NCBI RefSeq assembly: GCF_001899645.1
Contig: NZ_MKVV01000035.1
Location: forward strand, 101,263 to 165,262
Reading direction: 5' to 3'
DNA: 64,000 nucleotides
Origin: Pseudonocardia sp. 73-21
GTDB lineage: Bacteria; Actinomycetota; Actinomycetes; Mycobacteriales; Pseudonocardiaceae
This document shows, in pieces, positions 1 through 64,000 of the stretch. The notes beneath the pieces were generated by a model that was not told the DNA's origin, searched no databases, and saw nothing but the letters and a program-made list of their open reading frames with translations. Numbering within the stretch: the first letter of the stretch is position 1; each line of letters begins with the position of its first letter. A program made the translations under genes and the position numbers.

Positions 1-137
1 TCGACCTGGCCCGGGCCCTGGTCACCCGCCGCTCGGCAGCGCAGCTGCGTTCGTGGACCGTCCGCGGCGACATCGAGCCCTACCTCGACGCCTTCTCCCT
101 GCTGGGCCCGCTGCCGGAAGCCGACCTCACCGAATAA
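1..137 (+). CDS. C-terminal end of an unidentified protein (partial)
   Basis: An open frame enters from the left edge and stops at TAA 135-137, giving about 44 residues that end in PLPEADLTE. The codons are GC-rich and carry a C/G third-position bias like the neighbouring genes, so this is probably a real gene end. I see no motif that identifies the family. Most of the gene lies outside the window. Confidence 0.5.
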   Translation, partial: DLARALVTRRSAAQLRSWTVRGDIEPYLDAFSLLGPLPEADLTE

Positions 138-348
138 CCCCACAGCGTCGGCCGCCCCTGCCCGACACGGTCTGGTGCGGCCCGCCGCACCACCGTGTGG
201 GCATCGGGGACCACGCTGATCGAACGGACGCGGGACGCGATCGGCCGGCTGGGCGGATCCCCCGCCGACCTGGCCGCCCGCGAGGGCCGGGATTCCGCTG
301 CCGCTCACCGTGAGTCGGACGGTGGCGGCACGGTGAGCATCCGGTTGG

Positions 349-420
349 TGCCCCCGGCAGGATTCGAACCTGCGCTTTCGCCTCCGGAGGGCGACGCTCT
401 ATCCCCTGAGCTACGGGGGC
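349..420 (-). tRNA. tRNA-Arg (anticodon CCG)
   Basis: Read on the minus strand the 72-nt segment folds as a full cloverleaf: a 7-bp acceptor stem (GCCCCCG with CGGGGGC), a D arm with GCTC/GAGC, an anticodon stem TCGCC/GGCGA around the loop CTCCGGA, and a T arm GCAGG-TTCGAAT-CCTGC with discriminator A. Anticodon CCG reads the CGG arginine codon. CCA is not encoded. It stands alone between the partial gene and the DUF305 gene, close to argS, the synthetase that would charge it. Confidence 0.95.
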
Positions 421-603
421 TCAGACGGGAGAAAGCCTAGCGCACCCCTCCAGCCGGATCGGCGGCGGTCTCCCGGCCTCGACCGACTCGTGCCGCCCGG
501 ATGATCAGCGCGAGGCCATGATCGCCAGGATCGGGGCATGACCTGCACATATGCAGTTCATGTCCCACTCCCGGCGCTCATGACCGGCGGCCGGGGTGGA
601 CCC

Positions 604-1320
604 TCAGAGCGGCAGCGGGGCCGCACCCCGCTGGGCGAGAAGCTGCTTCATGTAGTCGGCCTCCGACGACTGCGAGCTCAGCATCTGGGCCGCGAGGTTG
701 CGCACCTGCGGCTGGCTGGCGTGCTGGGCCGCGTCGGCGAGCATGGAGCGGCCGCCCTCGTGGTGGCGCAGCATCAGCTGCAGGAACAGCACGTCGAGCT
801 GCTTGCCGGTGGCCGCGCGGAGGTTCCTGAGGTCCTCGGCCGTGGCCATCCCGGGCATGGTGGCCACCCCGTCGCTGCCCATGACCATGCCGTGCGACGC
901 GTCCGGCGCCATCCACGTCATGTACGGCCGCCCGACCGGCTGGCCCGCGGCGCCCCACAGTTCCAGCCAGCCCTGCATGCGGCCGACCTGCGCCGTCTGG
1001 GTGGACTCGATGTCGTAGGCGAGCTGGTGGAGGTCGGGGTCGGTGGTGTGGTCACGCTCCCACGCCGCCATCTGTACGGCCTGCTGGTGGTGCACGGTCA
1101 TGTCCTGCGCGAACCCGACGTCCACGGAGTCGGCGGCGGGAACGGGCAGGGTCGAGGTGTCGGAGCGGGCCACCAGCAGGCCCGCGGTGGCCCCGACGAG
1201 CAGCAGCACGAGCACGGCCGCCGCCACGACGAACGGCCGCACCCAGCCCGGCTCGCGCCGGTGGGTGTCGACCGGCGGCTCGTCGTCGTCCACGGGCGGG
1301 AGCGCCGTCTCGGTGCTCAT
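604..1320 (-). CDS. DUF305 family membrane-anchored protein
   Basis: 238 residues. A short charged N-terminus is followed by one transmembrane helix (about residues 30-52, rich in V/L/A) and an extracytoplasmic DUF305 domain with its characteristic histidine clusters, DMTVHHQQAV and LRHHEGG. DUF305 proteins are ferritin-like helical bundles of uncertain function, sometimes linked to metals. The ATG at 1320 overlaps the TGA of the upstream DUF3105 gene by four bases (ATGA), so the two are translationally coupled and probably act together at the membrane. A longer frame through the DUF3105 region exists but is only a shadow. Confidence 0.88.
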   Translation of the reverse strand: MSTETALPPVDDDEPPVDTHRREPGWVRPFVVAAAVLVLLLVGATAGLLVARSDTSTLPVPAADSVDVGFAQDMTVHHQQAVQMAAWERDHTTDPDLHQLAYDIESTQTAQVGRMQGWLELWGAAGQPVGRPYMTWMAPDASHGMVMGSDGVATMPGMATAEDLRNLRAATGKQLDVLFLQLMLRHHEGGRSMLADAAQHASQPQVRNLAAQMLSSQSSEADYMKQLLAQRGAAPLPL

Positions 1321-2162
1321 CCTCCCGTGCCCGTCCCCGTGCCCGTCCCCGTGGCCGGCGGTGTGGCGCCCTTCGCGGCGTCGGGCACGGCGCCGGTGGC
1401 GGCACCGGCCACGATCTCGGGCATCACCGTGGTGTTGTTCACGGCGCTGACCGGCGGCGCGGGGACGAACGGCGGCGGGTTGTCCTGGTCGAACTGGCCC
1501 GGGCCCAGCGCCTGGCAGCTCGCGCCCACCTCGGGGTAGGCGTACTGGTTGGTGCGCAGCGCCTGGATGAACTGGTCGATCCGCGGGTCGTCCACATCCG
1601 ACAGCTTGAGCTGGTGGCCCCAGGACTGCAACGAGATGGGCTGGTCGAGGCCGGGGTAGGGCGACATCAGCGTGTAGGGCTGGTCCTTGACCTTCGCGGC
1701 CAGCGTCTGCACGGCGGCACCGGTGATCCGGTCGGGGTTGTAGGCGATCCAGACCGAGCCGTGCTCGAGTGCGTGCACCATGTTCTCGCTGCGTACGGCC
1801 GTCGGGTAGACGATGCCGTTGCAGGCGGCCCAGAAGCCGTCGTGCGTGCCGCCGAACGGCGGGCTGTGCGTGTACGCCACCCTCTGGGTGGGCTGGACGT
1901 GCTGCCCGCCGGTGTAGGGCACGGTGATGACGCCGGGGATCTTCGTGGACGGGTCCTTGTTGTCGGCGGTGGGCGTGAACTCCGCCAGCGCGGCGACCTT
2001 GGCCTGCTTGGCGTTGTTCTGCACCACGTAGTAGCCGAAGATCGCGCCCGCGAACAGCACGACCACGAGGATTCCGGCGATCATGCCCCACGGCGTCGAG
2101 CGCTGCGTGACGACGGCGGCGCGTGCGTCGCGCACCGCCTTGCTGTTCTTGCCGCTGGCCAT
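1317..2162 (-). CDS. DUF3105 family membrane-anchored protein
   Basis: 281 residues from the ATG at 2162 (MASGKNSK). It has a basic N-terminus, one transmembrane segment (about residues 25-47, MIAGILVVVLFAGAIFGYYV), then the DUF3105 domain with the conserved stretches YTHSPPFGGTHDG and MVHALEHGSVWIAY. The last ~30 residues form a low-complexity tail rich in A, P, T and G ending in a GT repeat. An upstream in-frame start would add 34 residues without family character, so I reject it. It is divergent from argS and is coupled to the DUF305 gene downstream. The function is unknown. Confidence 0.88.
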   Translation of the reverse strand: MASGKNSKAVRDARAAVVTQRSTPWGMIAGILVVVLFAGAIFGYYVVQNNAKQAKVAALAEFTPTADNKDPSTKIPGVITVPYTGGQHVQPTQRVAYTHSPPFGGTHDGFWAACNGIVYPTAVRSENMVHALEHGSVWIAYNPDRITGAAVQTLAAKVKDQPYTLMSPYPGLDQPISLQSWGHQLKLSDVDDPRIDQFIQALRTNQYAYPEVGASCQALGPGQFDQDNPPPFVPAPPVSAVNNTTVMPEIVAGAATGAVPDAAKGATPPATGTGTGTGTGG

Positions 2163-2268
2163 GTCCGTCCAGACTTCTCGAGAACCGTGGGAGCAGCCGT
2201 CACCCGGACGGCCCTTGCGACCGTGGAGTGTAGGAGCGCCACCTGAGAAACCGATGAGCAGCACCTCC

Positions 2269-2281
2269 TAGACTCGGGTGG
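2269..2281 (+). promoter_or_regulatory. argS -10 box with leaderless start
   Basis: TAGACT at 2269-2274 matches an actinobacterial housekeeping -10 box and lies 6 bp before GTG 2281. Transcription would then begin at or next to the start codon. No good -35 is visible. Nearly the same segment recurs at 5753-5785 before the hom leader ORF. Confidence 0.5.
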
Positions 2282-3924
2282 TGACTCCCGCCCTGCTCGC
2301 CGACCTGGTCCGTGCCGCTGCGTCCGACGTCATGACGCGACGCGGTCTGGATCTCGCCGCGCTGCCCGCCGACGTCGGCGTCGAGCGCCCGCGCAACCCC
2401 GAGCACGGCGACTACGCCACCAACGTCGCGATGCGCACGGCCAAGAAGGCCGGGGTCTCGCCGCGTGACCTGGCGGGCTGGCTCGTCGAGGAGCTGACGG
2501 GTAAGGGTGGTATCGCCAGCGCCGAGATCGCCGGGCCCGGCTTCATCAACCTGCGCCTCGCCACCGACGCCCAGGGCGCCATCGTCAGCGAGGTGCTCGC
2601 GGCGGGCGACGCGTACGGCACGGGCGACGAGCTCGCCGACAAGAACGTGAACCTCGAGTTCGTCTCGGCCAACCCGACGGGTCCCCTGCACCTGGGCGGC
2701 ACGCGCTGGGCCGCGGCCGGCGACGCGCTGGGCCGGGTGCTCACCGCGCGCGGTGCGAAGGTCACCCGCGAGTACTACTTCAACGACGCCGGCGCGCAGA
2801 TCAACCGGTTCGTCGACTCGCTCGTGGCCGCGGCGAAGGGTGAGCCCACCCCGGACAACGGCTACGGCGGCGCCTACATCCACGACATCGCCGCGCAGGT
2901 CCTCGCCGCGGAGCCCGGCGCGCTGGAGTCGCCCGACCGCGACGAGGTGTTCCGCCGCGTCGGCATCGACCTGATGTTCGTCGAGATCAAGCAGGCGCTG
3001 CACGACTTCGGCACCGACTTCGACGTGTGGTTCCACGAGCAGTCGCTGCACGACTCCGGCGCGGTCGAGACGGCGGTGAACCGGCTCAAGACCTCCGGGC
3101 AGCTCTACGAGTCCGAGGGCGCGTGGTGGCTGCGCTCCACCGAGTTCGGCGACGACAAGGACCGCGTCGTCATCAAGAGCGACGGCAACCCGGCCTACAT
3201 CGCCGGCGACATCGCGTACTTCCTCGACAAGCGCTCGCGCGGGTTCAACCTGTGCATCTACATGCTGGGCGCCGACCACCACGGCTACGTCGGCCGGCTC
3301 AAGGCGGCCGCCGCCGCGTTCGGCGACGACCCCGCGGTCGTGGAGGTGCTCATCGGGCAGCTGGTCAACCTCGTCAAGGACGGGAAGCCGGTGCGGATGA
3401 GCAAGCGCGCCGGCACCGTCGTCACGATGGAGGACCTGGTGGAGGCCGTGGGCGTCGACGCCGCGCGGTACTCGTTGATCCGTTCCTCGGTGGACTCGTC
3501 GCTCGACATCGACCTCGACCTGCTCACGAAGAAGAGCAACGACAACCCCGTCTTCTACGTGCAGTACGCCCACGCGCGGCTGGCGTCGCTGGCGCGCAAC
3601 GCCGCCGACCTGGGGATGACGCCGGGCACGGAGCTGGGCCTGCTGGAGCACCCCCGCGAGGGCGACCTGATCCGCACGATCGGCGAGTTCCCGGCCGTGC
3701 TGGCCTCGGCGGCGGAGCTGCGTGAGCCGCACCGGGTGGCCCGCTACCTGGAGACCCTCGCCGCGGCCTACCACAAGTTCTACGACTCCTGCCGCGTCCT
3801 GCCGATGGGCGACGAGGAGATCAGCGACCTGCACCGCGCCCGCCTCGCACTGTGCGTCGCGGCGCGTCAGGTGCTGGCCAACGGGCTGGCCGTGCTGGGC
3901 GTCAGTGCTCCGGAGCGCATGTGA
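2281..3924 (+). CDS. argS: Arginyl-tRNA synthetase
   Basis: 547-residue class I synthetase that charges tRNA-Arg in the cytoplasm. The N-terminal add-on domain (about 1-110) is followed by the catalytic core with the HIGH-like motif HLGG (137-140, inside [10 protein letters not shown]) and the KMSK-like motif RMSKRAG near residue 372. The C-terminal anticodon-binding helical domain contains [12 protein letters not shown]. Two adjacent GTG codons (2278 and 2281) could start it. I chose 2281 because TAGACT 6 bp upstream predicts a leaderless transcript, and the duplicated element before hom aligns with 2281. Length is normal for the family. A terminator-like inverted repeat separates it from lysA. 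Confidence 0.96.
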
Positions 3925-3932
3925 ACGGCGAG

Positions 3933-4007
3933 CCGGGTTTGCCGGCGATTTCGTGTCCTCGCGCGCCCCGGAACGCGCGCGAACGCGCACAATCGTCGGC
4001 AAACCGG
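3933..4007 (+). terminator. Long inverted repeat between argS and lysA
   Basis: Left arm CCGGGTTTGCCGGCGATT (3933-3950) pairs with AATCGTCGGCAAACCGG (3991-4007) with few mismatches, around a loop rich in GCGCG. There is no U tract, as is common for actinobacterial terminators. It would end argS transcription and separate it from lysA. It may also be one member of a dispersed palindrome family. Confidence 0.6.
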
Positions 4008-4018
4008 GGGAGTGCCTC

Positions 4019-5461
4019 GTGAGGGCGCATCCGGCGGGGCCGCTGCACGCCGGGATCTCCGCGCCACCCGAGACCGCCGGGCCGCACCCGTCCGGCGCCG
4101 CCGAGCTCGACGAGCTGGCCCCGGCCGTGTGGCCGCGCAACGCCGCGCGGGGCGCCACCGGGGTGCTGGAGATCGCCGGCGTCGACGTCCGGGAGCTCGC
4201 CGAGACCTACGGCACGCCGCTGTTCGTCGTCGACGAGGAGGACTTCCGCTCCCGTGCCGCGGAGTTCGCCGCCGCGTTCGGGGCGGGCGCGGTGCACTAC
4301 GCGGCCAAGGCCTTCCTGTCGGTCGAGGTGGCGCGGTGGGTGGCCGCCGAGGGCCTCTCGCTCGACGTCTGCAGCGGCGGCGAGCTGGCCGTGGCCCTGC
4401 GCGCGGGCTTCCCGGCCGGTCGGATCGCGTTGCACGGCAACAACAAGTCCACCGAGGAGCTCGTCGACGCGGTCGAGGCCGGCGTCGGCCGGGTGGTGCT
4501 CGACTCGTTCCACGAGATCGCCCGCCTCGACGCCGTCGCGCGCGAGCGGGGCGTCGTGGCGCCGGTGATGATCCGGCTGACCGTCGGCGTCGAGGCCCAC
4601 ACCCACGAGTTCATCGCCACCGCCCACGAGGACCAGAAGTTCGGGTTCTCGATCTCCGGCGGTGAGACGAGCGCCGCCGCCGAGGCCGCGCGGCGCGTCG
4701 TCAGGGCCGAGGGACTGTCGCTGGTCGGGCTGCACAGCCACATCGGCAGCCAGATCTTCGACACCGAGGGCTTCGAGGTCGCCGCGCACCGCGTCGTCCG
4801 GTTCCTCGCGCAGCTGCACAAGGAGCACGGCGGCGACGCGCTGGAGGCGCTCACCACGCTCGACCTGGGCGGCGGGTTCGGCATCGCCTACCGCGCGCAG
4901 GAGTCGCCGCTGAACGTCGCGGAGCTGGCGGGGGAGCTGCGCGAGATCGTCAAGCGCGAGTGCCACGCCGCCGAGCTGGACGTGCCCGAGATCGCGGTCG
5001 AGCCCGGCCGCGCCATCGCCGGGCCGGGCACCGTCACCCTCTACGAGGTGGGCACGCTCAAGGACGTCGACCTGGGCGGCTCCACGGGCCGCCGTTACGT
5101 CAGCGTCGACGGGGGTATGAGCGACAACATCCGCACGGCCCTCTACGACGCCGTGTACGACTGCCGGCTGGTCTCCCGCAGCTCCGAGAGCGACGGCACC
5201 GGCGAGGCCGCGCTGTCGCGGGTGGTCGGCAAGCACTGCGAGAGCGGTGACATCGTGGTGCGCGACTGCTGGCTCCCGGCCGACCTCGCCCCCGGTGACC
5301 TGCTGGGCGTCGCGGCCACCGGCGCGTACTGCTACTCCATGGCCAGCGCCTACAACCGCCTGCCGCGCCCCGCCGTCGTCGCGGTGAAGGACGGGGTGGC
5401 TCGCGTGCTGCTGCGGCGCGAGACGGTGGAGGACCAGTTCCGGCTCGAGGCCTCGCTCTAG
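4019..5461 (+). CDS. lysA: Diaminopimelate decarboxylase
   Basis: 480 residues. It is a PLP enzyme of the alanine racemase fold III group that decarboxylates meso-diaminopimelate to lysine, the last step of lysine synthesis. The PLP lysine is K97 in [10 protein letters not shown]. Other family marks are HSHIGSQI, the glycine-rich phosphate loop DLGGGFG, EPGRAI, and HCESGD near the C-terminus that supplies the active-site cysteine. The start GTG 4019 gives [10 protein letters not shown], the typical actinobacterial LysA N-terminus, preceded by a GGGGGAG ribosome site. The frame upstream of 4019 is a shadow of argS. It sits next to the threonine branch genes of the same aspartate family. Confidence 0.96.
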
Positions 5462-5772
5462 CGAGGACCTGGTCACGCGGTCGCCGGCGACGAACTGCCC
5501 GCGAGTCGGGGTCTCCGTGCGCGCGAGTCGCGCCCTGCGGGTTCGCCCTCCGGCACGGGCGGTCCCATGATCAGCAGTTCGGCGCCGGAACGGCCACATC
5601 CGGCCGGAAACGTACCAGGCGGCTGGTCATGCGGTCCGGCGGTCGCCGGACACCTGGCCGACGACCGGCCGTGACCCGACCACCACGTCGGTAGTCCCCG
5701 GCCCGGGCCACTGCGGTCCGGGCCGGACGTGCCACCCGGGAAGAGGCGAGCGGCACCTCCTAGACTCCGGAG
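5462..5772. other. lysA-hom intergenic region with a small 22-bp repeat
   Basis: About 310 bp without a convincing gene. It holds two units of a 22-bp repeat beginning CGCGAGTCG (5500-5521 and 5522-5543) and ends in the TAGACT promoter box of the hom leader ORF. I see no riboswitch-like fold here. Confidence 0.6.
5500..5543 (+). repeat. Two units of a dispersed 22-bp repeat (family B)
   Basis: CGCGAGTCGGGGTCTCCGTG and a second unit starting CGCGAGTCGCGCCCTG follow each other with a 22-bp period. The same core and period occur eight times at 28127-28334, so this is one dispersed intergenic repeat family. Confidence 0.7.
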
Positions 5773-5775
5773 GTG
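5753..5775 (+). promoter_or_regulatory. Promoter of the hom leader, near copy of the argS start region
   Basis: TAGACT (5761-5766) lies 6 bp before GTG 5773. The surrounding 33-34 bp differ from the argS start region (2261-2294) at only about three positions, including the first codons after GTG. Leaderless transcription is predicted. Confidence 0.5.
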
Positions 5776-5967
5776 ATTCCCGCCCGAGGTGTCGGTGTGA
5801 CCACTGCCGACGCCGCCACGCGCGGCGTCGTGGCAGGATCGTGCGCGTCTCGCGCAACCGGTACCCGGACGACGGGGCGGCCACGGTTCATGATCGCCGG
5901 TTCGGGACGCGCAACGGCCGCCCCCGCGGTGGAAGGTCCCCAGATGACGATCACGGCTCGCGCATGA
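5773..5967 (+). CDS. Threonine-rich leader ORF coupled to hom
   Basis: 64-codon ORF starting at GTG 5773, 6 bp after a TAGACT box, and ending in TGA 5965-5967. That stop overlaps the hom ATG at 5964 (ATGA), so ribosomes finishing the ORF could restart on hom. About 10 of 64 codons are threonine, including ACC-ACT, ACC..ACG-ACG and ATG-ACG-ATC-ACG at the end. This could be a leader that senses charged tRNA-Thr, or simply a translated 5' region. It resembles no known protein family. The assignment rests on position and composition only. Confidence 0.35.
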   Translation: MIPARGVGVTTADAATRGVVAGSCASRATGTRTTGRPRFMIAGSGRATAAPAVEGPQMTITARA

Positions 5968-7310
5968 GCGCCCCGATCCGCGTCGCGATGCTCGGCTGCG
6001 GCACCGTCGGCGGCGAGGTGGTGCGCCTGCTGCGCGACCAGGCCGACGAGCTGGCCGCCCGCGCCGGCGCCCCCGTCGAGCTGGTGGGGGTGGCCGTGCG
6101 CCGCCCGCACAAGCACCCCGAGCTGGGCCCCCTGCTCACCACGGACGCGTCCGCGCTGGTCACCCGCGAGGACGTGGACGTCGTCGTCGAGGTGATCGGC
6201 GGTATCGAGCCCGCCCGCTCGTTGCTGCTGGAGGCCCTCAAGGCCGGCAAGTCGGTGGTCACCGCCAACAAGGCGCTGCTCGCCGAGGACGGCGCGTCGC
6301 TGGCCGAGGCGGCCGACGCGTCGGGCGCCGACCTGTACTACGAGGCCTCGGTGGCCGGGGCCATCCCGCTGCTGCGCCCGCTGCGCGAGTCGCTGGCCGG
6401 CGACCGCATCACCCGCGTGGCCGGCATCGTCAACGGCACCACGAACTTCATCCTCTCGGCCATGACCGAGTCCGGCGCGAGCTACGCCGACGCGCTCGAC
6501 GAGGCCACGCGACTCGGCTACGCCGAGGCCGACCCCAGCGCGGACGTCGACGGCTACGACGCGGCGTCCAAGGCCGCGATCCTCGCCACGCTGGCCTTCC
6601 ACACCCGCGTGAGCAGCGCGGACGTGCACTGCGAGGGCATCCGCCACGTCACGGCCGCCGACATCGCGGCCGCGAAGGGCCTCGGCTGCGTGATCAAGCT
6701 GCTGGCGATCTGCGAGCGGACCCCGGGCACCGCGGACGCGCCCGAGTCGGTGTCGGCGCGCGTCTACCCGGCGATGATCCCGGCCGCGCACCCGCTGGCC
6801 ACGGTCGACGGTGCGTTCAACGCGGTGTTCGTCGAGGCCGAGGCCGCGGGCCAGCTGATGTTCTACGGGCAGGGCGCCGGTGGTGCTCCCACCGCGAGCG
6901 CCGTGCTCGGCGATCTCGTCGCCGTCGCGCGCAACCGGGTGGTCGGCGGGCGCGGGCCGCGCGAGAGCGCCTACGCGAGCCTGCCGGTCCGCCCGATGGG
7001 CGCCGTGCCCACCCGCTACCACGTCAGCCTCGACGTGGCCGACCGCGCGGGCGTGCTGTCCACCATCGCCGGTGAGTTCGCCCGTCACGGCGTGAGCATC
7101 GCCGCGGTGCGCCAGACCGGCGGCGGCACCACCTACGACGGCGCGCCCGATCCCGAGCCGGGGGCGCCCGCGCGGCTCGTCGTCGTCACGCACGCCGCCC
7201 CCGAGGCCTCGCTCGCCGGGTGCGTCGAGGTGCTGGCCGGGCTGGACATCGTGCACGGCGTCGACAGCGTGCTGAGGGTCGAGGACCTGGGACGAAAGGG
7301 AGTGCGGTGA
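5964..7310 (+). CDS. hom: Homoserine dehydrogenase
   Basis: 448 residues. It reduces aspartate semialdehyde to homoserine with NAD(P)H, the branch point to threonine and methionine. The Rossmann motif is [14 protein letters not shown] at the N-terminus. The catalytic region has [12 protein letters not shown] and the [15 protein letters not shown] stretch. The C-terminus carries an ACT domain (about 345-440, [18 protein letters not shown]) that allows threonine feedback control. Length is normal for the Gram-positive single-function enzyme. It overlaps both the leader ORF upstream (ATGA) and thrC downstream (GTGA), so it is the first enzyme gene of a tightly coupled hom-thrC-thrB operon. Confidence 0.96.
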
Positions 7311-8413
7311 GCGAACTTGTGAGCGAACCATCAGTGCTGACCGCCGCCGCCGAGCTCCGCCGTTGGCCGGGGGTCATCGAGGCCTACCGCGACCGGATGC
7401 CCGTCGAGGCCGGCTGGAGGATCATCACGCTCGGCGAGGGCGGCACGCCGCTGCTGCCCGCGCCCCACCTGTCCGAGCTGACCGGCTGCGAGGTCTTCCT
7501 CAAGGTCGACGGCGCCAACCCGACGGGGTCGTTCAAGGACCGCGGCATGACGATGGCGGTCACGGCCGCCCTGGCCGGTGGCCAGCAGGGCGTCATCTGC
7601 GCGTCCACCGGCAACACCTCGGCCTCGGCCGCCGCCTACGCCGCCCGCGCGGGCATGACCTGCGCCGTGCTCATCCCGCAGGGCAAGATCGCGCTCGGCA
7701 AGCTCGCCCAGGCCGTGGCGCACGGCGCACGCATCCTGCAGATCGACGGCAACTTCGACGACTGCCTCGAGCTCGCCCGCAAGACCGCCGCCGACTACCC
7801 GGTGGCCGCGCTCGTCAACTCGGTGAACCCCACCCGCATCGCGGGTCAGGCCAGCGCCGCCTACGAGATCTGCGACGAGCTGGGCCGCGCCCCCGACGTC
7901 CACTGCCTGCCCGTGGGCAACGCCGGCAACATCACCGCGTACTGGAAGGGCTACACCTCCTACCTCGCCGACGGCCTGATCCCCGCCGCGCCGCGGATGT
8001 TCGGCTACCAGGCGGCGGGAGCCGCGCCCCTGGTCAACGGGGCCCCGGTGAAGAACCCGGAGACGATCGCGACGGCCATCCGGATCGGCGCACCCGCGTC
8101 GTGGGGGGCGGCGATGACCGCACGCGACGAGTCGGACGGGAAGTTCGCCGCGGTCACCGACGACGAGATCCTCGCCGCGTACCGGTTGCTCTCGGCGCGC
8201 GAGGCCGTGTTCGTCGAGCCCGCGTCCGCGGCGAGCGTGGCGGGGCTGCTGCAGTCCTCCGCCGACGGCACGCTGCCGCGCGGCTCGCTGGTGGTGTGCA
8301 CCGTTACGGGCCACGGCCTGAAGGACCCCGACACCGCGCTGCTCACGGCCCCCGATCCCGTCGTCGTGCCGATCGACCCGGCGGCCGTGGCGGCGGCGCT
8401 GGAGCTCGCCTGA
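7307..8413 (+). CDS. thrC: Threonine synthase
   Basis: 368 residues. It is a PLP enzyme that converts O-phosphohomoserine to threonine. The PLP lysine is K77 in [11 protein letters not shown], and the phosphate-binding loop is the GNAGN motif in [16 protein letters not shown]. The [17 protein letters not shown] region is also typical. GTG 7307 overlaps the hom stop by four bases; a second in-frame GTG lies at 7319. The first bases, GTGAGCGAAC-TT-GTGAGCGAACC, resemble a sequence repeated before prfA at 13378. It also overlaps thrB (TGATG), giving full operon coupling. Confidence 0.96.
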
Positions 8414-9315
8414 TGGGCCGGCCGCGGGAAGTCCGAGTGCGCGTGCCGGCCTCCTCGGCCAACCTCGGGCCCGGCTTCGACTCGCTCGGCCTCGCCCTGG
8501 GCCTCTACGACGACGTCGAGGTCTGCGTCGCGCCGTCCGGCGTCGCCGTCGAGGTGGAGGGAGAGGGTGCGGGCCGCGTGCCCTGCGACGACTCGCACCT
8601 CGTCTACCGCGCCATGCAGACCACCTGGAACATCACCGGGGACGCCCCCTCGGGCGTGCGCATGCGCTGCCGCAACGCGATCCCGCACTCGCGCGGGCTG
8701 GGCAGCTCCGCGGCCGCGGCCGTCGCCGGGGCGGTGGCGGCCGTCGTGCTGGCCGGGCGCGATCCCGAGCTGGAACGCGACACGTTGCTGCAGGTCACCG
8801 CGGGTATGGAGGGGCACGCCGACAACGCGGCGGCCAGCCTGCTCGGCGGGTTCGTGGTCGCCTGGGAGACCGTCGGGAATACCGCGGAGCGCTTCCACGC
8901 TGTACGGCTCGACGCGCACCCGGGCATCCGTCCGGTGGCGCTCGTCGCGGGAACCGAGTCCCTCACCAGCACCACCCGCGGGCTCCTGCCCGACCGGGTC
9001 CCGCTGGTGGACGCCGCCTTCACCGGCAGCCGCACCGCGCTCGCGGTGCTGGCGTTCACCCAGCGTCCCGAGCTGCTGCTGCCCGCCACGGAGGACCGTC
9101 TGCACCAGGGATACCGACGTCCGGCCTACCCGGAGTCGGCCGATCTGGTGGACGTGCTGCGTGCGCACGGCATCCCGGCCGCCATCTCCGGCGCCGGGCC
9201 CACCGTGCTCGCCTTCACCTCCGACGGCGTGATCCCGGACGGTGTCGATCTGCACGGCTTCACCGTGTTGCCACTGCCGGTCGACGCCGACGGTGCACGG
9301 GTCGAGATCGCCTGA
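8413..9315 (+). CDS. thrB: Homoserine kinase
   Basis: 300 residues. This GHMP-family kinase phosphorylates homoserine with ATP and provides the substrate of ThrC. The N-terminal PASSANLGPGFDSLG motif and the ATP-binding loop PHSRGLGSSAAAAVAG are intact, and the C-terminal GHMP segment has AISGAGPTVLAF. ATG 8413 overlaps the thrC stop by one base (TGATG). It is the last gene of the hom-thrC-thrB operon. The rho leader follows 311 bp downstream. Confidence 0.96.
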   Translation: MGRPREVRVRVPASSANLGPGFDSLGLALGLYDDVEVCVAPSGVAVEVEGEGAGRVPCDDSHLVYRAMQTTWNITGDAPSGVRMRCRNAIPHSRGLGSSAAAAVAGAVAAVVLAGRDPELERDTLLQVTAGMEGHADNAAASLLGGFVVAWETVGNTAERFHAVRLDAHPGIRPVALVAGTESLTSTTRGLLPDRVPLVDAAFTGSRTALAVLAFTQRPELLLPATEDRLHQGYRRPAYPESADLVDVLRAHGIPAAISGAGPTVLAFTSDGVIPDGVDLHGFTVLPLPVDADGARVEIA

Positions 9316-9626
9316 CCACCCGGCGTGTTGCTGCGGGGGGTTGTTGCCCCGACCAGTGGTTACGTCTACGCTGGCGCTCGCAACGGCGATCCACGCGTCA
9401 TCCGCGTGGCCTCTCGCGCCGGCTCTGCGAATTCCGTTTCCCAGATCCGGCATGCGCCGAGGGGCCTCTTCCCGCGACCGTCGCGATGAATCGCCGGCCC
9501 GCCAGTCGGGGCGGCCGCTCATCCCGCGATCCGTTGACCGACATGTCCACCGGCACACCGCCGGTGGCAAATGTGTGTGAAATCCGCTGACCCGGGCTCG
9601 GCCCGGTTGGTCAGGAAGGACAATCG
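9316..9626 (+). promoter_or_regulatory. rho promoter and long leader
   Basis: Non-coding gap of 311 bp. TTGCCC (9344-9349) and TACGCT (9367-9372) form a possible promoter with a 17-bp spacer, leaving a leader of about 250 nt. A perfect 8-bp hairpin with a 5-nt loop (9547-9567, CCACCGGC with GCCGGTGG) lies about 60 bp before the rho start. Long untranslated leaders are usual for rho, whose product often attenuates its own transcript; here that is an inference. Confidence 0.4.
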
Positions 9627-12010
9627 TTGAGCGAGACCGATCTCGTCAGCACCGGAGCCCCCCGCAAGCGTGGAGGCCTCACCGGAATGGTGTTGGCGGA
9701 GCTCCGCCAGCTGGCCGGGGAACTGAAGATCCCCGACACCACGGGGATGCGCAAGGGCGATCTCATCGCCGCCATCAAGGAGCGTCAGGCCTCCGGCTCG
9801 GCCGGCTCGGCGCAGCTGTCGCTGGCGGAGAGCGGCGCGGCCGAGAAGGCCACCGCGCCCGCGGCGGAGACCTCCGCCGCCCCGGTGACCAGCCCGGACG
9901 CCGCTCCCGCGGCCACGGCGGAGACCTCCGCCGCCCCGGTGGCCAGCCCGGACGCCGCTCCCGCGGCCGAGGTCAGCACCCCTGCCCCGCGACGCCGTCG
10001 CGCCGCGTCGCGCCCCGCGGGCGCCCCGGACCCGCAGCCCGCCGCCGCGCCGGCCGCGGCCGCGGCGCCGGCCGCCGACAACACCCCCGCGCCCGTGGCC
10101 GACGCGCCCGCCGCCGAGGTGGCCGCCACCAACGGCGCCGCCACCAATGGCGCCGCCACCAACGGCGCCGCCACCAACGGTGCGGCGCCCACGGCCGAAG
10201 ACGCCCCCGAGTCGGTCCCCGAGACCGGTGGCCGTCGTTCCCGGCAGCGCCGCAGCCGCGGTGAGCAGAGCGGCGCGGCCCAGAGCGGCGCCGCCCAGAA
10301 CGGTGCCGCCCCGAACGGTGTCACCCAGAACGGGTCCGCGGCTCCGGCCGAGACGGCTAGCGAGACCGTGGCGGCGTCCACCGACACCGCCGGCGACACC
10401 GACCGCCCGCAGCGCGGCGAGGGCCGCCGCAACGGTGGCGAGAACCGCAACGGTGGCGAGAACCGCAACGGTGGCGAGAACCGCAACGGTGGCGAGAACC
10501 GCAACGTGGCGAGAACCGCAACGGTGGCGAGAACCGCAACGACGGTGCCCGCAACGACCGGGGCAACGGCCGCAACGGTGGCGATACCCGCAACCAGGAC
10601 GGCAACCGCAACGGCGGCGGCGACCGCAACGGGGGCGGCGACAACCGCACCCAGGACCGCAACCAGGACGCCAACCGCAACCAGGACGCGAACCGGGGCC
10701 CCCGCGACAACCGCCCGGACGACGACGGTGACGAGGAGGGCGGTGGCCGTCGTGGCCGCCGCTTCCGCGACCGTCGCCGCGGCCGGGACCGGGGCGACCG
10801 TGCGGCCGGTGGCGGTCAGGGCAACGGTGGCCAGGGCAACGTCGACACCGAGGTGCGCGACGGCGACGTCCTGCTCCCCGTCGCCGGCATCATCGACGTG
10901 CTGGACAACTACGCGTTCGTCCGCACGACCGGCTACCTGTCCGGGCCCACCGACGTCTACGTGTCGCTGTCGGTCGTGCGCAAGTACGGCCTGCGTCGCG
11001 GTGACGCCATCACCGGTGCGGTGCGCGAGCCCCGCGAGGGCGAGCAGTCGCGCCAGAAGTTCAACCCGCTGGTGCGCGTCGACTCGATCAACGGCCAGGA
11101 CCCCGAGACGCTGAAGAACCGTCCGGAGTTCACCAAGCTCACGCCGCTCTACCCCAATGAGCGCCTGCGTCTGGAGACCGAGCCGAGCAAGCTCACCACG
11201 CGCGTGATCGACCTGGTCATGCCGATCGGCAAGGGGCAGCGTGCGCTGATCGTGTCGCCGCCCAAGGCCGGCAAGACCATGATCATGCAGTCGATCGCCA
11301 ACGCGATCACCACGAACAACCCCGAATGCCACCTCATGGTCGTCCTCGTGGACGAGCGGCCGGAGGAGGTCACCGACATGCAGCGGTCGGTGAAGGGCGA
11401 GGTCATCGCGTCCACGTTCGACCGCCCGCCGTCGGACCACACCACGGTCGCCGAGCTGGCCATCGAGCGCGCGAAGCGCCTGGTCGAGATGGGCCACGAC
11501 GTCGTCGTGCTGCTCGACTCGATCACGCGGCTGGGCCGGGCCTACAACCTGGCCGCGCCCGCGTCGGGCCGGATCCTCTCCGGTGGTGTCGACTCCACGG
11601 CGCTCTACCCGCCGAAGCGCTTCCTCGGCGCCGCGCGCAACATCGAGGACGGGGGCTCGCTCACCATCTTCGCCACGGCGCTCGTGGAGACCGGGTCCAC
11701 GATGGACACGGTGATCTTCGAGGAGTTCAAGGGCACCGGCAACGCCGAGCTGAAGCTGGACCGCAAGATCGCCGACAAGCGGGTCTTCCCCGCCATCGAC
11801 ATCGACGCGTCCGGCACCCGCAAGGAGGAGCTGCTGCTCTCGCCCGACGAGCTGGCGGTCACCGTCAAGCTCCGCCGGGTGCTCGCGGCCCTCGACGACC
11901 AGCAGGCCCTCGACCTGGTGCTGGGTCAGCTCAAGAAGACCCGCACCAACATCGAGTTCCTCATGCAGGTGGCGAAGAACTCGCCGGGCACCACCGGTAC
12001 CGAGGACTGA
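9627..12010 (+). CDS. rho: Transcription termination factor Rho, frameshifted as read
   Basis: Rho is a hexameric RNA-dependent ATPase that ends transcription. It starts at TTG 9627 after the ribosome site AGGAAGGA. The Rho N-terminal domain (about 1-45) is followed by a long actinobacterial insertion rich in A, P, T, then R, N, G, D. It includes an 18-residue duplication (DNA 9864-9971), an ATNGA repeat (about 10126-10185) and six RNGGEN repeats (10428-10534). The RNA-binding and ATPase domains follow from about 10853, with Walker A PPKAGKT and [13 protein letters not shown]. The fifth RNGGEN repeat lacks one G (GCAACGTGGC at 10501-10510), which moves the frame from the first part to the second. 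Both halves are otherwise clean. A sequencing slip, a real mutation or frameshift expression could explain it. Confidence 0.9.
9864..9971 (+). repeat. 54-bp tandem duplication in rho
   Basis: Two consecutive 54-bp units (9864-9917, 9918-9971) encode [18 protein letters not shown] and a near copy, [18 protein letters not shown]. They lie in the low-complexity insertion of Rho and keep the frame. Confidence 0.85.
10428..10534 (+). repeat. 18-bp tandem repeat in rho with a 1-bp deletion
   Basis: Unit CGCAACGGTGGCGAGAAC (RNGGEN). Four perfect copies run from 10428 to 10499, then a 17-bp copy (10500-10516) lacks one G, then one more perfect copy follows (10517-10534). The short copy is exactly where the rho frame breaks. 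Confidence 0.92.
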
Positions 12011-12025
12011 CCGTCGGCAGCCCCG

Positions 12026-12066
12026 CGAACGGGCCGGTCCGCCACCACGGCGGGCCGGCCCGTTCG
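12026..12066 (+). terminator. rho terminator hairpin
   Basis: Perfect 12-bp arms CGAACGGGCCGG (12026-12037) and CCGGCCCGTTCG (12055-12066), with a further inner stem CCGCC/GGCGG. It begins 15 bp after the rho stop and has no U tract. Confidence 0.8.
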
Positions 12067-12994
12067 GCGTGGGCCTGGTGCGCGGCGGTCCTGCCGCTCG
12101 CCGGCTGCGCGATGTCGGTCCCGGGCGTCCCGTCGTTCGTCGCGGCGACCTCGGCCCGTTCGTCGTCGACCCCCGCTCCGCGGCCGGCCGCGGTCGTGCT
12201 GGTGGCCGCCGGGGACATCGCCTGCCCGCCCGGCCGCGCTGCCGCCGACCGGGACTGAGGTCAGCAGACCACCGCCGGCCTGATCGCGGGCCTGCAGCCC
12301 ACGGCGGTGCTGCCCCTGGGCCACGACCAGTACGAGGACGGCGCGAAGGACGAGTTCGCCTCCTCCGACGCGAGCCGGGGCCGGTTCCTCGACATCACCC
12401 ACCCCGTCGTCGGCAACCACGAGTACCAGAAGCCCGGCGCCACCGGTTACGTCGACTGCTTCGGCGACCGGGCCGGCCCACCCGGCCAGGGCTGGTAGGA
12501 CACCGACGTGGGCGGCTGGCGGGTGCTCGTGCTCACCTCCGAGTGCGACGAGATCGGCGGCTGCCGCGACGGCTCCGACGAGGGGCGGTGGCTGGCCGGT
12601 CAACCGGCCGCCGGCACGCCGCGCTGCACGCTCGCCGCGTGGCACCGGCCGCGGTTCTCCTCCGGCGAGGAGCACGGCGACCACCAGCCGGTCGCCCCGC
12701 TGTGGGCGCAGCTGCAGAAGGCCGGTGTGGACGTCGTCCTGAACGGGCACGGCCACCTACGAACGCCTCGCGCCGCAGGACGCGTCGGGGAAGGCGGACC
12801 GGCGCGGGCCCGTCGAGTTCGTCGTCGGCACCGGCGGTGACAGCCTGCGCGGCTTCCGCGATCCCGCGCCGAACAGCAGGCTCCGCTGGCCGGACTCGTT
12901 CGGGGTGCTGGCGATGACCCGGCGCCCCGACGGTCACGACTGGCGGTTCGTCGGCGCACCCGACGTCGACAGCGGCACGGCCACCTGCCGATAG
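12067..12994 (+). pseudogene. Decayed secreted metallophosphoesterase
   Basis: The translated order matches an alkaline-phosphatase-like metallophosphoesterase: a lipobox-like PLAGC, VAAGDIACP, PTAVLPLGHDQYEDG, VVGNHEYQKPGATGY, ECDEIGGC, WHRPRFSSGEEHG, VVLNGHGH, then TYERLAPQD, FVVGTGGDSLRGF and a normal end at TAG 12992. It is broken in several ways: in-frame TGA 12256-12258, in-frame TAG 12496-12498 (where a Tyr codon is expected after GW), and an apparent 2-bp loss at about 12757 that splits GH.H from TYER. The metal motif GDNQYEDG has become GHDQYEDG. No start codon is evident. It would have been an exported lipoprotein phosphatase. Confidence 0.85.
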
Positions 12995-13099
12995 GGCGCG
13001 GGAACATCGGCGGGGGCCGGATGGTTCAATGACACGTCACGCTCCGGCTCCGGTTCACCCCTCCCACGGGGACCCGGCGCCACATCGAGAGGAACCACC

Positions 13100-13315
13100 G
13101 TGCGTCAGGGCATTCACCCCCAGTACGTCGACACCCAGGTCACCTGCGGTTGCGGCAACCAGTTCACCACCCGCAGCACGAAGGCCAACGGTGCGATCAC
13201 CGTCGAGGTCTGCTCCGCCTGCCACCCGTTCTACACCGGCAAGCAGAAGATCCTCGACGCCGGCGGTCGCGTCGCCCGCTTCGAGGCTCGCTACGGCAAG
13301 CGCGCGGGCAAGTAG
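13100..13315 (+). CDS. rpmE: Ribosomal protein bL31
   Basis: 71 residues, large-subunit protein L31. It carries the zinc-type cysteine set C16, C18, C38 and C41 (VTCGCGN and VCSACHPFY), so it is the C+ paralogue. The frame starts at GTG 13100 with GAGAGGAACC upstream. The end [16 protein letters not shown] is typical. Its place between rho and prfA is the conserved order of many bacteria. A hairpin follows at 13324-13355. Confidence 0.95.
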
Positions 13316-13323
13316 CTTCACCC

Positions 13324-13355
13324 ACGGCGCTCACTCCCTCGGGGGTGGGCGCCGT
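13324..13355 (+). terminator. rpmE terminator hairpin
   Basis: ACGGCGC (13324-13330) pairs with GCGCCGT (13349-13355). A C-rich/G-rich inner segment (CACTCCC with GGGGGTG) can extend the stem. It starts 8 bp after the rpmE stop. Confidence 0.65.
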
Positions 13356-13377
13356 CCGCATGTTCGGAGGAGTCCAC

Positions 13378-13403
13378 GTGAGCGAGCTTGCGAGCTCACC
13401 ATT
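13378..13403 (+). repeat. GTGAGCGA-type palindromic element before prfA
   Basis: GTGAGC (13378-13383) pairs with GCTCAC (13394-13399) around GAGCTTGCGA. The element resembles the first bases of thrC at 7307 over about 26 bp, and prfA itself begins GTGAGCGCACCATCC. It looks like a small dispersed element associated with gene starts. Confidence 0.5.
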
Positions 13404-13454
13404 CAACGCAGCAGCGGCGCGAACGCGCTCGACGAGCGTCAGCGAGGAGGGCAC

Positions 13455-14519
13455 GTGAGCGCACCATCCGTCGACGCGCTGCTCATGGAGCACGCCGAGC
13501 TGGAGCGCGCGCTCGCCGACCCCTCGGTGCACGCCGATGCGGGCGCGGCCAAGAAGCTGGGCCGCCGCTACGCCGAGTTGGGCCAGGTGGTCGGCGCCGC
13601 GAAGGAGCTGGCGGCCGTCCGGGAGGACGAGGCCGCCGCCCGCGAGCTGGCCGACGAGGACCCGTCGTTCGCCGCCGAGGCCGAGGCCCTCGCGGCCCGC
13701 ATCCCCGCGCTGGAGACGAAGCTCGCGGAGCTGCTCGTCCCGCGCGACCCGCACGACGGCGATGACGTCGTGATGGAGGTCAAGTCGGGGGAGGGCGGCG
13801 ACGAGTCGGCGCTGTTCGCCGGCGACCTCGTGCGCATGTACACGCGCTACGCCGAGCGTCGCGGATGGAAGGTCGAGGTCCTCGACTCCACGCCCAGCGA
13901 CCTCGGCGGCGTCAAGGACATCACGATGGTGGTGCGCTCACGCGGCACCGACCCCGACGGTGTCTGGTCGGCGCTGAAGTTCGAGGGCGGCGTGCACCGC
14001 GTGCAGCGGGTGCCGGTCACGGAGTCGCAGGGGCGCATCCACACCTCGGCCGCCGGGGTGCTCGTCTACCCCGACACCGGGGAGGACGCCGACGTCGAGA
14101 TCGACGGGAAGGACCTGCGCGTCGACGTGTTCCGCTCGTCGGGCCACGGCGGGCAGAGCGTCAACACCACCGACTCGGCCGTGCGCATCACGCACCTGCC
14201 CACCGGGCTCGTGGTGAGCTGCCAGAACGAGCGCTCCCAGCTACAGAACCGGGCGCGGGCGATGGAGGTGCTGCGGTCGCGGCTGCAGGCCCTGCACGAG
14301 GCCGAGCTCGAGGCCACCGCGTCGGAGGAGCGCCGCTCGCAGGTGCGCACCGTCGACCGCTCCGAGCGCATCCGCACCTACAACTTCCCGGAGAACCGCA
14401 TCTCCGACCACCGCGTCGGCTACAAGGCCCACAACCTGAGCACGGTGCTCGACGGCGATCTGGACGGCGTGCTCGAGGCCCTGTCCTCCGCCGATCGCGC
14501 CTCCCAGCTGGCGTCGTGA
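13455..14519 (+). CDS. prfA: Peptide chain release factor 1
   Basis: 354 residues. It recognises UAA/UAG stop codons and triggers peptide release. The stop-codon reading motif PxT is present as PVT (187-189), and the peptidyl-transferase motif GGQ is at 232-234 in [17 protein letters not shown]. Length is normal. GTG 13455 follows a GGAGGGC ribosome site; the spurious GTG at 13378 is out of frame. The GGQ glutamine is the substrate of PrmC, encoded next. Confidence 0.96.
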
Positions 14520-14535
14520 TGCGCCTCCGGCGCCC

Positions 14536-14575
14536 GTGCGCGGAAAACAGTGCCGGGGCCCTGATTTCCGCGCAC
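14536..14575 (+). terminator. 40-bp palindrome, copy 1 (family A)
   Basis: Arms GTGCGCGGAAAACAG (14536-14550) and CTGATTTCCGCGCAC (14561-14575). It is the same length as copies at 48157-48196 and 55147-55186. It lies between prfA and prmC and is probably a terminator or a repeated palindrome with that role. Confidence 0.75.
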
Positions 14576-14607
14576 GACCCCGGGCCGGTACTGCGGCCGG
14601 CAGTGCG

Positions 14608-15468
14608 ATGAGCCGCCAGCCGCTGCGGCTGGCCATCGCCGAGGCCGAGCGCATGCTCGCCGAGTGCGGGGTGTCGTCGCCCCGCTTCGACGCCGAGACC
14701 CTCGCCGCGCACGTCGTCGGGGTGGAGCGCAGCAAGCTGATGATGCACCCGCTCGTCGACCCGCCGGTGGTGGAGGAGCTGCGCAAGCTCGTCGTCCGGC
14801 GGGCGTCCCGCGAGCCGCTGCAGCACCTGCTCGGCACGGCCGTGCTCGGGCCGGTCGAGGTGGCGGTCGGACCGGGGGTGTTCACCCCGCGACCGGAGAC
14901 CGAGCTGCTGCTGGAGTGGGGGCTCACGGCGATCGCGGACGTGCCGTCGCCGCTGGTGGTGGACCTGTGCACCGGCTCGGGGGCGCTCGCGCTCGCTGTC
15001 GCCGCCTCGCGTCCGGACGCCGTGGTGCACGCCGTCGAGGCCGACGCCGGTGCGCTGACGTGGGCGCAGCGCAACATCGCCGCGCACGGCGGCACCGTCA
15101 CGCTGCACGCGGCCGACGTGCGCTGGACCGACCTGCTCATCGAGCTGGAGTCCCACGTCGACCTCGTGCTGTGCAACCCGCCCTACGTGCCCGACCACAC
15201 GCCGGTGCCCCCGGAGGTCGAGGACTGGGACCCCCACGGCGCGGTGTTCGGGGGCCCGGACGGCCTGGAGATCATCCGAGCCGTCATCGGCGCGTCCGCC
15301 GGCCTGCTGCGCTACGGCGGCCACCTGGCCATCGAGCACGACGACACCCATGGCGAGGCCGTGCCCGCGCTGCTGCGCCGCCGCCGGGTGCTCACCGACG
15401 TCGAGGAGCACACCGACCTCAACGGCCGGCCCCGCTTCGCCACCGCCCGGCGGCTTCCCCAGGCCTGA
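14608..15468 (+). CDS. prmC: Release factor glutamine methyltransferase
   Basis: 286 residues. It methylates the GGQ glutamine of release factors with S-adenosylmethionine. The helical N-terminal domain (1-75) precedes the Rossmann methyltransferase domain. The substrate glutamine-binding motif NPPY is at 190-193, the SAM loop is VVDLCTGSGALALAV, and the PRPETE motif (95-100) is typical of the family. ATG 14608 gives a full-length protein. Its partner substrate prfA is directly upstream, separated by the 40-bp palindrome. Confidence 0.95.
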   Translation: MSRQPLRLAIAEAERMLAECGVSSPRFDAETLAAHVVGVERSKLMMHPLVDPPVVEELRKLVVRRASREPLQHLLGTAVLGPVEVAVGPGVFTPRPETELLLEWGLTAIADVPSPLVVDLCTGSGALALAVAASRPDAVVHAVEADAGALTWAQRNIAAHGGTVTLHAADVRWTDLLIELESHVDLVLCNPPYVPDHTPVPPEVEDWDPHGAVFGGPDGLEIIRAVIGASAGLLRYGGHLAIEHDDTHGEAVPALLRRRRVLTDVEEHTDLNGRPRFATARRLPQA

Positions 15469-15472
15469 GTTC

Positions 15473-15486
15473 TAGGCTGCCCCCCG
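15473..15486 (+). promoter_or_regulatory. tsaC leaderless promoter box
   Basis: TAGGCT at 15473-15478 lies 7 bp before GTG 15486, so the transcript would begin at or just before the start codon. It is within 5 bp of the prmC stop. Confidence 0.45.
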
Positions 15487-16133
15487 TGCCAACGACCTTC
15501 GACTGCTCCGACCCGGACGCCCGCACCGACGGACTCGCCTCGGCGGCCCGCACCGTGCGCACCGGTCGGCTCGTCGTCCTGCCCACCGACACCGTGTACG
15601 GGCTGGGCTGCGACGCCTTCTCCGCCGCCGCGGTCCGCGGCCTGCTCGCCGCGAAGAACCGCGGCCCGGACATGCCCGTGCCCGTGCTCGTCGGCTCCTG
15701 GTCCACGATCGACGGCCTGGTGCTCGGCGTGCCGAAGGCCGCCCGCGACCTCATCGAGGCGTTCTGGCCGGGCGGGCTGTCGATCGTGCTGCCGCACGCG
15801 CCGTCGCTGTCGTGGGACCTCGGTTCCACCAAGGGCACGGTGATGCTGCGCATGCCGCTGCACCCGGTGGCCCTGGAGCTGCTGCGCGACGTGGGCCCGA
15901 TGGCCGTGTCCAGCGCGAACGTGTCCGGCCGTCCGCCGGCCACCACGGCCGCCGAGGCGGTCGGGCAGCTGGGCGACCGGGTCGGGGTGTACCTCGACGG
16001 CGGTCCGTCCGGCGAGCCGGTCGCGTCCACGATCGTCGACCTGACGGGCGACACCCCCCGCGTCCTGCGCGAGGGCGCGGTCACCCGCGACGAGGTGGCG
16101 AAGGTCCTGGGCCAGGAGGTCCTGACCGCCTGA
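15486..16133 (+). CDS. tsaC: L-threonylcarbamoyladenylate synthase
   Basis: 215 residues of the YrdC/Sua5 fold. It makes threonylcarbamoyl-AMP from threonine, bicarbonate and ATP for the t6A37 tRNA modification. Motifs include VVLPTDTVYGLGCDAF, AAKNRGPDMPVPVLV and the SSANVSGRPPAT loop. There is no C-terminal Sua5 domain, so it is the short form. It follows prmC by 17 bp, the usual actinobacterial order. Confidence 0.93.
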   Translation: MPTTFDCSDPDARTDGLASAARTVRTGRLVVLPTDTVYGLGCDAFSAAAVRGLLAAKNRGPDMPVPVLVGSWSTIDGLVLGVPKAARDLIEAFWPGGLSIVLPHAPSLSWDLGSTKGTVMLRMPLHPVALELLRDVGPMAVSSANVSGRPPATTAAEAVGQLGDRVGVYLDGGPSGEPVASTIVDLTGDTPRVLREGAVTRDEVAKVLGQEVLTA

Positions 16134-16294
16134 CCTCCCCGTACGCCGCCGCCTGGTGCCGTATCGGCCGTGATCGTCGTGCGCCGCACGTGGTGGCCCT
16201 GCCGAGGGCGGCGGGGTGCGGTGGGCGCCGATCATGACGACTCGTCGCTCGCCCCCCGGCAGGCGACGCCGAGCCCCGCCGTGATGAGCACCTG

Positions 16295-16990
16295 TCAGGT
16301 GGGGAGGCCGGCCTGCGTGCCGATCCGCTCCACCGCGTCCGCGAACAGCGCCTCGTGGTCGGCCACCACGTTGTGGGCGTGGCCGAACAGCTCGAAGGTG
16401 AGCAGGCCGAAGAGGCTCGACCAGGCGTAGACGGCGCGGGCCGCCACCGACCCGGTGGGGTCGTCCGGCAGGTCGATCATCGCCGCCAGGCCGGGGGAGA
16501 GGGCCGCGTCGGCGCCCGAGCCGTCCGACGTCGCGTCGACGGCGCCGGTCCGGACGCCGTCGGCCAGGATCCCGGCGAGGACGAGGTCCACGCGGGAGGC
16601 CGGTTCGATCGTGGCCTCCGGTGCGGCGTAACCGGGCACGGGGGAGCCGTAGACCAGTGCGTACTCGTGGGGACGGGTCACGGCCCACGTCCGGATCGTG
16701 GTGCACACCGCGCGCCAGCGGCCCCGCAGGTCGTCGCGGGCGAGTGCCGCGTCGGCCTGCTCGGCGGCCTCGCCCAGCGCGTTGTAGGCGTCGATGATCA
16801 ACGCCGTGAGCAGCTCGTCGCGGCTGGGGAAGTAGCGGTAGACCGCGGAGCTGGCCATGCCCAGCTCGCGGGCCACGGCCCGCAGGGACAGGGCCGCCGC
16901 GCCGTCGGACGCGAGGTGGGTGCGGGCCACCTCGGCGATCTCGCGGGTCAGCTCGGCGCGGACGCGGGCACGGGTTCCGGCGGCGCTCAT
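16295..16990 (-). CDS. TetR family transcriptional regulator
   Basis: 231 residues. The N-terminal TetR helix-turn-helix (about 10-60) has [32 protein letters not shown]. The C-terminal ligand domain ends with [26 protein letters not shown], as in the WHG-type TetR_C group. It is convergent with tsaC and divergent from glyA, with starts about 80 bp apart, so it could regulate itself and perhaps glyA. The ligand and targets are unknown. Confidence 0.9.
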
Positions 16991-17056
16991 GCGAGCACTG
17001 TACCGGCAGCAGAGCATTGCTCCGGGACCGCGCGCCGCGACACCTGGCGCAGCGGG

Positions 17057-17071
17057 TACCGTGGTCCATCG
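17057..17071 (+). promoter_or_regulatory. glyA -10 box, leaderless
   Basis: TACCGT at 17057-17062 lies 8 bp before GTG 17071. No ribosome site precedes the start, which fits a leaderless transcript. Confidence 0.4.
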
Positions 17072-18351
17072 TGACGACACCGTTCTGGGGCCCCGACTTC
17101 GACGCGCTTCAGCACCAGGACCCGGAGATCGCGGGAGTGGTGCTCGACGAGCTGGCCCGCCTGCGCGGCGGCCTGCAGCTCATCGCCAGCGAGAACCTCA
17201 CGAGCCCGGCCGTGCTGGCCGCCCTCGGGTCCACGCTGTCGAACAAGTACGCCGAGGGCTACCCCGGCCGCCGCTACTACGGCGGCTGCGAGGTCGTGGA
17301 CCGGGCCGAGGAGATCGGCAACGCGCGCACGAAGGAGCTCTTCGGCGCCGAGCACGCCAACCTGCAGCCGCACTCCGGCGCGTCGGCCAACTTCGCCGTC
17401 TACGGGGCGTTCACCCAGCCCGGCGACACGGTGCTCGCCATGGACCTCAAGCAGGGTGGTCACCTCACCCACGGCTCCAAGGTCAGCTTCTCCGGCAAGT
17501 GGTTCCACAACGTCAGCTACTCGGTCCGCCAGGACACCGAGCTGATCGACTACGACCAGGTCCGCGACCTGGCCCGCGAGCACCGGCCCAAGATGATCAT
17601 CGCCGGCGCCACCGCGTACCCGCGCCTGATCGACTTCAAGGCCTTCCGCGAGATCGCCGACGAGGTCGGCGCCATCCTCATGGTCGACGCGGCGCACTTC
17701 ATCGGCCTGGTGGCCGGCAAGGCCATCCCCTCGCCGGTGCCCTACGCCGACGTCGTCACGGCCACCACGCACAAGGTGCTGCGCGGCCCGCGCGGCGGCA
17801 TGATCCTCGCCCGCGAGGAGCACGCGAAGGCGATCGACAAGGCCGTCTTCCCGTTCTCGCAGGGCGGCCCGCTGATGCACGCCGTCGCGGCCAAGGCCGT
17901 CGCCATGCGCGAGGCGGCGCAGCCCGCCTACCAGGCCTACGCCACACAGGTGGTCGCCAACTCGCAGGCGCTGGCCAAGAGCCTCGAGGCGGAGGGCATG
18001 CGCGCGGTCTCCGGTGGCACCGACACCCACCTCTCGCTCATCGACCTGCGCCCCATCGGCGTCACCGGGGCGGACGCCGAGGAGCGTTCCGGGCTCGCCC
18101 GCATCACGCTCAACAAGAACGCCATCCCCTACGACCCGGCCCCGCCGATGAAGCCCTCGGGCCTGCGGGTGGGCTCGCCGAGCGTCACGACGCAGGGCAT
18201 GGTGGAGTCGGACATGGCGGAGATCGGGTCGCTGCTCGCGCGGGCGGTCAAGGCCGAGCACGGCACCGCCGCCGGCGATGCCGAGCTCGCCGCGGTCGCG
18301 GAGGCCGTGAGCGCGCTCGTTGCGCGGGCTCCCGCGTACCCCCGCTCCTGA
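17071..18351 (+). CDS. glyA: Serine hydroxymethyltransferase
   Basis: 426 residues. This PLP enzyme interconverts serine and glycine and loads one-carbon units on tetrahydrofolate. The PLP lysine is K235 in [14 protein letters not shown]; most relatives have T in place of this V. Other family marks are [28 protein letters not shown] and [15 protein letters not shown] 17071 gives the expected length; an upstream in-frame codon would add 18 residues without family character. Glycine and serine supply links it functionally to the neighbouring aspartate-family genes, but it has its own promoter. Confidence 0.95.
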
Positions 18352-18382
18352 CCGTCGGAGGACCGCCATCGATCCCGCGGCC

Positions 18383-19582
18383 GTGCCGGCGTTGGTCGTC
18401 CCGTACCGGGAGTTCCTGCTCGCCGGGCTGACGGCGGCGGTCATCACGTTCCTGCTGGTCGGGCCGGTGCGGGTGCTCGCGCTCAAGCTCGGCGCGGTCG
18501 CCTGGCCCCGTGGGCGCGACGTCCACGTCACGCCCACGCCGCGCTGGGGCGGGATCGCGATGCTCGGCGGCGTGCTCGCCGGGGTGCTGATGGCGTTCCA
18601 GCTGCCGGCGCTGCGGCTGGCCTTCGACTTCTCCAACGAGGTCGTCGGCGTCATGATCGCCGCCGTGGTGCTCGTGGTCGTCGGCGCGCTCGACGACCGC
18701 TACGACCTCGACGCGCTCACGAAGTTCGCCGGCCAGGTGATGTCGGCCGGCATCCTGGTCATCTTCGGCGTGCAGTGGGTGTCGCTGTGGGTGCCGTGGG
18801 GCGGCACCGGCCAGGGCAACTTCCTGGTGCTCGGGCTGGAGCAGGGCCTGCTGGTCACGGTGCTGCTGACCGTGGCGCTGGTGAACGCGATGAACTTCGT
18901 CGACGGCCTCGACGGACTGGCCGCGGGCCTGGGCATGATCTCGGCGGTGGCCAGCGGGGCGTTCGCGCTCGGGCTGATCGTCAAGGTGGGCAACGACCCG
19001 TCCTACTACTCGCCCGCGCTCATCGCCGCGGTGCTCGCCGGGGCCTGTCTGGGCTTCCTGCCGCACAACTTCAACCCGGCCCGGATCTTCATGGGCGACT
19101 CCGGCTCGATGCTGATCGGCCTGCTGCTCGCGGCCGCCAGCACCATGGAGTCGGGCAAGACCCCGCTCGACGAGAACGCCTCGTTCAACGCGCTGGCGCT
19201 GTTCGCGCCGGTGATCGTGCTCGCGTCCGTGGTGTTCGTGCCCGTGCTGGACCTGCTGATGGCCGTGGTCCGGCGCACCCGCAAGGGGATGAGCCCGTTC
19301 GCGCCGGACAAGATGCACCTGCACCACCGGCTGCTCGAGATCGGTCACAGCCACCGGCGCGCGGTGCTGCTGATCTACCTGTGGGCCGGTGTGCTCGCGT
19401 TCGGGGCCGTGGCGCTGTCGCTCATCGGCGACCCGGCGGTCGTCCTGTGGGCCGTCGGGATCGGCCTGCTGCTCGCCGTGCTCGCCTCGCTGGTGCCGCG
19501 GGCGCGCCGTCGTGCGGCGGCCGCCCCGGCCACCGCCCCGGTGCCGCCGGTCCAGCGTACCGGACGAAGCACACATTCGTGA
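18383..19582 (+). CDS. wecA: Undecaprenyl/decaprenyl-phosphate GlcNAc-1-phosphate transferase
   Basis: About 400 residues with roughly eleven hydrophobic helices. It moves GlcNAc-1-phosphate from UDP-GlcNAc to a polyprenyl phosphate at the inner membrane, starting cell-wall linker synthesis (arabinogalactan type in related genera). Motifs are VVGALDDRYDLD, NAMNFVDGLDGLAAG, PARIFMGDSGSM and the HHRLLEIGHSHR loop. The start is uncertain. The ribosome site CGGAGGA (18356-18362) is ideally placed for ATC 18368, a very rare start, while GTG 18383 is 20 bp away. It lies just before the ATP synthase genes, as in mycobacteria. Confidence 0.9.
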   Translation: MPALVVPYREFLLAGLTAAVITFLLVGPVRVLALKLGAVAWPRGRDVHVTPTPRWGGIAMLGGVLAGVLMAFQLPALRLAFDFSNEVVGVMIAAVVLVVVGALDDRYDLDALTKFAGQVMSAGILVIFGVQWVSLWVPWGGTGQGNFLVLGLEQGLLVTVLLTVALVNAMNFVDGLDGLAAGLGMISAVASGAFALGLIVKVGNDPSYYSPALIAAVLAGACLGFLPHNFNPARIFMGDSGSMLIGLLLAAASTMESGKTPLDENASFNALALFAPVIVLASVVFVPVLDLLMAVVRRTRKGMSPFAPDKMHLHHRLLEIGHSHRRAVLLIYLWAGVLAFGAVALSLIGDPAVVLWAVGIGLLLAVLASLVPRARRRAAAAPATAPVPPVQRTGRSTHS

Positions 19583-20018
19583 TCTTGCTCACCGCCCGAG
19601 GGTGGTGACGGCACGTGGTCGTGGCAGATCCCCGGTCCCACTCGGCCAGGTGGTCGAACGGGATCGCGCATCCGGATCTGCGGCGGAGCGTGTCTGACCT
19701 CGGTGGAACGTCCCGCCTGCCGCCTTCGATCGGTGCGCCCCGGTCGTGCCGTCCGGTGGGGTCGTCCACCTGTCCGTTCCGACCGTCTCGATCACCCTTG
19801 TGAATTTGTGCACGAGCGGCCTTGTCGCAGGTCATGGGGTGTAAGGAGGGTCGGTGACCCTGTGGTAACGTCGCCGCTGCCGGGATGGTTGCCGCCCGGA
19901 TATCCGATTCAGCATGGCCCTCCCGACGGTGCGAGCGAACTCCGTCCGGAGACACGACTGGAGGAGTTGCCCTTGACGGTGGACCGCACACGGTGTTCTG
20001 CGTGACCAGCCCTCCAGT
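19583..20018 (+). promoter_or_regulatory. Upstream region of the ATP synthase operon
   Basis: About 436 bp without a supported gene. It should hold the atp promoter; TAACGT at 19866-19871 is a plausible -10 but no clear -35 fits. A tiny ORF (TTG 19973 to TGA 20005, MTVDRTRCSA) has a good ribosome site GAGGAG (19961-19966) and ends 14 bp before the first atp gene. It could be a leader peptide or the displaced start of the next gene. Confidence 0.35.
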
Positions 20019-20219
20019 GTGAGCGGAAACGGTCCGGGCCTCGGTGATCTGTTCGGCCTGGGTGTTGCGCTCGCCGCCAACCTGGCCGTCGGGTTCGGTC
20101 TCGGTTGGCTCCTGGACACGGCTGTGGGCACGTTCCCCGTCTTCGCGTTCGTCGGCTTCGGGCTCGGTCTGGTCTCTGCAGGTGCAACGGTGTATCGGCT
20201 GTCGAAGAGGTTCATGTGA
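20019..20219 (+). CDS. AtpZ/AtpI-like small membrane protein
   Basis: 66 residues with two transmembrane helices: FGLGVALAANLAVGFGLGWL, then TFPVFAFVGFGLGLVSAGAT. It ends with a basic tail, YRLSKRFM. This is the AtpZ/AtpI type that opens many ATP synthase operons and helps c-ring assembly or magnesium handling. GTG 20019 lacks a strong ribosome site, and the frame can be extended upstream to CTG 19998 (LRDQPSSVSGNGPG), so the true start is unsettled. It is 37 bp before the next atp gene. Confidence 0.75.
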   Translation: MSGNGPGLGDLFGLGVALAANLAVGFGLGWLLDTAVGTFPVFAFVGFGLGLVSAGATVYRLSKRFM

Positions 20220-20256
20220 GTGACGCAAGGCCCAATGTCCTGAATGGGAGAGTGAT

Positions 20257-20670
20257 GTGACGTCGATGCCGGGTGCGGACGCGCCCTACATCCCGCCCAA
20301 CATCCGGTCCGTCTTCCGTCGTTCGGTCATCGCCGCCGCCGTGGCGGCCGTGCTGGCCGTCGTCGTCCTCGTCGTCCTCCAGCAGGCTCTCTGGGGCGTC
20401 TTCCTCGCCGCCGGCCTCGGTCTCGGCGTGCTCAACCTGGCCATGGTCCAGCGGGCCGCCGCGTCCTACGCCAACCGTGGTGGGTCCGGCAAGAAGGGCT
20501 TCGCGGTCGGCTCCATCGGCCGCCTCGCCGTCATCTCCGTCATCGCCTTCGGGTGCGCCGTGTTCTTCCGGCCGGCCGGCATCGGCGCCATCGTCGGGGT
20601 CGCCGTCTTCCAGTTCATCGCCGCCGTCGTGGCGGCCATTCCCATCACGAAAGAGGTGCGCTCGTGGTGA
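20257..20670 (+). CDS. atpI: ATP synthase subunit I-like membrane protein
   Basis: 137 residues with four hydrophobic segments. It carries the marks of the small AtpI/Atp1 proteins that precede atpB: a charged N-terminus followed by paired helices and GIGAIVGVAVFQFIAAVVAAI. It probably helps Fo assembly. GTG 20257 follows GGGAGAGTG; an ATG at 20266 is also possible. Its stop TGA (20668-20670) overlaps the atpB start, showing translational coupling. Confidence 0.75.
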   Translation: MTSMPGADAPYIPPNIRSVFRRSVIAAAVAAVLAVVVLVVLQQALWGVFLAAGLGLGVLNLAMVQRAAASYANRGGSGKKGFAVGSIGRLAVISVIAFGCAVFFRPAGIGAIVGVAVFQFIAAVVAAIPITKEVRSW

Positions 20671-21389
20671 GCGGCAACATCGTCCTGGCCGCCGGCGGTG
20701 GCGTCTCCGTCGGGGAGCACTGGACAGGGTCGATCTTCGGCATGTCCGTCAACCTCGACACGATCGTCGCCACCCTGATCGCGGGGGCCATCGTGATCGG
20801 GCTGGGCCTCTACGTGGCGCGCGGCGCGAGCGTCGGCAGGCCGACCAAGGTGCAGCTGGCGTTCGAGACCACCAAGGACGCCATCGAGGACCAGGTGGAG
20901 CAGAGCCTCGGGATCCGCACCGCGCCGTGGGTGGTGCCGTTCGCCTTCGCGATCGCCCTGATGATCCTCTTCTGCAACCTCCTGGCGATCCTGCCCACCG
21001 AGGAGGTCCTGCCTCCGCCCACCGCCGACACGAACCTGACGTTCGCGCTCTCGCTGGTGGTCATGCTCTGCGTCTGGTTCACCGCCATCAAGCGGAACCC
21101 GGGCCACTTCTTCGGTGAGTTCAAGAACCCGCTGGCCATCATCGAGGAGATCGTCAAGCCGCTCTCGCTGGCTCTGCGACTGTTCGGCAACGTGCTGTCC
21201 GGCGTGATCATGATCCAGGTCATCGTGCTGCTGCCCATCTACGTCTTCTGGGTGCCGTTCACGATCTGGAAGCTGTTCGACATCTTCATCGGTGTCCTGC
21301 AGGCCGTGATCTTCACCGTGCTCACCATCGTCTACTTCGGACAGGCCGTCGTGAACGAGGACGTCAAGGCCGCCGAAGGCGCTCACTGA
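20664..21389 (+). CDS. atpB: ATP synthase Fo subunit a
   Basis: 241 residues. This membrane subunit forms the proton half-channels. The essential arginine is R172 in [16 protein letters not shown]. Five to six helices follow a periplasmic N-terminus, and [13 protein letters not shown] and [13 protein letters not shown] are typical of actinobacterial AtpB. Two adjacent GTG codons (20664, 20667) both overlap the end of the upstream gene. The next gene, atpE, follows after 46 bp with its own ribosome site. Confidence 0.95.
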
Positions 21390-21435
21390 TCCACTGCTCC
21401 CCCCTCGACGTTGTACAACCATTGAAGGAGAGAAA

Positions 21436-21717
21436 GTGTCTGCCACGATCTACCTGGCCCAGGCCGCCGCTGACACCAGCACCCTGAAGGCCGCCGGCCT
21501 CCTCGCCGGTGGTATCGCCCTCGCCGGTGGCGCCATCGGTGCGGCCATCGGTGACGGTTACGCCGGTGGTCAGGTCATCGCCGGTATCGCCCGCCAGCCG
21601 GAGGCCCAGGGCCGTCTGTTCGGCCAGTTCCTGATCACCGTCGGTCTCTGTGAGGCCGCGTACTTCATCAACCTGGCCTTCATGGCGCTGTTCGTCTTCG
21701 CCACGCCCGGCGCCTGA
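21436..21717 (+). CDS. atpE: ATP synthase Fo subunit c
   Basis: 93 residues forming a two-helix hairpin of the rotor ring. The first helix has the GGxGxG-like run [18 protein letters not shown]. The polar loop is ARQPEAQG. The proton-binding acid is E73 in [15 protein letters not shown], the position bound by diarylquinolines in mycobacteria. The residue before it is Cys, whereas I recall a small aliphatic residue such as Val there in mycobacteria. GTG 21436 follows GAAGGAGAG, a strong ribosome site that suits the high dosage of subunit c. Confidence 0.95.
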
Positions 21718-21742
21718 CTCCTCCACCTGAGCGGAGCTCACG

Positions 21743-22309
21743 ATGACTGGATCGGTCCTCGCCGCTGAAGGCGGCAGTACCAACAACTTCCTCATTCCCG
21801 ACTTCACGCTGGTCATCGAGGTTCTGGCCTTCCTGCTGATCCTCTTCATCCTGCGCAAGTACGTGTGGCCGCCTCTCTCGAAGGCCATGAACGACCGGCA
21901 GGCGATGATCCGCAAGCAGGTCGAGGACAGCGAGGAGGCCACCCGCAAGCTCAAGCAGGCCGAGGAGCGCTACGAGTCGGCCCTGGCCGAGGCGCGCACC
22001 GAGGCCGCTCGCATCCGCGACGACGCCCGGGCCGATGCCACGCGCATCCGCGAGGAGCTCAAGGAGCAGGCGGAGGCCGAGGTCGCCCGCATCCGGCAGC
22101 GCGGCGAGGAGCAGCTGGCGAGCCAGCGGGACCAGACCGTTCGTGAGCTGCGCACCGAGATCGGCGGCCTGTCCATGCAGCTGGCCGAGCGGATCGTCGG
22201 CAACTCCCTGGGCGACGAGAGCAGCCGCCGGGCCACGGTCGACAGCTTCCTCTCCGAGCTGGAGGGCCTTCCCGCGCAGGGCGCCGGCACCGGCGGCGGA
22301 CAGAGCTGA
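21743..22309 (+). CDS. atpF: ATP synthase Fo subunit b
   Basis: 188 residues. One N-terminal transmembrane helix (about 16-38, FTLVIEVLAFLLILFILRKYVW) is followed by a long charged coiled coil rich in E, R and A, and ends near the delta-binding C-terminus. It forms the peripheral stalk. ATG 21743 is preceded by GCGGAGCTC. The stop overlaps the atpH start by one base (TGATG). Confidence 0.94.
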   Translation: MTGSVLAAEGGSTNNFLIPDFTLVIEVLAFLLILFILRKYVWPPLSKAMNDRQAMIRKQVEDSEEATRKLKQAEERYESALAEARTEAARIRDDARADATRIREELKEQAEAEVARIRQRGEEQLASQRDQTVRELRTEIGGLSMQLAERIVGNSLGDESSRRATVDSFLSELEGLPAQGAGTGGGQS

Positions 22310-23139
22310 TGGCGGCCGTACTCCAGTCCGCCAGCCGCGACGCGCTGGCCGAGGCGGGCGACCACCTCGACGCCCGCGTCGACGGCTCGTCGGCGGCCGA
22401 CCTCAAGCAGCTGGGCGACGACCTGTTCGCCGTGCTGCGGCTGCTGACCACCGAGATCGGGCTCCGGCGTTCGCTCGCCGACCCCACCACCCCCGGGGCG
22501 GCCCGCTCGGGTCTCGCCGACCGCCTGCTGAACGGCAAGATCAGCCGTTCCGCGCTGGACGTGGTGAACGACCTCGTGTCGGCCCGCTGGTCGAGGACCG
22601 GTGACCTCCTGGAGGGCGTCGAGGTGCTGGCCCGGCGGGCCACGCTGGGCGTCGCGGAGAAGGACAGCACCCTCGACGACGTCGAGGACCAGCTGTTCCG
22701 CTTCGGTCGCATCCTCGACCGCGAGCCGCAGCTCTCCTCGCTGCTGGCCGACCAGAGCACCCCGGCCGACAAGCGCGTCGCGTTGCTGCACACGGTGCTC
22801 GGCGGCAAGGTCTCGCCCGTCGCGGAGACGCTGCTGGAGCAGACCGTCCGCATCCCCCGCGGCCGCAACCTGCAGGTCGCGGCCGAGGAGCTCTCGGAGC
22901 TCGCGGCCGCCCGCCGCGACCGCTACGTCGCGCACGTCCGCACCCCGGTGCGGCTCACGGCGGAGCAGGAGCAGCGGCTCACCGACTCCCTCACCAGGCT
23001 CTACAACCGGCCGATCTCGTTGCAGGTCGAGCTCGATCCCTCGTTGCTGGGCGGCCTCGTCGTCCAGGTCGGCGGAGAGCTCATCGACGGCAGCGTGTCC
23101 AGCAAGCTCGCCACGGCGCGACGCAAGCTGCCGAGCTGA
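22309..23139 (+). CDS. atpH: ATP synthase subunit delta
   Basis: 276 residues. The C-terminal ~180 residues form the F1 delta (OSCP) domain that joins the stalk to F1, with the ending LLGGLVVQVGGELIDGSVSSKL. The extra N-terminal ~90 residues make it longer than the ~180-residue subunit of most bacteria; long delta subunits are known in actinobacteria, where mycobacteria even fuse a b-like segment. It is coupled to atpF by a one-base overlap. Confidence 0.93.
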   Translation: MAAVLQSASRDALAEAGDHLDARVDGSSAADLKQLGDDLFAVLRLLTTEIGLRRSLADPTTPGAARSGLADRLLNGKISRSALDVVNDLVSARWSRTGDLLEGVEVLARRATLGVAEKDSTLDDVEDQLFRFGRILDREPQLSSLLADQSTPADKRVALLHTVLGGKVSPVAETLLEQTVRIPRGRNLQVAAEELSELAAARRDRYVAHVRTPVRLTAEQEQRLTDSLTRLYNRPISLQVELDPSLLGGLVVQVGGELIDGSVSSKLATARRKLPS

Positions 23140-23202
23140 GCCACCCATGACCGCCCCCGCCCGCGACGCAGATCGCGCATCAGATAGGAAGACGGAACAG
23201 CC

Positions 23203-24846
23203 ATGACTGAGCTGACGATCTCCTCCGAGGAGATCCGGAGTGCGATCTCCGGCTACGTCTCGTCGCTGGAGACCGAAACCTCCCGCGAGGAGGTGGGCAC
23301 CGTCTCCGACACCGGCGACGGCATCGCGCACGTCGAGGGCCTGCCCTCGTGCATGACCAACGAGCTGCTGGAGTTCTCCGGCGGCGTCCTCGGGGTGGCG
23401 CTCAACCTCGACCAGCGCGAGATCGGCGCGGTCGTCCTCGGGGCCTACGGCGGCATCGAGGAGGGCCAGCAGGTCCGGCGCACGGGCAATATCCTCTCGG
23501 TGCCCGTCGGCGACAACTTCCTGGGCCGGGTCATCGACCCCCTGGGTGCGCCGATCGACGGCCTGGGCGACATCGAGGCCGAGACGCAGCGCGTGCTCGA
23601 GCTGCAGGCCGCCTCGGTGGTCGAGCGCCAGAGTGTGTCGGAGCCCCTGCAGACCGGCATCAAGGCCATCGACGCCATGACGCCGATCGGCCGCGGCCAG
23701 CGACAGCTGATCATCGGTGACCGCAAGACCGGCAAGACCGCGGTCTGCGTCGACACGATCATCAACCAGAAGCAGAACTGGGAGAGCGGCGACCCGAAGA
23801 AGCAGGTCCGCTGCATCTACGTCGCCATCGGCCAGAAGGGCTCCACGATCGCCGGCATCCGGCAGTCGCTGGAGGACGCGGGCGCGCTCGAGTACACCAC
23901 GATCGTCGCGGCTCCCGCCTCCGACCCGGCCGGCTTCAAGTGGCTCGCCCCCTACACCGGCTCGGCGCTGGGCCAGCACTGGATGTACCAGGGCAACCAC
24001 GTCCTCATCATCTTCGACGACCTGTCCAAGCAGGCCGACGCCTACCGCGCCATCTCGCTGCTGCTGCGCCGCCCGCCGGGCCGCGAGGCGTACCCCGGCG
24101 ACGTCTTCTACCTGCACTCCCGCCTGCTGGAGCGTTGCGCGAAGCTGTCGGACGAGCTGGGCGCGGGCTCGATGACCGGCCTGCCGATCATCGAGACCAA
24201 GGCCAACGACGTGTCGGCGTTCATCCCGACCAACGTCATCTCGATCACCGACGGCCAGGTCTTCCTGGAGTCCGACCTGTTCAACCAGGGCGTCCGGCCC
24301 GCCATCAACGTCGGTATCTCGGTCTCCCGGGTCGGTGGCTCGGCGCAGATCAAGGCGATGAAGTCGGTGTCCGGCTCGCTGCGTCTCGACCTGTCGCAGT
24401 ACCGCGAGCTGGAGGCCTTCGCCGCGTTCGGCTCCGACCTGGACGAGGCCTCCGCGCGCGCGCTGGGCCGCGGTAGCCGCCTGGTCGAGCTGCTCAAGCA
24501 GGGCCAGTACGCACCGCAGCCCGTCGAGGAGCAGGTGGCCTCGCTGTGGCTGGGCACCACCGGCCAGCTCGACTCGGTCCCGGTGGCCGACATCCAGCGC
24601 TTCGAGTCGGAGTTCCTCGACAACCTCCGTCGCAACGAGGAGGGCGCCCTCGCCGAGATCCGCGACAGCGGCAAGCTCACCGACGAGAACATCGCCCGCC
24701 TCGAGGACGTGACGAAGAAGTTCAAGGAGCAGTTCACGGCCTCGGACGGCTCGTCGGTCGTCCCGAAGGACGAGAAGGCGCTCGACGAGGACGAGGTCGA
24801 CCAGGAGACCGTCAAGGTCAACAAGCCGGCTCCGGCCACGAGCTGA
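23203..24846 (+). CDS. atpA: ATP synthase subunit alpha
   Basis: 547 residues. This non-catalytic nucleotide-binding subunit of the F1 head has the Walker A motif GDRKTGKT at 172-179 and the alpha signature [17 protein letters not shown]. The C-terminus has an extension of about 35 charged residues ending in NKPAPATS, as seen in mycobacterial alpha subunits, where it restrains ATP hydrolysis. The ribosome site GATAGGAAG precedes ATG 23203. Confidence 0.96.
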
Positions 24847-24858
24847 TCGGGTAGCGCA

Positions 24859-27263
<2,405 letters not shown>

Positions 27264-27266
27264 ACC

Positions 27267-27650
27267 ATGGCGGACATGACGGTTGAGCTGGTCGCGGTCG
27301 AGCGGCGGATCTGGTCGGGAGAGGCCACCTTCGTCGTCGCCCGCACCACCATGGGTGAGATCGGCATCCTCCCGGGGCACGAGCCCACGCTCGCGCAGCT
27401 GGAGGAGGCCGGTGTCGTCCGCATCGACGGCACGGACGGCTCCGCCATCACGGTGGCCGTGCACGGCGGCTTCCTCCACGTCTCGCCCGACGGCGTGACG
27501 ATCCTGGCGGAGTCCGCCGAGGTCTCCACGGAGATCGACGAGTCGCGGGCCCGTTCGGCGCTGCAGCGCGCCGACGAGTCCGACCCCGACGGTGCGGCCG
27601 CCGCCGCACGGGCGCGTGCGCGGCTGAAAGCCGCCGGCGCGGCCGAGTAG
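27267..27650 (+). CDS. atpC: ATP synthase subunit epsilon
   Basis: 127 residues. The N-terminal beta sandwich has [20 protein letters not shown], and the C-terminal helical hairpin is rich in A, R and E ([21 protein letters not shown]). It couples rotor and head and can inhibit hydrolysis. It ends the structural atp genes. A small membrane protein gene starts 10 bp later and may be cotranscribed. Confidence 0.94.
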
Positions 27651-27660
27651 CCGGGCCGCA

Positions 27661-28113
27661 GTGGGAGAAACGGCGTTCGTCGTCGGCATCCTGCTGCTGG
27701 CCGCATGCTTGTGCCTGGGATACCTCGCCTTTAGGCGAGTACGCCTCATGCGGGGCGGTGGTGTGGACGTCTGTCTGCGCCGCCGCCCCGCTGTGCTGTC
27801 CAAGGACGCCTCGGCGGGATGGCACTTCGGCGTGGGCCGGTACCGGGGCGACCAGTTCGCCTGGTACCGGCTCACGTCGTTCCGGCCCGGTGCCACGATC
27901 GTGCTCGACCGCACCGACCTGGAGATCGTCGAGCGCCGGGCCCCGCTGGACGCCGAGACCTACGCGATCCCGAACGCGGCGTGGGTGCTCCGCTGCCGCG
28001 GGCGCGGTACCGACCTGGAGCTCGCCATGGCCCCCGGGGTGCTCACGGGCTTCCTGTCGTGGCTGGAGGCCCGCCCGCCCGGCCTGAGCACGGGCTACCG
28101 CCAGGCCTCCTGA
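27661..28113 (+). CDS. DUF2550 family membrane protein
   Basis: 150 residues from GTG 27661. One N-terminal helix (TAFVVGILLLAACLCLGYLAF) is followed by a soluble DUF2550 domain with WHFGVGRYRGDQFAWYRL and AWVLRCRGRGTDLELAMAPG. Proteins of this family follow atpC in mycobacteria and other actinomycetes. The function is unknown; a link to the ATP synthase is suggested only by constant position. Confidence 0.88.
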   Translation: MGETAFVVGILLLAACLCLGYLAFRRVRLMRGGGVDVCLRRRPAVLSKDASAGWHFGVGRYRGDQFAWYRLTSFRPGATIVLDRTDLEIVERRAPLDAETYAIPNAAWVLRCRGRGTDLELAMAPGVLTGFLSWLEARPPGLSTGYRQAS

Positions 28114-28126
28114 CCCTGCCACGCCC

Positions 28127-28334
28127 CGCGAGTCGTGCCCTGGGCGCCCGCGAGTCGTGCCCTGAGCACCCGCGAGTCGGGGTCTGAGCGTGCACGATTC
28201 GGGCTGTCGGCGCGGCCGGGTCATGCACGGAGGCCCCGACTCGCGGGCACGGAGGCCCCGACTCGCGGGCACGGAGGCCCCGACTCGCGGGCACGGAGGC
28301 CCCGACTCGCGGGCACGGAGGCCCCGACTCGCGG
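28127..28334. repeat. 22-bp periodic repeat array with inverted halves (family B)
   Basis: Three 22-bp units in forward orientation begin CGCGAGTCG (28127, 28149, 28171). After a ~32-bp spacer, five perfect tandem units of GCACGGAGGCCCCGACTCGC plus GG run from 28225 to 28334. The latter are the reverse complement type, ending in CGACTCGCGG. The array fills the gap between the convergent DUF2550 and adenosyltransferase genes and could fold into a large hairpin acting as a two-way terminator. Confidence 0.85.
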
Positions 28335-28342
28335 GGTTGGGG

Positions 28343-28921
28343 TCAGGGGGTCGTCGGGCCGCCGGGGTGCCAGAGGACGTCGCCGCCGGGGTTCGCGACG
28401 CGGCCCAGGATGAACAGCAGATCGGACAGGCGGTTGAGGTACTTCGCCGTGAGCGGGTTGGTGCGCTCCGCGTCCTCCTCCAGCAGCGCCCAGACCGACC
28501 GTTCGGCGCGTCGGGTGACCGTGCGGGCGACGTGCAGGTACGCCCCGCCGGGGGTGCCGCCGGGCAGGATGAACGACTCCAGCTTCGGCAGGCCCTCGTT
28601 GAACGCGTCGCACCAGCCCTCGAGGCGCGTCACGTACTCCTCGGTGATGCGCAGCGGCGGGTACTCCGGGTCCGGAACGATGGGGGCGCAGAGGTCCGCG
28701 CCCACGTCGAACAGGTCGTTCTGGATCTGCGCCAGCGGCGCCAGGACCTCGGGGGACAGCCCCCCGACGGTCACGGCGACGCCCAGCGCGGCATTGCACT
28801 CGTCGGTGTCGGCGTAGGCGGCGAGCCGCACGTCGGTCTTGCGGACGCGGCTGAAGTCACCGAGGGCGGTGGTGCCGTCGTCGCCGGTCTTCGTGTAGAT
28901 CCTGGTCAGGTGCACGGCCAT
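28343..28921 (-). CDS. ATP:cob(I)alamin adenosyltransferase (PduO type)
   Basis: 192 residues. It transfers adenosyl from ATP to cob(I)alamin, making the coenzyme B12 used by acyl-CoA mutases. The N-terminal ATP loop is IYTKTGDDGTTALGDFSRV; ARTVTRRAERSVW and NRLSDLLFILGR form the helical-bundle active site. Start ATG 28921. It is divergent from murA, with starts 47 bp apart. The window also encodes a B12-dependent mutase (31703) and its GTPase chaperone (63487), its likely clients. Confidence 0.93.
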   Translation of the reverse strand: MAVHLTRIYTKTGDDGTTALGDFSRVRKTDVRLAAYADTDECNAALGVAVTVGGLSPEVLAPLAQIQNDLFDVGADLCAPIVPDPEYPPLRITEEYVTRLEGWCDAFNEGLPKLESFILPGGTPGGAYLHVARTVTRRAERSVWALLEEDAERTNPLTAKYLNRLSDLLFILGRVANPGGDVLWHPGGPTTP

Positions 28922-28953
28922 GGGGGGACGGTAGCCCGCCGCGGCGGAGGCGC

Positions 28954-28968
28954 TAGCGTCGCGGCTCG
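28954..28968 (+). promoter_or_regulatory. murA -10 box, leaderless
   Basis: TAGCGT (28954-28959) lies 8 bp before GTG 28968. There is no ribosome site between them. Confidence 0.45.
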
Positions 28969-30236
28969 TGGCAGAGCATTTCGCGGTGAGCGGCGGCGCC
29001 CGGTTGGTGGGCACCGTCGACGTGGTCGGCGCGAAGAACAGCGTCCTGAAACTGATGGCGGCGGCGCTGCTCGCCGAGGGCACGACGACCATCACGAACT
29101 GCCCGGAGATCCTCGACGTCCCGCTGATGGCCGACGTCCTGCGCAGCCTCGGCTGCACCGTGGACGTCGACGGCGACACGGTCACGATCGACGTGCCGGC
29201 CGAACCCGGTGCGCAGGCCGACTACAAGTCGGTGTCCAAGCTGCGGGCGTCGGTCTGCGTGCTGGGGCCGCTGGTGGCCCGCTGCCGGCGCGCGGTCGTT
29301 CCGCTCCCGGGCGGTGACGCGATCGGCTCGCGCCCCCTGGACATGCACCAGGCCGGCCTGCGCAAGCTCGGCGCCACCACCGAGATCGAGCACGGCCGCG
29401 TGGTGGCCACCGCCGAGACGCTGCGCGGCGCGCAGATCTGGCTGGACTTCCCCAGCGTCGGCGCCACCGAGAACATCCTCATGGCCGCGGTGCTCGCCGA
29501 GGGCACCACCGTGATCGACAACGCCGCGCGCGAGCCCGAGATCGTCGACCTCTGCCTGATGCTCTCGCAGATGGGCGCCAAGATCGACGGCGTCGGCACG
29601 TCCACGCTCACGGTGCACGGCGTCACCGGGCTCGCGCCCACCACGCACCGCGTGATCGGCGACCGGATCGTCGGTGCCACCTGGGCATTCGCCGCGGCGA
29701 TGACGCGCGGTCAGGTCACCGTGCGCGGGGTCGACCCGCACCACATCGACCTCGTCCTGGACAAGCTGCGCAGCGCCGGGGCGCGCACCGACATCGAGGC
29801 GGGCGGCTTCACCCTCACGATGGACGGCCGCCCCCGGGCCGTCGACTTCGTGACGCTGCCCTATCCCGGCTTCGCCACGGACCTGCAGCCGATGGCCATC
29901 GCGGTCTCCGCCGTGGCCGACGGCACCTCGATGATCACCGAGAACGTGTTCGAGAGCCGGTTCCGGTTCGTCGACGAGATGGTGCGGCTCGGGGCCGACG
30001 CGCGCACCGACGGCCACCACGCCGTCGTCCGGGGGGTCGACCGGCTCTCCAGCGCACCGGTCTGGGCCAGCGACATCCGCGCCGGTGCGGGACTGGTGCT
30101 GGCCGCCCTGTGCGCCGACGGCGTCACCGAGGTCTGGGACGTCGAGCACATCGACCGCGGCTACCCACGCTTCGTCGAGAACCTCCGGTCCCTGGGGGCG
30201 GAGATCTCGCGGGTGAGTGTCGATCCCGAGCGCTGA
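28968..30236 (+). CDS. murA: UDP-GlcNAc 1-carboxyvinyltransferase, Asp117 form
   Basis: 422 residues. It transfers enolpyruvate from PEP to UDP-GlcNAc, the first committed step of peptidoglycan synthesis. The inside-out alpha/beta barrel halves, K23-N24 ([10 protein letters not shown]) and the catalytic loop are present. In the loop [16 protein letters not shown], residue 117 is Asp (GAC 29316-29318) where most bacteria have the Cys that fosfomycin alkylates. Mycobacterial MurA has the same change and is intrinsically fosfomycin resistant. The gene follows the adenosyltransferase divergently, as in mycobacteria. Confidence 0.96.
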
Positions 30237-30306
30237 TCCGGCTCCGCTGGGCCGGACGGCCCAGCACCACGTGCGTTCATGACCGGTTCGTGTCACGGTG
30301 CCGCCC

Positions 30307-31131
30307 ATGACCAGCGCCGCCGCTTCCGCCAACCAGTCCGCCAAGGACGTCGCCCAGAGCAAGCCGGTGAAGATCGGTGCCCGCGTCGGCCTGTTCGCCT
30401 ACGGGATCACGCACCTGCTCATCGGCTGGCTCGCCCTGCAGATCGCGTTCGGGGGCGGGGGCGGGGAGAAGGCCGACCAGGGCGGAGCGTTCCAGGAGCT
30501 CGCGAAACAGCCGTTCGGTCGCGTGCTGCTCTGGGTGCTCGTCGTGGGCTTCGTCGCCACCGCGCTCTGGCGGCTGACCCAGGCGATCTGGGGATTCGGC
30601 TACATCTCCGACACCACCAAGAAGATCCGCAAGAAGGTCAGCAGCGGCGTGAAGGTCGTGGTCTTCGCCGGGTTGGCCGTGCTCGCCGGGCAGACGGCGG
30701 CCGGGGGCGGTGGCGGGGGAGGCGGCCAGCAGAAGGCGACCGCCGGACTGCTCGGCCTGCCCGGTGGCCAGTTCCTCGTGGGGGCGGCCGGTCTCGTCAT
30801 CGTGATCGTCGGGGGTGCGAAGGTCTACGCCGGCTGGAAGAAGAAGTTCCTGGACGACATGTCGCTGCCCGCGGACCAGCGGGCGAAGCAGGCGGTCGTC
30901 CGGACGGGGCAGGTCGGGTTCGTGGCGAAGGGCATCTCGATCGCGCTCATCGGCGTGCTCGTGCTGGTGGCCGCCGTCCTCTTCGACCCCGCCAGGGCTT
31001 CCGGGCTCGACGCCGGGCTGAAGGGGCTCGTGGCGCAGCCGTTCGGGCCGTACCTGCTGGGCGTCGTGGCGCTGGGACTGGTCGCCTACGGCGTGTTCTG
31101 CTTCTTCGACGCGCGCTACCACAAGGTCTGA
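30307..31131 (+). CDS. DUF1206 family membrane protein
   Basis: 274 residues from ATG 30307; a GTG at 30298 would add three residues. It has six predicted transmembrane helices in three similar pairs, each starting with a pattern like ARVGLFAYGITHLLIGWLAL, VVFAGLAVLAGQ or TGQVGFVAKGISIALIGVLV. This is the DUF1206 repeat arrangement. A glycine run lies between pairs one and two (GGGGGGGG). The function is unknown. Confidence 0.88.
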   Translation: MTSAAASANQSAKDVAQSKPVKIGARVGLFAYGITHLLIGWLALQIAFGGGGGEKADQGGAFQELAKQPFGRVLLWVLVVGFVATALWRLTQAIWGFGYISDTTKKIRKKVSSGVKVVVFAGLAVLAGQTAAGGGGGGGGQQKATAGLLGLPGGQFLVGAAGLVIVIVGGAKVYAGWKKKFLDDMSLPADQRAKQAVVRTGQVGFVAKGISIALIGVLVLVAAVLFDPARASGLDAGLKGLVAQPFGPYLLGVVALGLVAYGVFCFFDARYHKV

Positions 31132-31168
31132 ACGCCCTCCGGCGCCGGCATCACCGGGTGCCCCCGTC

Positions 31169-31495
31169 TCACTCGAGGGCGCTGCGGCTGAGGACCAGCT
31201 TCGCGTTCACCAGGTCGGCCGGGAAGACCAGCAGGCCGTAGCCGTCCTCCCGGCGGCCCACCGTGGCCCTGATGCCGTTGGCCAGCAGGCGGTTGCGGAG
31301 CACCTGGGCCGCCGGTTCGGTGGGCACCCGCCCGACCTCCTCGAGGAGGCCGTCGCCGGTGGGGTCGTCGGGGTCGATGACGCGGGGGCCGGGCAGTTCC
31401 TTGCCGGTGCCCCACGTCCAGCGCAGGGCGAACGCCAGCCCGACCATCATGATCAGCCCGCCGAAGAGCACGAAGAAGCGGGTCCAGTCGGCCAT
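31169..31495 (-). CDS. Small membrane-anchored hypothetical protein
   Basis: 108 residues from ATG 31495. An N-terminal helix (FFVLFGGLIMMVGLAFALRW) is followed by a short soluble domain with EPAAQVLRNRLLANGIRATV and a C-terminal LVFPADLVNAKLVLSRSALE. The LLANGI.A......LLVF..D...A pattern resembles DUF2007-like putative signal-transducing domains, but I am not certain. It is convergent with the DUF1206 gene and divergent from the mutase gene. Confidence 0.7.
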   Translation of the reverse strand: MADWTRFFVLFGGLIMMVGLAFALRWTWGTGKELPGPRVIDPDDPTGDGLLEEVGRVPTEPAAQVLRNRLLANGIRATVGRREDGYGLLVFPADLVNAKLVLSRSALE

Positions 31496-31666
31496 CCCGA
31501 CAGTCTCCGTCACCTCGACCCGGGGCGCACCCTCGGTAGGAACACGGGTGTGGCCGGCAGCCGCGGCGACGTCGAGGTCGAGACCCGGCGACCGCCCGCC
31601 GTCCGCTTGATCGATCAGGGAGTGTGACGGCCGTCGGCGGACGCGGTCGGGGAAGCTACGCGCCGG

Positions 31667-31672
31667 TAGCAT
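31667..31672 (+). promoter_or_regulatory. Possible -10 box of the mutase gene
   Basis: TAGCAT at 31667-31672, 30 bp before GTG 31703, which has its own ribosome site (GGCGGAGGTG). This would be a leadered transcript. Confidence 0.3.
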
Positions 31673-31702
31673 CTCCCGAAATCCCGATGGCGGAGGTGTC
31701 CG

Positions 31703-33697
31703 GTGCCGTACCCGACCGACCACGAGCGTGACCGGCCCTGGGTGATCCGCACCTACGCCGGCCACTCGTCGGCCAAGAAGTCCAACGAGCTCTACCGGCG
31801 CAACCTCGCCAAGGGCCAGACGGGCCTGTCGGTGGCGTTCGACCTGCCCACCCAGACCGGTTACGACCCCGACGACGAGCTCGCGAAGGGCGAGGTCGGC
31901 AAGGTCGGCGTGCCGGTCAGCCACATCGGCGACATGCGCACGCTGTTCGACGGCATCCCGCTGGCCGAGGCCAACACCTCGATGACGATCAACGCGCCCG
32001 CCATGTGGCTGCTCGCGCTCTACGTCGCGGTGGCCGACGAGCACGAGGCGCCCCGCGCGACGCTGGCCGGCACCACGCAGAACGACATCGTCAAGGAGTA
32101 CCTCTCGCGCGGGACGTACGTGTTCCCGCCCGCGCCGAGCATGCGCCTGATCTCGGACATGATCTCGTGGTCGGTGGCCGAGATCCCGAAGTGGAACCCG
32201 ATCAACATCTGCAGCTACCACCTGCAGGAGGCCGGGGCCACGCCCGCGCAGGAGCTGGCGTACGCCCTGTCCACGGCCATCGCCGTGCTCGACGCCGTCA
32301 AGGACTCCGGGCAGGTGCCGGAGGAGAAGTTCGGCGACGTCGTCGCGCGCATCTCGTTCTTCGTCAACGCGGGCCTGCGTTTCGTCGAGGAGATGTGCAA
32401 GATGCGGGCCTTCGGACAGCTCTGGGACGAGATCACGAAGGAGCGCTACGGCGTCGGGAACCCGAAGCAGCGCCGCCTGCGCTACGGGGTGCAGGTCAAC
32501 TCGCTGGGGCTCACCGAGGCCCAGCCGGAGAACAACGTCCAGCGCATCGTGCTGGAGATGCTGGCCGTCACGCTGTCCAAGGACGCCCGCGCGCGCGCCA
32601 TCCAGCTCCCCGCCTGGAACGAGGCGCTGGGGCTGCCGCGGCCGTGGGACCAGCAGTGGGCACTGCGCATGCAGCAGGTGCTGGCCTACGAGACCGACCT
32701 GCTGGAGTACGAGGACCTGTTCACCGGCTCCGTCGTGGTGGAGGCCAAGGTCGCCGAGCTCGTCGCCGGCGCGCGCGAGGAGATCGACCGCGTGCAGGAG
32801 ATGGGCGGCGCCGTCGCGGCCGTCGAGTCCGGGTACATGAAGGGCCAGCTCGTCTCCTCGCTGTCCGAGCGACGCCGGGCGATGGAGTCCGGCGAGCACA
32901 TCGTCGTCGGCGTCAACAAGTTCGACACCACCGAGCCCAGCCCGCTGCAGGCCGAGGGCGCCGCCGCCATCGAGTCGGTCGACCCGGCCACCGAGGCGTC
33001 GGCGATCGAGGCCATCAGGGAGTGGAGGGCGGCCCGCGAAACATCGGCGGTCGAGTCCGCGCTCAACGCGCTCCGCGATGCCGCCAAGACCGGGACCAAC
33101 CTGATGGACGCCTCCATCGCGTGCGCCAAGGTCGGCGTGACGACCGGCGAGTGGTCCGGGGTGCTCCGGGAGGTCTTCGGTGAGTACCGGGCGCCCACGG
33201 GCGTCTCGGCGGCCGTGACGGGGGGCGAGGCGGCGTCGGAGATCACCGCCGTGCGCGAGCGCGTCAGGGCCGCGGGCGACGAGATCGGCACCCGGTTGCG
33301 CATGCTCGTCGGCAAGCCCGGCCTCGACGGCCACTCCAACGGCGCGGAACAGGTGGCCGTGCGCGCGCGCGACGTCGGCTTCGAGGTGGTCTACCAGGGC
33401 ATCCGGCTCACCCCGGCCCAGATCGTCGCGGCCGCGGTGCAGGAGGACGTGCACGTGGTCGGTCTGTCGGTTCTGTCGGGGTCGCACCTCGAGGTGGTGC
33501 CGGCCGTCGTCGAGGGGCTGCGGGCCGCCGGCGCGGGTGACGTCCCCGTCGTCGTCGGCGGGATCATCCCGCCCGAGGACGAGGCGGTCCTGCGCGCCAA
33601 GGGCGTGGCGGCGGTCTTCACCCCCAAGGACTACAAGCTCACGGAGATGATGGACGAGATCGTCACGCTCGTCGTGGCGGCGCACCGCGCACCGTGA
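31703..33697 (+). CDS. ecm: Ethylmalonyl-CoA mutase (MeaA-like)
   Basis: 664 residues. A coenzyme-B12 acyl-CoA mutase with catalytic TIM barrel (about 1-510) and B12-binding domain (about 530-660) in one chain. The barrel has the MeaA-type motifs WVIRTYAGHSSAKKSNELY, GLSVAFDLPTQTGYD and NTSMTINAPAMWLLALY. The B12 domain has KPGLDGHSNGAEQ, which supplies the lower-ligand histidine (DGHSNGAEQ; methylmalonyl-CoA mutase has DGHDRG), LSVLSGSH and GGIIPPED. I assign ethylmalonyl-CoA mutase over methylmalonyl- or isobutyryl-CoA mutase by this motif pattern. It converts ethylmalonyl-CoA to methylsuccinyl-CoA. It stands alone, far from ccr at 60 kb. Confidence 0.85.
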   Translation: MPYPTDHERDRPWVIRTYAGHSSAKKSNELYRRNLAKGQTGLSVAFDLPTQTGYDPDDELAKGEVGKVGVPVSHIGDMRTLFDGIPLAEANTSMTINAPAMWLLALYVAVADEHEAPRATLAGTTQNDIVKEYLSRGTYVFPPAPSMRLISDMISWSVAEIPKWNPINICSYHLQEAGATPAQELAYALSTAIAVLDAVKDSGQVPEEKFGDVVARISFFVNAGLRFVEEMCKMRAFGQLWDEITKERYGVGNPKQRRLRYGVQVNSLGLTEAQPENNVQRIVLEMLAVTLSKDARARAIQLPAWNEALGLPRPWDQQWALRMQQVLAYETDLLEYEDLFTGSVVVEAKVAELVAGAREEIDRVQEMGGAVAAVESGYMKGQLVSSLSERRRAMESGEHIVVGVNKFDTTEPSPLQAEGAAAIESVDPATEASAIEAIREWRAARETSAVESALNALRDAAKTGTNLMDASIACAKVGVTTGEWSGVLREVFGEYRAPTGVSAAVTGGEAASEITAVRERVRAAGDEIGTRLRMLVGKPGLDGHSNGAEQVAVRARDVGFEVVYQGIRLTPAQIVAAAVQEDVHVVGLSVLSGSHLEVVPAVVEGLRAAGAGDVPVVVGGIIPPEDEAVLRAKGVAAVFTPKDYKLTEMMDEIVTLVVAAHRAP

Positions 33698-33824
33698 CCA
33701 CCCGGACGGTCTAGCGTTTTTGCGCGGATCGTTACCGACGCGTACGTCTGGGCCGGTTAATGTCCTCCGCGTCTGTCGACTTGACCAAGACGTGAGGACC
33801 GGGTGACCGCCACATGGAGCGACG

Positions 33825-34820
33825 ATGACCGCACCGCAGGAGGTGACGGGATCGGACGTGCAGGCCGATCCCGAGGCCGTCACGGTGGGCATGGGCCGCG
33901 ACATCGAGGGACGTTCGCTCGGGCAGATCGCCTGGCGCCGGCTGCGCCGCGACAAGGTCGCGCTGGGCGGCGGGATCGTCATCGTGCTGCTGATCCTGGT
34001 GGCGATCTTCGCGCCGGCCATCGTGGCGGTGCTCGGCCACGATCCGCTGGAGTTCCACTACGACCAGGTCGACCCCGACCTCCAGGTCTCGCCGGGGTTC
34101 TTCGGCGGCATCTCCCCGACGTACCTGTTCGGCGTGGAGCCGGTCAACGGGCGTGACATCTTCAGCCGGGTCGTCTACGGCGCCCGCATCTCGCTGCTCA
34201 TCGCGTTCTTCGCCACGCTGCTGGCGGTGCTGGTCGGCACCGTCCTGGGCGTGGTCGCGGGGTACTTCGGCGGCTGGATCGACACGCTGATCAGCCGCAC
34301 GATGGACATCTTCCTGGCGTTCCCGATCCTGCTGTTCGCGCTGGCGCTGGTCGGGATCATCCCGGAAACGGCCTTCGGCCTGCAGGGCGACACCCTGCGG
34401 ATCGTGCTGATCGTCGCGATCGTCGGGCTGTCGAGCTGGCCGTACATCGGCCGCATCATCCGGGGGCAGACGCTGTCGCTGCGCGAGCGCGAGTTCGTCG
34501 ACGCCGCCCGCAGCCTGGGCGCCCGCGCGCCCCGCATCCTGTTCTCCGAGCTGCTGCCCAACCTCGTGGCGCCGATCCTCGTGTACTCCACGCTGCTGAT
34601 CCCCACGAACATCCTGTTCGAAGCGGCCCTGTCGTTCCTCGGGGTCGGCATCCGCCCGCCCACGGCGAGCTGGGGCGGCATGCTGTCGGACGCCACGCAC
34701 TGGTTCCAGATCGCGCCCAACTTCATGGTCTTCCCGGGCCTGGCGATCTTCGTCACCGTGCTGGCGTTCAACCTGTTCGGCGACGGACTCCGGGACGCGC
34801 TGGATCCGCGGTCCCGATGA
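33825..34820 (+). CDS. Oligopeptide/dipeptide-type ABC transporter permease (DppC/OppC-like)
   Basis: 331 residues. A cytoplasmic N-terminus of ~45 residues is followed by six helices. The permease loop for ATPase contact is FVDAARSLGARAPRILFSELLPN, and GYFGGWIDTLISRTMDIFLAFPILLF is typical of the DppC branch. ATG 33825. It is the first gene of a five-gene operon ordered permease, binding protein, permease, ATPase, ATPase; the permease standing before the binding protein is less usual. The frame runs close to the next gene (about 32 bp). Confidence 0.9.
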   Translation: MTAPQEVTGSDVQADPEAVTVGMGRDIEGRSLGQIAWRRLRRDKVALGGGIVIVLLILVAIFAPAIVAVLGHDPLEFHYDQVDPDLQVSPGFFGGISPTYLFGVEPVNGRDIFSRVVYGARISLLIAFFATLLAVLVGTVLGVVAGYFGGWIDTLISRTMDIFLAFPILLFALALVGIIPETAFGLQGDTLRIVLIVAIVGLSSWPYIGRIIRGQTLSLREREFVDAARSLGARAPRILFSELLPNLVAPILVYSTLLIPTNILFEAALSFLGVGIRPPTASWGGMLSDATHWFQIAPNFMVFPGLAIFVTVLAFNLFGDGLRDALDPRSR

Positions 34821-34852
34821 CGATCCACTCCACACAACAAGAGGGGCGTTCG

Positions 34853-36589
34853 ATGAGTAGTAGGCGCAGAGTCGCCGTGGTCGCGCTGGGCGCGGTCTCG
34901 GCGTTGGTCCTCGCGGCGTGCGGGGGTGGTTCGGCGAGCAGCTCGTCGGGCTCCTCGGCCGCGGCGAACGGGATCAGCAACCCGTCCGACGTCACCGGCG
35001 GCACGATCCGGATGGCGAACTCCGGCGACTGGGACTCCCTCGACCCCGCTGACACCTACTATGCCTACTCCTGGAACTTCGCCCGGCTCTACGGCCGCTC
35101 GCTGGTGATGTTCAAGTCGGCGCCCGGGGCCGACGGCGCCACGCTGGTGCCCGACCTCGCCGAGAGCCTCGGTGTCCCCACCGACAACGCCAAGACGTGG
35201 ACCTACAAGCTGCGCACCGGGGTCAAGTTCGAGGACGGCACGCCCGTCACCAGCAAGGACGTCAAGTACGCGGTCGAGCGATCGTTGGACAAGGACACGT
35301 TCCCCAACGGCCCGACCTACTTCAACGACGCGTTCGACCTGCAGGGCTACACCAGTCCCTACAAGGACACGAGCCCGGACAAGCTCGGGCTCAAGGCGAT
35401 CGAGACCCCCGACGACCAGACGATCGTCTTCCATCTCAAGAGCCCGTTCAGCGGCTTCGACTACTTCGCCCAGCTGCCGGCCACGATGCCGGTCCCGGTC
35501 GCCAAGGACACGGGTACGAAGTACAAGGAGCACGTGGTCTCCACGGGCCCCTACATGTTCAAGACCAACGAGCTCGGTAAGAGCTTCACGCTGGTGCGCA
35601 ACCCCAACTGGGACCAGGCCACCGACCCCAACCGCAAGCCGCTGCCCGACGGCTACGACGTCGCGCTCAACGTCAACGCCGACGACATCGACAACCGGCT
35701 TCAGTCCGGCGATCTCGACGTCGCGGTGGAGGGCACGGGCGTCGGTCCGTCGGCGCAGGGCAAGATCCTGGCGGACGCGTCGCTCAAGAAGAACACCGAC
35801 GAGGCCACGGTGGCCCGGCTCTGGTACGCCAACATCAACTCCGACGTCGCTCCGTTGGACAACGTCCACTGCCGTATGGCTGTCGAGTACGCGGCCGACA
35901 AGACCGGCTACCAGCGTTCCTACGGTGGTGCCACGGGCGGTGAGATCGCCAGCAACCTGTTGCCCCCGGTCATCCCGGGTTCGGAGAAGTTCGACGACTA
36001 CGCCACCCCGAACAACGCCGGCGACGTGGCGAAGGCGAAGGACCAGCTGGCGCAATGCGGCCAGCCAGGAGGGTTCTCCACGAGCATCTCCTACCGGGCG
36101 GAGCGTCCGAAGGAGAAGGCGACGGCCGAGTCGCTGCAGCAGTCGCTGGCCAAGGCGGGCATCAACCTGACGATCAAGCCCTACCCGAGCGGCGACTACT
36201 TCAAGCTCTACGCGGGCAAGCCGGACTTCGCCAAGGCCAACGGCCTCGGCATCATGATCACCGGTTGGGGCGCCGACTGGCCGGACGGCTACGGCTTCCT
36301 GGCTCAGATCGTCGACAGCCGGGTGATCCGCGCCGCGGGCAACACGAACCTCGGTGTGAAGGACCCCGAGGTCGACGCGATGATCGACAAGGCGCTGCAG
36401 ACCACGGACACGGCGGCTCGGGAGAAGATCTGGGTCGACATCGACAAGAAGGTCATGACCGACGCCTACATCCTGCCGGGCATCTGGGCGAAGGGGCTGC
36501 TGTACCGGCCGCCGAACCTGACCAACGCCTTCATCTCCGACGGGTTCCAGATGTACGACTACCTGGCGTTGGGCACCACCCGGAAGTGA
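34853..36589 (+). CDS. Peptide-type ABC transporter substrate-binding lipoprotein
   Basis: 578 residues. The signal peptide with lipobox LVLAAC is at residues 1-20, followed by a serine/glycine linker and the family-5 solute-binding domain (GTIRMANSGDWDSLDPADTY, LRTGVKFEDGTPVTSKDVKYAVERS). It is anchored outside the membrane and delivers peptides or similar substrates to the permeases. ATG 34853 is preceded by GAGGGGCG; an ATG at 34817 would overlap the permease gene and spoil the signal peptide. A strong hairpin follows the gene. Confidence 0.92.
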   Translation: MSSRRRVAVVALGAVSALVLAACGGGSASSSSGSSAAANGISNPSDVTGGTIRMANSGDWDSLDPADTYYAYSWNFARLYGRSLVMFKSAPGADGATLVPDLAESLGVPTDNAKTWTYKLRTGVKFEDGTPVTSKDVKYAVERSLDKDTFPNGPTYFNDAFDLQGYTSPYKDTSPDKLGLKAIETPDDQTIVFHLKSPFSGFDYFAQLPATMPVPVAKDTGTKYKEHVVSTGPYMFKTNELGKSFTLVRNPNWDQATDPNRKPLPDGYDVALNVNADDIDNRLQSGDLDVAVEGTGVGPSAQGKILADASLKKNTDEATVARLWYANINSDVAPLDNVHCRMAVEYAADKTGYQRSYGGATGGEIASNLLPPVIPGSEKFDDYATPNNAGDVAKAKDQLAQCGQPGGFSTSISYRAERPKEKATAESLQQSLAKAGINLTIKPYPSGDYFKLYAGKPDFAKANGLGIMITGWGADWPDGYGFLAQIVDSRVIRAAGNTNLGVKDPEVDAMIDKALQTTDTAAREKIWVDIDKKVMTDAYILPGIWAKGLLYRPPNLTNAFISDGFQMYDYLALGTTRK

Positions 36590-36627
36590 CGCCCCGCATT
36601 CGACCCGGAGGCAGGTGAAGGCACTGC

Positions 36628-36678
36628 CGGCCTGCCGGACGCTCCGCACCCGACCGGTGCGGGCCGTCCGGCAGGCCG
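36628..36678 (+). terminator. Strong hairpin between binding protein and permease
   Basis: 13-bp arms (CGGCCTGCCGGAC 36628-36640 with GTCCGGCAGGCCG 36666-36678) enclose an inner 7-bp stem CCGCACC/GGTGCGG (36644-36650, 36656-36662). Within a transporter operon it probably attenuates or protects mRNA so that the binding protein is made in excess over permease. Confidence 0.75.
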
Positions 36679-36690
36679 TCGGCCGTAAGC

Positions 36691-37704
36691 ATGGCGGTCT
36701 ACATCGTCCGGCGACTGATCGCCGCAGTGATCCTGCTGCTCATCGTCACCGCAGCAACGTTCGTGATCTTCTTCCTGGTGCCCCGGCTCGCGGGTGCCAC
36801 TCCTGACGACCTCGCGTCGCGCTACGTCGGCAAGAGCGCCGGCCCGGATCAGATCCACGAGGCGGCGGTGCGGCTGGGCTTCACCGATCCGATCGTGGTG
36901 CAGTACGGCCGTTTCGTCGGCGGTCTCGTCTTCGGTCGCGACTACTCCACGGGTCCGATCTCTGTGCACTGTGACGCGCCGTGCGTCGGGTACTCCTTCA
37001 TCACGCAGAACCCGGTGCTGCCGGACCTGCTGGACCGGTTGCCGGTCACGCTGTCGCTCGCCGTCGGAGCGGCCGTCCTCTGGCTGGTGGGCGGTGTGGC
37101 GACAGGTGTGTTGTCCGCCCTGCGACGCGGTTCGGTCTTCGACCGCACCGCGATGGGCGTCGCGCTCGCCGGGGTCTCGCTGCCGATCTTCTTCACCGGC
37201 CTGCTGTCGCTGTCGGTGTTCAGCTACGCGCTGGGCATCACCGCGCCCGGAGGGAGCTACACGCCGTTCGAGGACAACCCGTTCGTCTGGGCCTACGACC
37301 TGCTGTTGCCGTGGATCACGCTCGCGTTCCTCTACGCCGCCGGCTACGCCCGCCTGACGAGGGCCGGGATGCTGGACACCATGGGCGAGGACTACATCCG
37401 TACCGCGCGGGCCAAGGGCCTGCCGGAACGCACGGTGGTGGTCAAGCACGGGCTGAGATCCGCGCTGACCCCGATCCTGACCATCTTCGGTCTCGACCTC
37501 GGCCTGCTGCTCGGTGGCGCCATCCTCACCGAGAGCACCTACTCGCTCCCAGGGATCGGCAAGTACGCGGTGGACGCCATCGTCAACAACGACCTGCCCA
37601 AGATCCTCGGGGTCGTACTGCTCGGCAGCATCTTCATCATCGTGGCCAACCTGATCGTCGACCTGCTCTACGCCGTGATCGACCCGAGGGTGAGGCTGTC
37701 GTGA
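36691..37704 (+). CDS. Peptide-type ABC transporter permease (DppB/OppB-like)
   Basis: 337 residues. It has an N-terminal helix with [20 protein letters not shown], then five more helices, with the contact loop [29 protein letters not shown] and the DppB-type ending [24 protein letters not shown] loop after helix 1 contains HCDAPC, two cysteines that could form a disulphide outside the membrane. The stop overlaps the start of the ATPase gene (GTGA). Confidence 0.92.
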
Positions 37705-38723
37705 CGGGTCCGTTCCTGCAGGTCAAGGATCTGAGGGTGCAGTTCCGCACCGACGACGGCGTGGTCAAGGCCGTCGACGGGCTGTCGTTCGGCCTGGAGC
37801 GTGGCAAGCGGCTGGGCATCGTCGGCGAGTCCGGTTCGGGCAAGAGCGTCACCAGCCTGTCGATCATGGGCCTGCACAAGCCGGGCTCGGCCGACATCTC
37901 CGGCGAGATCTGGGTCGGCGGTCACGAGATCGTGTCGTCCACGCCGGAACAGGTGCGCAAGCTCCGCGGCTCGACGATGGCGATGATCTTCCAGGACCCG
38001 CTCTCGGCGATGCACCCGTACTACTCGGTCGGCCACCAGATCGTGGAGGCCTACCGGCTGCACAACGACGTCAGCAAGGCGGACGCGAAGAAGCGTGCGA
38101 TCGACCTGCTCGACCGGGTCGGCATCCCGCAGGCGAAGTCCCGCTTCGACGACTACCCGCACACGTTCTCCGGTGGGATGCGGCAGCGCGCCATGATCGC
38201 GATGGCGCTGTCGTGCAACCCCGACCTGCTCATCGCCGACGAGCCCACCACCGCCCTCGACGTCACGGTGCAGGCGCAGATCCTGGACCTCATCGTCGAC
38301 CTGCAGTCGGAGTTCGACTCCGCGGTCGTGATCATCACCCACGACCTCGGCGTGGTGGCGGAACTGGCCGACGACATCCTCGTGATGTACGGCGGGCGGG
38401 CCGTCGAGTACGGCACCGCTCTCGAGGTGTTCACCGCCCCGCAGCACCCGTACACGTGGGGGCTGCTGGGGTCGATGCCGCGCTGGGACCGCGAGCGCAC
38501 CGACCGGCTCCTGCCGATCAAGGGCAGCCCGCCCAGCCTGATCAACATCCCGTCGGGCTGCGCGTTCCACCCGCGGTGCGACTTCGCCGACCGCACCGGC
38601 GGACGCTCGCAGACCGAGCGTCCCGAGCTGCGCGACGGCGGCGCCGGCCACCTGGCGGCGTGCCACCTGTCCGTCGAGGAACGGACGCAGATCTTCACCG
38701 ACGAGATCAGGCCGAAGCTGTGA
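37701..38723 (+). CDS. Peptide-type ABC transporter ATPase (DppD/OppD-like)
   Basis: 340 residues. Walker A is GESGSGKS (42-49), the signature is [15 protein letters not shown], Walker B is [12 protein letters not shown], and the H-loop is in [12 protein letters not shown]. The C-terminal oligopeptide-transport extension ([11 protein letters not shown]) carries cysteines that in some relatives bind an iron-sulphur cluster. GTG 37701 overlaps the permease stop; the end overlaps the next ATPase. It powers import together with the 38720 gene. Confidence 0.93.
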
Positions 38724-39745
38724 CGGCCGGGGACGGGATCGTGACGCTCGACAAGACCGCCGAGGCGCCGCTGCTGCGGGCCACAGGGCTGGAGAAGCAC
38801 TTCCCGGTGCGCCGTGGGCTTCTGCAGCGCAAGGTCGGCGCCGTCCAGGCCGTGGACGGGCTGGACTTCGAGGTGCGCAAGGGCGAGACGCTGTCGCTGG
38901 TGGGGGAGTCGGGCTGCGGCAAGACCACCACGGGGCGGCTGCTGACGCGGCTGATCGAGCCCACCGGCGGCACCGTCGAGTTCGAGGGTCGCGACATCTC
39001 CCATCTCGGCCAGGGCTCGCTACGGCCGCTGCGCCGCGACATCCAGATGATCTTCCAGGACCCGTACTCGTCGCTGAACCCGCGGCACACCGTCGGCAAG
39101 ATCGTCGGTGCGCCGTTCGAGATCCAGGGCGTCACGCCCGAGGGCGGCGTCAAGAAGACGGTGCAGGAGCTGCTGGCGCTGGTGGGGCTTTCTCCGGAGC
39201 ACTACAACCGCTACCCGCACGAGTTCTCCGGCGGCCAGCGCCAGCGCATCGGCATCGCCCGCACCCTGGCCCTGCGGCCGAAGCTGATCGTGGCCGACGA
39301 GCCGGTGTCGGCGCTGGACGTGTCGATCCAGGCGCAGGTCGTGAACCTGCTGGAGGACCTGCAGGACGAGCTCGGCCTGACCTACGTGCTCATCGCCCAC
39401 GACCTGTCGGTGGTGCGGCACGTGTCGGACCGGGTGGCCGTGATGTACCTGGGAAGGATCATGGAGATCGGGGACGCGGCGTCGGTGTACGGCCGACCGA
39501 TGCACCCCTACACCGTGGCGCTGCTCTCGGCCGTGCCGGTCCCGGACCCGACGCGCGTGGGCAAGCGCGAGCGGATCCTGCTGACCGGCGACGTGCCCAG
39601 CCCGCTCAACCCGCCGGCGGCCTGCCGGTTCCACACCCGGTGCTGGAAGGCGCAGGAGATCTGCGGGGTGGAGACCCCGCCGATGGTGGAGCTGGAGCCC
39701 GGGCACCAGGTGGCCTGCCACTTCCCGGAGAACCAGCCCGCTTGA
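38720..39745 (+). CDS. Peptide-type ABC transporter ATPase (DppF/OppF-like)
   Basis: 341 residues. Walker A is GESGCGKT (62-69), the signature is [15 protein letters not shown], Walker B is [13 protein letters not shown], and the H-loop is in [14 protein letters not shown]. The C-terminal extension has [17 protein letters not shown] 38720 overlaps the upstream stop (GTGA). It is the last gene of the operon; a remnant gene follows on the other strand. Confidence 0.93.
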
Positions 39746-39759
39746 ACGATCATCGGGGG

Positions 39760-40011
39760 TCGACGCACCCACCGCACCGTCCCCGCCACCCAGCGCGGCC
39801 TCCCCGGCACTTCAGCGTCGGTGAACCGCAGGATCTCCCATCCAGCGGCGGTGAGGTGGGCCTCCCGCCGCAGGAGCTCCAGATCCACCTCGACGTCGGC
39901 ACGCACGTAGGAGTCGATGAACCGCCGCCGGAACCGCGGCCCCCGCAGTTCTCCACGAGTGACGAGCCCTGCAGTCACGGCGGCGGACCCACGAAACGGT
40001 TGATCGAACAC
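39760..40011 (-). pseudogene. Remnant of a DUF559/Vsr-like endonuclease-domain protein
   Basis: Read from GTG 40011, the first ~35 residues (MFDQPFRGSAAVTAGLVT, then RGPRFRRRFIDSYVRADVEVDL) look like the N-terminus of an actinomycete DUF559-type protein. They are joined directly to a typical C-terminus, RREAHLTAAGWEILRFTDAEV. The roughly 200 residues usually between them are missing, and no stop follows in frame until deep inside dppF. This suggests an internal deletion that left both ends. The family call is from memory of similar proteins. Confidence 0.5.
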
Positions 40012-40053
40012 GGCAGCACCGACGGATCCCGCGCCGCCGAGGTTCCCTCACGG

Positions 40054-40124
40054 CCGTGATCGTTCCGAGACGGGCCCGGACGTTGATCGAACTACCGGGG
40101 AACCGCATCTCGGGACGATCACGG
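40054..40124. repeat. Long inverted repeat (family D)
   Basis: CCGTGATCGTTCCGAGA (40054-40070) pairs with TCTCGGGACGATCACGG (40108-40124) with one mismatch in 17. It lies between the DUF559 remnant and the next gene, upstream of both. Confidence 0.65.
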
Positions 40125-40145
40125 GGAACTCACAGGTGACAGGGC

Positions 40146-40159
40146 TAGCGTCTGGCCGG
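40146..40159 (+). promoter_or_regulatory. -10 box of a small membrane protein gene, leaderless
   Basis: TAGCGT (40146-40151) lies 7 bp before GTG 40159. Confidence 0.4.
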
Positions 40160-40425
40160 TGACCGTGGATCTGGTTCTCTCGTCCGCCGCCGACCCGTCG
40201 GGCGTCACCTTGCTCGGCGCGCTCGGGCTGTTCGCCGGCATCCCGTTGCTGATCATCGCGGTGATCGTCGGGGCGGTGTACGGCACCCGCTGGCGCTCCC
40301 GGCGTGGCGAGGTCCGCAGCCCGCGGACCCGCACGTCCGAGCCGGAGCTGCTGACCGAGCCCGTACTGGGCCGCCCGGACCAACCCCGCCGGCGCCGGGG
40401 GCACGAGGGTGACGAACCGGGCTGA
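40159..40425 (+). CDS. Small hypothetical membrane protein
   Basis: 88 residues. A hydrophobic helix (about 19-44, LLGALGLFAGIPLLIIAVIVGAVYG split by no charge) is followed by a basic, proline- and arginine-rich cytoplasmic tail. No family is recognised. A leaderless promoter box precedes it, and its stop touches the end of the convergent repeat protein at 40426, so the two genes meet without a gap. Confidence 0.65.
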   Translation: MTVDLVLSSAADPSGVTLLGALGLFAGIPLLIIAVIVGAVYGTRWRSRRGEVRSPRTRTSEPELLTEPVLGRPDQPRRRRGHEGDEPG

Positions 40426-41397
40426 TCAGCCGCCGTTCTCCTTCTCCTCGCCGCGCCGGCGCAGGAGGCGGAAGCCGGGGATGCCGTTGATGGCCTGGCG
40501 GATCTCGTCGAGCTGGTTGAGCAGCTCGTGGACGTCCGGGCCGACCTTGTCCAGGGTGACCAGGATCGGCAGGACGTCGCTGACCACGTGCTCGGTGATC
40601 TGGGGGAGCTGGTCCACCAGCCGGATCGCGGCCTGCAGCTCCTCCTCCGAGAACTCCTGCACGAAGCGCCGCGCCAGCGGTACGGCCCGTTCGGCGATCG
40701 GCTTGTAGGTCTCCAGCAGGTCGTTCGCGACGTCGGCCGCACCCGCTGCGGTGCCGACGACACCACGCGCGTCATCGGCGACGGAACCGGCCTTCGACAC
40801 CAGCGCCGCGGCGCCCTCGGCCACCCCGTCCGCACGCTCCACCAGCCCGGCGGCCCGGTCGGCCACGGCGCCGGCGCGGGAGACGAGCCCGGAGGCGCTC
40901 TCGGCCACGGTGTCCGCCCGCGAGACGAGGGCGGCTGCGCCCTCGGCGACCCCGCCGGCCCGCTCGACGAGCGCGGCGGCACCGCCGGCGACCCCGTCGG
41001 CGCGCTCCACCAGCCCGGCTGCGCCCTCGGCGACCCCGCCGGCGCGGGCGACCAGGGCCGCGGCGCCGTCGGCCACCGTGTACACCTCGGCGAGCAGGGG
41101 CTCGGCGCGGCCCACCAGCTCGTCGGCGCGGCCCACCACGTCGTCGACGCGGGCGATCACGGCCCGGACGTCGCCCAGCACGTCGTCCACGGACCCGACG
41201 ACGCCGTCCACGGCGTCGGCGATCCCGGTGATCCGCCCGACCAGGCCCTCGGCCTCGTCGAGCAGGGCGGCCACGCGCCGGGGGACGTCGACCATGACCT
41301 CGACGGCGTCATCGGTCCAGCCCATCACCGCCCGAGCTCCGACGATCATGTCCGAGGGGCCGACCCACACCGGCAGCCCACCTACGCGCAACACCAT
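40426..41397 (-). CDS. Hypothetical protein with 14-residue amphipathic repeats
   Basis: 323 residues from ATG 41397. Residues 108-219 consist of eight units of 14 residues with the pattern VA.GAA.LV.RA.G. Shorter valine/aspartate repeats precede them (VVGSVDDVLGDVRA). The C-terminal part is a non-repeated helical domain (FSEEELQAAIRLVDQLPQI). No signal peptide or membrane helix is clear. The long amphipathic helix is like those of lipid- or polymer-surface proteins such as phasins, but that is only an analogy. Confidence 0.75.
   Translation of the reverse strand: MVLRVGGLPVWVGPSDMIVGARAVMGWTDDAVEVMVDVPRRVAALLDEAEGLVGRITGIADAVDGVVGSVDDVLGDVRAVIARVDDVVGRADELVGRAEPLLAEVYTVADGAAALVARAGGVAEGAAGLVERADGVAGGAAALVERAGGVAEGAAALVSRADTVAESASGLVSRAGAVADRAAGLVERADGVAEGAAALVSKAGSVADDARGVVGTAAGAADVANDLLETYKPIAERAVPLARRFVQEFSEEELQAAIRLVDQLPQITEHVVSDVLPILVTLDKVGPDVHELLNQLDEIRQAINGIPGFRLLRRRGEEKENGG
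40741..41076 (-). repeat. 42-bp coding repeat, eight units
   Basis: Region coding residues 108-219 of the preceding protein; each 42-bp unit gives 14 residues such as VAEGAAALVSRADT. Units differ by a few substitutions, so the array is old enough to have drifted. Confidence 0.8.
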
Positions 41398-41539
41398 GGA
41401 GGTGATCCTCGCGCACCGGGCCCCTCGCGGCTCGCTCGACCGGCCAGACCCGGCCCGACACGGCCGAATGCCCTACGTTCGGGCGTCAGGTCGAGGGCAA
41501 CGGAGCTCCCGGCCGATTCGACGAGGAGGGGACGACACC

Positions 41540-42445
41540 ATGACCCGGGGATCCTGGACCAGGCGCGACTTCCTGATGCGCACGGCCACGGCCGGCGCGG
41601 CCGTGCTCGCCGGCGGCACGGTGCTCTCGGCGTGCACCAGCACCGGCGCCGGCGCGGGTGGCAGCGTGCTGGCCGGCGCGAAGAGCGCCGGCACGATCAA
41701 GATCGGTATCGCGGGCGAGGAGCCCTACGGGTTCACGGATCTGACCGGCAAGGTCACCGGTGAGGCGCCCGAGGTGGCGCGCGCGGTGCTGCGGGCCGTG
41801 GGCATCAAGGACGTGACGGCCCAGCAGGTGGACTTCGGGTCGCTCATCCCCGGGCTCAACGCCAAGCAGTTCGACATGGTCTGTGCGGGCATGAACATCA
41901 CCCCCGAGCGGTGCAAGCAGGCCGCGTTCTCGATCCCGGACTACACGGCGCTCACCGCGTTCCTGGTCAGGACGGGCAACCCGACCGGCGTCGCGACGTT
42001 CGAGGACGTGGCGTCGAAGAACCTCAAGCTCGCGGTGCTGGGGGCGGCGGTCGAGCAGGGTTACGCGACGGACGCGGGCGTGCCGGCCGGCAACATCACG
42101 ACGTTCCCCGACCAGAACGCGCTGCTGCAGGCCGTCACCGCGGGGCGGGTGGACGCGGCGGCTCTCACCGACATCTCGCTGAAGTGGCTGGCCGGCAAGA
42201 ACCCGCAGGCCGGCGTGACGGTGACGGCCGGCTTCACCCCGAAGGCCAAGGGCAAGGACGTCGTGTCGGCCGGCGGGTTCGTCTTCCGCACCGCGGACGC
42301 CGACCTCAAGGCGGCCTTCGACACCGAGCTCGGCAACCTGCAGAAGAGCGGGAAGTGGGCGGAGATCGCGAAGCCGTTCGGCTTCTCGGAGTCCAACCTC
42401 CCCCCGGCCGGCCTGACCACGCAGCAGCTCTGCACAGCGACATGA
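41540..42445 (+). CDS. ehuB: Ectoine/hydroxyectoine-type ABC transporter binding lipoprotein
   Basis: 301 residues. The N-terminus has a twin-arginine-like motif TRRDFLMR and a lipobox VLSAC, so it is probably an exported lipoprotein. The family-3 binding domain begins GTIKIGIAGEEPYGFTD and includes QFDMVCAGMNITPERC and the ending PPAGLTTQQLC. This pattern is that of EhuB, the ectoine and hydroxyectoine receptor. ATG 41540 follows GAGGAGGGG. It overlaps the next permease gene (ATGA), heading an ehuBCDA operon. Confidence 0.85.
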   Translation: MTRGSWTRRDFLMRTATAGAAVLAGGTVLSACTSTGAGAGGSVLAGAKSAGTIKIGIAGEEPYGFTDLTGKVTGEAPEVARAVLRAVGIKDVTAQQVDFGSLIPGLNAKQFDMVCAGMNITPERCKQAAFSIPDYTALTAFLVRTGNPTGVATFEDVASKNLKLAVLGAAVEQGYATDAGVPAGNITTFPDQNALLQAVTAGRVDAAALTDISLKWLAGKNPQAGVTVTAGFTPKAKGKDVVSAGGFVFRTADADLKAAFDTELGNLQKSGKWAEIAKPFGFSESNLPPAGLTTQQLCTAT

Positions 42446-43119
42446 GCGATCTCAGTACCTGGTTCCAGGTACTGCTGCTCGGGCTGCCCGCCACCCTGAT
42501 CGCGACCGTCGGCGGCATCGCGCTGACCGTGGTCCTGTCCTTCGTGGCCGGGCTGGCGCTGCTGTCGCCGTCGCGCACCGTGCGCGTGGTCAGCCGGATC
42601 TACGTCGAGGGGCTGCGCGGCACGTCGGAGGTCGTACAGCTGTTCTGGATCTTCTTCGCGCTGCCGGTGCTCGTCGGGTTCCAGATCGTGCCGATCTGGG
42701 CGGGCGTGCTCGTGCTCGGGCTCAACCACGGCGCGTACGGGGCGGAGATCGTGCGCGGCGCCGTGCAGTCGGTGCCTCGCGCCCAGTACGAGGGCGCACT
42801 GGCGCTGAGCCTCTCGCCCGCGCAGCGGATGCGGCGGGTGATCCTGCCGCAGGCGGTAGTGGAGATGCTGCCGCCGGCGGGCAACCTGTTCATCCAGCTG
42901 CTCAAGAGCACCGCGCTGTTGTCGTTCGTGTTCGTCCAGGACGTCACCCGGCAGGCCCACGACGTGCTGATCCCGGCGTTCAACCCCTACGTCTTCCCGA
43001 TCCTGCTGCTGACGCTGGCGTTCTACCTGGTGCTCTCGCTGCTGATCACGGCCGGGATGCGGGCGCTGGAACGGGTGGCCGGGCGCCGGCTGGGCCGCGT
43101 GGCGGTGGGCGTCGGATGA
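42442..43119 (+). CDS. ehuC: Ectoine-type ABC transporter permease EhuC
   Basis: 225 residues with five helices of the His/Glu/Gln amino-acid permease family. The contact loop is EGALALSLSPAQRMRRVILPQAV. The motif YVEGLRGTSEVVQLFWIFF, with QLFWIFFALP, is typical of this group. ATG 42442 overlaps ehuB, and the stop overlaps ehuD (GGATGA). Confidence 0.87.
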   Translation: MSDLSTWFQVLLLGLPATLIATVGGIALTVVLSFVAGLALLSPSRTVRVVSRIYVEGLRGTSEVVQLFWIFFALPVLVGFQIVPIWAGVLVLGLNHGAYGAEIVRGAVQSVPRAQYEGALALSLSPAQRMRRVILPQAVVEMLPPAGNLFIQLLKSTALLSFVFVQDVTRQAHDVLIPAFNPYVFPILLLTLAFYLVLSLLITAGMRALERVAGRRLGRVAVGVG

Positions 43120-43752
43120 CCTGGGACTGGAACTACGTCGCCGATGTCCTGCCCGCCCTGCTGGACGGTCTGCGGATCACCGTCATCGCCACGCTGCTCG
43201 GGTCCCTGGTGGCGCTGGTGCTCGGGCTGGTGTTCGCGGTGCTGATGCGGGGGCCGGCGCCGGTGCGGGTGGTGGTGCGGGCGCTGGTGGAGTTCGTGCG
43301 CAGCACTCCTCTGCTGGTGCAGGTGTTCTTCCTGTTCTTCGTGCTGCCGCAGTTCGGGGTGACGCTCGGGGCGCTCGTCGTCGGGGTGATCGCGCTCGGC
43401 CTGCACTACGCCGCCTACAACTCCGAGGTCTACCGCGCCGGCATCGAGGCGGTGCCGCGCGGGCAGTGGGAGGCGGCCACCGCGCTGAGCCTGCCGCGTT
43501 CCCGCGTGTGGACGGGTGTCGTTCTCCCGCAGGCGATCCCGCGGGTGCTCCCGGCGCTGGGCAACAACGTCATCTCCATGTTCAAGGAGACCCCGCTGCT
43601 GATCGGCATCGGCGTGCTCGACATCGTCGGCCAGGCGCGGGAGGCCGGGAACACCACGTTCCGCTACGTCGAGGTCTACACGATCGCGGGCCTGCTGTTC
43701 CTGGTGCTGAGCTACCCGGCGGCGCTGCTCGTCCGGAGATTGGAGCGCCGAG

Positions 43753-43766
<14 letters not shown>
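43116..43766 (+). CDS. ehuD: Ectoine-type ABC transporter permease EhuD
   Basis: 216 residues, the second permease of the pair. The contact loop is EAATALSLPRSRVWTGVVLPQAI, and the RSTPLLVQVFFLFFVLPQFG motif is typical of the family. ATG 43116 overlaps ehuC. Its end overlaps ehuA by 14 bp. With EhuC it forms the membrane channel. Confidence 0.87.
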
Positions 43767-44544
<778 letters not shown>

Positions 44545-45411
44545 TCACCGGTCGTCGGCCGGCAGCGCGCACAGCGACGACGTGGTCAGGCCGGCCGGAG
44601 GGTCGTTGTCGGCGGTGAAGCCGAACGGGGCGGTGATCCGCAGCCACTCCCCGGAGCTGTGCAGGGCGTCCAGCGCCCCGTCGAGGGCGTCGAGGAGGTC
44701 GGTGTCCGCGGGCCGCACGGCGAACGCGCCGGCGGGGGTGACCGTGGCCCCGCCCACCACCGGCTCCACGGGCCGGGTGACCATCAGGCCGCTGCCGGGG
44801 TTGCGCCGCAGCTCGTTCCTCAGCGACAGCGCCGTGAGCGCGCCGACCGGCACCTCGCCCGCCGCCACCGCGCGGAACAGGGTGCTCTGGCCGCCGTACT
44901 CGGCGATCCGGTCGGGGGCGACTCCGGCGGCGAGCGCGTAGTCCTTCTCCGACGACGCCGCGATCACCCCCAGCCGCTGGCCGGAGCGGGCGACGCCGCC
45001 GAACGTCGCGATGCCGCGCGGGTTGCCGACGGGGACGAGGAAGGCGGGGAGCGCCACGAAGTCCGGCCGGGAGAACGCCACCTGCGTGCAGCGACCGGGT
45101 GTGATCGTCATGCCGGCGGTGATCATGTCGAACTGGCCCGACACCAGCCCGGGGATGAGCCGGTCGAAGTTGACCTGGACCGCCTCGAGCCCGCCGATGC
45201 CGATCGTGGCCAGTGCCGCGCGGGCCACCTCGGGCTGGGCCCCGGTGACGGCGCCACTGCTGTCGGCGTAGCCGAACGGCTCCTCGCCCGCGATACCCAC
45301 GCGCAGCACGCCGTCGCCGCGGGCCCGCTCCAGCGCGTCGCCCGAGCGCCCGCACGCGGCGGCGTGCGGCAGCGCGGCGGCCGCGGCGAGGAACATCCGG
45401 CGGTTCAGCAT
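44545..45411 (-). CDS. Second EhuB-like binding lipoprotein
   Basis: 288 residues from ATG 45411. It has a signal peptide with lipobox HAAAC, then the same family-3 fold as EhuB: LRVGIAGEEPFGYADSSGAVTG, QFDMITAGMTITPGRCTQV and PPAGLTTSSLC. It is clearly a paralogue of the 41540 gene but more diverged. It is convergent with the transporter operon. It could deliver a second ligand to the same permease; no other permease is near. Confidence 0.85.
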   Translation of the reverse strand: MLNRRMFLAAAAALPHAAACGRSGDALERARGDGVLRVGIAGEEPFGYADSSGAVTGAQPEVARAALATIGIGGLEAVQVNFDRLIPGLVSGQFDMITAGMTITPGRCTQVAFSRPDFVALPAFLVPVGNPRGIATFGGVARSGQRLGVIAASSEKDYALAAGVAPDRIAEYGGQSTLFRAVAAGEVPVGALTALSLRNELRRNPGSGLMVTRPVEPVVGGATVTPAGAFAVRPADTDLLDALDGALDALHSSGEWLRITAPFGFTADNDPPAGLTTSSLCALPADDR

Positions 45412-45457
45412 CCCGGGCAGGCTATGACGGGCGTCGTCGCGGCGCCCGGCGGGCGGC

Positions 45458-45689
45458 CTACGCGCGCAGGAGATGGTGCTCGACGCCGCTGCACCGTGCG
45501 AAGTCGCGGGCGACCGTGGCGATGGTGCATCCGTGCTCGGTCGCGATGGCCGCCCCGGGCCGACGAGCAGGTGATTCCGTTGCCCGACGACGGCGGTCAC
45601 GACATCGTCGAACCACGGCCCGCGACACCGTGCAGGAGGTGATCGCCCCGGAAGGCGGCCACGACGACGGTCGAACCGAGGAGGAGCAC
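45458..45689 (-). pseudogene. Decayed PIN-domain (VapC-like) toxin
   Basis: Minus-strand pieces in different frames give VLLLGSTVVVAAFRGDHLLHGV, then WFDDVVTAVVGQRNHLLVGP, then AAIATEHGCTIATVARDFARCSGVEHHLL before a TAG. These are N-terminal and C-terminal parts of a PIN-domain ribonuclease. A frameshift separates the first two, and about 80 residues are missing before the third. It cannot make a working toxin. Confidence 0.65.
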
Positions 45690-45844
45690 CGTCAGCGTGA
45701 CGGGACGGTCGGTGCGCTGGGCCGGAATCGCGAGCTCGCGCCGCAATGCCGCGTCGATGACGGCCACAGGGACTCACCGCGTTCGTGTGCGAGTCGCTCG
45801 GCGGCCAGCAGCAGTTCGGCGGAGATGGACACGGTGACGCGCAT
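45690..45844 (-). pseudogene. Decayed VapB-like antitoxin
   Basis: ATG 45844 opens MRVTVSISAELLLAAERLAHERGESL, a ribbon-helix-helix antitoxin start. One base is missing at about 45770, so the expected continuation AVIDAALRRELA appears in the next frame. It runs straight into the toxin remnant. The order antitoxin then toxin on one strand is that of vapBC. Confidence 0.6.
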
Positions 45845-45850
45845 GACAGG

Positions 45851-46624
45851 TCAATCCGTCCAGACCGCCGGCCGCTTCTCCAGGAACGACGCCATGCCCT
45901 CACGTGCGCCCGGGCTCTGCGACAGCGACGCCATGACCTCGACGGCGATGGCGTAGGCGTCGGCCTCGGGGCGGTCGAGCTGGGCGTAGAGGGTCTGCTT
46001 GCCGACGCCCTTGCCGAAGCGGCTGCCGCGGGTGGCGCGGGCGAGCAGATCCTCGACGGCCCGGTCGAGCTCGGCGTCGGGGACGGCGTAGTTGACGAGG
46101 CCCCAGTCGGCGGCCGTGGCCGCGTCGATCGCGTCGCCGGTCAGGGCCAGCTCCATGAGCCGCTTGCGCCCGACGTTGCGGGCCACCGGGACCGCGGGGG
46201 TGTGGCAGAACCAGCCGCCCTTGCCCCCGGGCAGCGCGAAGCCGGCCGACTCGGCGGCCACCGCGAGGTCGCAGGTGGCGACGAGCTGGCAGCCCGCGGC
46301 CGTGGCGATGGCCTGGACGCGCGCGATCACGACCTGGGGCACCTCCTGGATGGTGTTCATGACCTTCGTGCACAGTTTCAGCAGGTCACGCACACCGGCG
46401 AGGTCGCGCGAGGAGACGTCGGCGAAGTCGTGACCGGCTGAGAACGCCGTGCCCTCCGCGGCCAGCACGATGCCCGTGGCGTCGGAACGGCCCGCGGTCT
46501 CGAACGCGTCGAGGAGCTCGCGCAGGTGCCCCTCGGACAGCGCGTTGCGGCGCTCGGGGCGGTTCATCGTGATCCGGACGGTGTCGCCATCGTGCTCGAC
46601 CGTGAGGTTCTCGTAAAGACCCAT
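45851..46624 (-). CDS. Crotonase (enoyl-CoA hydratase/isomerase) family protein
   Basis: 257 residues. The oxyanion-hole segments are GTAFSAGHDFADV and ATAAGCQLVATCDLAVA. The following region FALPGGKGGWFCHTPAVPVARNVGRKRLMELALTG resembles ECHDC3-type proteins rather than classical hydratases, and the usual catalytic glutamate is not evident. It may therefore be an isomerase, hydrolase or non-classical member. ATG 46624. Taking part in crotonyl-CoA formation is possible but not shown. Confidence 0.82.
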   Translation of the reverse strand: MGLYENLTVEHDGDTVRITMNRPERRNALSEGHLRELLDAFETAGRSDATGIVLAAEGTAFSAGHDFADVSSRDLAGVRDLLKLCTKVMNTIQEVPQVVIARVQAIATAAGCQLVATCDLAVAAESAGFALPGGKGGWFCHTPAVPVARNVGRKRLMELALTGDAIDAATAADWGLVNYAVPDAELDRAVEDLLARATRGSRFGKGVGKQTLYAQLDRPEADAYAIAVEVMASLSQSPGAREGMASFLEKRPAVWTD

Positions 46625-46639
46625 GGCACCACGGTAGCC

Positions 46640-46844
46640 GTCGGGGGGGGCGGGGCCGGGTTCTTCTTCGTCGACACCCTGCCCGGCGGGCCCGCGACGC
46701 CCGTACCTGATGGCCTACGCGATGGCGAGCGCGTTGGAGGCCCCGTCACCGCACGTCACGCCGGAGCTGGCCGCCGAGGTCGCCGAGGCCTACCGATCAC
46801 TGATCTCCCACGTCGACGGCGAGTGGCGCCGCCGCGTGCGCTGA
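46640..46844 (+). pseudogene. Possible gene remnant upstream of the P450
   Basis: A run of eight G (46643-46650) is followed by GFFFVDTLPGGP in one frame and, further on, PYLMAYAMASALE and AAEVAEAYRSLISHVDGEWRRRVR in another frame, with a TGA at 46842. The last piece has gene-like codon use and ends 20 bp before the P450. It may be the end of a lost regulator or enzyme. I cannot name a family. Confidence 0.3.
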
Positions 46845-46863
46845 ACCTGAGGGGAGCACCACC

Positions 46864-48148
46864 ATGACCACCAGTGCACCGAACCTGACGGACCCGGCGC
46901 TGATCGCCGACCCGTTCGGCGGCTACGGCCGGCTGCGGGAGGAGGCGCCCGTGCTGCTCGGCGCATCCTTCGACGGCAGCCCGGCCTGGTACGTGACGCG
47001 CCAGGAGGACGTCCGCACCGCGCTGTCGGACCACCGCTTCGTCATGGACCCGGACATCGCGCGAGGGACCGGCAGCGGCAACCCCCGTGCGGCAACCCCC
47101 GTGCGGCAACCCCCGTGCGGCGATCTTCGAGCAGCTCGGCATCCCGGCCGAGTTCACGCCCTACCTCACCGACACCATCCTCGACGTCGACGGCGTCGAC
47201 CACGCGCGGCTGCGCAAGCTGGTGTCCCGCACGTTCACGGTGCGCCGGGTGCACGAGCTGCGCCTGCGCGTCGAGGCCATCGCCGCGGACCTCCTGGACG
47301 GGCTGCCCGAACGCGTCGACCTGCTCGCCGAGTACGCCTACCCGCTGCCCATCACCGTGATCAGCGAGCTGGTGGGGGTGCCGAAGGCGGACCGGCCGGA
47401 GTGGCGGAAGTGGGCCACCGCGCTGGTGACGATGAACCGCGAGACGATTCCCGGCGCGATGCGGGACATGGTCGCGCACTGCCGGGACCTCATCGCCCGG
47501 CGCCGTGCCGAGCCCACGGGCGACCTGATCACCGGGATGGTGGCGGCGCAGGAGGACGGCGCCGAGGTGCTTTCTCCCGCGGTGGCGCACGACAGCGCCG
47601 ATCGCCTGACCGACACCGAGATCGTCACCATGATCCTGACGCTGGTGCTGGCCGGCCACGAGACCACCGCGCACCTGGTCTCCAACGGCACCCTGGCCCT
47701 GCTGCAGCACCCCGACCAGCTCGACCGGCTGCGCCGCGACCCGTCGCTGTGGCCGGGCGCGGTCGACGAGCTGATGCGCTTCTGCGGGCCCGTGCACGTC
47801 ACACGGCTGCGCTACGCCACCGAGGACGTCGAGCTGGGCGGTGTCACGATCCACGCCGGTGACGCGGTGCAGTCGGTGCTGGTGTCGTCGAACTTCGACC
47901 CGCGCGTCTACGAGGATCCCGAGCGCCTCGACGTCACCCGGAAGCCCGCGGGCCGCGGCGACGGGCACGTCGGGTTCGGGCACGGCGCCCACTACTGCCT
48001 GGGTGCCGCCCTGGCCCGGCAGGAGGGTGAGGTGGCCCTGCACGCGCTGGTGGACCGGTTCCCCGCGCTCGCCCTCGACGGCCCGACGGAGTGGGTGCCG
48101 CTGCCCGGCTCGCACCGGCTGACCGCCCTCCCGGTGCGGCTGGCCTGA
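46864..48148 (+). pseudogene. Cytochrome P450 (CYP107-like) interrupted by a 14-bp repeat
   Basis: A soluble bacterial P450 monooxygenase of about 420 residues. The I-helix is AGHETT, the K-helix ExxR is ELMR, and the heme loop is FGHGAHYCLG with the Cys ligand. ATG 46864 has a good ribosome site. After GTGSGNPRAA the unit GGCAACCCCCGTGC is present three times (47077-47118). The two extra copies add 28 bp and shift the frame by one; removing them restores SGNPRAAIFEQLGIPAEF. The rest to TGA 48148 is intact. It is either recently inactivated or switched by repeat number. The substrate is unknown. Confidence 0.88.
47077..47118 (+). repeat. 14-bp tandem repeat, three copies, in the P450
   Basis: GGCAACCCCCGTGC occurs at 47077-47090, 47091-47104 and 47105-47118, all identical. 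One or four copies would keep the reading frame; two or three break it. Confidence 0.95.
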
Positions 48149-48156
48149 CCGCGGTC

Positions 48157-48196
48157 GTGCGCGGAAATCAGTGCCCTGGCACTGATTTCCGCGCAC
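48157..48196. terminator. 40-bp perfect palindrome, copy 2 (family A)
   Basis: Perfect 19-bp arms, GTGCGCGGAAATCAGTGCC (48157-48175) and its reverse complement (48178-48196), with a 2-nt loop. It lies between the convergent P450 and acyl-CoA dehydrogenase genes, 8 bp from each stop, ideal for a bidirectional terminator. Confidence 0.85.
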
Positions 48197-48204
48197 AGGG
48201 GGTG

Positions 48205-49377
48205 TCAGTAGGACTTCGGCAGCCCCAGCGTGTGCTGGGCGATGAAGTTCAGGATCATCTCCCGGCTCACCGGGGCGATCCGGGCCGTGCGGACGGCGCC
48301 GATCAGCGTGCCCACCCCGTACTCGACGGCCATGCCGTTGCCGCCGTGGGCCTGCACCGCGGCGTCCACGGCGTTGATGGCGGCCTCGGCGGCGGCGTAC
48401 TTGGCGATGTTGGCGGCCTCGCCGGCGGCCGCGTGGTCGCCGGCGTCGTAGAACCACGCCGCCCGGGTCGTCGCCATCCGGGCCAGCTCCACCTCCACGT
48501 GCGCCTTCGCCAGCGGGTGGGCGATCGCCTGGTGGCTGCCGATCGGGGCCTTCCAGACCGTGCGGTCCTTCGCGTACTCCGTGCCCTTGCGCAGCGCGTA
48601 GCGGGCCAGGCCGTTGGAGTACGCGGCGACGGTGATCCGCTCCGGGTTGAGCCCGGCGAACAGGGCCGCGAGCCCGGCCTCCTCGCCGCCGACCAGCGCG
48701 TCGTCGGGGAGGTGGGCGTCGTCGAAGAAGACCGTGAACTGCTTCTCCGGGCTCTGGATGGCCATCTCGATGGGCTGGTAGGTCATGCCCGGTGTGTCGG
48801 TCGGGACGATGAACATGGCCGGTCGCAGGGTCCCCCGTGCCGACCCCTTCTGGGCCCCTTCCAGCCGCGCCACCACGAGCGTCGCCTCGGTCTCGTCGAC
48901 GCCGGAGATGTAGTACTTGGTGCCGCTGAGCCGCCACCCGCCGGCCGGGTCGCGACGGGCCGTCGTGGTGATGTTGTGGGAGTTGGACCCCGCGTCGGGC
49001 TCGGTGATGGCGAACGACATCTTCGCGCTGCCGTCGGCGAAGCGGGGGAGCCAGCGCTCCTTCTGCTCGACGGTGCCGCTGGTGGCGATCACGGTGGCGG
49101 CGATGGCGGGCGAGACCACGATCAGCAGCAGCGGGCATCCCGCCGCCGCGATCTCCTCCGCGACGATCGACAGCTCCACCATCCCGGCCCCGCCGCCGCC
49201 GTACTCCGCGGGCACGGCCACGCCGAGGTAGCCGTTGTCCCCGGCCTCCTTCCACAGCTCCGAGGTCTTCGCGCCGGAGCGGGCCTTCTCGAGGAAGTAG
49301 TCGTGGCCGTACTTGGCGGCCATCGCGGCCACGGACGCCCGCAGCAGCTGCTGCTCGTCGGTCTCCCGGAGATCCAT
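48205..49377 (-). CDS. Acyl-CoA dehydrogenase family protein
   Basis: 390 residues from ATG 49377 (MDLRETDEQQ). It has the FAD-enzyme fold: an N-terminal helical domain, a middle beta domain with FAITEPDAGSNSHNITTTA, and a C-terminal domain with QAIAHPLAKAHVEVE and AVQAHGGNGMAVEYGVGTL. At about 390 residues it is much shorter than methylsuccinyl-CoA dehydrogenase, so I do not assign that role. Which acyl-CoA it oxidises is unknown. A GTG at 49401 would add eight residues. Confidence 0.92.
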   Translation of the reverse strand: MDLRETDEQQLLRASVAAMAAKYGHDYFLEKARSGAKTSELWKEAGDNGYLGVAVPAEYGGGGAGMVELSIVAEEIAAAGCPLLLIVVSPAIAATVIATSGTVEQKERWLPRFADGSAKMSFAITEPDAGSNSHNITTTARRDPAGGWRLSGTKYYISGVDETEATLVVARLEGAQKGSARGTLRPAMFIVPTDTPGMTYQPIEMAIQSPEKQFTVFFDDAHLPDDALVGGEEAGLAALFAGLNPERITVAAYSNGLARYALRKGTEYAKDRTVWKAPIGSHQAIAHPLAKAHVEVELARMATTRAAWFYDAGDHAAAGEAANIAKYAAAEAAINAVDAAVQAHGGNGMAVEYGVGTLIGAVRTARIAPVSREMILNFIAQHTLGLPKSY

Positions 49378-49401
49378 CTGTCCCACAGTAGAAGCACTCA
49401 A

Positions 49402-49681
49402 CGGGGTGCGGGACCGGCGGGCGGAAGTGCTCGTCCGCGTGCGCAGCGCGCAGTGGACGGTCGCTCCTACGGTTGCGGTGTCGGCGTCCGTTCGCGGTCG
49501 CCCAGACGCGGCCGGCCGGCGACGGCAGGTTCGGCCCGGCGCAGGTCCACCACCCCACAGCCGGCTTCAGCCGCCCCGCGCTCCGCGGGGTGGTCCCGCG
49601 CTACACCCCGTGCCTGGTGTGCCCGGCCCGCCGGCGAAGGGAAAGACCAGCTCGTACCTGACGAGCGGCATCTCGGAGCGG
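49402..49681. other. Intergenic region without a supported gene
   Basis: 280 bp upstream of the acyl-CoA dehydrogenase and downstream of the NUDIX gene. Short arginine- and proline-rich frames exist, but none looks coding. It should hold the dehydrogenase promoter on the minus strand. Confidence 0.5.
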
Positions 49682-50215
49682 TCAGGGCCGCCGGTCGTGG
49701 AGCAGCAGGAGCAGGTAGGCCGCCACGGTCTGGGCGTCGACGATCTCGGAGCGGCGCACCATCTCCTCGAACTCGGCGGTGCTGAACCAGGCGGCCCGCA
49801 TGTCCTGCTCGGTGTGCTCGCGCCGCACCGGCCCCTCGACCAGCTCCGTCGCGAGGAAGACGTGCTCGCGCTGGCTGGACATGCCCGGTGCGATGTCCAT
49901 GTCCCCCAGCAGCTCCATGCGTCCGGCGACCAGGCCCGTCTCCTCCTCCAGCTCGCGGGCCGCGAGCACGGCGGGCTCGAGCTCGGCCCGGTCGGGGGCG
50001 GTGCCCATGGGGAACTCCCAGCGCCGCGCCCCGACCGGGTACCGGAACTGCTCGACGAGGTGCAGCCGGTCGCCGTCCCGGGGGATGACCACGGCGGCGG
50101 TCGGCTTGTCGACCACCCCGTAGATCCCGTCCGTGCCGTCGGAGCGCCGGACGGCGTCCTCCCGCACCGTCATCCAGGCGTTGGCGTAGACCTCACGGCT
50201 GCTGATCGTCTCCAC
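49682..50215 (-). CDS. NUDIX hydrolase (ADP-ribose pyrophosphatase-like)
   Basis: 177 residues from GTG 50215. The Nudix box ends in AARELEEETGL, preceded by a glycine and acidic residues; the segment RLHLVEQFRYPVGARRWEFPMG is typical of ADP-sugar pyrophosphatases. The spacing between the first G and the RE pair is slightly longer than the classical box. It would hydrolyse ADP-ribose or a related nucleotide sugar. It overlaps the small ORF upstream by 23 bp, suggesting an amidohydrolase-small ORF-NUDIX operon. Confidence 0.88.
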   Translation of the reverse strand: METISSREVYANAWMTVREDAVRRSDGTDGIYGVVDKPTAAVVIPRDGDRLHLVEQFRYPVGARRWEFPMGTAPDRAELEPAVLAARELEEETGLVAGRMELLGDMDIAPGMSSQREHVFLATELVEGPVRREHTEQDMRAAWFSTAEFEEMVRRSEIVDAQTVAAYLLLLLHDRRP

Positions 50216-50369
50216 GGCCCGAGTATCGACGGGGCGGGTAGGGGCCGAGGTAGGGGTATCCGATCCCGGCGGCCCACAGCCAGCCGTTGTCGGTGGCGAG
50301 GTGCTGCACGACGGCGCGGCCGAAGGCGCGCAGGGCGCGTGACCAGTGGGGCATGCTCGAGCTGCTCAT
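50193..50369 (-). CDS. Small ORF of 58 residues
   Basis: ATG 50369 is preceded by an excellent ribosome site (AGGAGACGATC, minus strand) that overlaps the end of the amidohydrolase gene. The peptide MSSSSMPHWSRALRAFGRAV continues through WLWAAGIGYPYLGPYPPRRY and ends 23 bp inside the NUDIX gene. It has no signal or membrane helix and is rich in Trp, Tyr and Pro. The ribosome site and tight overlaps argue for a translated gene. No family recognised. Confidence 0.55.
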   Translation of the reverse strand: MSSSSMPHWSRALRAFGRAVVQHLATDNGWLWAAGIGYPYLGPYPPRRYSGRGDDQQP

Positions 50370-50378
50370 GATCGTCTC

Positions 50379-51575
50379 CTAGACGGACGGCGAGAGGGAC
50401 GGAAGGACGGAGCGGCCGCCGACCAGCACGGCGACGGGACGGAGCAGGTCGGCGATGTCGGCCAGCGGGTCGCCCGCGACGGCGAGCAGGTCGGCGTCGA
50501 AGCCGGGGGCGACGCGGCCCTTGCGGTCGCCGAGCCCCACCACCTGAGCGGCCACGTGGGTGCCCGCGCGCAGGGCGTCGACCGGCGTCATCCCGAGCTC
50601 GGTGAGCTGCGCGAGGCCGAGGGGCAGCACGCCGTGCGGCTTGACCGGGGCGATGCCGGCGTCGGTGCCGGCGACGACCAGGGCGCCCTCCCGGACGAGC
50701 CGGCCGATCGCGGCGAGCATCGCGGGCAGGTGCCGCAGCAGCTCCGCCGGCGCGACGATGCCCTCGACGGGGCGGATCCCCATCGTGGCGCCCACCGCGA
50801 TCCGGCGGGCCACGATCGCGGCCACCACGTCGTCGGGGGTGTGCACGCCGTCGGCGGTGCGGAACGCGCAGTGCTCGATGCCGTCGACGCCGGCCGCCAC
50901 CGCGTCGACGATCGCGTCGAGGGCGTGCGCGTGGGCGGTGACCGGGAGGCCGTGACGGTGGGCCTCGGTGACGAGGAACCGCAGCTCGGAGGGGGAGAAC
51001 TGGGCCTGGTGCACCACCGTGCCGGCGGTCATCATGCCGCCGCTGGCCATCACCTTGATTACGTCGGCTCCGCGCTGCACGTGCTCGTCGACCGCCGCCC
51101 GGATGCCGTCGACCCCACGGGCGATCCCGCCGAGGAAGTGGCAGTGGCCGCCCTCGGACGTGATCGGCGGGCCGGCGGCCACGATCGTCGGCTGCGGGCC
51201 GGTCGCGGTCTCGCGGTAGCGCAGCGACAGGTAGTCGCGGTCGCCCAGGTCGCGCACGGTGGTCACGCCGGCGGCCAGCTGCCCGGCGGCGGCGTCGGCC
51301 ATCGCGGCCAGCACGGCGTCGTCGTCGCGGTCGGCGAGCGACGCGACGGGATCGGGGCCGGCGTCGAAGCAGAGGTGGACGTGGGTGTCGATCAAACCGG
51401 GCAGCAGGGTGGCGCCGGGCAGCTCCACGAGCTCGGCGTCCGGAGGGACCGGGGCGCGCGGCCCGGAGTCGACGGCGGTGATCCTCCTGTCCTCGACGAC
51501 GACGAGCGGGTCGGCGACCGAGGCCGCCCCGTCGAAGAGGCGGTCGGCGCGGATGGCGGTGCGGGATCGGGTCAT
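50379..51575 (-). CDS. Imidazolonepropionase-like amidohydrolase
   Basis: 398 residues. This metal-dependent hydrolase of the amidohydrolase superfamily has the HxH motif DTHVHL, the bridging lysine region GADVIKVMASGG, histidines in VTAHAHALDA and IEHCAF, and the catalytic aspartate in VAGTDAGI. Close relatives include prolidase-like and imidazolonepropionase-related enzymes; the substrate cannot be read from sequence. There is no signal peptide. It is divergent from the LuxR-type regulator, starts 85 bp apart, and could be its target. Confidence 0.9.
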   Translation of the reverse strand: MTRSRTAIRADRLFDGAASVADPLVVVEDRRITAVDSGPRAPVPPDAELVELPGATLLPGLIDTHVHLCFDAGPDPVASLADRDDDAVLAAMADAAAGQLAAGVTTVRDLGDRDYLSLRYRETATGPQPTIVAAGPPITSEGGHCHFLGGIARGVDGIRAAVDEHVQRGADVIKVMASGGMMTAGTVVHQAQFSPSELRFLVTEAHRHGLPVTAHAHALDAIVDAVAAGVDGIEHCAFRTADGVHTPDDVVAAIVARRIAVGATMGIRPVEGIVAPAELLRHLPAMLAAIGRLVREGALVVAGTDAGIAPVKPHGVLPLGLAQLTELGMTPVDALRAGTHVAAQVVGLGDRKGRVAPGFDADLLAVAGDPLADIADLLRPVAVLVGGRSVLPSLSPSV

Positions 51576-51647
51576 GCCGGAAGTTCTACGAGGTCAGAGC
51601 GCTCCCGCCATCGTGGAAAGCACGCAGGAGCGGTACTGAATCCGCGC

Positions 51648-51661
51648 TAGCGTGTCGTCCG
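51648..51661 (+). promoter_or_regulatory. -10 box of the LuxR-type regulator, leaderless
   Basis: TAGCGT (51648-51653) lies 7 bp before GTG 51661, so the earlier GTG at 51652 falls inside the promoter and cannot be the start. Confidence 0.45.
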
Positions 51662-54462
51662 TGGAGCCCCGGTTGGTCGGCCGGGCCGTCGAGCTGAAGG
51701 AGCTCGTCGGCCGGCTGGACGAGGCGCTGGGCGGTCGCGCCGGGCTCGTCCTCGTCTCCGGTGAGCCCGGGATCGGCAAGACCCGTCTCGTCGCGGAGCT
51801 GGGCCGGCTCGCCGCGGCGCGGGCGGTGCCCGTGCTGTGGGGCGGGTGCACCGACGAGGACGGCGCACCCGCGTTCTGGCCGTGGCGCCGGATCCTGCGT
51901 GCCTGGCTGGCCACCGCCTCCCCCGAGCGCGTCGGGACGCTCCTGGCGGGGCGCCGTGGGGACCTGGCGCGGATCGCCCCCGAACTGGGCCCGGCCGCAC
52001 CGACGGACGGCCCCGAGCAGCGCTTCGCCCTCTTCGACACGGTGGCGGGGTTCCTCACCGACCTCGCGGCGCCCACCGGCCTCGTCCTCGTGCTCGACGA
52101 CGTGCAGTGGGCCGACCCGGCGTCGCGGGCGCTGCTCACGCACCTCGCCCGGGAGACGGCCGACGCCCGGCTGCTCATGGTGGCCACCTACCGCACGGCG
52201 GAGCTGGCCGGGACCTGGCTGCCCGGCGCCGTCCGCCTGGAGCTGGCGGGGCTCGACGAACCGGACGTGGCGACGGCACTGGCCGACCGCCTCGGCCGGG
52301 CCCCGTCGGCCGGGATGGTCGCCACGGTCACCCGCCGCACGCGCGGCAACCCGTTCTTCGTCGGCGAGCTGGGCCGGGCGTGGACGAGCGACCCCGACGC
52401 GTCGCGGGTGCCGGCCGCCGTGCGTGACGTGGTCCGCCGGCGGCTGGCCCGGCTGCCCGACGCCGCACGGGCGTTGCTCGACGTCGCCGCGGTGATCGGC
52501 CGCGAGCCCGATCTCGCGCTGGTGGCCGGGGCGGCCGGCGTCACGGCGGGCGACCTGCTCGACCTGCTGCGGCCGGCCGTCGACGACGGTCTGCTGGAGC
52601 GTCCGCCCGGGCGTCCCGGGCTGCGGTTCGGTCACGACCTCGTGCGGGAGACGCTGCTCGTCGAGCTGGCCCCGGCCGACCGCGCCCGGATCCACCTGGC
52701 CGCGGTCGGCGTGCTGGAACCCGCCGCGGGGGATCCGGACGTGCTGCCGGAGCTGGCCCACCACGCGCTCGCGGCGCTCCCGCTCGGCGACGCCGGCGCG
52801 GCGTGCGGGTGGACGTGCGGCGCGGCCCGGCTGGCCACGGCGCAGCTGGCCTACGAGGAGGCGGCGCGCCTGTACGGCCGGGCGCAGGCCGTCGGTGCCG
52901 CGGTGCTCGTCCCGGCCGAGCGGATCGAGCTCCTGCTGGACACCGCCCGGGCGCAGGCGCTCGCCCACGACGTACCGGCCGCGATCGGGACCTGTACCGA
53001 GGCGGCGGAGCTGGCGCGGCGCACGGGCGACCACGCCGCGCTGGGGCGGGCTGCGCTCGGCATGCCGGAGGTGTCGGAGGCCGAATGGCTCGTCACCGTG
53101 CAGGGGTGGTGCACCGAGGCCCTGCGCGGGCTGCCCGGGACCGACAGCCCCCTGCGGGCCCGGCTGCTGGCACAGCTCGCGCACTGTCGCGTGCTGGCCG
53201 CCGACCGCCCGGGCATGCTGGCCGCCAGCGAGGAGTCCCTCGCGATGGCCGAACGGCTCGACGACTCGTCGTCGCTGGTCAGTGCGCTGAGGTCCCGGCA
53301 GCTGGTCTTCTCCGACGCCGACGGCAACGCCGCCCGTCTCGTGCTCGGCGGGCGCATGCTCGCGGTGGCGGAGCGGTCGGGCAGCGCGTCCGACGCGATG
53401 TGGGGCCACCTCTGGCGGTTCGACGCGCTGCTGCAGGCCGGCCGGGTCGCCGAGGCCGAGGCCGAGGTGGACCTGCTGGAACCCATCGTCGTCGCACTCC
53501 GCCAGCCGATGGCCCGGCTGCACCTGCTGCGCAGCCGCGTGGCGCTGGCGTTCGGGCGCGGCCGGTTCACCGAGGCGGCGCAGCTCAACGACGAGTCGAT
53601 CGCCCTCGCGCTGGACGGCGGGCACCAGGGGGCCGCCGCGACGGGCCGGTCGCTGCGCTTCACCCTCGCCGCGCTCACCGGTGGCGATCCCGGCGACGTG
53701 TCCTGGTTCCTCGGCAACCCCGCCCTGGAACAGTCGTTCACGGGTCTGTCGCGGGCGTCCTACGCCCAGATGCTCGTCGCGTCCGGTCGGGCGGCCGAGG
53801 CCCGCCGCTGGTACGAGGGCCTGCCCGGGCCGGGTTCGCCGCGGATCCCGGCGTTCATGGGCATGACCGTGGAGGTGGTGCGGGCGCAGCTGGCCGCCGA
53901 CCTCGGTGACGCCGGCACGGCCGGGACCTGCCACCGGTTGCTGCTGCCCTACGCCGACCTGCACGCCGTCGGCGGCGCCGGGGCGATCACCACGAGCGGC
54001 TCGATGCACCTCTATCTGGGCATGGCCGCGCTCGCCGCCGGCCGCCCGGATGCGGCCGTCCGGCACCTGCGCACGGCCGTCACGGTCAACGACGCCGCCG
54101 GGTTGGCGCCGTTCGCGGCCCTCGCGCGCTACCGGCTCGCGACCGCGTTGCGGGCCGGTGGCCGGGCCCTCGACGAGGCCGCCGCCCTGGCCGCCGCGGC
54201 CGGTGCGACCGCCGACCGGCTGGGCATGGCGCCGCTGCGAGCGCAGGTCGACGCAATGGCCTCCGACGACGGCGGCCCGCTCAGCCGCCGTGAGGCCGAG
54301 ATCGCCGAGCTGGTGGGCCGGGGCCTGACCAACCGCCAGATCGCGGCCGCCGCCCACATCTCCGAGCGCACGGTGGAGACCCACGTCCAGCACGTCCTGG
54401 CCAAGCTGGGCTTCTCCGGCCGCAGCCAGATCGCGGCGTGGGTGGCGACCCGGAGGCAGTAG
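51661..54462 (+). CDS. Large ATP-binding LuxR-type regulator (LAL/MalT-like)
   Basis: 933 residues. The N-terminal AAA-type ATPase has Walker A GEPGIGKT (34-41) and a Walker B-like [13 protein letters not shown]. The middle is a long helical repeat region like TPR. The C-terminal LuxR helix-turn-helix has [20 protein letters not shown], then [19 protein letters not shown]. It is a ligand- and ATP-controlled activator. The start GTG 51661 is chosen from the leaderless promoter. It is divergent from the amidohydrolase operon and 10 bp upstream of nucS. The signal is unknown. Confidence 0.92.
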
Positions 54463-54473
54463 GGTCTCGCCGG
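54460..54473 (+). promoter_or_regulatory. nucS -10 box, leaderless
   Basis: TAGGGT (54460-54465) overlaps the stop codon of the regulator gene and lies 7 bp before GTG 54473. Confidence 0.45.
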
Positions 54474-55132
54474 TGCGTCTCGTCATCGCTCGCTGCCAGG
54501 TCGACTACGTCGGCCGCCTCACCGCCCACCTCCCCATGGCCCCGCGGCTGTTGCTGGTGAAGGCCGACGGGTCGGTGAGCATCCACGCCGACGACCGCGC
54601 CTACAAGCCGCTGAACTGGATGAGCCCGCCGTGCTGGCTCGAGGAGCAGCCCGGCGTGTGGACGGTGCGCAACAAGGCCGACGAGTCGCTCGTCATCACC
54701 ATCGACGAGGTGCTGCACGACACGAAGCACGAGCTGGGAGTCGACCCCGGCCTGGTCAAGGACGGTGTGGAGGCACACCTGCAGGAGCTTCTGGCCGCCC
54801 ACCCGACCACGTTCGGCGAGGGCTACACGCTGGTGCGCCGCGAGTACATGACGGCGATCGGGCCGGTCGACCTGCTGCTGCGCGACGCGGCGGGGAAGTC
54901 CGTGGCCGTCGAGGTGAAGCGGCGCGGTGAGATCGACGGCGTCGAGCAGCTCACCCGCTACCTCGAGCTCATGAACCGCGACCCGCTGCTCGCGCCGGTC
55001 GCGGGCGTCTACGCGGCCCAGCAGATCAAGCCCCAGGCCCGCACGCTGGCCGAGGACCGCGGCATCCGTTGTCTCGTGGTCGACTACGACGCCCTGCGCG
55101 GCACTGAGAGCACGGATCTGCGCCTGTTCTAG
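54473..55132 (+). CDS. nucS: Mismatch endonuclease NucS/EndoMS
   Basis: 219 residues. It cuts both strands at mismatches and replaces MutS/MutL in actinobacteria and archaea. The N-terminal dimer/DNA-binding domain is followed by a RecB-like nuclease domain with active-site residues D133 (GPVDLLLRD), E147 and K149 ([10 protein letters not shown]) and the [11 protein letters not shown] helix. The C-terminal DLRLF resembles the sliding-clamp binding tail. GTG 54473 lies 10 bp after the regulator stop. Loss of this gene raises mutation rate in mycobacteria. Confidence 0.95.
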
Positions 55133-55146
55133 CGGCTCCGCCGCCC

Positions 55147-55186
55147 GTGCGCGGAAAACGGTGTCGGAGCACTGATTTCCGCGCAC
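55147..55186. terminator. 40-bp palindrome, copy 3 (family A)
   Basis: GTGCGCGGAAAACGGTG (55147-55163) with CACTGATTTCCGCGCAC (55170-55186). It is 14 bp after nucS. The flanks CCGCCC/CGACCCCGGG also match copy 1. Confidence 0.75.
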
Positions 55187-55198
55187 GACCCCGGGGCC

Positions 55199-55211
55199 TA
55201 CTCTGGAGTAG
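55199..55211 (+). promoter_or_regulatory. Aldehyde dehydrogenase -10 box, leaderless
   Basis: TACTCT (55199-55204) lies 6 bp before GTG 55211. Confidence 0.4.
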
Positions 55212-56692
55212 TGACCGCCACCGAGGTGCCCGCAGACGCCGTACCGGCGACCTTCGAGTCGCTCGACCCCCGTACCGGCGAGGTCGTCGGTACCCATCCC
55301 GTCCACGACGAGGCCGCCGTCGAGCAGGCCGTCGCCCGGGCCGTCGAGGCGGGCCAGTGGTGGGCCGGTCTCGGTTTCACCGAGCGCGGCAAGCGGCTGG
55401 GGGAGTGGCGCAAGGCGCTCGTCCGGCGCCTCGACGACATCGCCCGCGTCGTGTCCGACGAGACCGGCAAGCCGTTCGACGACTCCCGCCTCGAGCTCGT
55501 ACTGGCCATCGACCACCTCGACTGGGCCGCGAAGCACGCCGAGAAGGTCCTCGGGAAGCGCAAGGTCTCGTCCGGGATGCTCATGGCCAACCAGGCCGCG
55601 ACGATCACCTACGCGCCGATCGGCGTCGTCGGCGTCATCGGGCCGTGGAACTACCCGGTGTTCACACCGATGGGCTCCATCGGCTACGCGCTCGCGGCCG
55701 GCAACGCCGTGGTGTTCAAGCCCAGCGAGCTGACGCCGGGCGTCGGCACCGCGCTGGCCGACTCGCTCGCCGAGATCGCCGAGGGCCACCCCCTGCTGCA
55801 GGTCGTCACCGGGTTCGGGGAGACCGGCGCCGCGCTGTGCCGCGCGAAGGGCGTCGGCAAGATCGCCTTCACCGGCTCCACCGCCACCGGCAAGCGCGTG
55901 ATGGCCGCCTGCGCCGACACCCTCACCCCGGTGCTCATCGAGTGCGGCGGCAAGGACCCGCTGATCGTCGACGTGGATGCCGATCTCGAGGCCGCCGCCG
56001 ACGCCACCGTCTGGGGCGGCATGTCCAACGCGGGTCAGACCTGCGTCGGCGTCGAGCGCGTGTACGTCGTCGAGCAGGTCGCCGACCGGTTCATCAGCCA
56101 CGTCGTGCGCAAGGCCGAGGCGCTGCGCCCCGGCGACTTCGGCCCCATGACCATGGCGTCCCAGTCCGACATCGTCGCCGGTCACGTGGACGACGCGCTG
56201 GCGAAGGGCGGCCGCGCCGTGGTCGGCGGGCCGTCGTCGGTGCACCCGCCGTTCATCGACCCCGTCGTGATCGTCGACGTGCCCGAGGACTCCACCGCGA
56301 TCACCGAGGAGACGTTCGGGCCGCTGATCGTCGTCAACCGCGTGCCGGACGTCGACGAGGCCGTGCGCCGCGCCAACGGCACCGGCTACGGCCTGGGCGC
56401 CACCGTGTTCTCGAAGAAGCGCGGCGAGGAGATCGCGGCGCAGCTGCGCTGCGGCATGGTGGCGATCAACAGCGTGATCTCGTTCGCCGGCATCCCGGCC
56501 CTGCCCTTCGGCGGGGTCGGCGACTCCGGGTTCGGGCGCATCCACGGCCAGGACGGGCTGCGGGAGTTCACCCGGCCCCAGGCCGTGGCGCGCCAGAAGT
56601 TCGCCCTGCCCATCGCGGTGACCAGCTTCAAGCGCACCTCCCGCGGCATGAACGCGCTGCTCGGGCTGGTGCGGCTGCGGCACGGGCGTTAG
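55211..56692 (+). CDS. Aldehyde dehydrogenase family protein
   Basis: 493 residues. An NAD(P)-dependent oxidation of an aldehyde to an acid is expected. The catalytic general base is E244 in VLIECGGKDP and the nucleophile is C278 in SNAGQTCVGVERVYV; GPWNYPVFTP and FTGSTATGKRVM form the cofactor site. A C-terminal extension (SFKRTSRGMNALLGLVRLRHGR) is basic. ALDH3-like features such as WNYP suggest a long-chain or succinate-semialdehyde-type substrate, not decided here. Another gene for acyl-CoA metabolism follows 68 bp later. Confidence 0.93.
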   Translation: MTATEVPADAVPATFESLDPRTGEVVGTHPVHDEAAVEQAVARAVEAGQWWAGLGFTERGKRLGEWRKALVRRLDDIARVVSDETGKPFDDSRLELVLAIDHLDWAAKHAEKVLGKRKVSSGMLMANQAATITYAPIGVVGVIGPWNYPVFTPMGSIGYALAAGNAVVFKPSELTPGVGTALADSLAEIAEGHPLLQVVTGFGETGAALCRAKGVGKIAFTGSTATGKRVMAACADTLTPVLIECGGKDPLIVDVDADLEAAADATVWGGMSNAGQTCVGVERVYVVEQVADRFISHVVRKAEALRPGDFGPMTMASQSDIVAGHVDDALAKGGRAVVGGPSSVHPPFIDPVVIVDVPEDSTAITEETFGPLIVVNRVPDVDEAVRRANGTGYGLGATVFSKKRGEEIAAQLRCGMVAINSVISFAGIPALPFGGVGDSGFGRIHGQDGLREFTRPQAVARQKFALPIAVTSFKRTSRGMNALLGLVRLRHGR

Positions 56693-56760
56693 TCACAGCC
56701 GGGCCCGGGCACGCCGCGGGTCTGGGAGGATCCCGGGAAATCCAACGACGGAGGTAGATG

Positions 56761-58545
56761 GTGGCACGCGAGTTCCGGACGGTCGGCGTGGTCGGCCTGG
56801 GCACCATGGGCGCAGGCATCGTGGAGGTCTTCGCCCGCAACGGGCTGCAGGTGATCGCCGCGGAGACCGACACCGATGCCGTCGCGCGCGGCCGCCAGCA
56901 CCTGGAGACGTCCACGTCACGGGCGGTCGGCCGCGGCAAGCTCACCCAGGAGGACGCGGACGCCCTGCTGGGCCGCATCACCACCACCACGTCGCTCGCC
57001 GACCTCGGCGACGCCGACCTCGTCATCGAGGCCGTGCCCGAGAACCTCGACCTCAAGGCTCAGATCTTCACCGAGCTCGACAAGGTCTGCCGGCCCGACG
57101 CGATCCTGGCCTCCAACACCTCCTCGCTCTCGGTCACCGAGCTCGCCGTCCGCACCGGGCGTCCCGGCAAGGTCCTCGGGATGCACTTCTTCAACCCCGC
57201 GCCCGTGCAGGCGCTGGTGGAGCTCGTCCGCACCGTCGTCACCGAGCAGGACGTGGTCGACGACGTGAAGGCCTTCGCCGCCACGCTCGACAAGGTGCCC
57301 GTCGTCATCGGCGACCGCGCCGGCTTCATCGCCAACGCGTTGCTGTTCGGCTACCTCAACCACGCCGCGAAGATGTACGAGCAGCGCTACGCCAGCCGCG
57401 AGGACCTCGACGCGGCCATGCGCTACGGCTGCGGCTACCCGATGGGCCCGCTCGCCCTGCTCGACCTGATCGGGCTCGACACGAGCTACGAGATCCTCGA
57501 CACGATGTACAAGCAGTCCCGCAACCAGATGCACGCCCCCGCCCCCGTGCTCAAGCAGATGATCACCGCCGGGCTGCTCGGGCGGAAGTCGGGCCGCGGC
57601 TTCTACACGTACTCCGCGCCGCACAAGTCCGAGGTCGTCGCCGACGCCCTGACCCCCAGCGGCACCGTCCCCGAGGACGTCACGATCCGCGACGTGCAGC
57701 GGGTCGGCGTCGTCGGCACGGGCACCATGGCCTCGGGCATCGTCGAGGTGCTGGCCAAGGCCGGGCTCGACGTGATCGTCCGCGGGCGCAGCGACTCGAA
57801 GGTCTCCTCGTCCGTCGCGGGGATCAGGAAGTCGCTGGAGAAGTCGGTGGTGCGCGGCCGCATGACCGAGGACGACCGCGACTCCACGCTGGCCCGGATC
57901 ACCGGCACCACGCGGCTGGAGGACTTCGCCGACGTCGACCTCGTGGTCGAGGCCATCGCCGAGGAGCTCGACGTCAAGCGCGCGGTGTTCGCGGCGCTGG
58001 ACGAGATCTGCAAGCCCGGTGCGATCCTGGCCACCACCACGTCGTCGCTGCCGGTGGTCGAGTGCGCGGCGGCCACCACGCGGCCGTCCGACGTGATCGG
58101 GCTGCACTTCTTCAACCCGGCCCCGGCGATGAAGCTGGTGGAGGTGGTCTCCACGATCACCACCGCCCCCGACGTCGCGGCCACCGCCCTCGCGCTGTGC
58201 ACCCGCCTCAAGAAGGTGCCGGTGAGCTGCGGCGACCGCGCCGGGTTCATCGTCAACGCGCTGCTGTTCCCGTACCTCAACGACGCCGTGAAGATGCTCG
58301 AGGCGCACTACGCCACGGCCGACGACATCGACGCCGCCATGAAGACCGGCTGCGCGCTGCCGATGGGGCCGTTCGAGCTGCTCGACGTGGTCGGGCTCGA
58401 CGTGTCGCTGGCCATCGAGCGCTCGCTGTACGGGGAGTTCCGGGAGGCCGGGTTCGCACCCGCCCCGCTGCTGGAGCACCTCGTCACGGCCGGTCGGCTC
58501 GGTCGCAAGACCGGTCACGGTTTCCGGGACTACGCCGCGCGCTGA
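56761..58545 (+). CDS. Duplicated 3-hydroxyacyl-CoA dehydrogenase
   Basis: About 594 residues made of two complete 3-hydroxyacyl-CoA dehydrogenase modules in tandem. Module 1 has the NAD loop VVGLGTMGAGIVEVFARNG, then MHFFNPAPVQALVELV. Module 2 begins near residue 316 with VVGTGTMASGIVEVLAKAG, then LHFFNPAPAMKLVEVV. Both keep the catalytic His-Phe-Phe-Asn-Pro region and a C-terminal dimer domain (CGYPMGPLALLDLIGLD and CALPMGPFELLDVVGLD). It probably oxidises or forms 3-hydroxybutyryl-CoA. ATG 56758 is also possible, but GAGGT is too close to it and fits GTG 56761 better. Confidence 0.92.
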   Translation: MAREFRTVGVVGLGTMGAGIVEVFARNGLQVIAAETDTDAVARGRQHLETSTSRAVGRGKLTQEDADALLGRITTTTSLADLGDADLVIEAVPENLDLKAQIFTELDKVCRPDAILASNTSSLSVTELAVRTGRPGKVLGMHFFNPAPVQALVELVRTVVTEQDVVDDVKAFAATLDKVPVVIGDRAGFIANALLFGYLNHAAKMYEQRYASREDLDAAMRYGCGYPMGPLALLDLIGLDTSYEILDTMYKQSRNQMHAPAPVLKQMITAGLLGRKSGRGFYTYSAPHKSEVVADALTPSGTVPEDVTIRDVQRVGVVGTGTMASGIVEVLAKAGLDVIVRGRSDSKVSSSVAGIRKSLEKSVVRGRMTEDDRDSTLARITGTTRLEDFADVDLVVEAIAEELDVKRAVFAALDEICKPGAILATTTSSLPVVECAAATTRPSDVIGLHFFNPAPAMKLVEVVSTITTAPDVAATALALCTRLKKVPVSCGDRAGFIVNALLFPYLNDAVKMLEAHYATADDIDAAMKTGCALPMGPFELLDVVGLDVSLAIERSLYGEFREAGFAPAPLLEHLVTAGRLGRKTGHGFRDYAAR

Positions 58546-58562
58546 GCGGCGTTGCACCTGCC

Positions 58563-58856
58563 ATGGGACGACGGACGCGCCGGCTGCAGCGCACGGAACA
58601 CGTGCCGCTGCGGTCGGCGTCGTTCACCCGGGCCGAGAGCGGCTCCGACGGCGAGTGGCTGGTGCGCAACGTGCCCGGCTCGTCGTCGGCGAAGTGGTAC
58701 CGCTGCCCGGGCTGCGACCAGGAGATCCCGGCCGGCACCCCGCACGTGGTGGCGTGGCCCGCGGCCGAGTTCGGCTCGGTGGAGGACCGCAGGCACTGGC
58801 ACGCGCCGTGCTGGACGGCCCGGGGCCGGCGCAGGCCGGGCGGCCGGCGCTACTGA
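58563..58856 (+). CDS. Small zinc-ribbon-like conserved protein
   Basis: 97 residues from ATG 58563. The core has YRCPGCDQEIPAGTPHVVAWP and RRHWHAPCW: two CxxC/HxxC-type pairs that should bind one zinc. The ends are basic. Proteins of this style are widespread in actinomycetes, sometimes annotated as ATP/GTP-binding without support. The role is unknown. It follows the dehydrogenase by 17 bp and is convergent with the DivIVA-like gene. Confidence 0.8.
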   Translation: MGRRTRRLQRTEHVPLRSASFTRAESGSDGEWLVRNVPGSSSAKWYRCPGCDQEIPAGTPHVVAWPAAEFGSVEDRRHWHAPCWTARGRRRPGGRRY

Positions 58857-58878
58857 GTGACGGGAGCGGGCCGCCGCA

Positions 58879-60126
58879 TCAGCGGCGGGCCGGGCTCGGG
58901 GTGCGGCGGGTCGGCGTCGGGGTGCGCACGGTGTCCGCGGCCGCGGTGGTGCTGCTCGCGGTGGTGCTCGCACTGTGACCGTTGCTGTCGCCGGCGGGGG
59001 CGTCGGCGGCCGATGCCGTGACGGTGTCGCGGACCGGCGCTGTCTCAGCGGCGGGTGCTGACTCGGGGCTCGGTTCCGGTGCGTCGACCGGGAGCTCCGC
59101 CACCGGCTGCGGATCCGACTGGGGGAGCCCCGCGTCGGGCGTGACCGCCGCAGGTGTGGTGATCTCGCCCTCCACCGGCCGGCCCAGGTCGCCGACCGTG
59201 CTGGCCAGGACGGCGCGGGTGCCGTCGAGCTGCTCGGCGAGCCGCCCGCGCAGCGCCACCAGCTCGGCCACCCGGCGCTGGGCGTCGGCGACGATCTGCG
59301 CGGCGGTGCGGCGGGCGTCCTCCACGAGGCTCCGCGCCTCGGCAGCGGCGGAGGCCCGCATCTCGGCCGTGATGCGTCGGGTGGACTCCTGCTCCGCGAC
59401 GAGGGCCGTCAGGGCCTCCTTGCGGCGCTGGTCCATCGCGATGAAGAAGTCCTCCTCGACCAGCGCGCGCCGGGCCTCGGACTCGGACCAGGCCTGCGCC
59501 CGGGCCTGCTCGGCCTCAGCCGTGGCCGCGGCCAGCTTCTCGGCGGCCGCCCGGAGCTCGGACTCCTGCTCCGTGCGGAGCCGGGTGCGCTCGTGCTCCG
59601 CCGCCGCGTCGGCCTCGGCGATGGCCTGCGCGCTGGCCAGCCGGTCGGCCTCCAGCGCCGCGCGCAGCTCGGCGCGCTGCCGCTCCGCCGTCTCGGCGTC
59701 CGCGCGGACGGCGAGACGCACCGTGGCGACCTCGTTCTGCGCGTCGGCGACGATCTGCTCGGCCTTCTGCTCGGCCTCGCGGACCCGCCTGTTCACCTCG
59801 GTCTCGGCACGGGCGAGCATCTCCGCCACCTCGTCCTCGGCCAGCCGCAGCATCGATCGCATGCGCTCGCTCATGCCCTGCACGCTCTGCTGGGGGCTGA
59901 CGAGCGTGCGCACCTGGGCGCGCAGGCGGTCGGCCCGGGCCCGGGAGTCGTCGAGCTCCCGGTTGAGCTGCGCAGCCTGGTCGAGGGCGGCGTCCCGATC
60001 CGTGGTCAGGATCCGGACGTCGGCGTCGAGCCGGCGCAGGTGGGCCTCCACCTGCGCCTGGTCGTAGCCCTTCCTGACCACCTCGAATGCGGCGTCGGGC
60101 GAGGGCACAACGGGGTCTCCGGCCAT
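58879..60126 (-). CDS. DivIVA-like coiled-coil protein
   Basis: 415 residues. The N-terminus (FEVVRKGYDQAQVEAHLRRLDADV) matches the DivIVA membrane-curvature domain. A very long coiled coil rich in A, E, R and Q (about 40-300) and an acidic, proline/alanine/threonine-rich tail follow. Such proteins mark poles or organise polar growth or division. It is not the main Wag31/DivIVA, whose gene lies in the division cluster. ATG 60126. It is convergent with the zinc-ribbon gene. Confidence 0.85.
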   Translation of the reverse strand: MAGDPVVPSPDAAFEVVRKGYDQAQVEAHLRRLDADVRILTTDRDAALDQAAQLNRELDDSRARADRLRAQVRTLVSPQQSVQGMSERMRSMLRLAEDEVAEMLARAETEVNRRVREAEQKAEQIVADAQNEVATVRLAVRADAETAERQRAELRAALEADRLASAQAIAEADAAAEHERTRLRTEQESELRAAAEKLAAATAEAEQARAQAWSESEARRALVEEDFFIAMDQRRKEALTALVAEQESTRRITAEMRASAAAEARSLVEDARRTAAQIVADAQRRVAELVALRGRLAEQLDGTRAVLASTVGDLGRPVEGEITTPAAVTPDAGLPQSDPQPVAELPVDAPEPSPESAPAAETAPVRDTVTASAADAPAGDSNGHSASTTASSTTAAADTVRTPTPTRRTPSPARR

Positions 60127-60238
60127 GAACTCACCGTACCGGGCCCACCCCGAAGGGTGGCGTGAAGAGTGCTGTGCGGGTGAACAGCCTCACGCATCGG
60201 GGTGACGCCCGGTGAACTCCTCTCGGATTCCGCGACCG

Positions 60239-61570
60239 TCAGATTCCACGGAAGCGATTGATCGCGTCGATGTGCTTGGCCCGCAGCTCCGGGTCGGTGA
60301 CCCCGAGGCCCTCCTCGGGCGCGAGCGCCAGCACACCGACCTTGCCCTGGTGGCTGTTGGTGTGCACGTCCATCGCCGCCTGGCCCGTGTCCTCGAGGGA
60401 GTACACCTTCGAGAGCGTGGGGTGGATGAGGCCCTTCGCGATGAGCCGGTTGGCCTCGAACGACTCGCGGTAGTTCGCGAAGTGCGAGCCGACGATGCGC
60501 TTGAGGTTCATCCACAGGAAGCGGTTGTCGTAGGTGTGCATGTAGCCCGAGGTGGACGCGCAGGTGACGATCGTGCCGCCCTTGCGCGTGACGTAGACGC
60601 TGGCGCCGAACGTCTCCCGCCCCGGGTGCTCGAAGACGATGTCGGGGTCGTCACCCCCGGTGAGCTCGCGGATCTTCCCGCCGAACCGCTTCCACTCCTT
60701 GGGGTCCTGGTTGTCCTCGTCCTTCCAGAACCGGTAGCCCTCCGCGGAGCGGTCGATGATCAGCTCGGCGCCCATCCTGCGGCAGATCTCGGCCTTCTCC
60801 GGCGACGAGACGACGCACACCGGCGTGGCCCCGCCGTTGAGGGCGAACTGGGTGGCGTAGGAGCCCAGCCCTCCGGACGCGCCCCAGATGAGGACCGTGT
60901 CGCCCTGCTTCATGGCGGCACCGTTGCGGGAGACGAGCTGCCGGTAGGCCGTGGAGTTGACCAGGCCGGGAGCAGCGGCCTCCTCCCACGTCAGGTGCGC
61001 GGGCTTGGCCATCAGCTGGTTGGACTTGACCAGCGCGAGCTGGGCGAGCCCGCCGAAGTTGGTTTCGAAGCCCCAGATGCGCTGCTCGGGGTCCATCATC
61101 GAGTCGCCGTGGCCGTCGGGGCTCTCCAGTTCCACCGAGAGGCAGTGCGCCACGACCTGGTCGCCCGGCTTCCACGCGTTGACGCCGGGACCGGTGCGCA
61201 GCACGACGCCGGCCAGGTCGGAGCCCACGATGTGGTACGGCAGGTCGTGCCGCTTGGTGAGCGGCGAGATCTTCCCGTAGCGCTTGAGGAAGCTGAACGT
61301 GGAGACCGGTTCGAAGATCGAGGTCCACACGGTGTTGTAGTTGATGGCGCTGGCCATCACCGCGACGATGGCCTCGCCCGGGCCCAGCTCCGGCGTGGGC
61401 ACGTCCTCGACGTGGAGGCTCTTGCGAGGGTCCTTTTCACGCGAGGGCATGCCCGCGAACATCTCCGCCTCGTCCTCGTGGACGGTGACGGCGCGGTAGT
61501 GCTCGGGCACGGCGAGCCCGCCGAGCGCGTCGTGCTCTCCCGCGAGAATCGCGTCGAGGATCTCCTGCAC
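60239..61570 (-). CDS. ccr: Crotonyl-CoA carboxylase/reductase
   Basis: 443 residues, medium-chain dehydrogenase/reductase fold, usual Ccr length. It reduces crotonyl-CoA with NADPH while adding CO2 to give ethylmalonyl-CoA, the key step of the ethylmalonyl-CoA pathway and a polyketide precursor route. Marks are SAINYNTVWTSIFEPVSTF, the long acidic insertion, the cofactor loop WGASGGLGSYATQF, and FEHPGRETFGASVYV with the CO2-site region. GTG 61570 is preceded by GGAGG on the minus strand; upstream residues in frame are spurious. Confidence 0.94.
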   Translation of the reverse strand: MQEILDAILAGEHDALGGLAVPEHYRAVTVHEDEAEMFAGMPSREKDPRKSLHVEDVPTPELGPGEAIVAVMASAINYNTVWTSIFEPVSTFSFLKRYGKISPLTKRHDLPYHIVGSDLAGVVLRTGPGVNAWKPGDQVVAHCLSVELESPDGHGDSMMDPEQRIWGFETNFGGLAQLALVKSNQLMAKPAHLTWEEAAAPGLVNSTAYRQLVSRNGAAMKQGDTVLIWGASGGLGSYATQFALNGGATPVCVVSSPEKAEICRRMGAELIIDRSAEGYRFWKDEDNQDPKEWKRFGGKIRELTGGDDPDIVFEHPGRETFGASVYVTRKGGTIVTCASTSGYMHTYDNRFLWMNLKRIVGSHFANYRESFEANRLIAKGLIHPTLSKVYSLEDTGQAAMDVHTNSHQGKVGVLALAPEEGLGVTDPELRAKHIDAINRFRGI

Positions 61571-61704
61571 GGCTGGCCTCCGATGGCGTCGTCTGCTTGG
61601 TATCCCGAAAGTTACTGCGCGGTATGGTACCCGTGACCCTGCAAAGTGAGAGTTTCCGCCCAGCGATGGTGACAATCGCCATCTCGAACGGTCCAGAGAC
61701 CGGT

Positions 61705-62145
61705 TCAGTGCGCGGCCGCGGGCTCCACGAGCTCGACGAGCACTCCGCCGGCGTCCTTCGGGTGCACGAAGTTGATGCGCGACTCGGCCGTGCCCCGGCG
61801 CGGTGCGTCGTAGAGCAGCCGGATGCCCTTTTCACGGAGGGCGGCGCTCGTGGCCTCGATGTCGGTGACGCGGTAGGCCATCTGCTGGATGCCGGGGCCG
61901 TTGCGGTCCAGGAACTTGCCGATCGCCGAATCGGGGCGCAGGGGCGCGAGCAGCTGGATCGCGGTGCCGGAGTCGCCGGGCGCGGACAGCATGGCCTCGC
62001 GCACGCCCTGTTCCTCGTTGACCTCCTCGTGCGTGGCGACGAGCCCGAAGGTGGCGCCGTAGAACGCGATGGCCTCGTCGAGGTCGGCGACCGCGATGCC
62101 GACGTGGTCGACCCCGATGACACCCGTGTACGTCTGTTCTCCCAT
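61705..62145 (-). CDS. mce: Methylmalonyl-CoA/ethylmalonyl-CoA epimerase
   Basis: 146 residues of the glyoxalase/VOC fold. It racemises the alpha carbon of methylmalonyl- and ethylmalonyl-CoA. Metal ligands are in VDHVGIAVADLDEAI, the glutamine of TAIQLLAP, the second-half IQQMAYRVTDI and the final VLVELVEPAAA. ATG 62145 gives the expected length. It is 134 bp upstream of ccr on the same strand and divergent from the thiolase, matching the conserved epimerase-thiolase pair of mycobacteria, with ccr added beside it. Confidence 0.93.
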   Translation of the reverse strand: MGEQTYTGVIGVDHVGIAVADLDEAIAFYGATFGLVATHEEVNEEQGVREAMLSAPGDSGTAIQLLAPLRPDSAIGKFLDRNGPGIQQMAYRVTDIEATSAALREKGIRLLYDAPRRGTAESRINFVHPKDAGGVLVELVEPAAAH

Positions 62146-62285
62146 GCCGGGAATGTAACCCGGACGGCCGCTGACGTGGCGTTGTGCCACGTATCACCAC
62201 CGTGACGTGGCCGCGGGCCGGGATCGTGGGTCCGCCCGGCGGGTATCGTCGGCCAACCCCTGCCACCGCAGTCGCTGGAGGAAAC

Positions 62286-63476
62286 GTGTCCGGAACCGTC
62301 ATCGTCGCAGGAGCACGCACCCCGATGGGGCGTCTGCTGGGCTCGCTCAAGGGCTTCACGGGCGCACAGCTCGGAGGTGTGGCGATCAAGGCGGCGCTCG
62401 AACGCGCGGGCGTGGCCCCCGAGCAGGTGCAGTACACGATCATGGGACAGGTGCTGACCGCCGGCGCCGGCCAGATCCCGGCCCGGCAGGCGGCCGTGGC
62501 CGGGGGCATCCCGATGGACGTGCCCGCGTTGACCATCAACAAGGTCTGCCTCTCGGGCATCGACGCCATCGCGCTGGCCGACCAGCTCATCCGCGCCGGT
62601 GAGGCCGACATCATCGTGGCCGGCGGCCAGGAGTCGATGACCCAGGCGCCGCACCTGCTGGGCAAGAGCCGCGAGGGCTACAAGTACGGCGACGTGACCA
62701 TGCAGGACCACATGGCCTACGACGGCCTGTTCTGCGCGTTCGACCAGGTGGCGATGGGCGCGTCCACCGAGAAGTACAACAGCCGCTACGAGATCACCCG
62801 CGCCGAGCAGGACGAGTTCGCCGCCCGCTCGCACCGGCGCGCCGCCGCCGCCGTGGAGAAGGGCTACTTCGCCGAGGAGATCACCCCGGTGTCGATCCCC
62901 CAGCGCAAGGGCGACCCGGTCGAGTTCTCCCTCGACGAGGGCATCCGGCCCGACACCACCGCCGAGGGGCTCGCCAAGCTCCGACCCGCCTTCTCCTCCG
63001 ACGGCACGATCACCGCGGGCTCGTCCTCGCCGATCTCCGACGGGGCCGCCGCCGTGGTCGTGATGAGCAAGGCCAAGGCCGAGGAGCTGGGCCTGACCTG
63101 GCTCGCCGAGATCGGCGCCCAGGGCATGGTGGCCGGCCCGGACGCGAGCCTGCACGAGCAGCCGGCCAACGCCATCGCGAAGGCCTGCGAGAAGGAGGGC
63201 ATCACGCCCGCCGACCTCGACCTCATCGAGATCAACGAGGCGTTCGCCGCCGTGGGCATCGTCTCGGCCCGCAAGCTCGGCATCGACGAGGACAAGGTGA
63301 ACGTCAACGGCGGGGCCATCGCGCTGGGCCACCCGATCGGCATGTCGGGCGCCCGCATCGCGCTGAGCCTGGCGCTGGAGCTCAAGCGCCGCGGCGGCGG
63401 CGTGGGTGCGGCCGCCCTGTGCGGTGGCGGCGGGCAGGGCGACGCCCTGATCGTCCGGGTGCCGGCCGCGAGCTGA
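62286..63476 (+). CDS. Acetyl-CoA acetyltransferase (thiolase)
   Basis: 396 residues. It condenses two acetyl-CoA to acetoacetyl-CoA or runs in reverse. The nucleophile is C88 in [12 protein letters not shown]; most family members have a Gly where this Leu follows Cys. The C-terminal site has [17 protein letters not shown] and the second cysteine in [17 protein letters not shown] 62286 follows GGAGGAAAC. It could provide the first step toward crotonyl-CoA for Ccr. meaB follows after 10 bp. Confidence 0.94.
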
Positions 63477-63486
63477 ACCCTCGGTG

Positions 63487-64000
63487 ATGGCACGGCGGCT
63501 CGACGTCCCGCAGCTGGTGGTGCGGGCCCGGCAGGGTGAGCAGCTCGCCGTGGGCCGCCTGTTGTCGCTCGTGGAATCCGACACCCCCGCAGGGCGCGAC
63601 GCCCTGCGGGAGGTGGCGGCCGCCCTCGCCCCGTACACCGGCCGCGCGCACGTGGTGGGCCTGACCGGGCCACCCGGGGTGGGGAAGAGCACCACCACGT
63701 CGGCGCTGGTGGGAGCCCTGCGGGCGCAGAACCGGCGCGTGGGCGTGCTCGCCGTGGACCCGTCGTCACCGTTCTCCGGTGGAGCGTTGCTCGGCGATCG
63801 GGTGCGGATGGCCGAGCACGCCACCGACGACGGTGTGTTCATCCGCTCCATGGCCACCCGCGGCCACCTGGGCGGCCTGTCCTGGTCGACGCCGCAGGCG
63901 CTGCGGGTGCTCGACGCCGCCGGCTGCGACGTGGTGCTCATCGAGACCGTGGGCGTGGGGCAGAGCGAGGTGGAGGTGGTGGCGCTGGCCGACACCACCG
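63487..64000 (+). CDS. meaB: MeaB/ArgK-type GTPase, partial
   Basis: The first 171 residues are in the window; the rest lies to the right. It is a G3E-family P-loop GTPase that loads and protects B12-dependent acyl-CoA mutases. Walker A is GPPGVGKS (61-68), followed by VLAVDPSSPFSGGALLGDRVRM, FIRSMATRGHLGGL and ETVGVGQSEVEVV, all typical. ATG 63487 lies 10 bp after the thiolase stop. Its client here is likely the mutase at 31703 or one outside the window. Confidence 0.93.
   Translation, partial: MARRLDVPQLVVRARQGEQLAVGRLLSLVESDTPAGRDALREVAAALAPYTGRAHVVGLTGPPGVGKSTTTSALVGALRAQNRRVGVLAVDPSSPFSGGALLGDRVRMAEHATDDGVFIRSMATRGHLGGLSWSTPQALRVLDAAGCDVVLIETVGVGQSEVEVVALADTT

Follow-up and report, generated by a model that had tools for sequence, protein, structure and literature searches.

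Organization of the P450 locus

The window, i.e. the whole stretch of 64,000 nucleotides that was analysed, belongs to a contig of 177,681 bases in a Pseudonocardia genome of 7.09 Mb and 111 contigs, and contains a CYP107-like P450 gene with a perfect tandem array inside it (Table 1). The gene is preceded by the remnant of a TetR-family regulator gene and lies among neighbours that we take to be an enoyl-CoA hydratase, an acyl-CoA dehydrogenase and a Nudix gene.

Table 1. Features of the P450 locus, with positions as numbered in the window
Feature	Positions	Strand	Remarks
Enoyl-CoA hydratase-like gene	45851..46624	-	Conserved left neighbour (conservation tested)
TetR-family regulator remnant	46645..46844	+	Matches relatives' TetR before P450; left edge approximate
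N-terminal P450 frame	46864..47862	+	ATG start; reads P450 up to the array and nonsense from there to the stop at 47862
Tandem array	47075..47121	+	3.36 perfect copies of GCGGCAACCCCCGT, 14-bp unit
C-terminal P450 frame	47087..48148	+	353 aa from in-array GTG; Pfam p450; stop at 48146-48148
Acyl-CoA dehydrogenase-like gene	48205..49401	-	Right neighbour in some relatives
Nudix-like gene	49682..50215	-	Conserved right neighbour

The ATG of the N-terminal frame follows a sequence, AGGGGAG, that by eye resembles a ribosome binding site, and the first 77 residues of this frame are those of P0001, a protein record described below. The C-terminal frame contains AGHETT, ELMR and FGHGAHYCLG, which we take to be P450 motifs. 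The GC3 coding signal lies in + phase 0 before the array and in + phase 1 after it. As a first-pass annotation of this sequence had stated, three copies break the P450, whose two parts fall in different + frames. The same annotation held that one copy would restore the expected protein, and a one-copy version would indeed read ...GSGNPRAAIFEQ..., exactly as in the relative P0003. Compared with one copy, the additional 14 or 28 bp of two or three copies break the frame and the 42 bp added by four copies keep it, as had also been anticipated. The array is thus an intragenic repeat whose unit is not a multiple of three and whose changes in copy number toggle the reading frame.

An internal restart at the in-array GTG (position 47087) was rejected, as by eye nothing resembling a ribosome binding site precedes this codon and a protein begun there would be without its N-terminal part. 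Ribosomal frameshifting would require a +1 shift at the array and was set aside, with nothing in its support. Likewise, we found no second P450 that could cover the loss: the next match in the same genome, among the matches listed, has 47% identity, which also indicates that there is no recent duplicate of the gene.

The hydratase and Nudix neighbours are both present in 11 of 20 relative loci, and neither was found in the other nine. A TetR-type reading frame was displayed between the hydratase and the P450 in 10 of the 11 syntenic loci; in locus L013 the right TetR frame was absent from the three frames inspected, and the remnant of the window still matches this locus (E = 2.6e-4). Overall, the remnant matches nine of the 11 syntenic loci at E ≤ 2.6e-4, the exceptions being L010 and L012. 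The regulator of L010, the sole one tested, matches Pfam TetR_N; a Pfam search with the remnant returned no domain. The remnant reads GFFFVDTLPGGP in one frame and then YLMAYAMASALE...EWRRRVR-stop in another, with one frame change and about the first three quarters missing. Within about 20 bases of the hydratase leader (CACGGTAGCC), the window sequence passes into roughly the last quarter of the TetR gene; in L010 about 64 bases separate the two divergent start codons. The window has lost most of the divergent promoter region along with the regulator, and the expression signals of the locus are not intact.

A protein search with the tail of the remnant retrieved four full-length TetR proteins among nine candidates, the best of them with 91% identity and none near 100%. 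One of the four, P0122, and the one-copy sister P0004 have longest contigs of equal length (108,495 bases). Since the strains of P0001 and P0002 are present in the searched database on several contigs, an intact TetR should have surfaced from them; the deletion is probably shared with both strains, an argument from absence.

Separately, the locus of the metagenome-assembled genome RYN_179 (L009) was compared with window positions 45851–50215. Identity was 94% for the hydratase and the dehydrogenase, 88% for the Nudix gene and 77% for the C-terminal part of the P450; in this pair, the P450 has changed faster than the genes beside it.

The tandem array and other repeats

The array consists of (GCGGCAACCCCCGT)x3 + GCGGC, with copies that are 100% identical, which bears out the three identical 14-bp copies described in the first-pass annotation. 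The 5-bp sequence GCGGC forms both the last bases of the array and the first bases of the unit. Of 20 sequences of 64 kb simulated with a third-order Markov model, none contained a perfect array with a period of 7–60 and at least three copies, and the array is above chance expectation. The 19-bp string GCGGCAACCCCCGTGCGGC occurs in one of 62 Pseudonocardia genomes (own genome included), namely the own genome, with three overlapping matches that all lie at the P450 locus.

A census of perfect arrays (period 4–60, repeat overlap of at least 14 bp) covered the window and 40 stretches of its genome, amounting to 856,419 bases or about 12%. It yielded 42 arrays, 18 of them with at least three copies; a period not divisible by three was found in five arrays with at least three copies and in 14 with at least two. 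The comparison genome G017 (400,000 bases) gave 20 arrays, five with at least three copies and none with a period not divisible by three. Among the 14 arrays of the own genome, only that of the P450 showed a GC3 coding signal of at least 0.2 on both flanks. Of the other four with at least three copies, three lie between likely reading frames (22 bp at 28225, 16 bp at L140:7758, CGGA at L125:4180), and the 22-bp array at L144:1369 has one flank with stops in all six frames. A second frame-breaking array with coding signal on both sides was not found in the 12% sample, nor was a genome-wide habit of coding arrays seen there.

Several other repeats were noted. Two arrays with a 22-bp period and a GACTCGC core, at window positions 28125–28179 and 28225–28335, are oriented in opposite directions and are situated between two reading frames that converge. 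The pattern GACTCGC-N15-GACTCGC occurs in 43 of the 62 Pseudonocardia genomes, in a few of them at chance level, with 233 matches in the own genome and up to 344 in G035 (0–3 per genome for the reversed control); among 149 other genomes drawn from the order, 12 have one or two matches. The 22-bp element is genus-restricted, patchy, abundant and intergenic; a literature search on it found nothing among the papers listed. The array at L140:7758–7812 has 3.44 perfect 16-bp copies between two likely divergent reading frames, and could possibly represent promoter length variation. Finally, an 18-bp array at window positions 10427–10541 (6.4 copies, 97% matches, period divisible by three) lies within a low-complexity stretch with open frames.

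Copy-number states in relatives

A single frame runs through the array region in all 49 relative loci examined, which comprise 20 of the 80 from one relative search and 29 from the same-genus set of 62 Pseudonocardia genomes (own included), with some genomes in both; G023 has a TGA inside the aligned stretch, yet its frame is intact at the array site. This supports an expansion specific to the lineage of the window. The comparison set contains one genome per species, and copy numbers in sister isolates were read from protein clusters. A protein search scored 7998 candidates (those sharing most words), of which 1732 matched at E ≤ 1e-60 and the best 120 of these were used. Proteins P0003–P0006 have 87–89% identity, the motif [GA]NPR[AST]AIFEQ and single-copy length, and at the array site P0004–P0006 differ from the one-copy reading by one or a few residues. 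No one-copy protein above 89% identity was found among the 120 proteins listed, in which clusters are shown by their representatives; functional one-copy alleles of the species may exist within the cluster of P0001. A search with residues 50–112 of P0001 returned six proteins, P0001–P0006.

Protein P0001 (432 aa) is identical to the window over residues 1–77 and over the 353 C-terminal residues, and between them its array region reads GNPRAATPVRQPPCGNPRAAIFEQ, i.e. exactly four units in frame. The in-frame state with four copies, put forward in the first-pass annotation from one sequence, was thus met in an independent record. The cluster of P0001 contains six member sequences (90% identity) on four contigs, the longest of which, with 273,232 bases, exceeds the contig of the window in length. 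Protein P0002 (353 aa, 97% identity) represents a second lineage, with nine residue differences from P0001, and its cluster has four member sequences on six contigs; it starts at the same in-array GTG and therefore corresponds to the three-copy frame. With three copies in the window and four in P0001, very close strains or assemblies differ in copy number, and the protein records include both open and broken frames.

P0001 may stem from a sister isolate, or from the strain of the window itself, assembled a second time. Its identity with the window over both gene parts would agree with one strain having been assembled twice, in which case there would be one true copy number and either the window (three) or P0001 (four) would be miscounted. 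We consider such a sequencing or assembly difference rather improbable: four copies span 61 bp and three copies 47 bp, so that by arithmetic a de Bruijn assembly would leave the count in doubt only for k up to about 47, and the three-copy frame is also present in the distinct lineage of P0002, with its several sequences and contigs. The three-copy frame in both the window and P0002, as well as the loss of TetR, would also be expected of a plain pseudogene fixed at three copies throughout the species, with no further change; the exact four copies of P0001 speak against this, and we regard it as very unlikely.

P450 class and structure models

The protein matches Pfam p450 and its AlphaFold2 model has a P450 fold in Foldseek comparisons. 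We call it CYP107-like because its nearest structures bear CYP107 names. By sequence, the solved structures that it most resembles are CYP107Z12 (9v2t, ranked first), CYP-Sb21 (6m4s) and SaAcmM (5nws); the two best Foldseek matches were 5nws (50% identity) and 6m4s (53%), with 9v2t not among the 50 matches listed.

The AlphaFold2 model of the four-copy P0001 (25 sequences) has a mean pLDDT of 81.8. The insert (residues 70–83) lies between helices 63–66 and 88–95, that is, in the B-C region, and is modelled as a disordered extra loop, with residues 71–77 and 79–81 below pLDDT 50, as are residues 238–247 and 374–382. The model of the one-copy P0003 (24 sequences; pLDDT 82.7) shows nearly the same elements and one short helix more. 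Judging from the models, the P450 fold could be retained with four copies. In the alignments with 9v2t, 6m4s and 5nws, the complete insert that P0001 has between the B and C helices is absent from all three structures.

The B-C loop is, we assume, substrate recognition site 1. It is conceivable, although we judge it highly improbable, that the locus is a switch with three states: the standard enzyme would be made from one copy, no enzyme from two or three, and from four copies a version whose B-C loop, near the substrate site, is 14 residues longer; slippage would then change the specificity of the P450 as well as its presence.

Changes at conserved sites

Columns were considered conserved when the agreement was at least 95% in the 118 other listed proteins, as was the case for 123 of 353 columns. 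Four of the nine differences between P0001 and P0002 fall at such columns, about the share expected of neutral change (123/353); in 17 disjoint control pairs the figure is 11 of 281 (one-sided Fisher test, p = 0.0005). In 46 control pairs with 4–30 differences each, 42 of 820 differences were at conserved columns and none of the 46 pairs reached 4/9. With other cut-offs, the comparison was 5/9 vs. 38/281 at 85% (p = 0.005), 5/9 vs. 31/281 at 90% (p = 0.002), 2/9 vs. 9/281 at 98% (p = 0.04) and 1/9 vs. 3/281 at 100% (p = 0.12). The excess fits relaxed constraint, with near-neutral change after the loss of frame, on only nine changes and more weakly at stricter cut-offs; small as the sample is, it does not have the appearance of an open state kept functional by selection.

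Considered one at a time, P0001 and P0002 have two deviations each at conserved columns, which is within the range of the other 118 proteins (0–8, median 1), although the nearest of these, P0003–P0006, have none. The nine differences all lie within residues 135–261 and the last 171 residues are identical (p = 0.0026 if uniform), a clustering that hints at recombination between strains, at a chimeric assembly or at a C-terminal part under constraint. As a separate observation, residues 238–249 of P0001 (window about 47561–47596) form a second lineage-specific P450 insert, common to P0001 and P0002; at least 90% of the other 118 proteins lack it, and by eye it is not a tandem repeat.

These data bear on the idea, advanced in the first-pass annotation, that the array has the design of a phase-variable gene. 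A true contingency locus would be one in which 14-bp slippage turns a useful P450 on (one or four copies) and off (two or three), and selection keeps the array. Perfect copies of a frame-toggling unit not divisible by three are what such a locus would have, as are a three-copy frame in two lineages with four copies in a near-identical record, a P450 resident at the same place in 11 of the 20 relative loci tested, and a four-copy model that nearly retains the elements of the one-copy model. It is difficult to reconcile, however, with the deletion of the regulator and of most of the promoter region in the window, with the changes at conserved sites, with one-copy proteins no closer than 89% identity among the representatives listed, with the lack of a comparable array in the 12% sample, and with an array string confined to this genome in the set of 62. 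We thus consider a contingency locus unlikely. The switch logic and the variation in copy number are present, and signs of a maintained gene are absent; the label of contingency locus therefore goes beyond the evidence.

Proposed origin of the array

We favour, as the probable explanation, a variable repeat made by slippage in a decaying gene, in which the four-copy state is a frameshift scar. The single-copy gene would have contained GCGGC-AACCCCCGT-GCGGC, a 5-bp direct repeat deduced from the edges of the unit, and replication slippage between these two GCGGC seeds would have produced a duplication of 14 bp. With growth from one to three copies the P450 would have lost its frame, most likely before the lineages of the window and of P0002 separated. 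By then or soon after, the gene would have been in disuse and decaying, with deletion of the upstream TetR gene and most of the divergent promoter region, and would have accepted changes at conserved positions. The array would have slipped on, and a fourth copy, seen in one near-identical record, would have reopened the frame with 14 more residues in the B-C loop. As the three-copy frame is found in two lineages and four copies in one, the path 1 → 3 → 4 is the shortest; going twice from four to three copies is a possible alternative.

In P0001 the frame is restored and both parts are otherwise intact, with 14 extra residues between them, as in a scar. Against decay, a fully open frame with four copies exists and there is no stop in either half of the gene.

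The locus illustrates, in an environmental actinomycete genus, that frame toggling alone is insufficient to name a contingency locus, the loss of the regulator and the conserved-site changes both pointing to decay. The state of a neighbouring regulator and the changes at conserved sites between close lineages are tests that could be used on other candidate switches.

Comparison with known systems

A literature search, with subscription journals outside its coverage, found no phase-variable P450 or such actinomycete arrays among the papers listed. The closest parallels concern frameshift scars and other variable repeats. In Mycobacterium tuberculosis, of the same phylum, the ScarTrek study describes scars in which a frame-breaking indel is followed by a frame-restoring one, with changed residues between them; they were identified in 5977 isolates and confirmed by read inspection, with indels mostly under 10 nucleotides apart (PMC8339072). 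Using the terms wound, fix and scar of Gupta and Alland (PMC8339072), the step from one to three copies in the P450 gene would be the wound, that from three to four the fix, and the 14 residues the scar. Unlike those scars, the P450 case involves a 14-bp unit and is known from protein records, and the gene concerned appears to be in decay.

Promoter tandem repeats of M. tuberculosis Erdman are reported, from deep long reads, to be phase-variable, with 10^-2 to 10^-3 changes per chromosome (PMC12817950); copy numbers can therefore change quickly in an actinomycete. Both cases are actinobacterial tandem repeats whose copy number differs between very close strains, although the P450 array lies in a coding frame. 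In icaC of Staphylococcus aureus, a tetranucleotide repeat in the coding sequence expands and contracts, by which the gene is inactivated and restored (PMC4117637). The P450 array likewise lies in a coding sequence and has a period that is not a multiple of three; the icaC unit is of 4 bp, with reversibility and phenotype shown, whereas that of the P450 is of 14 bp and is known from sequence.
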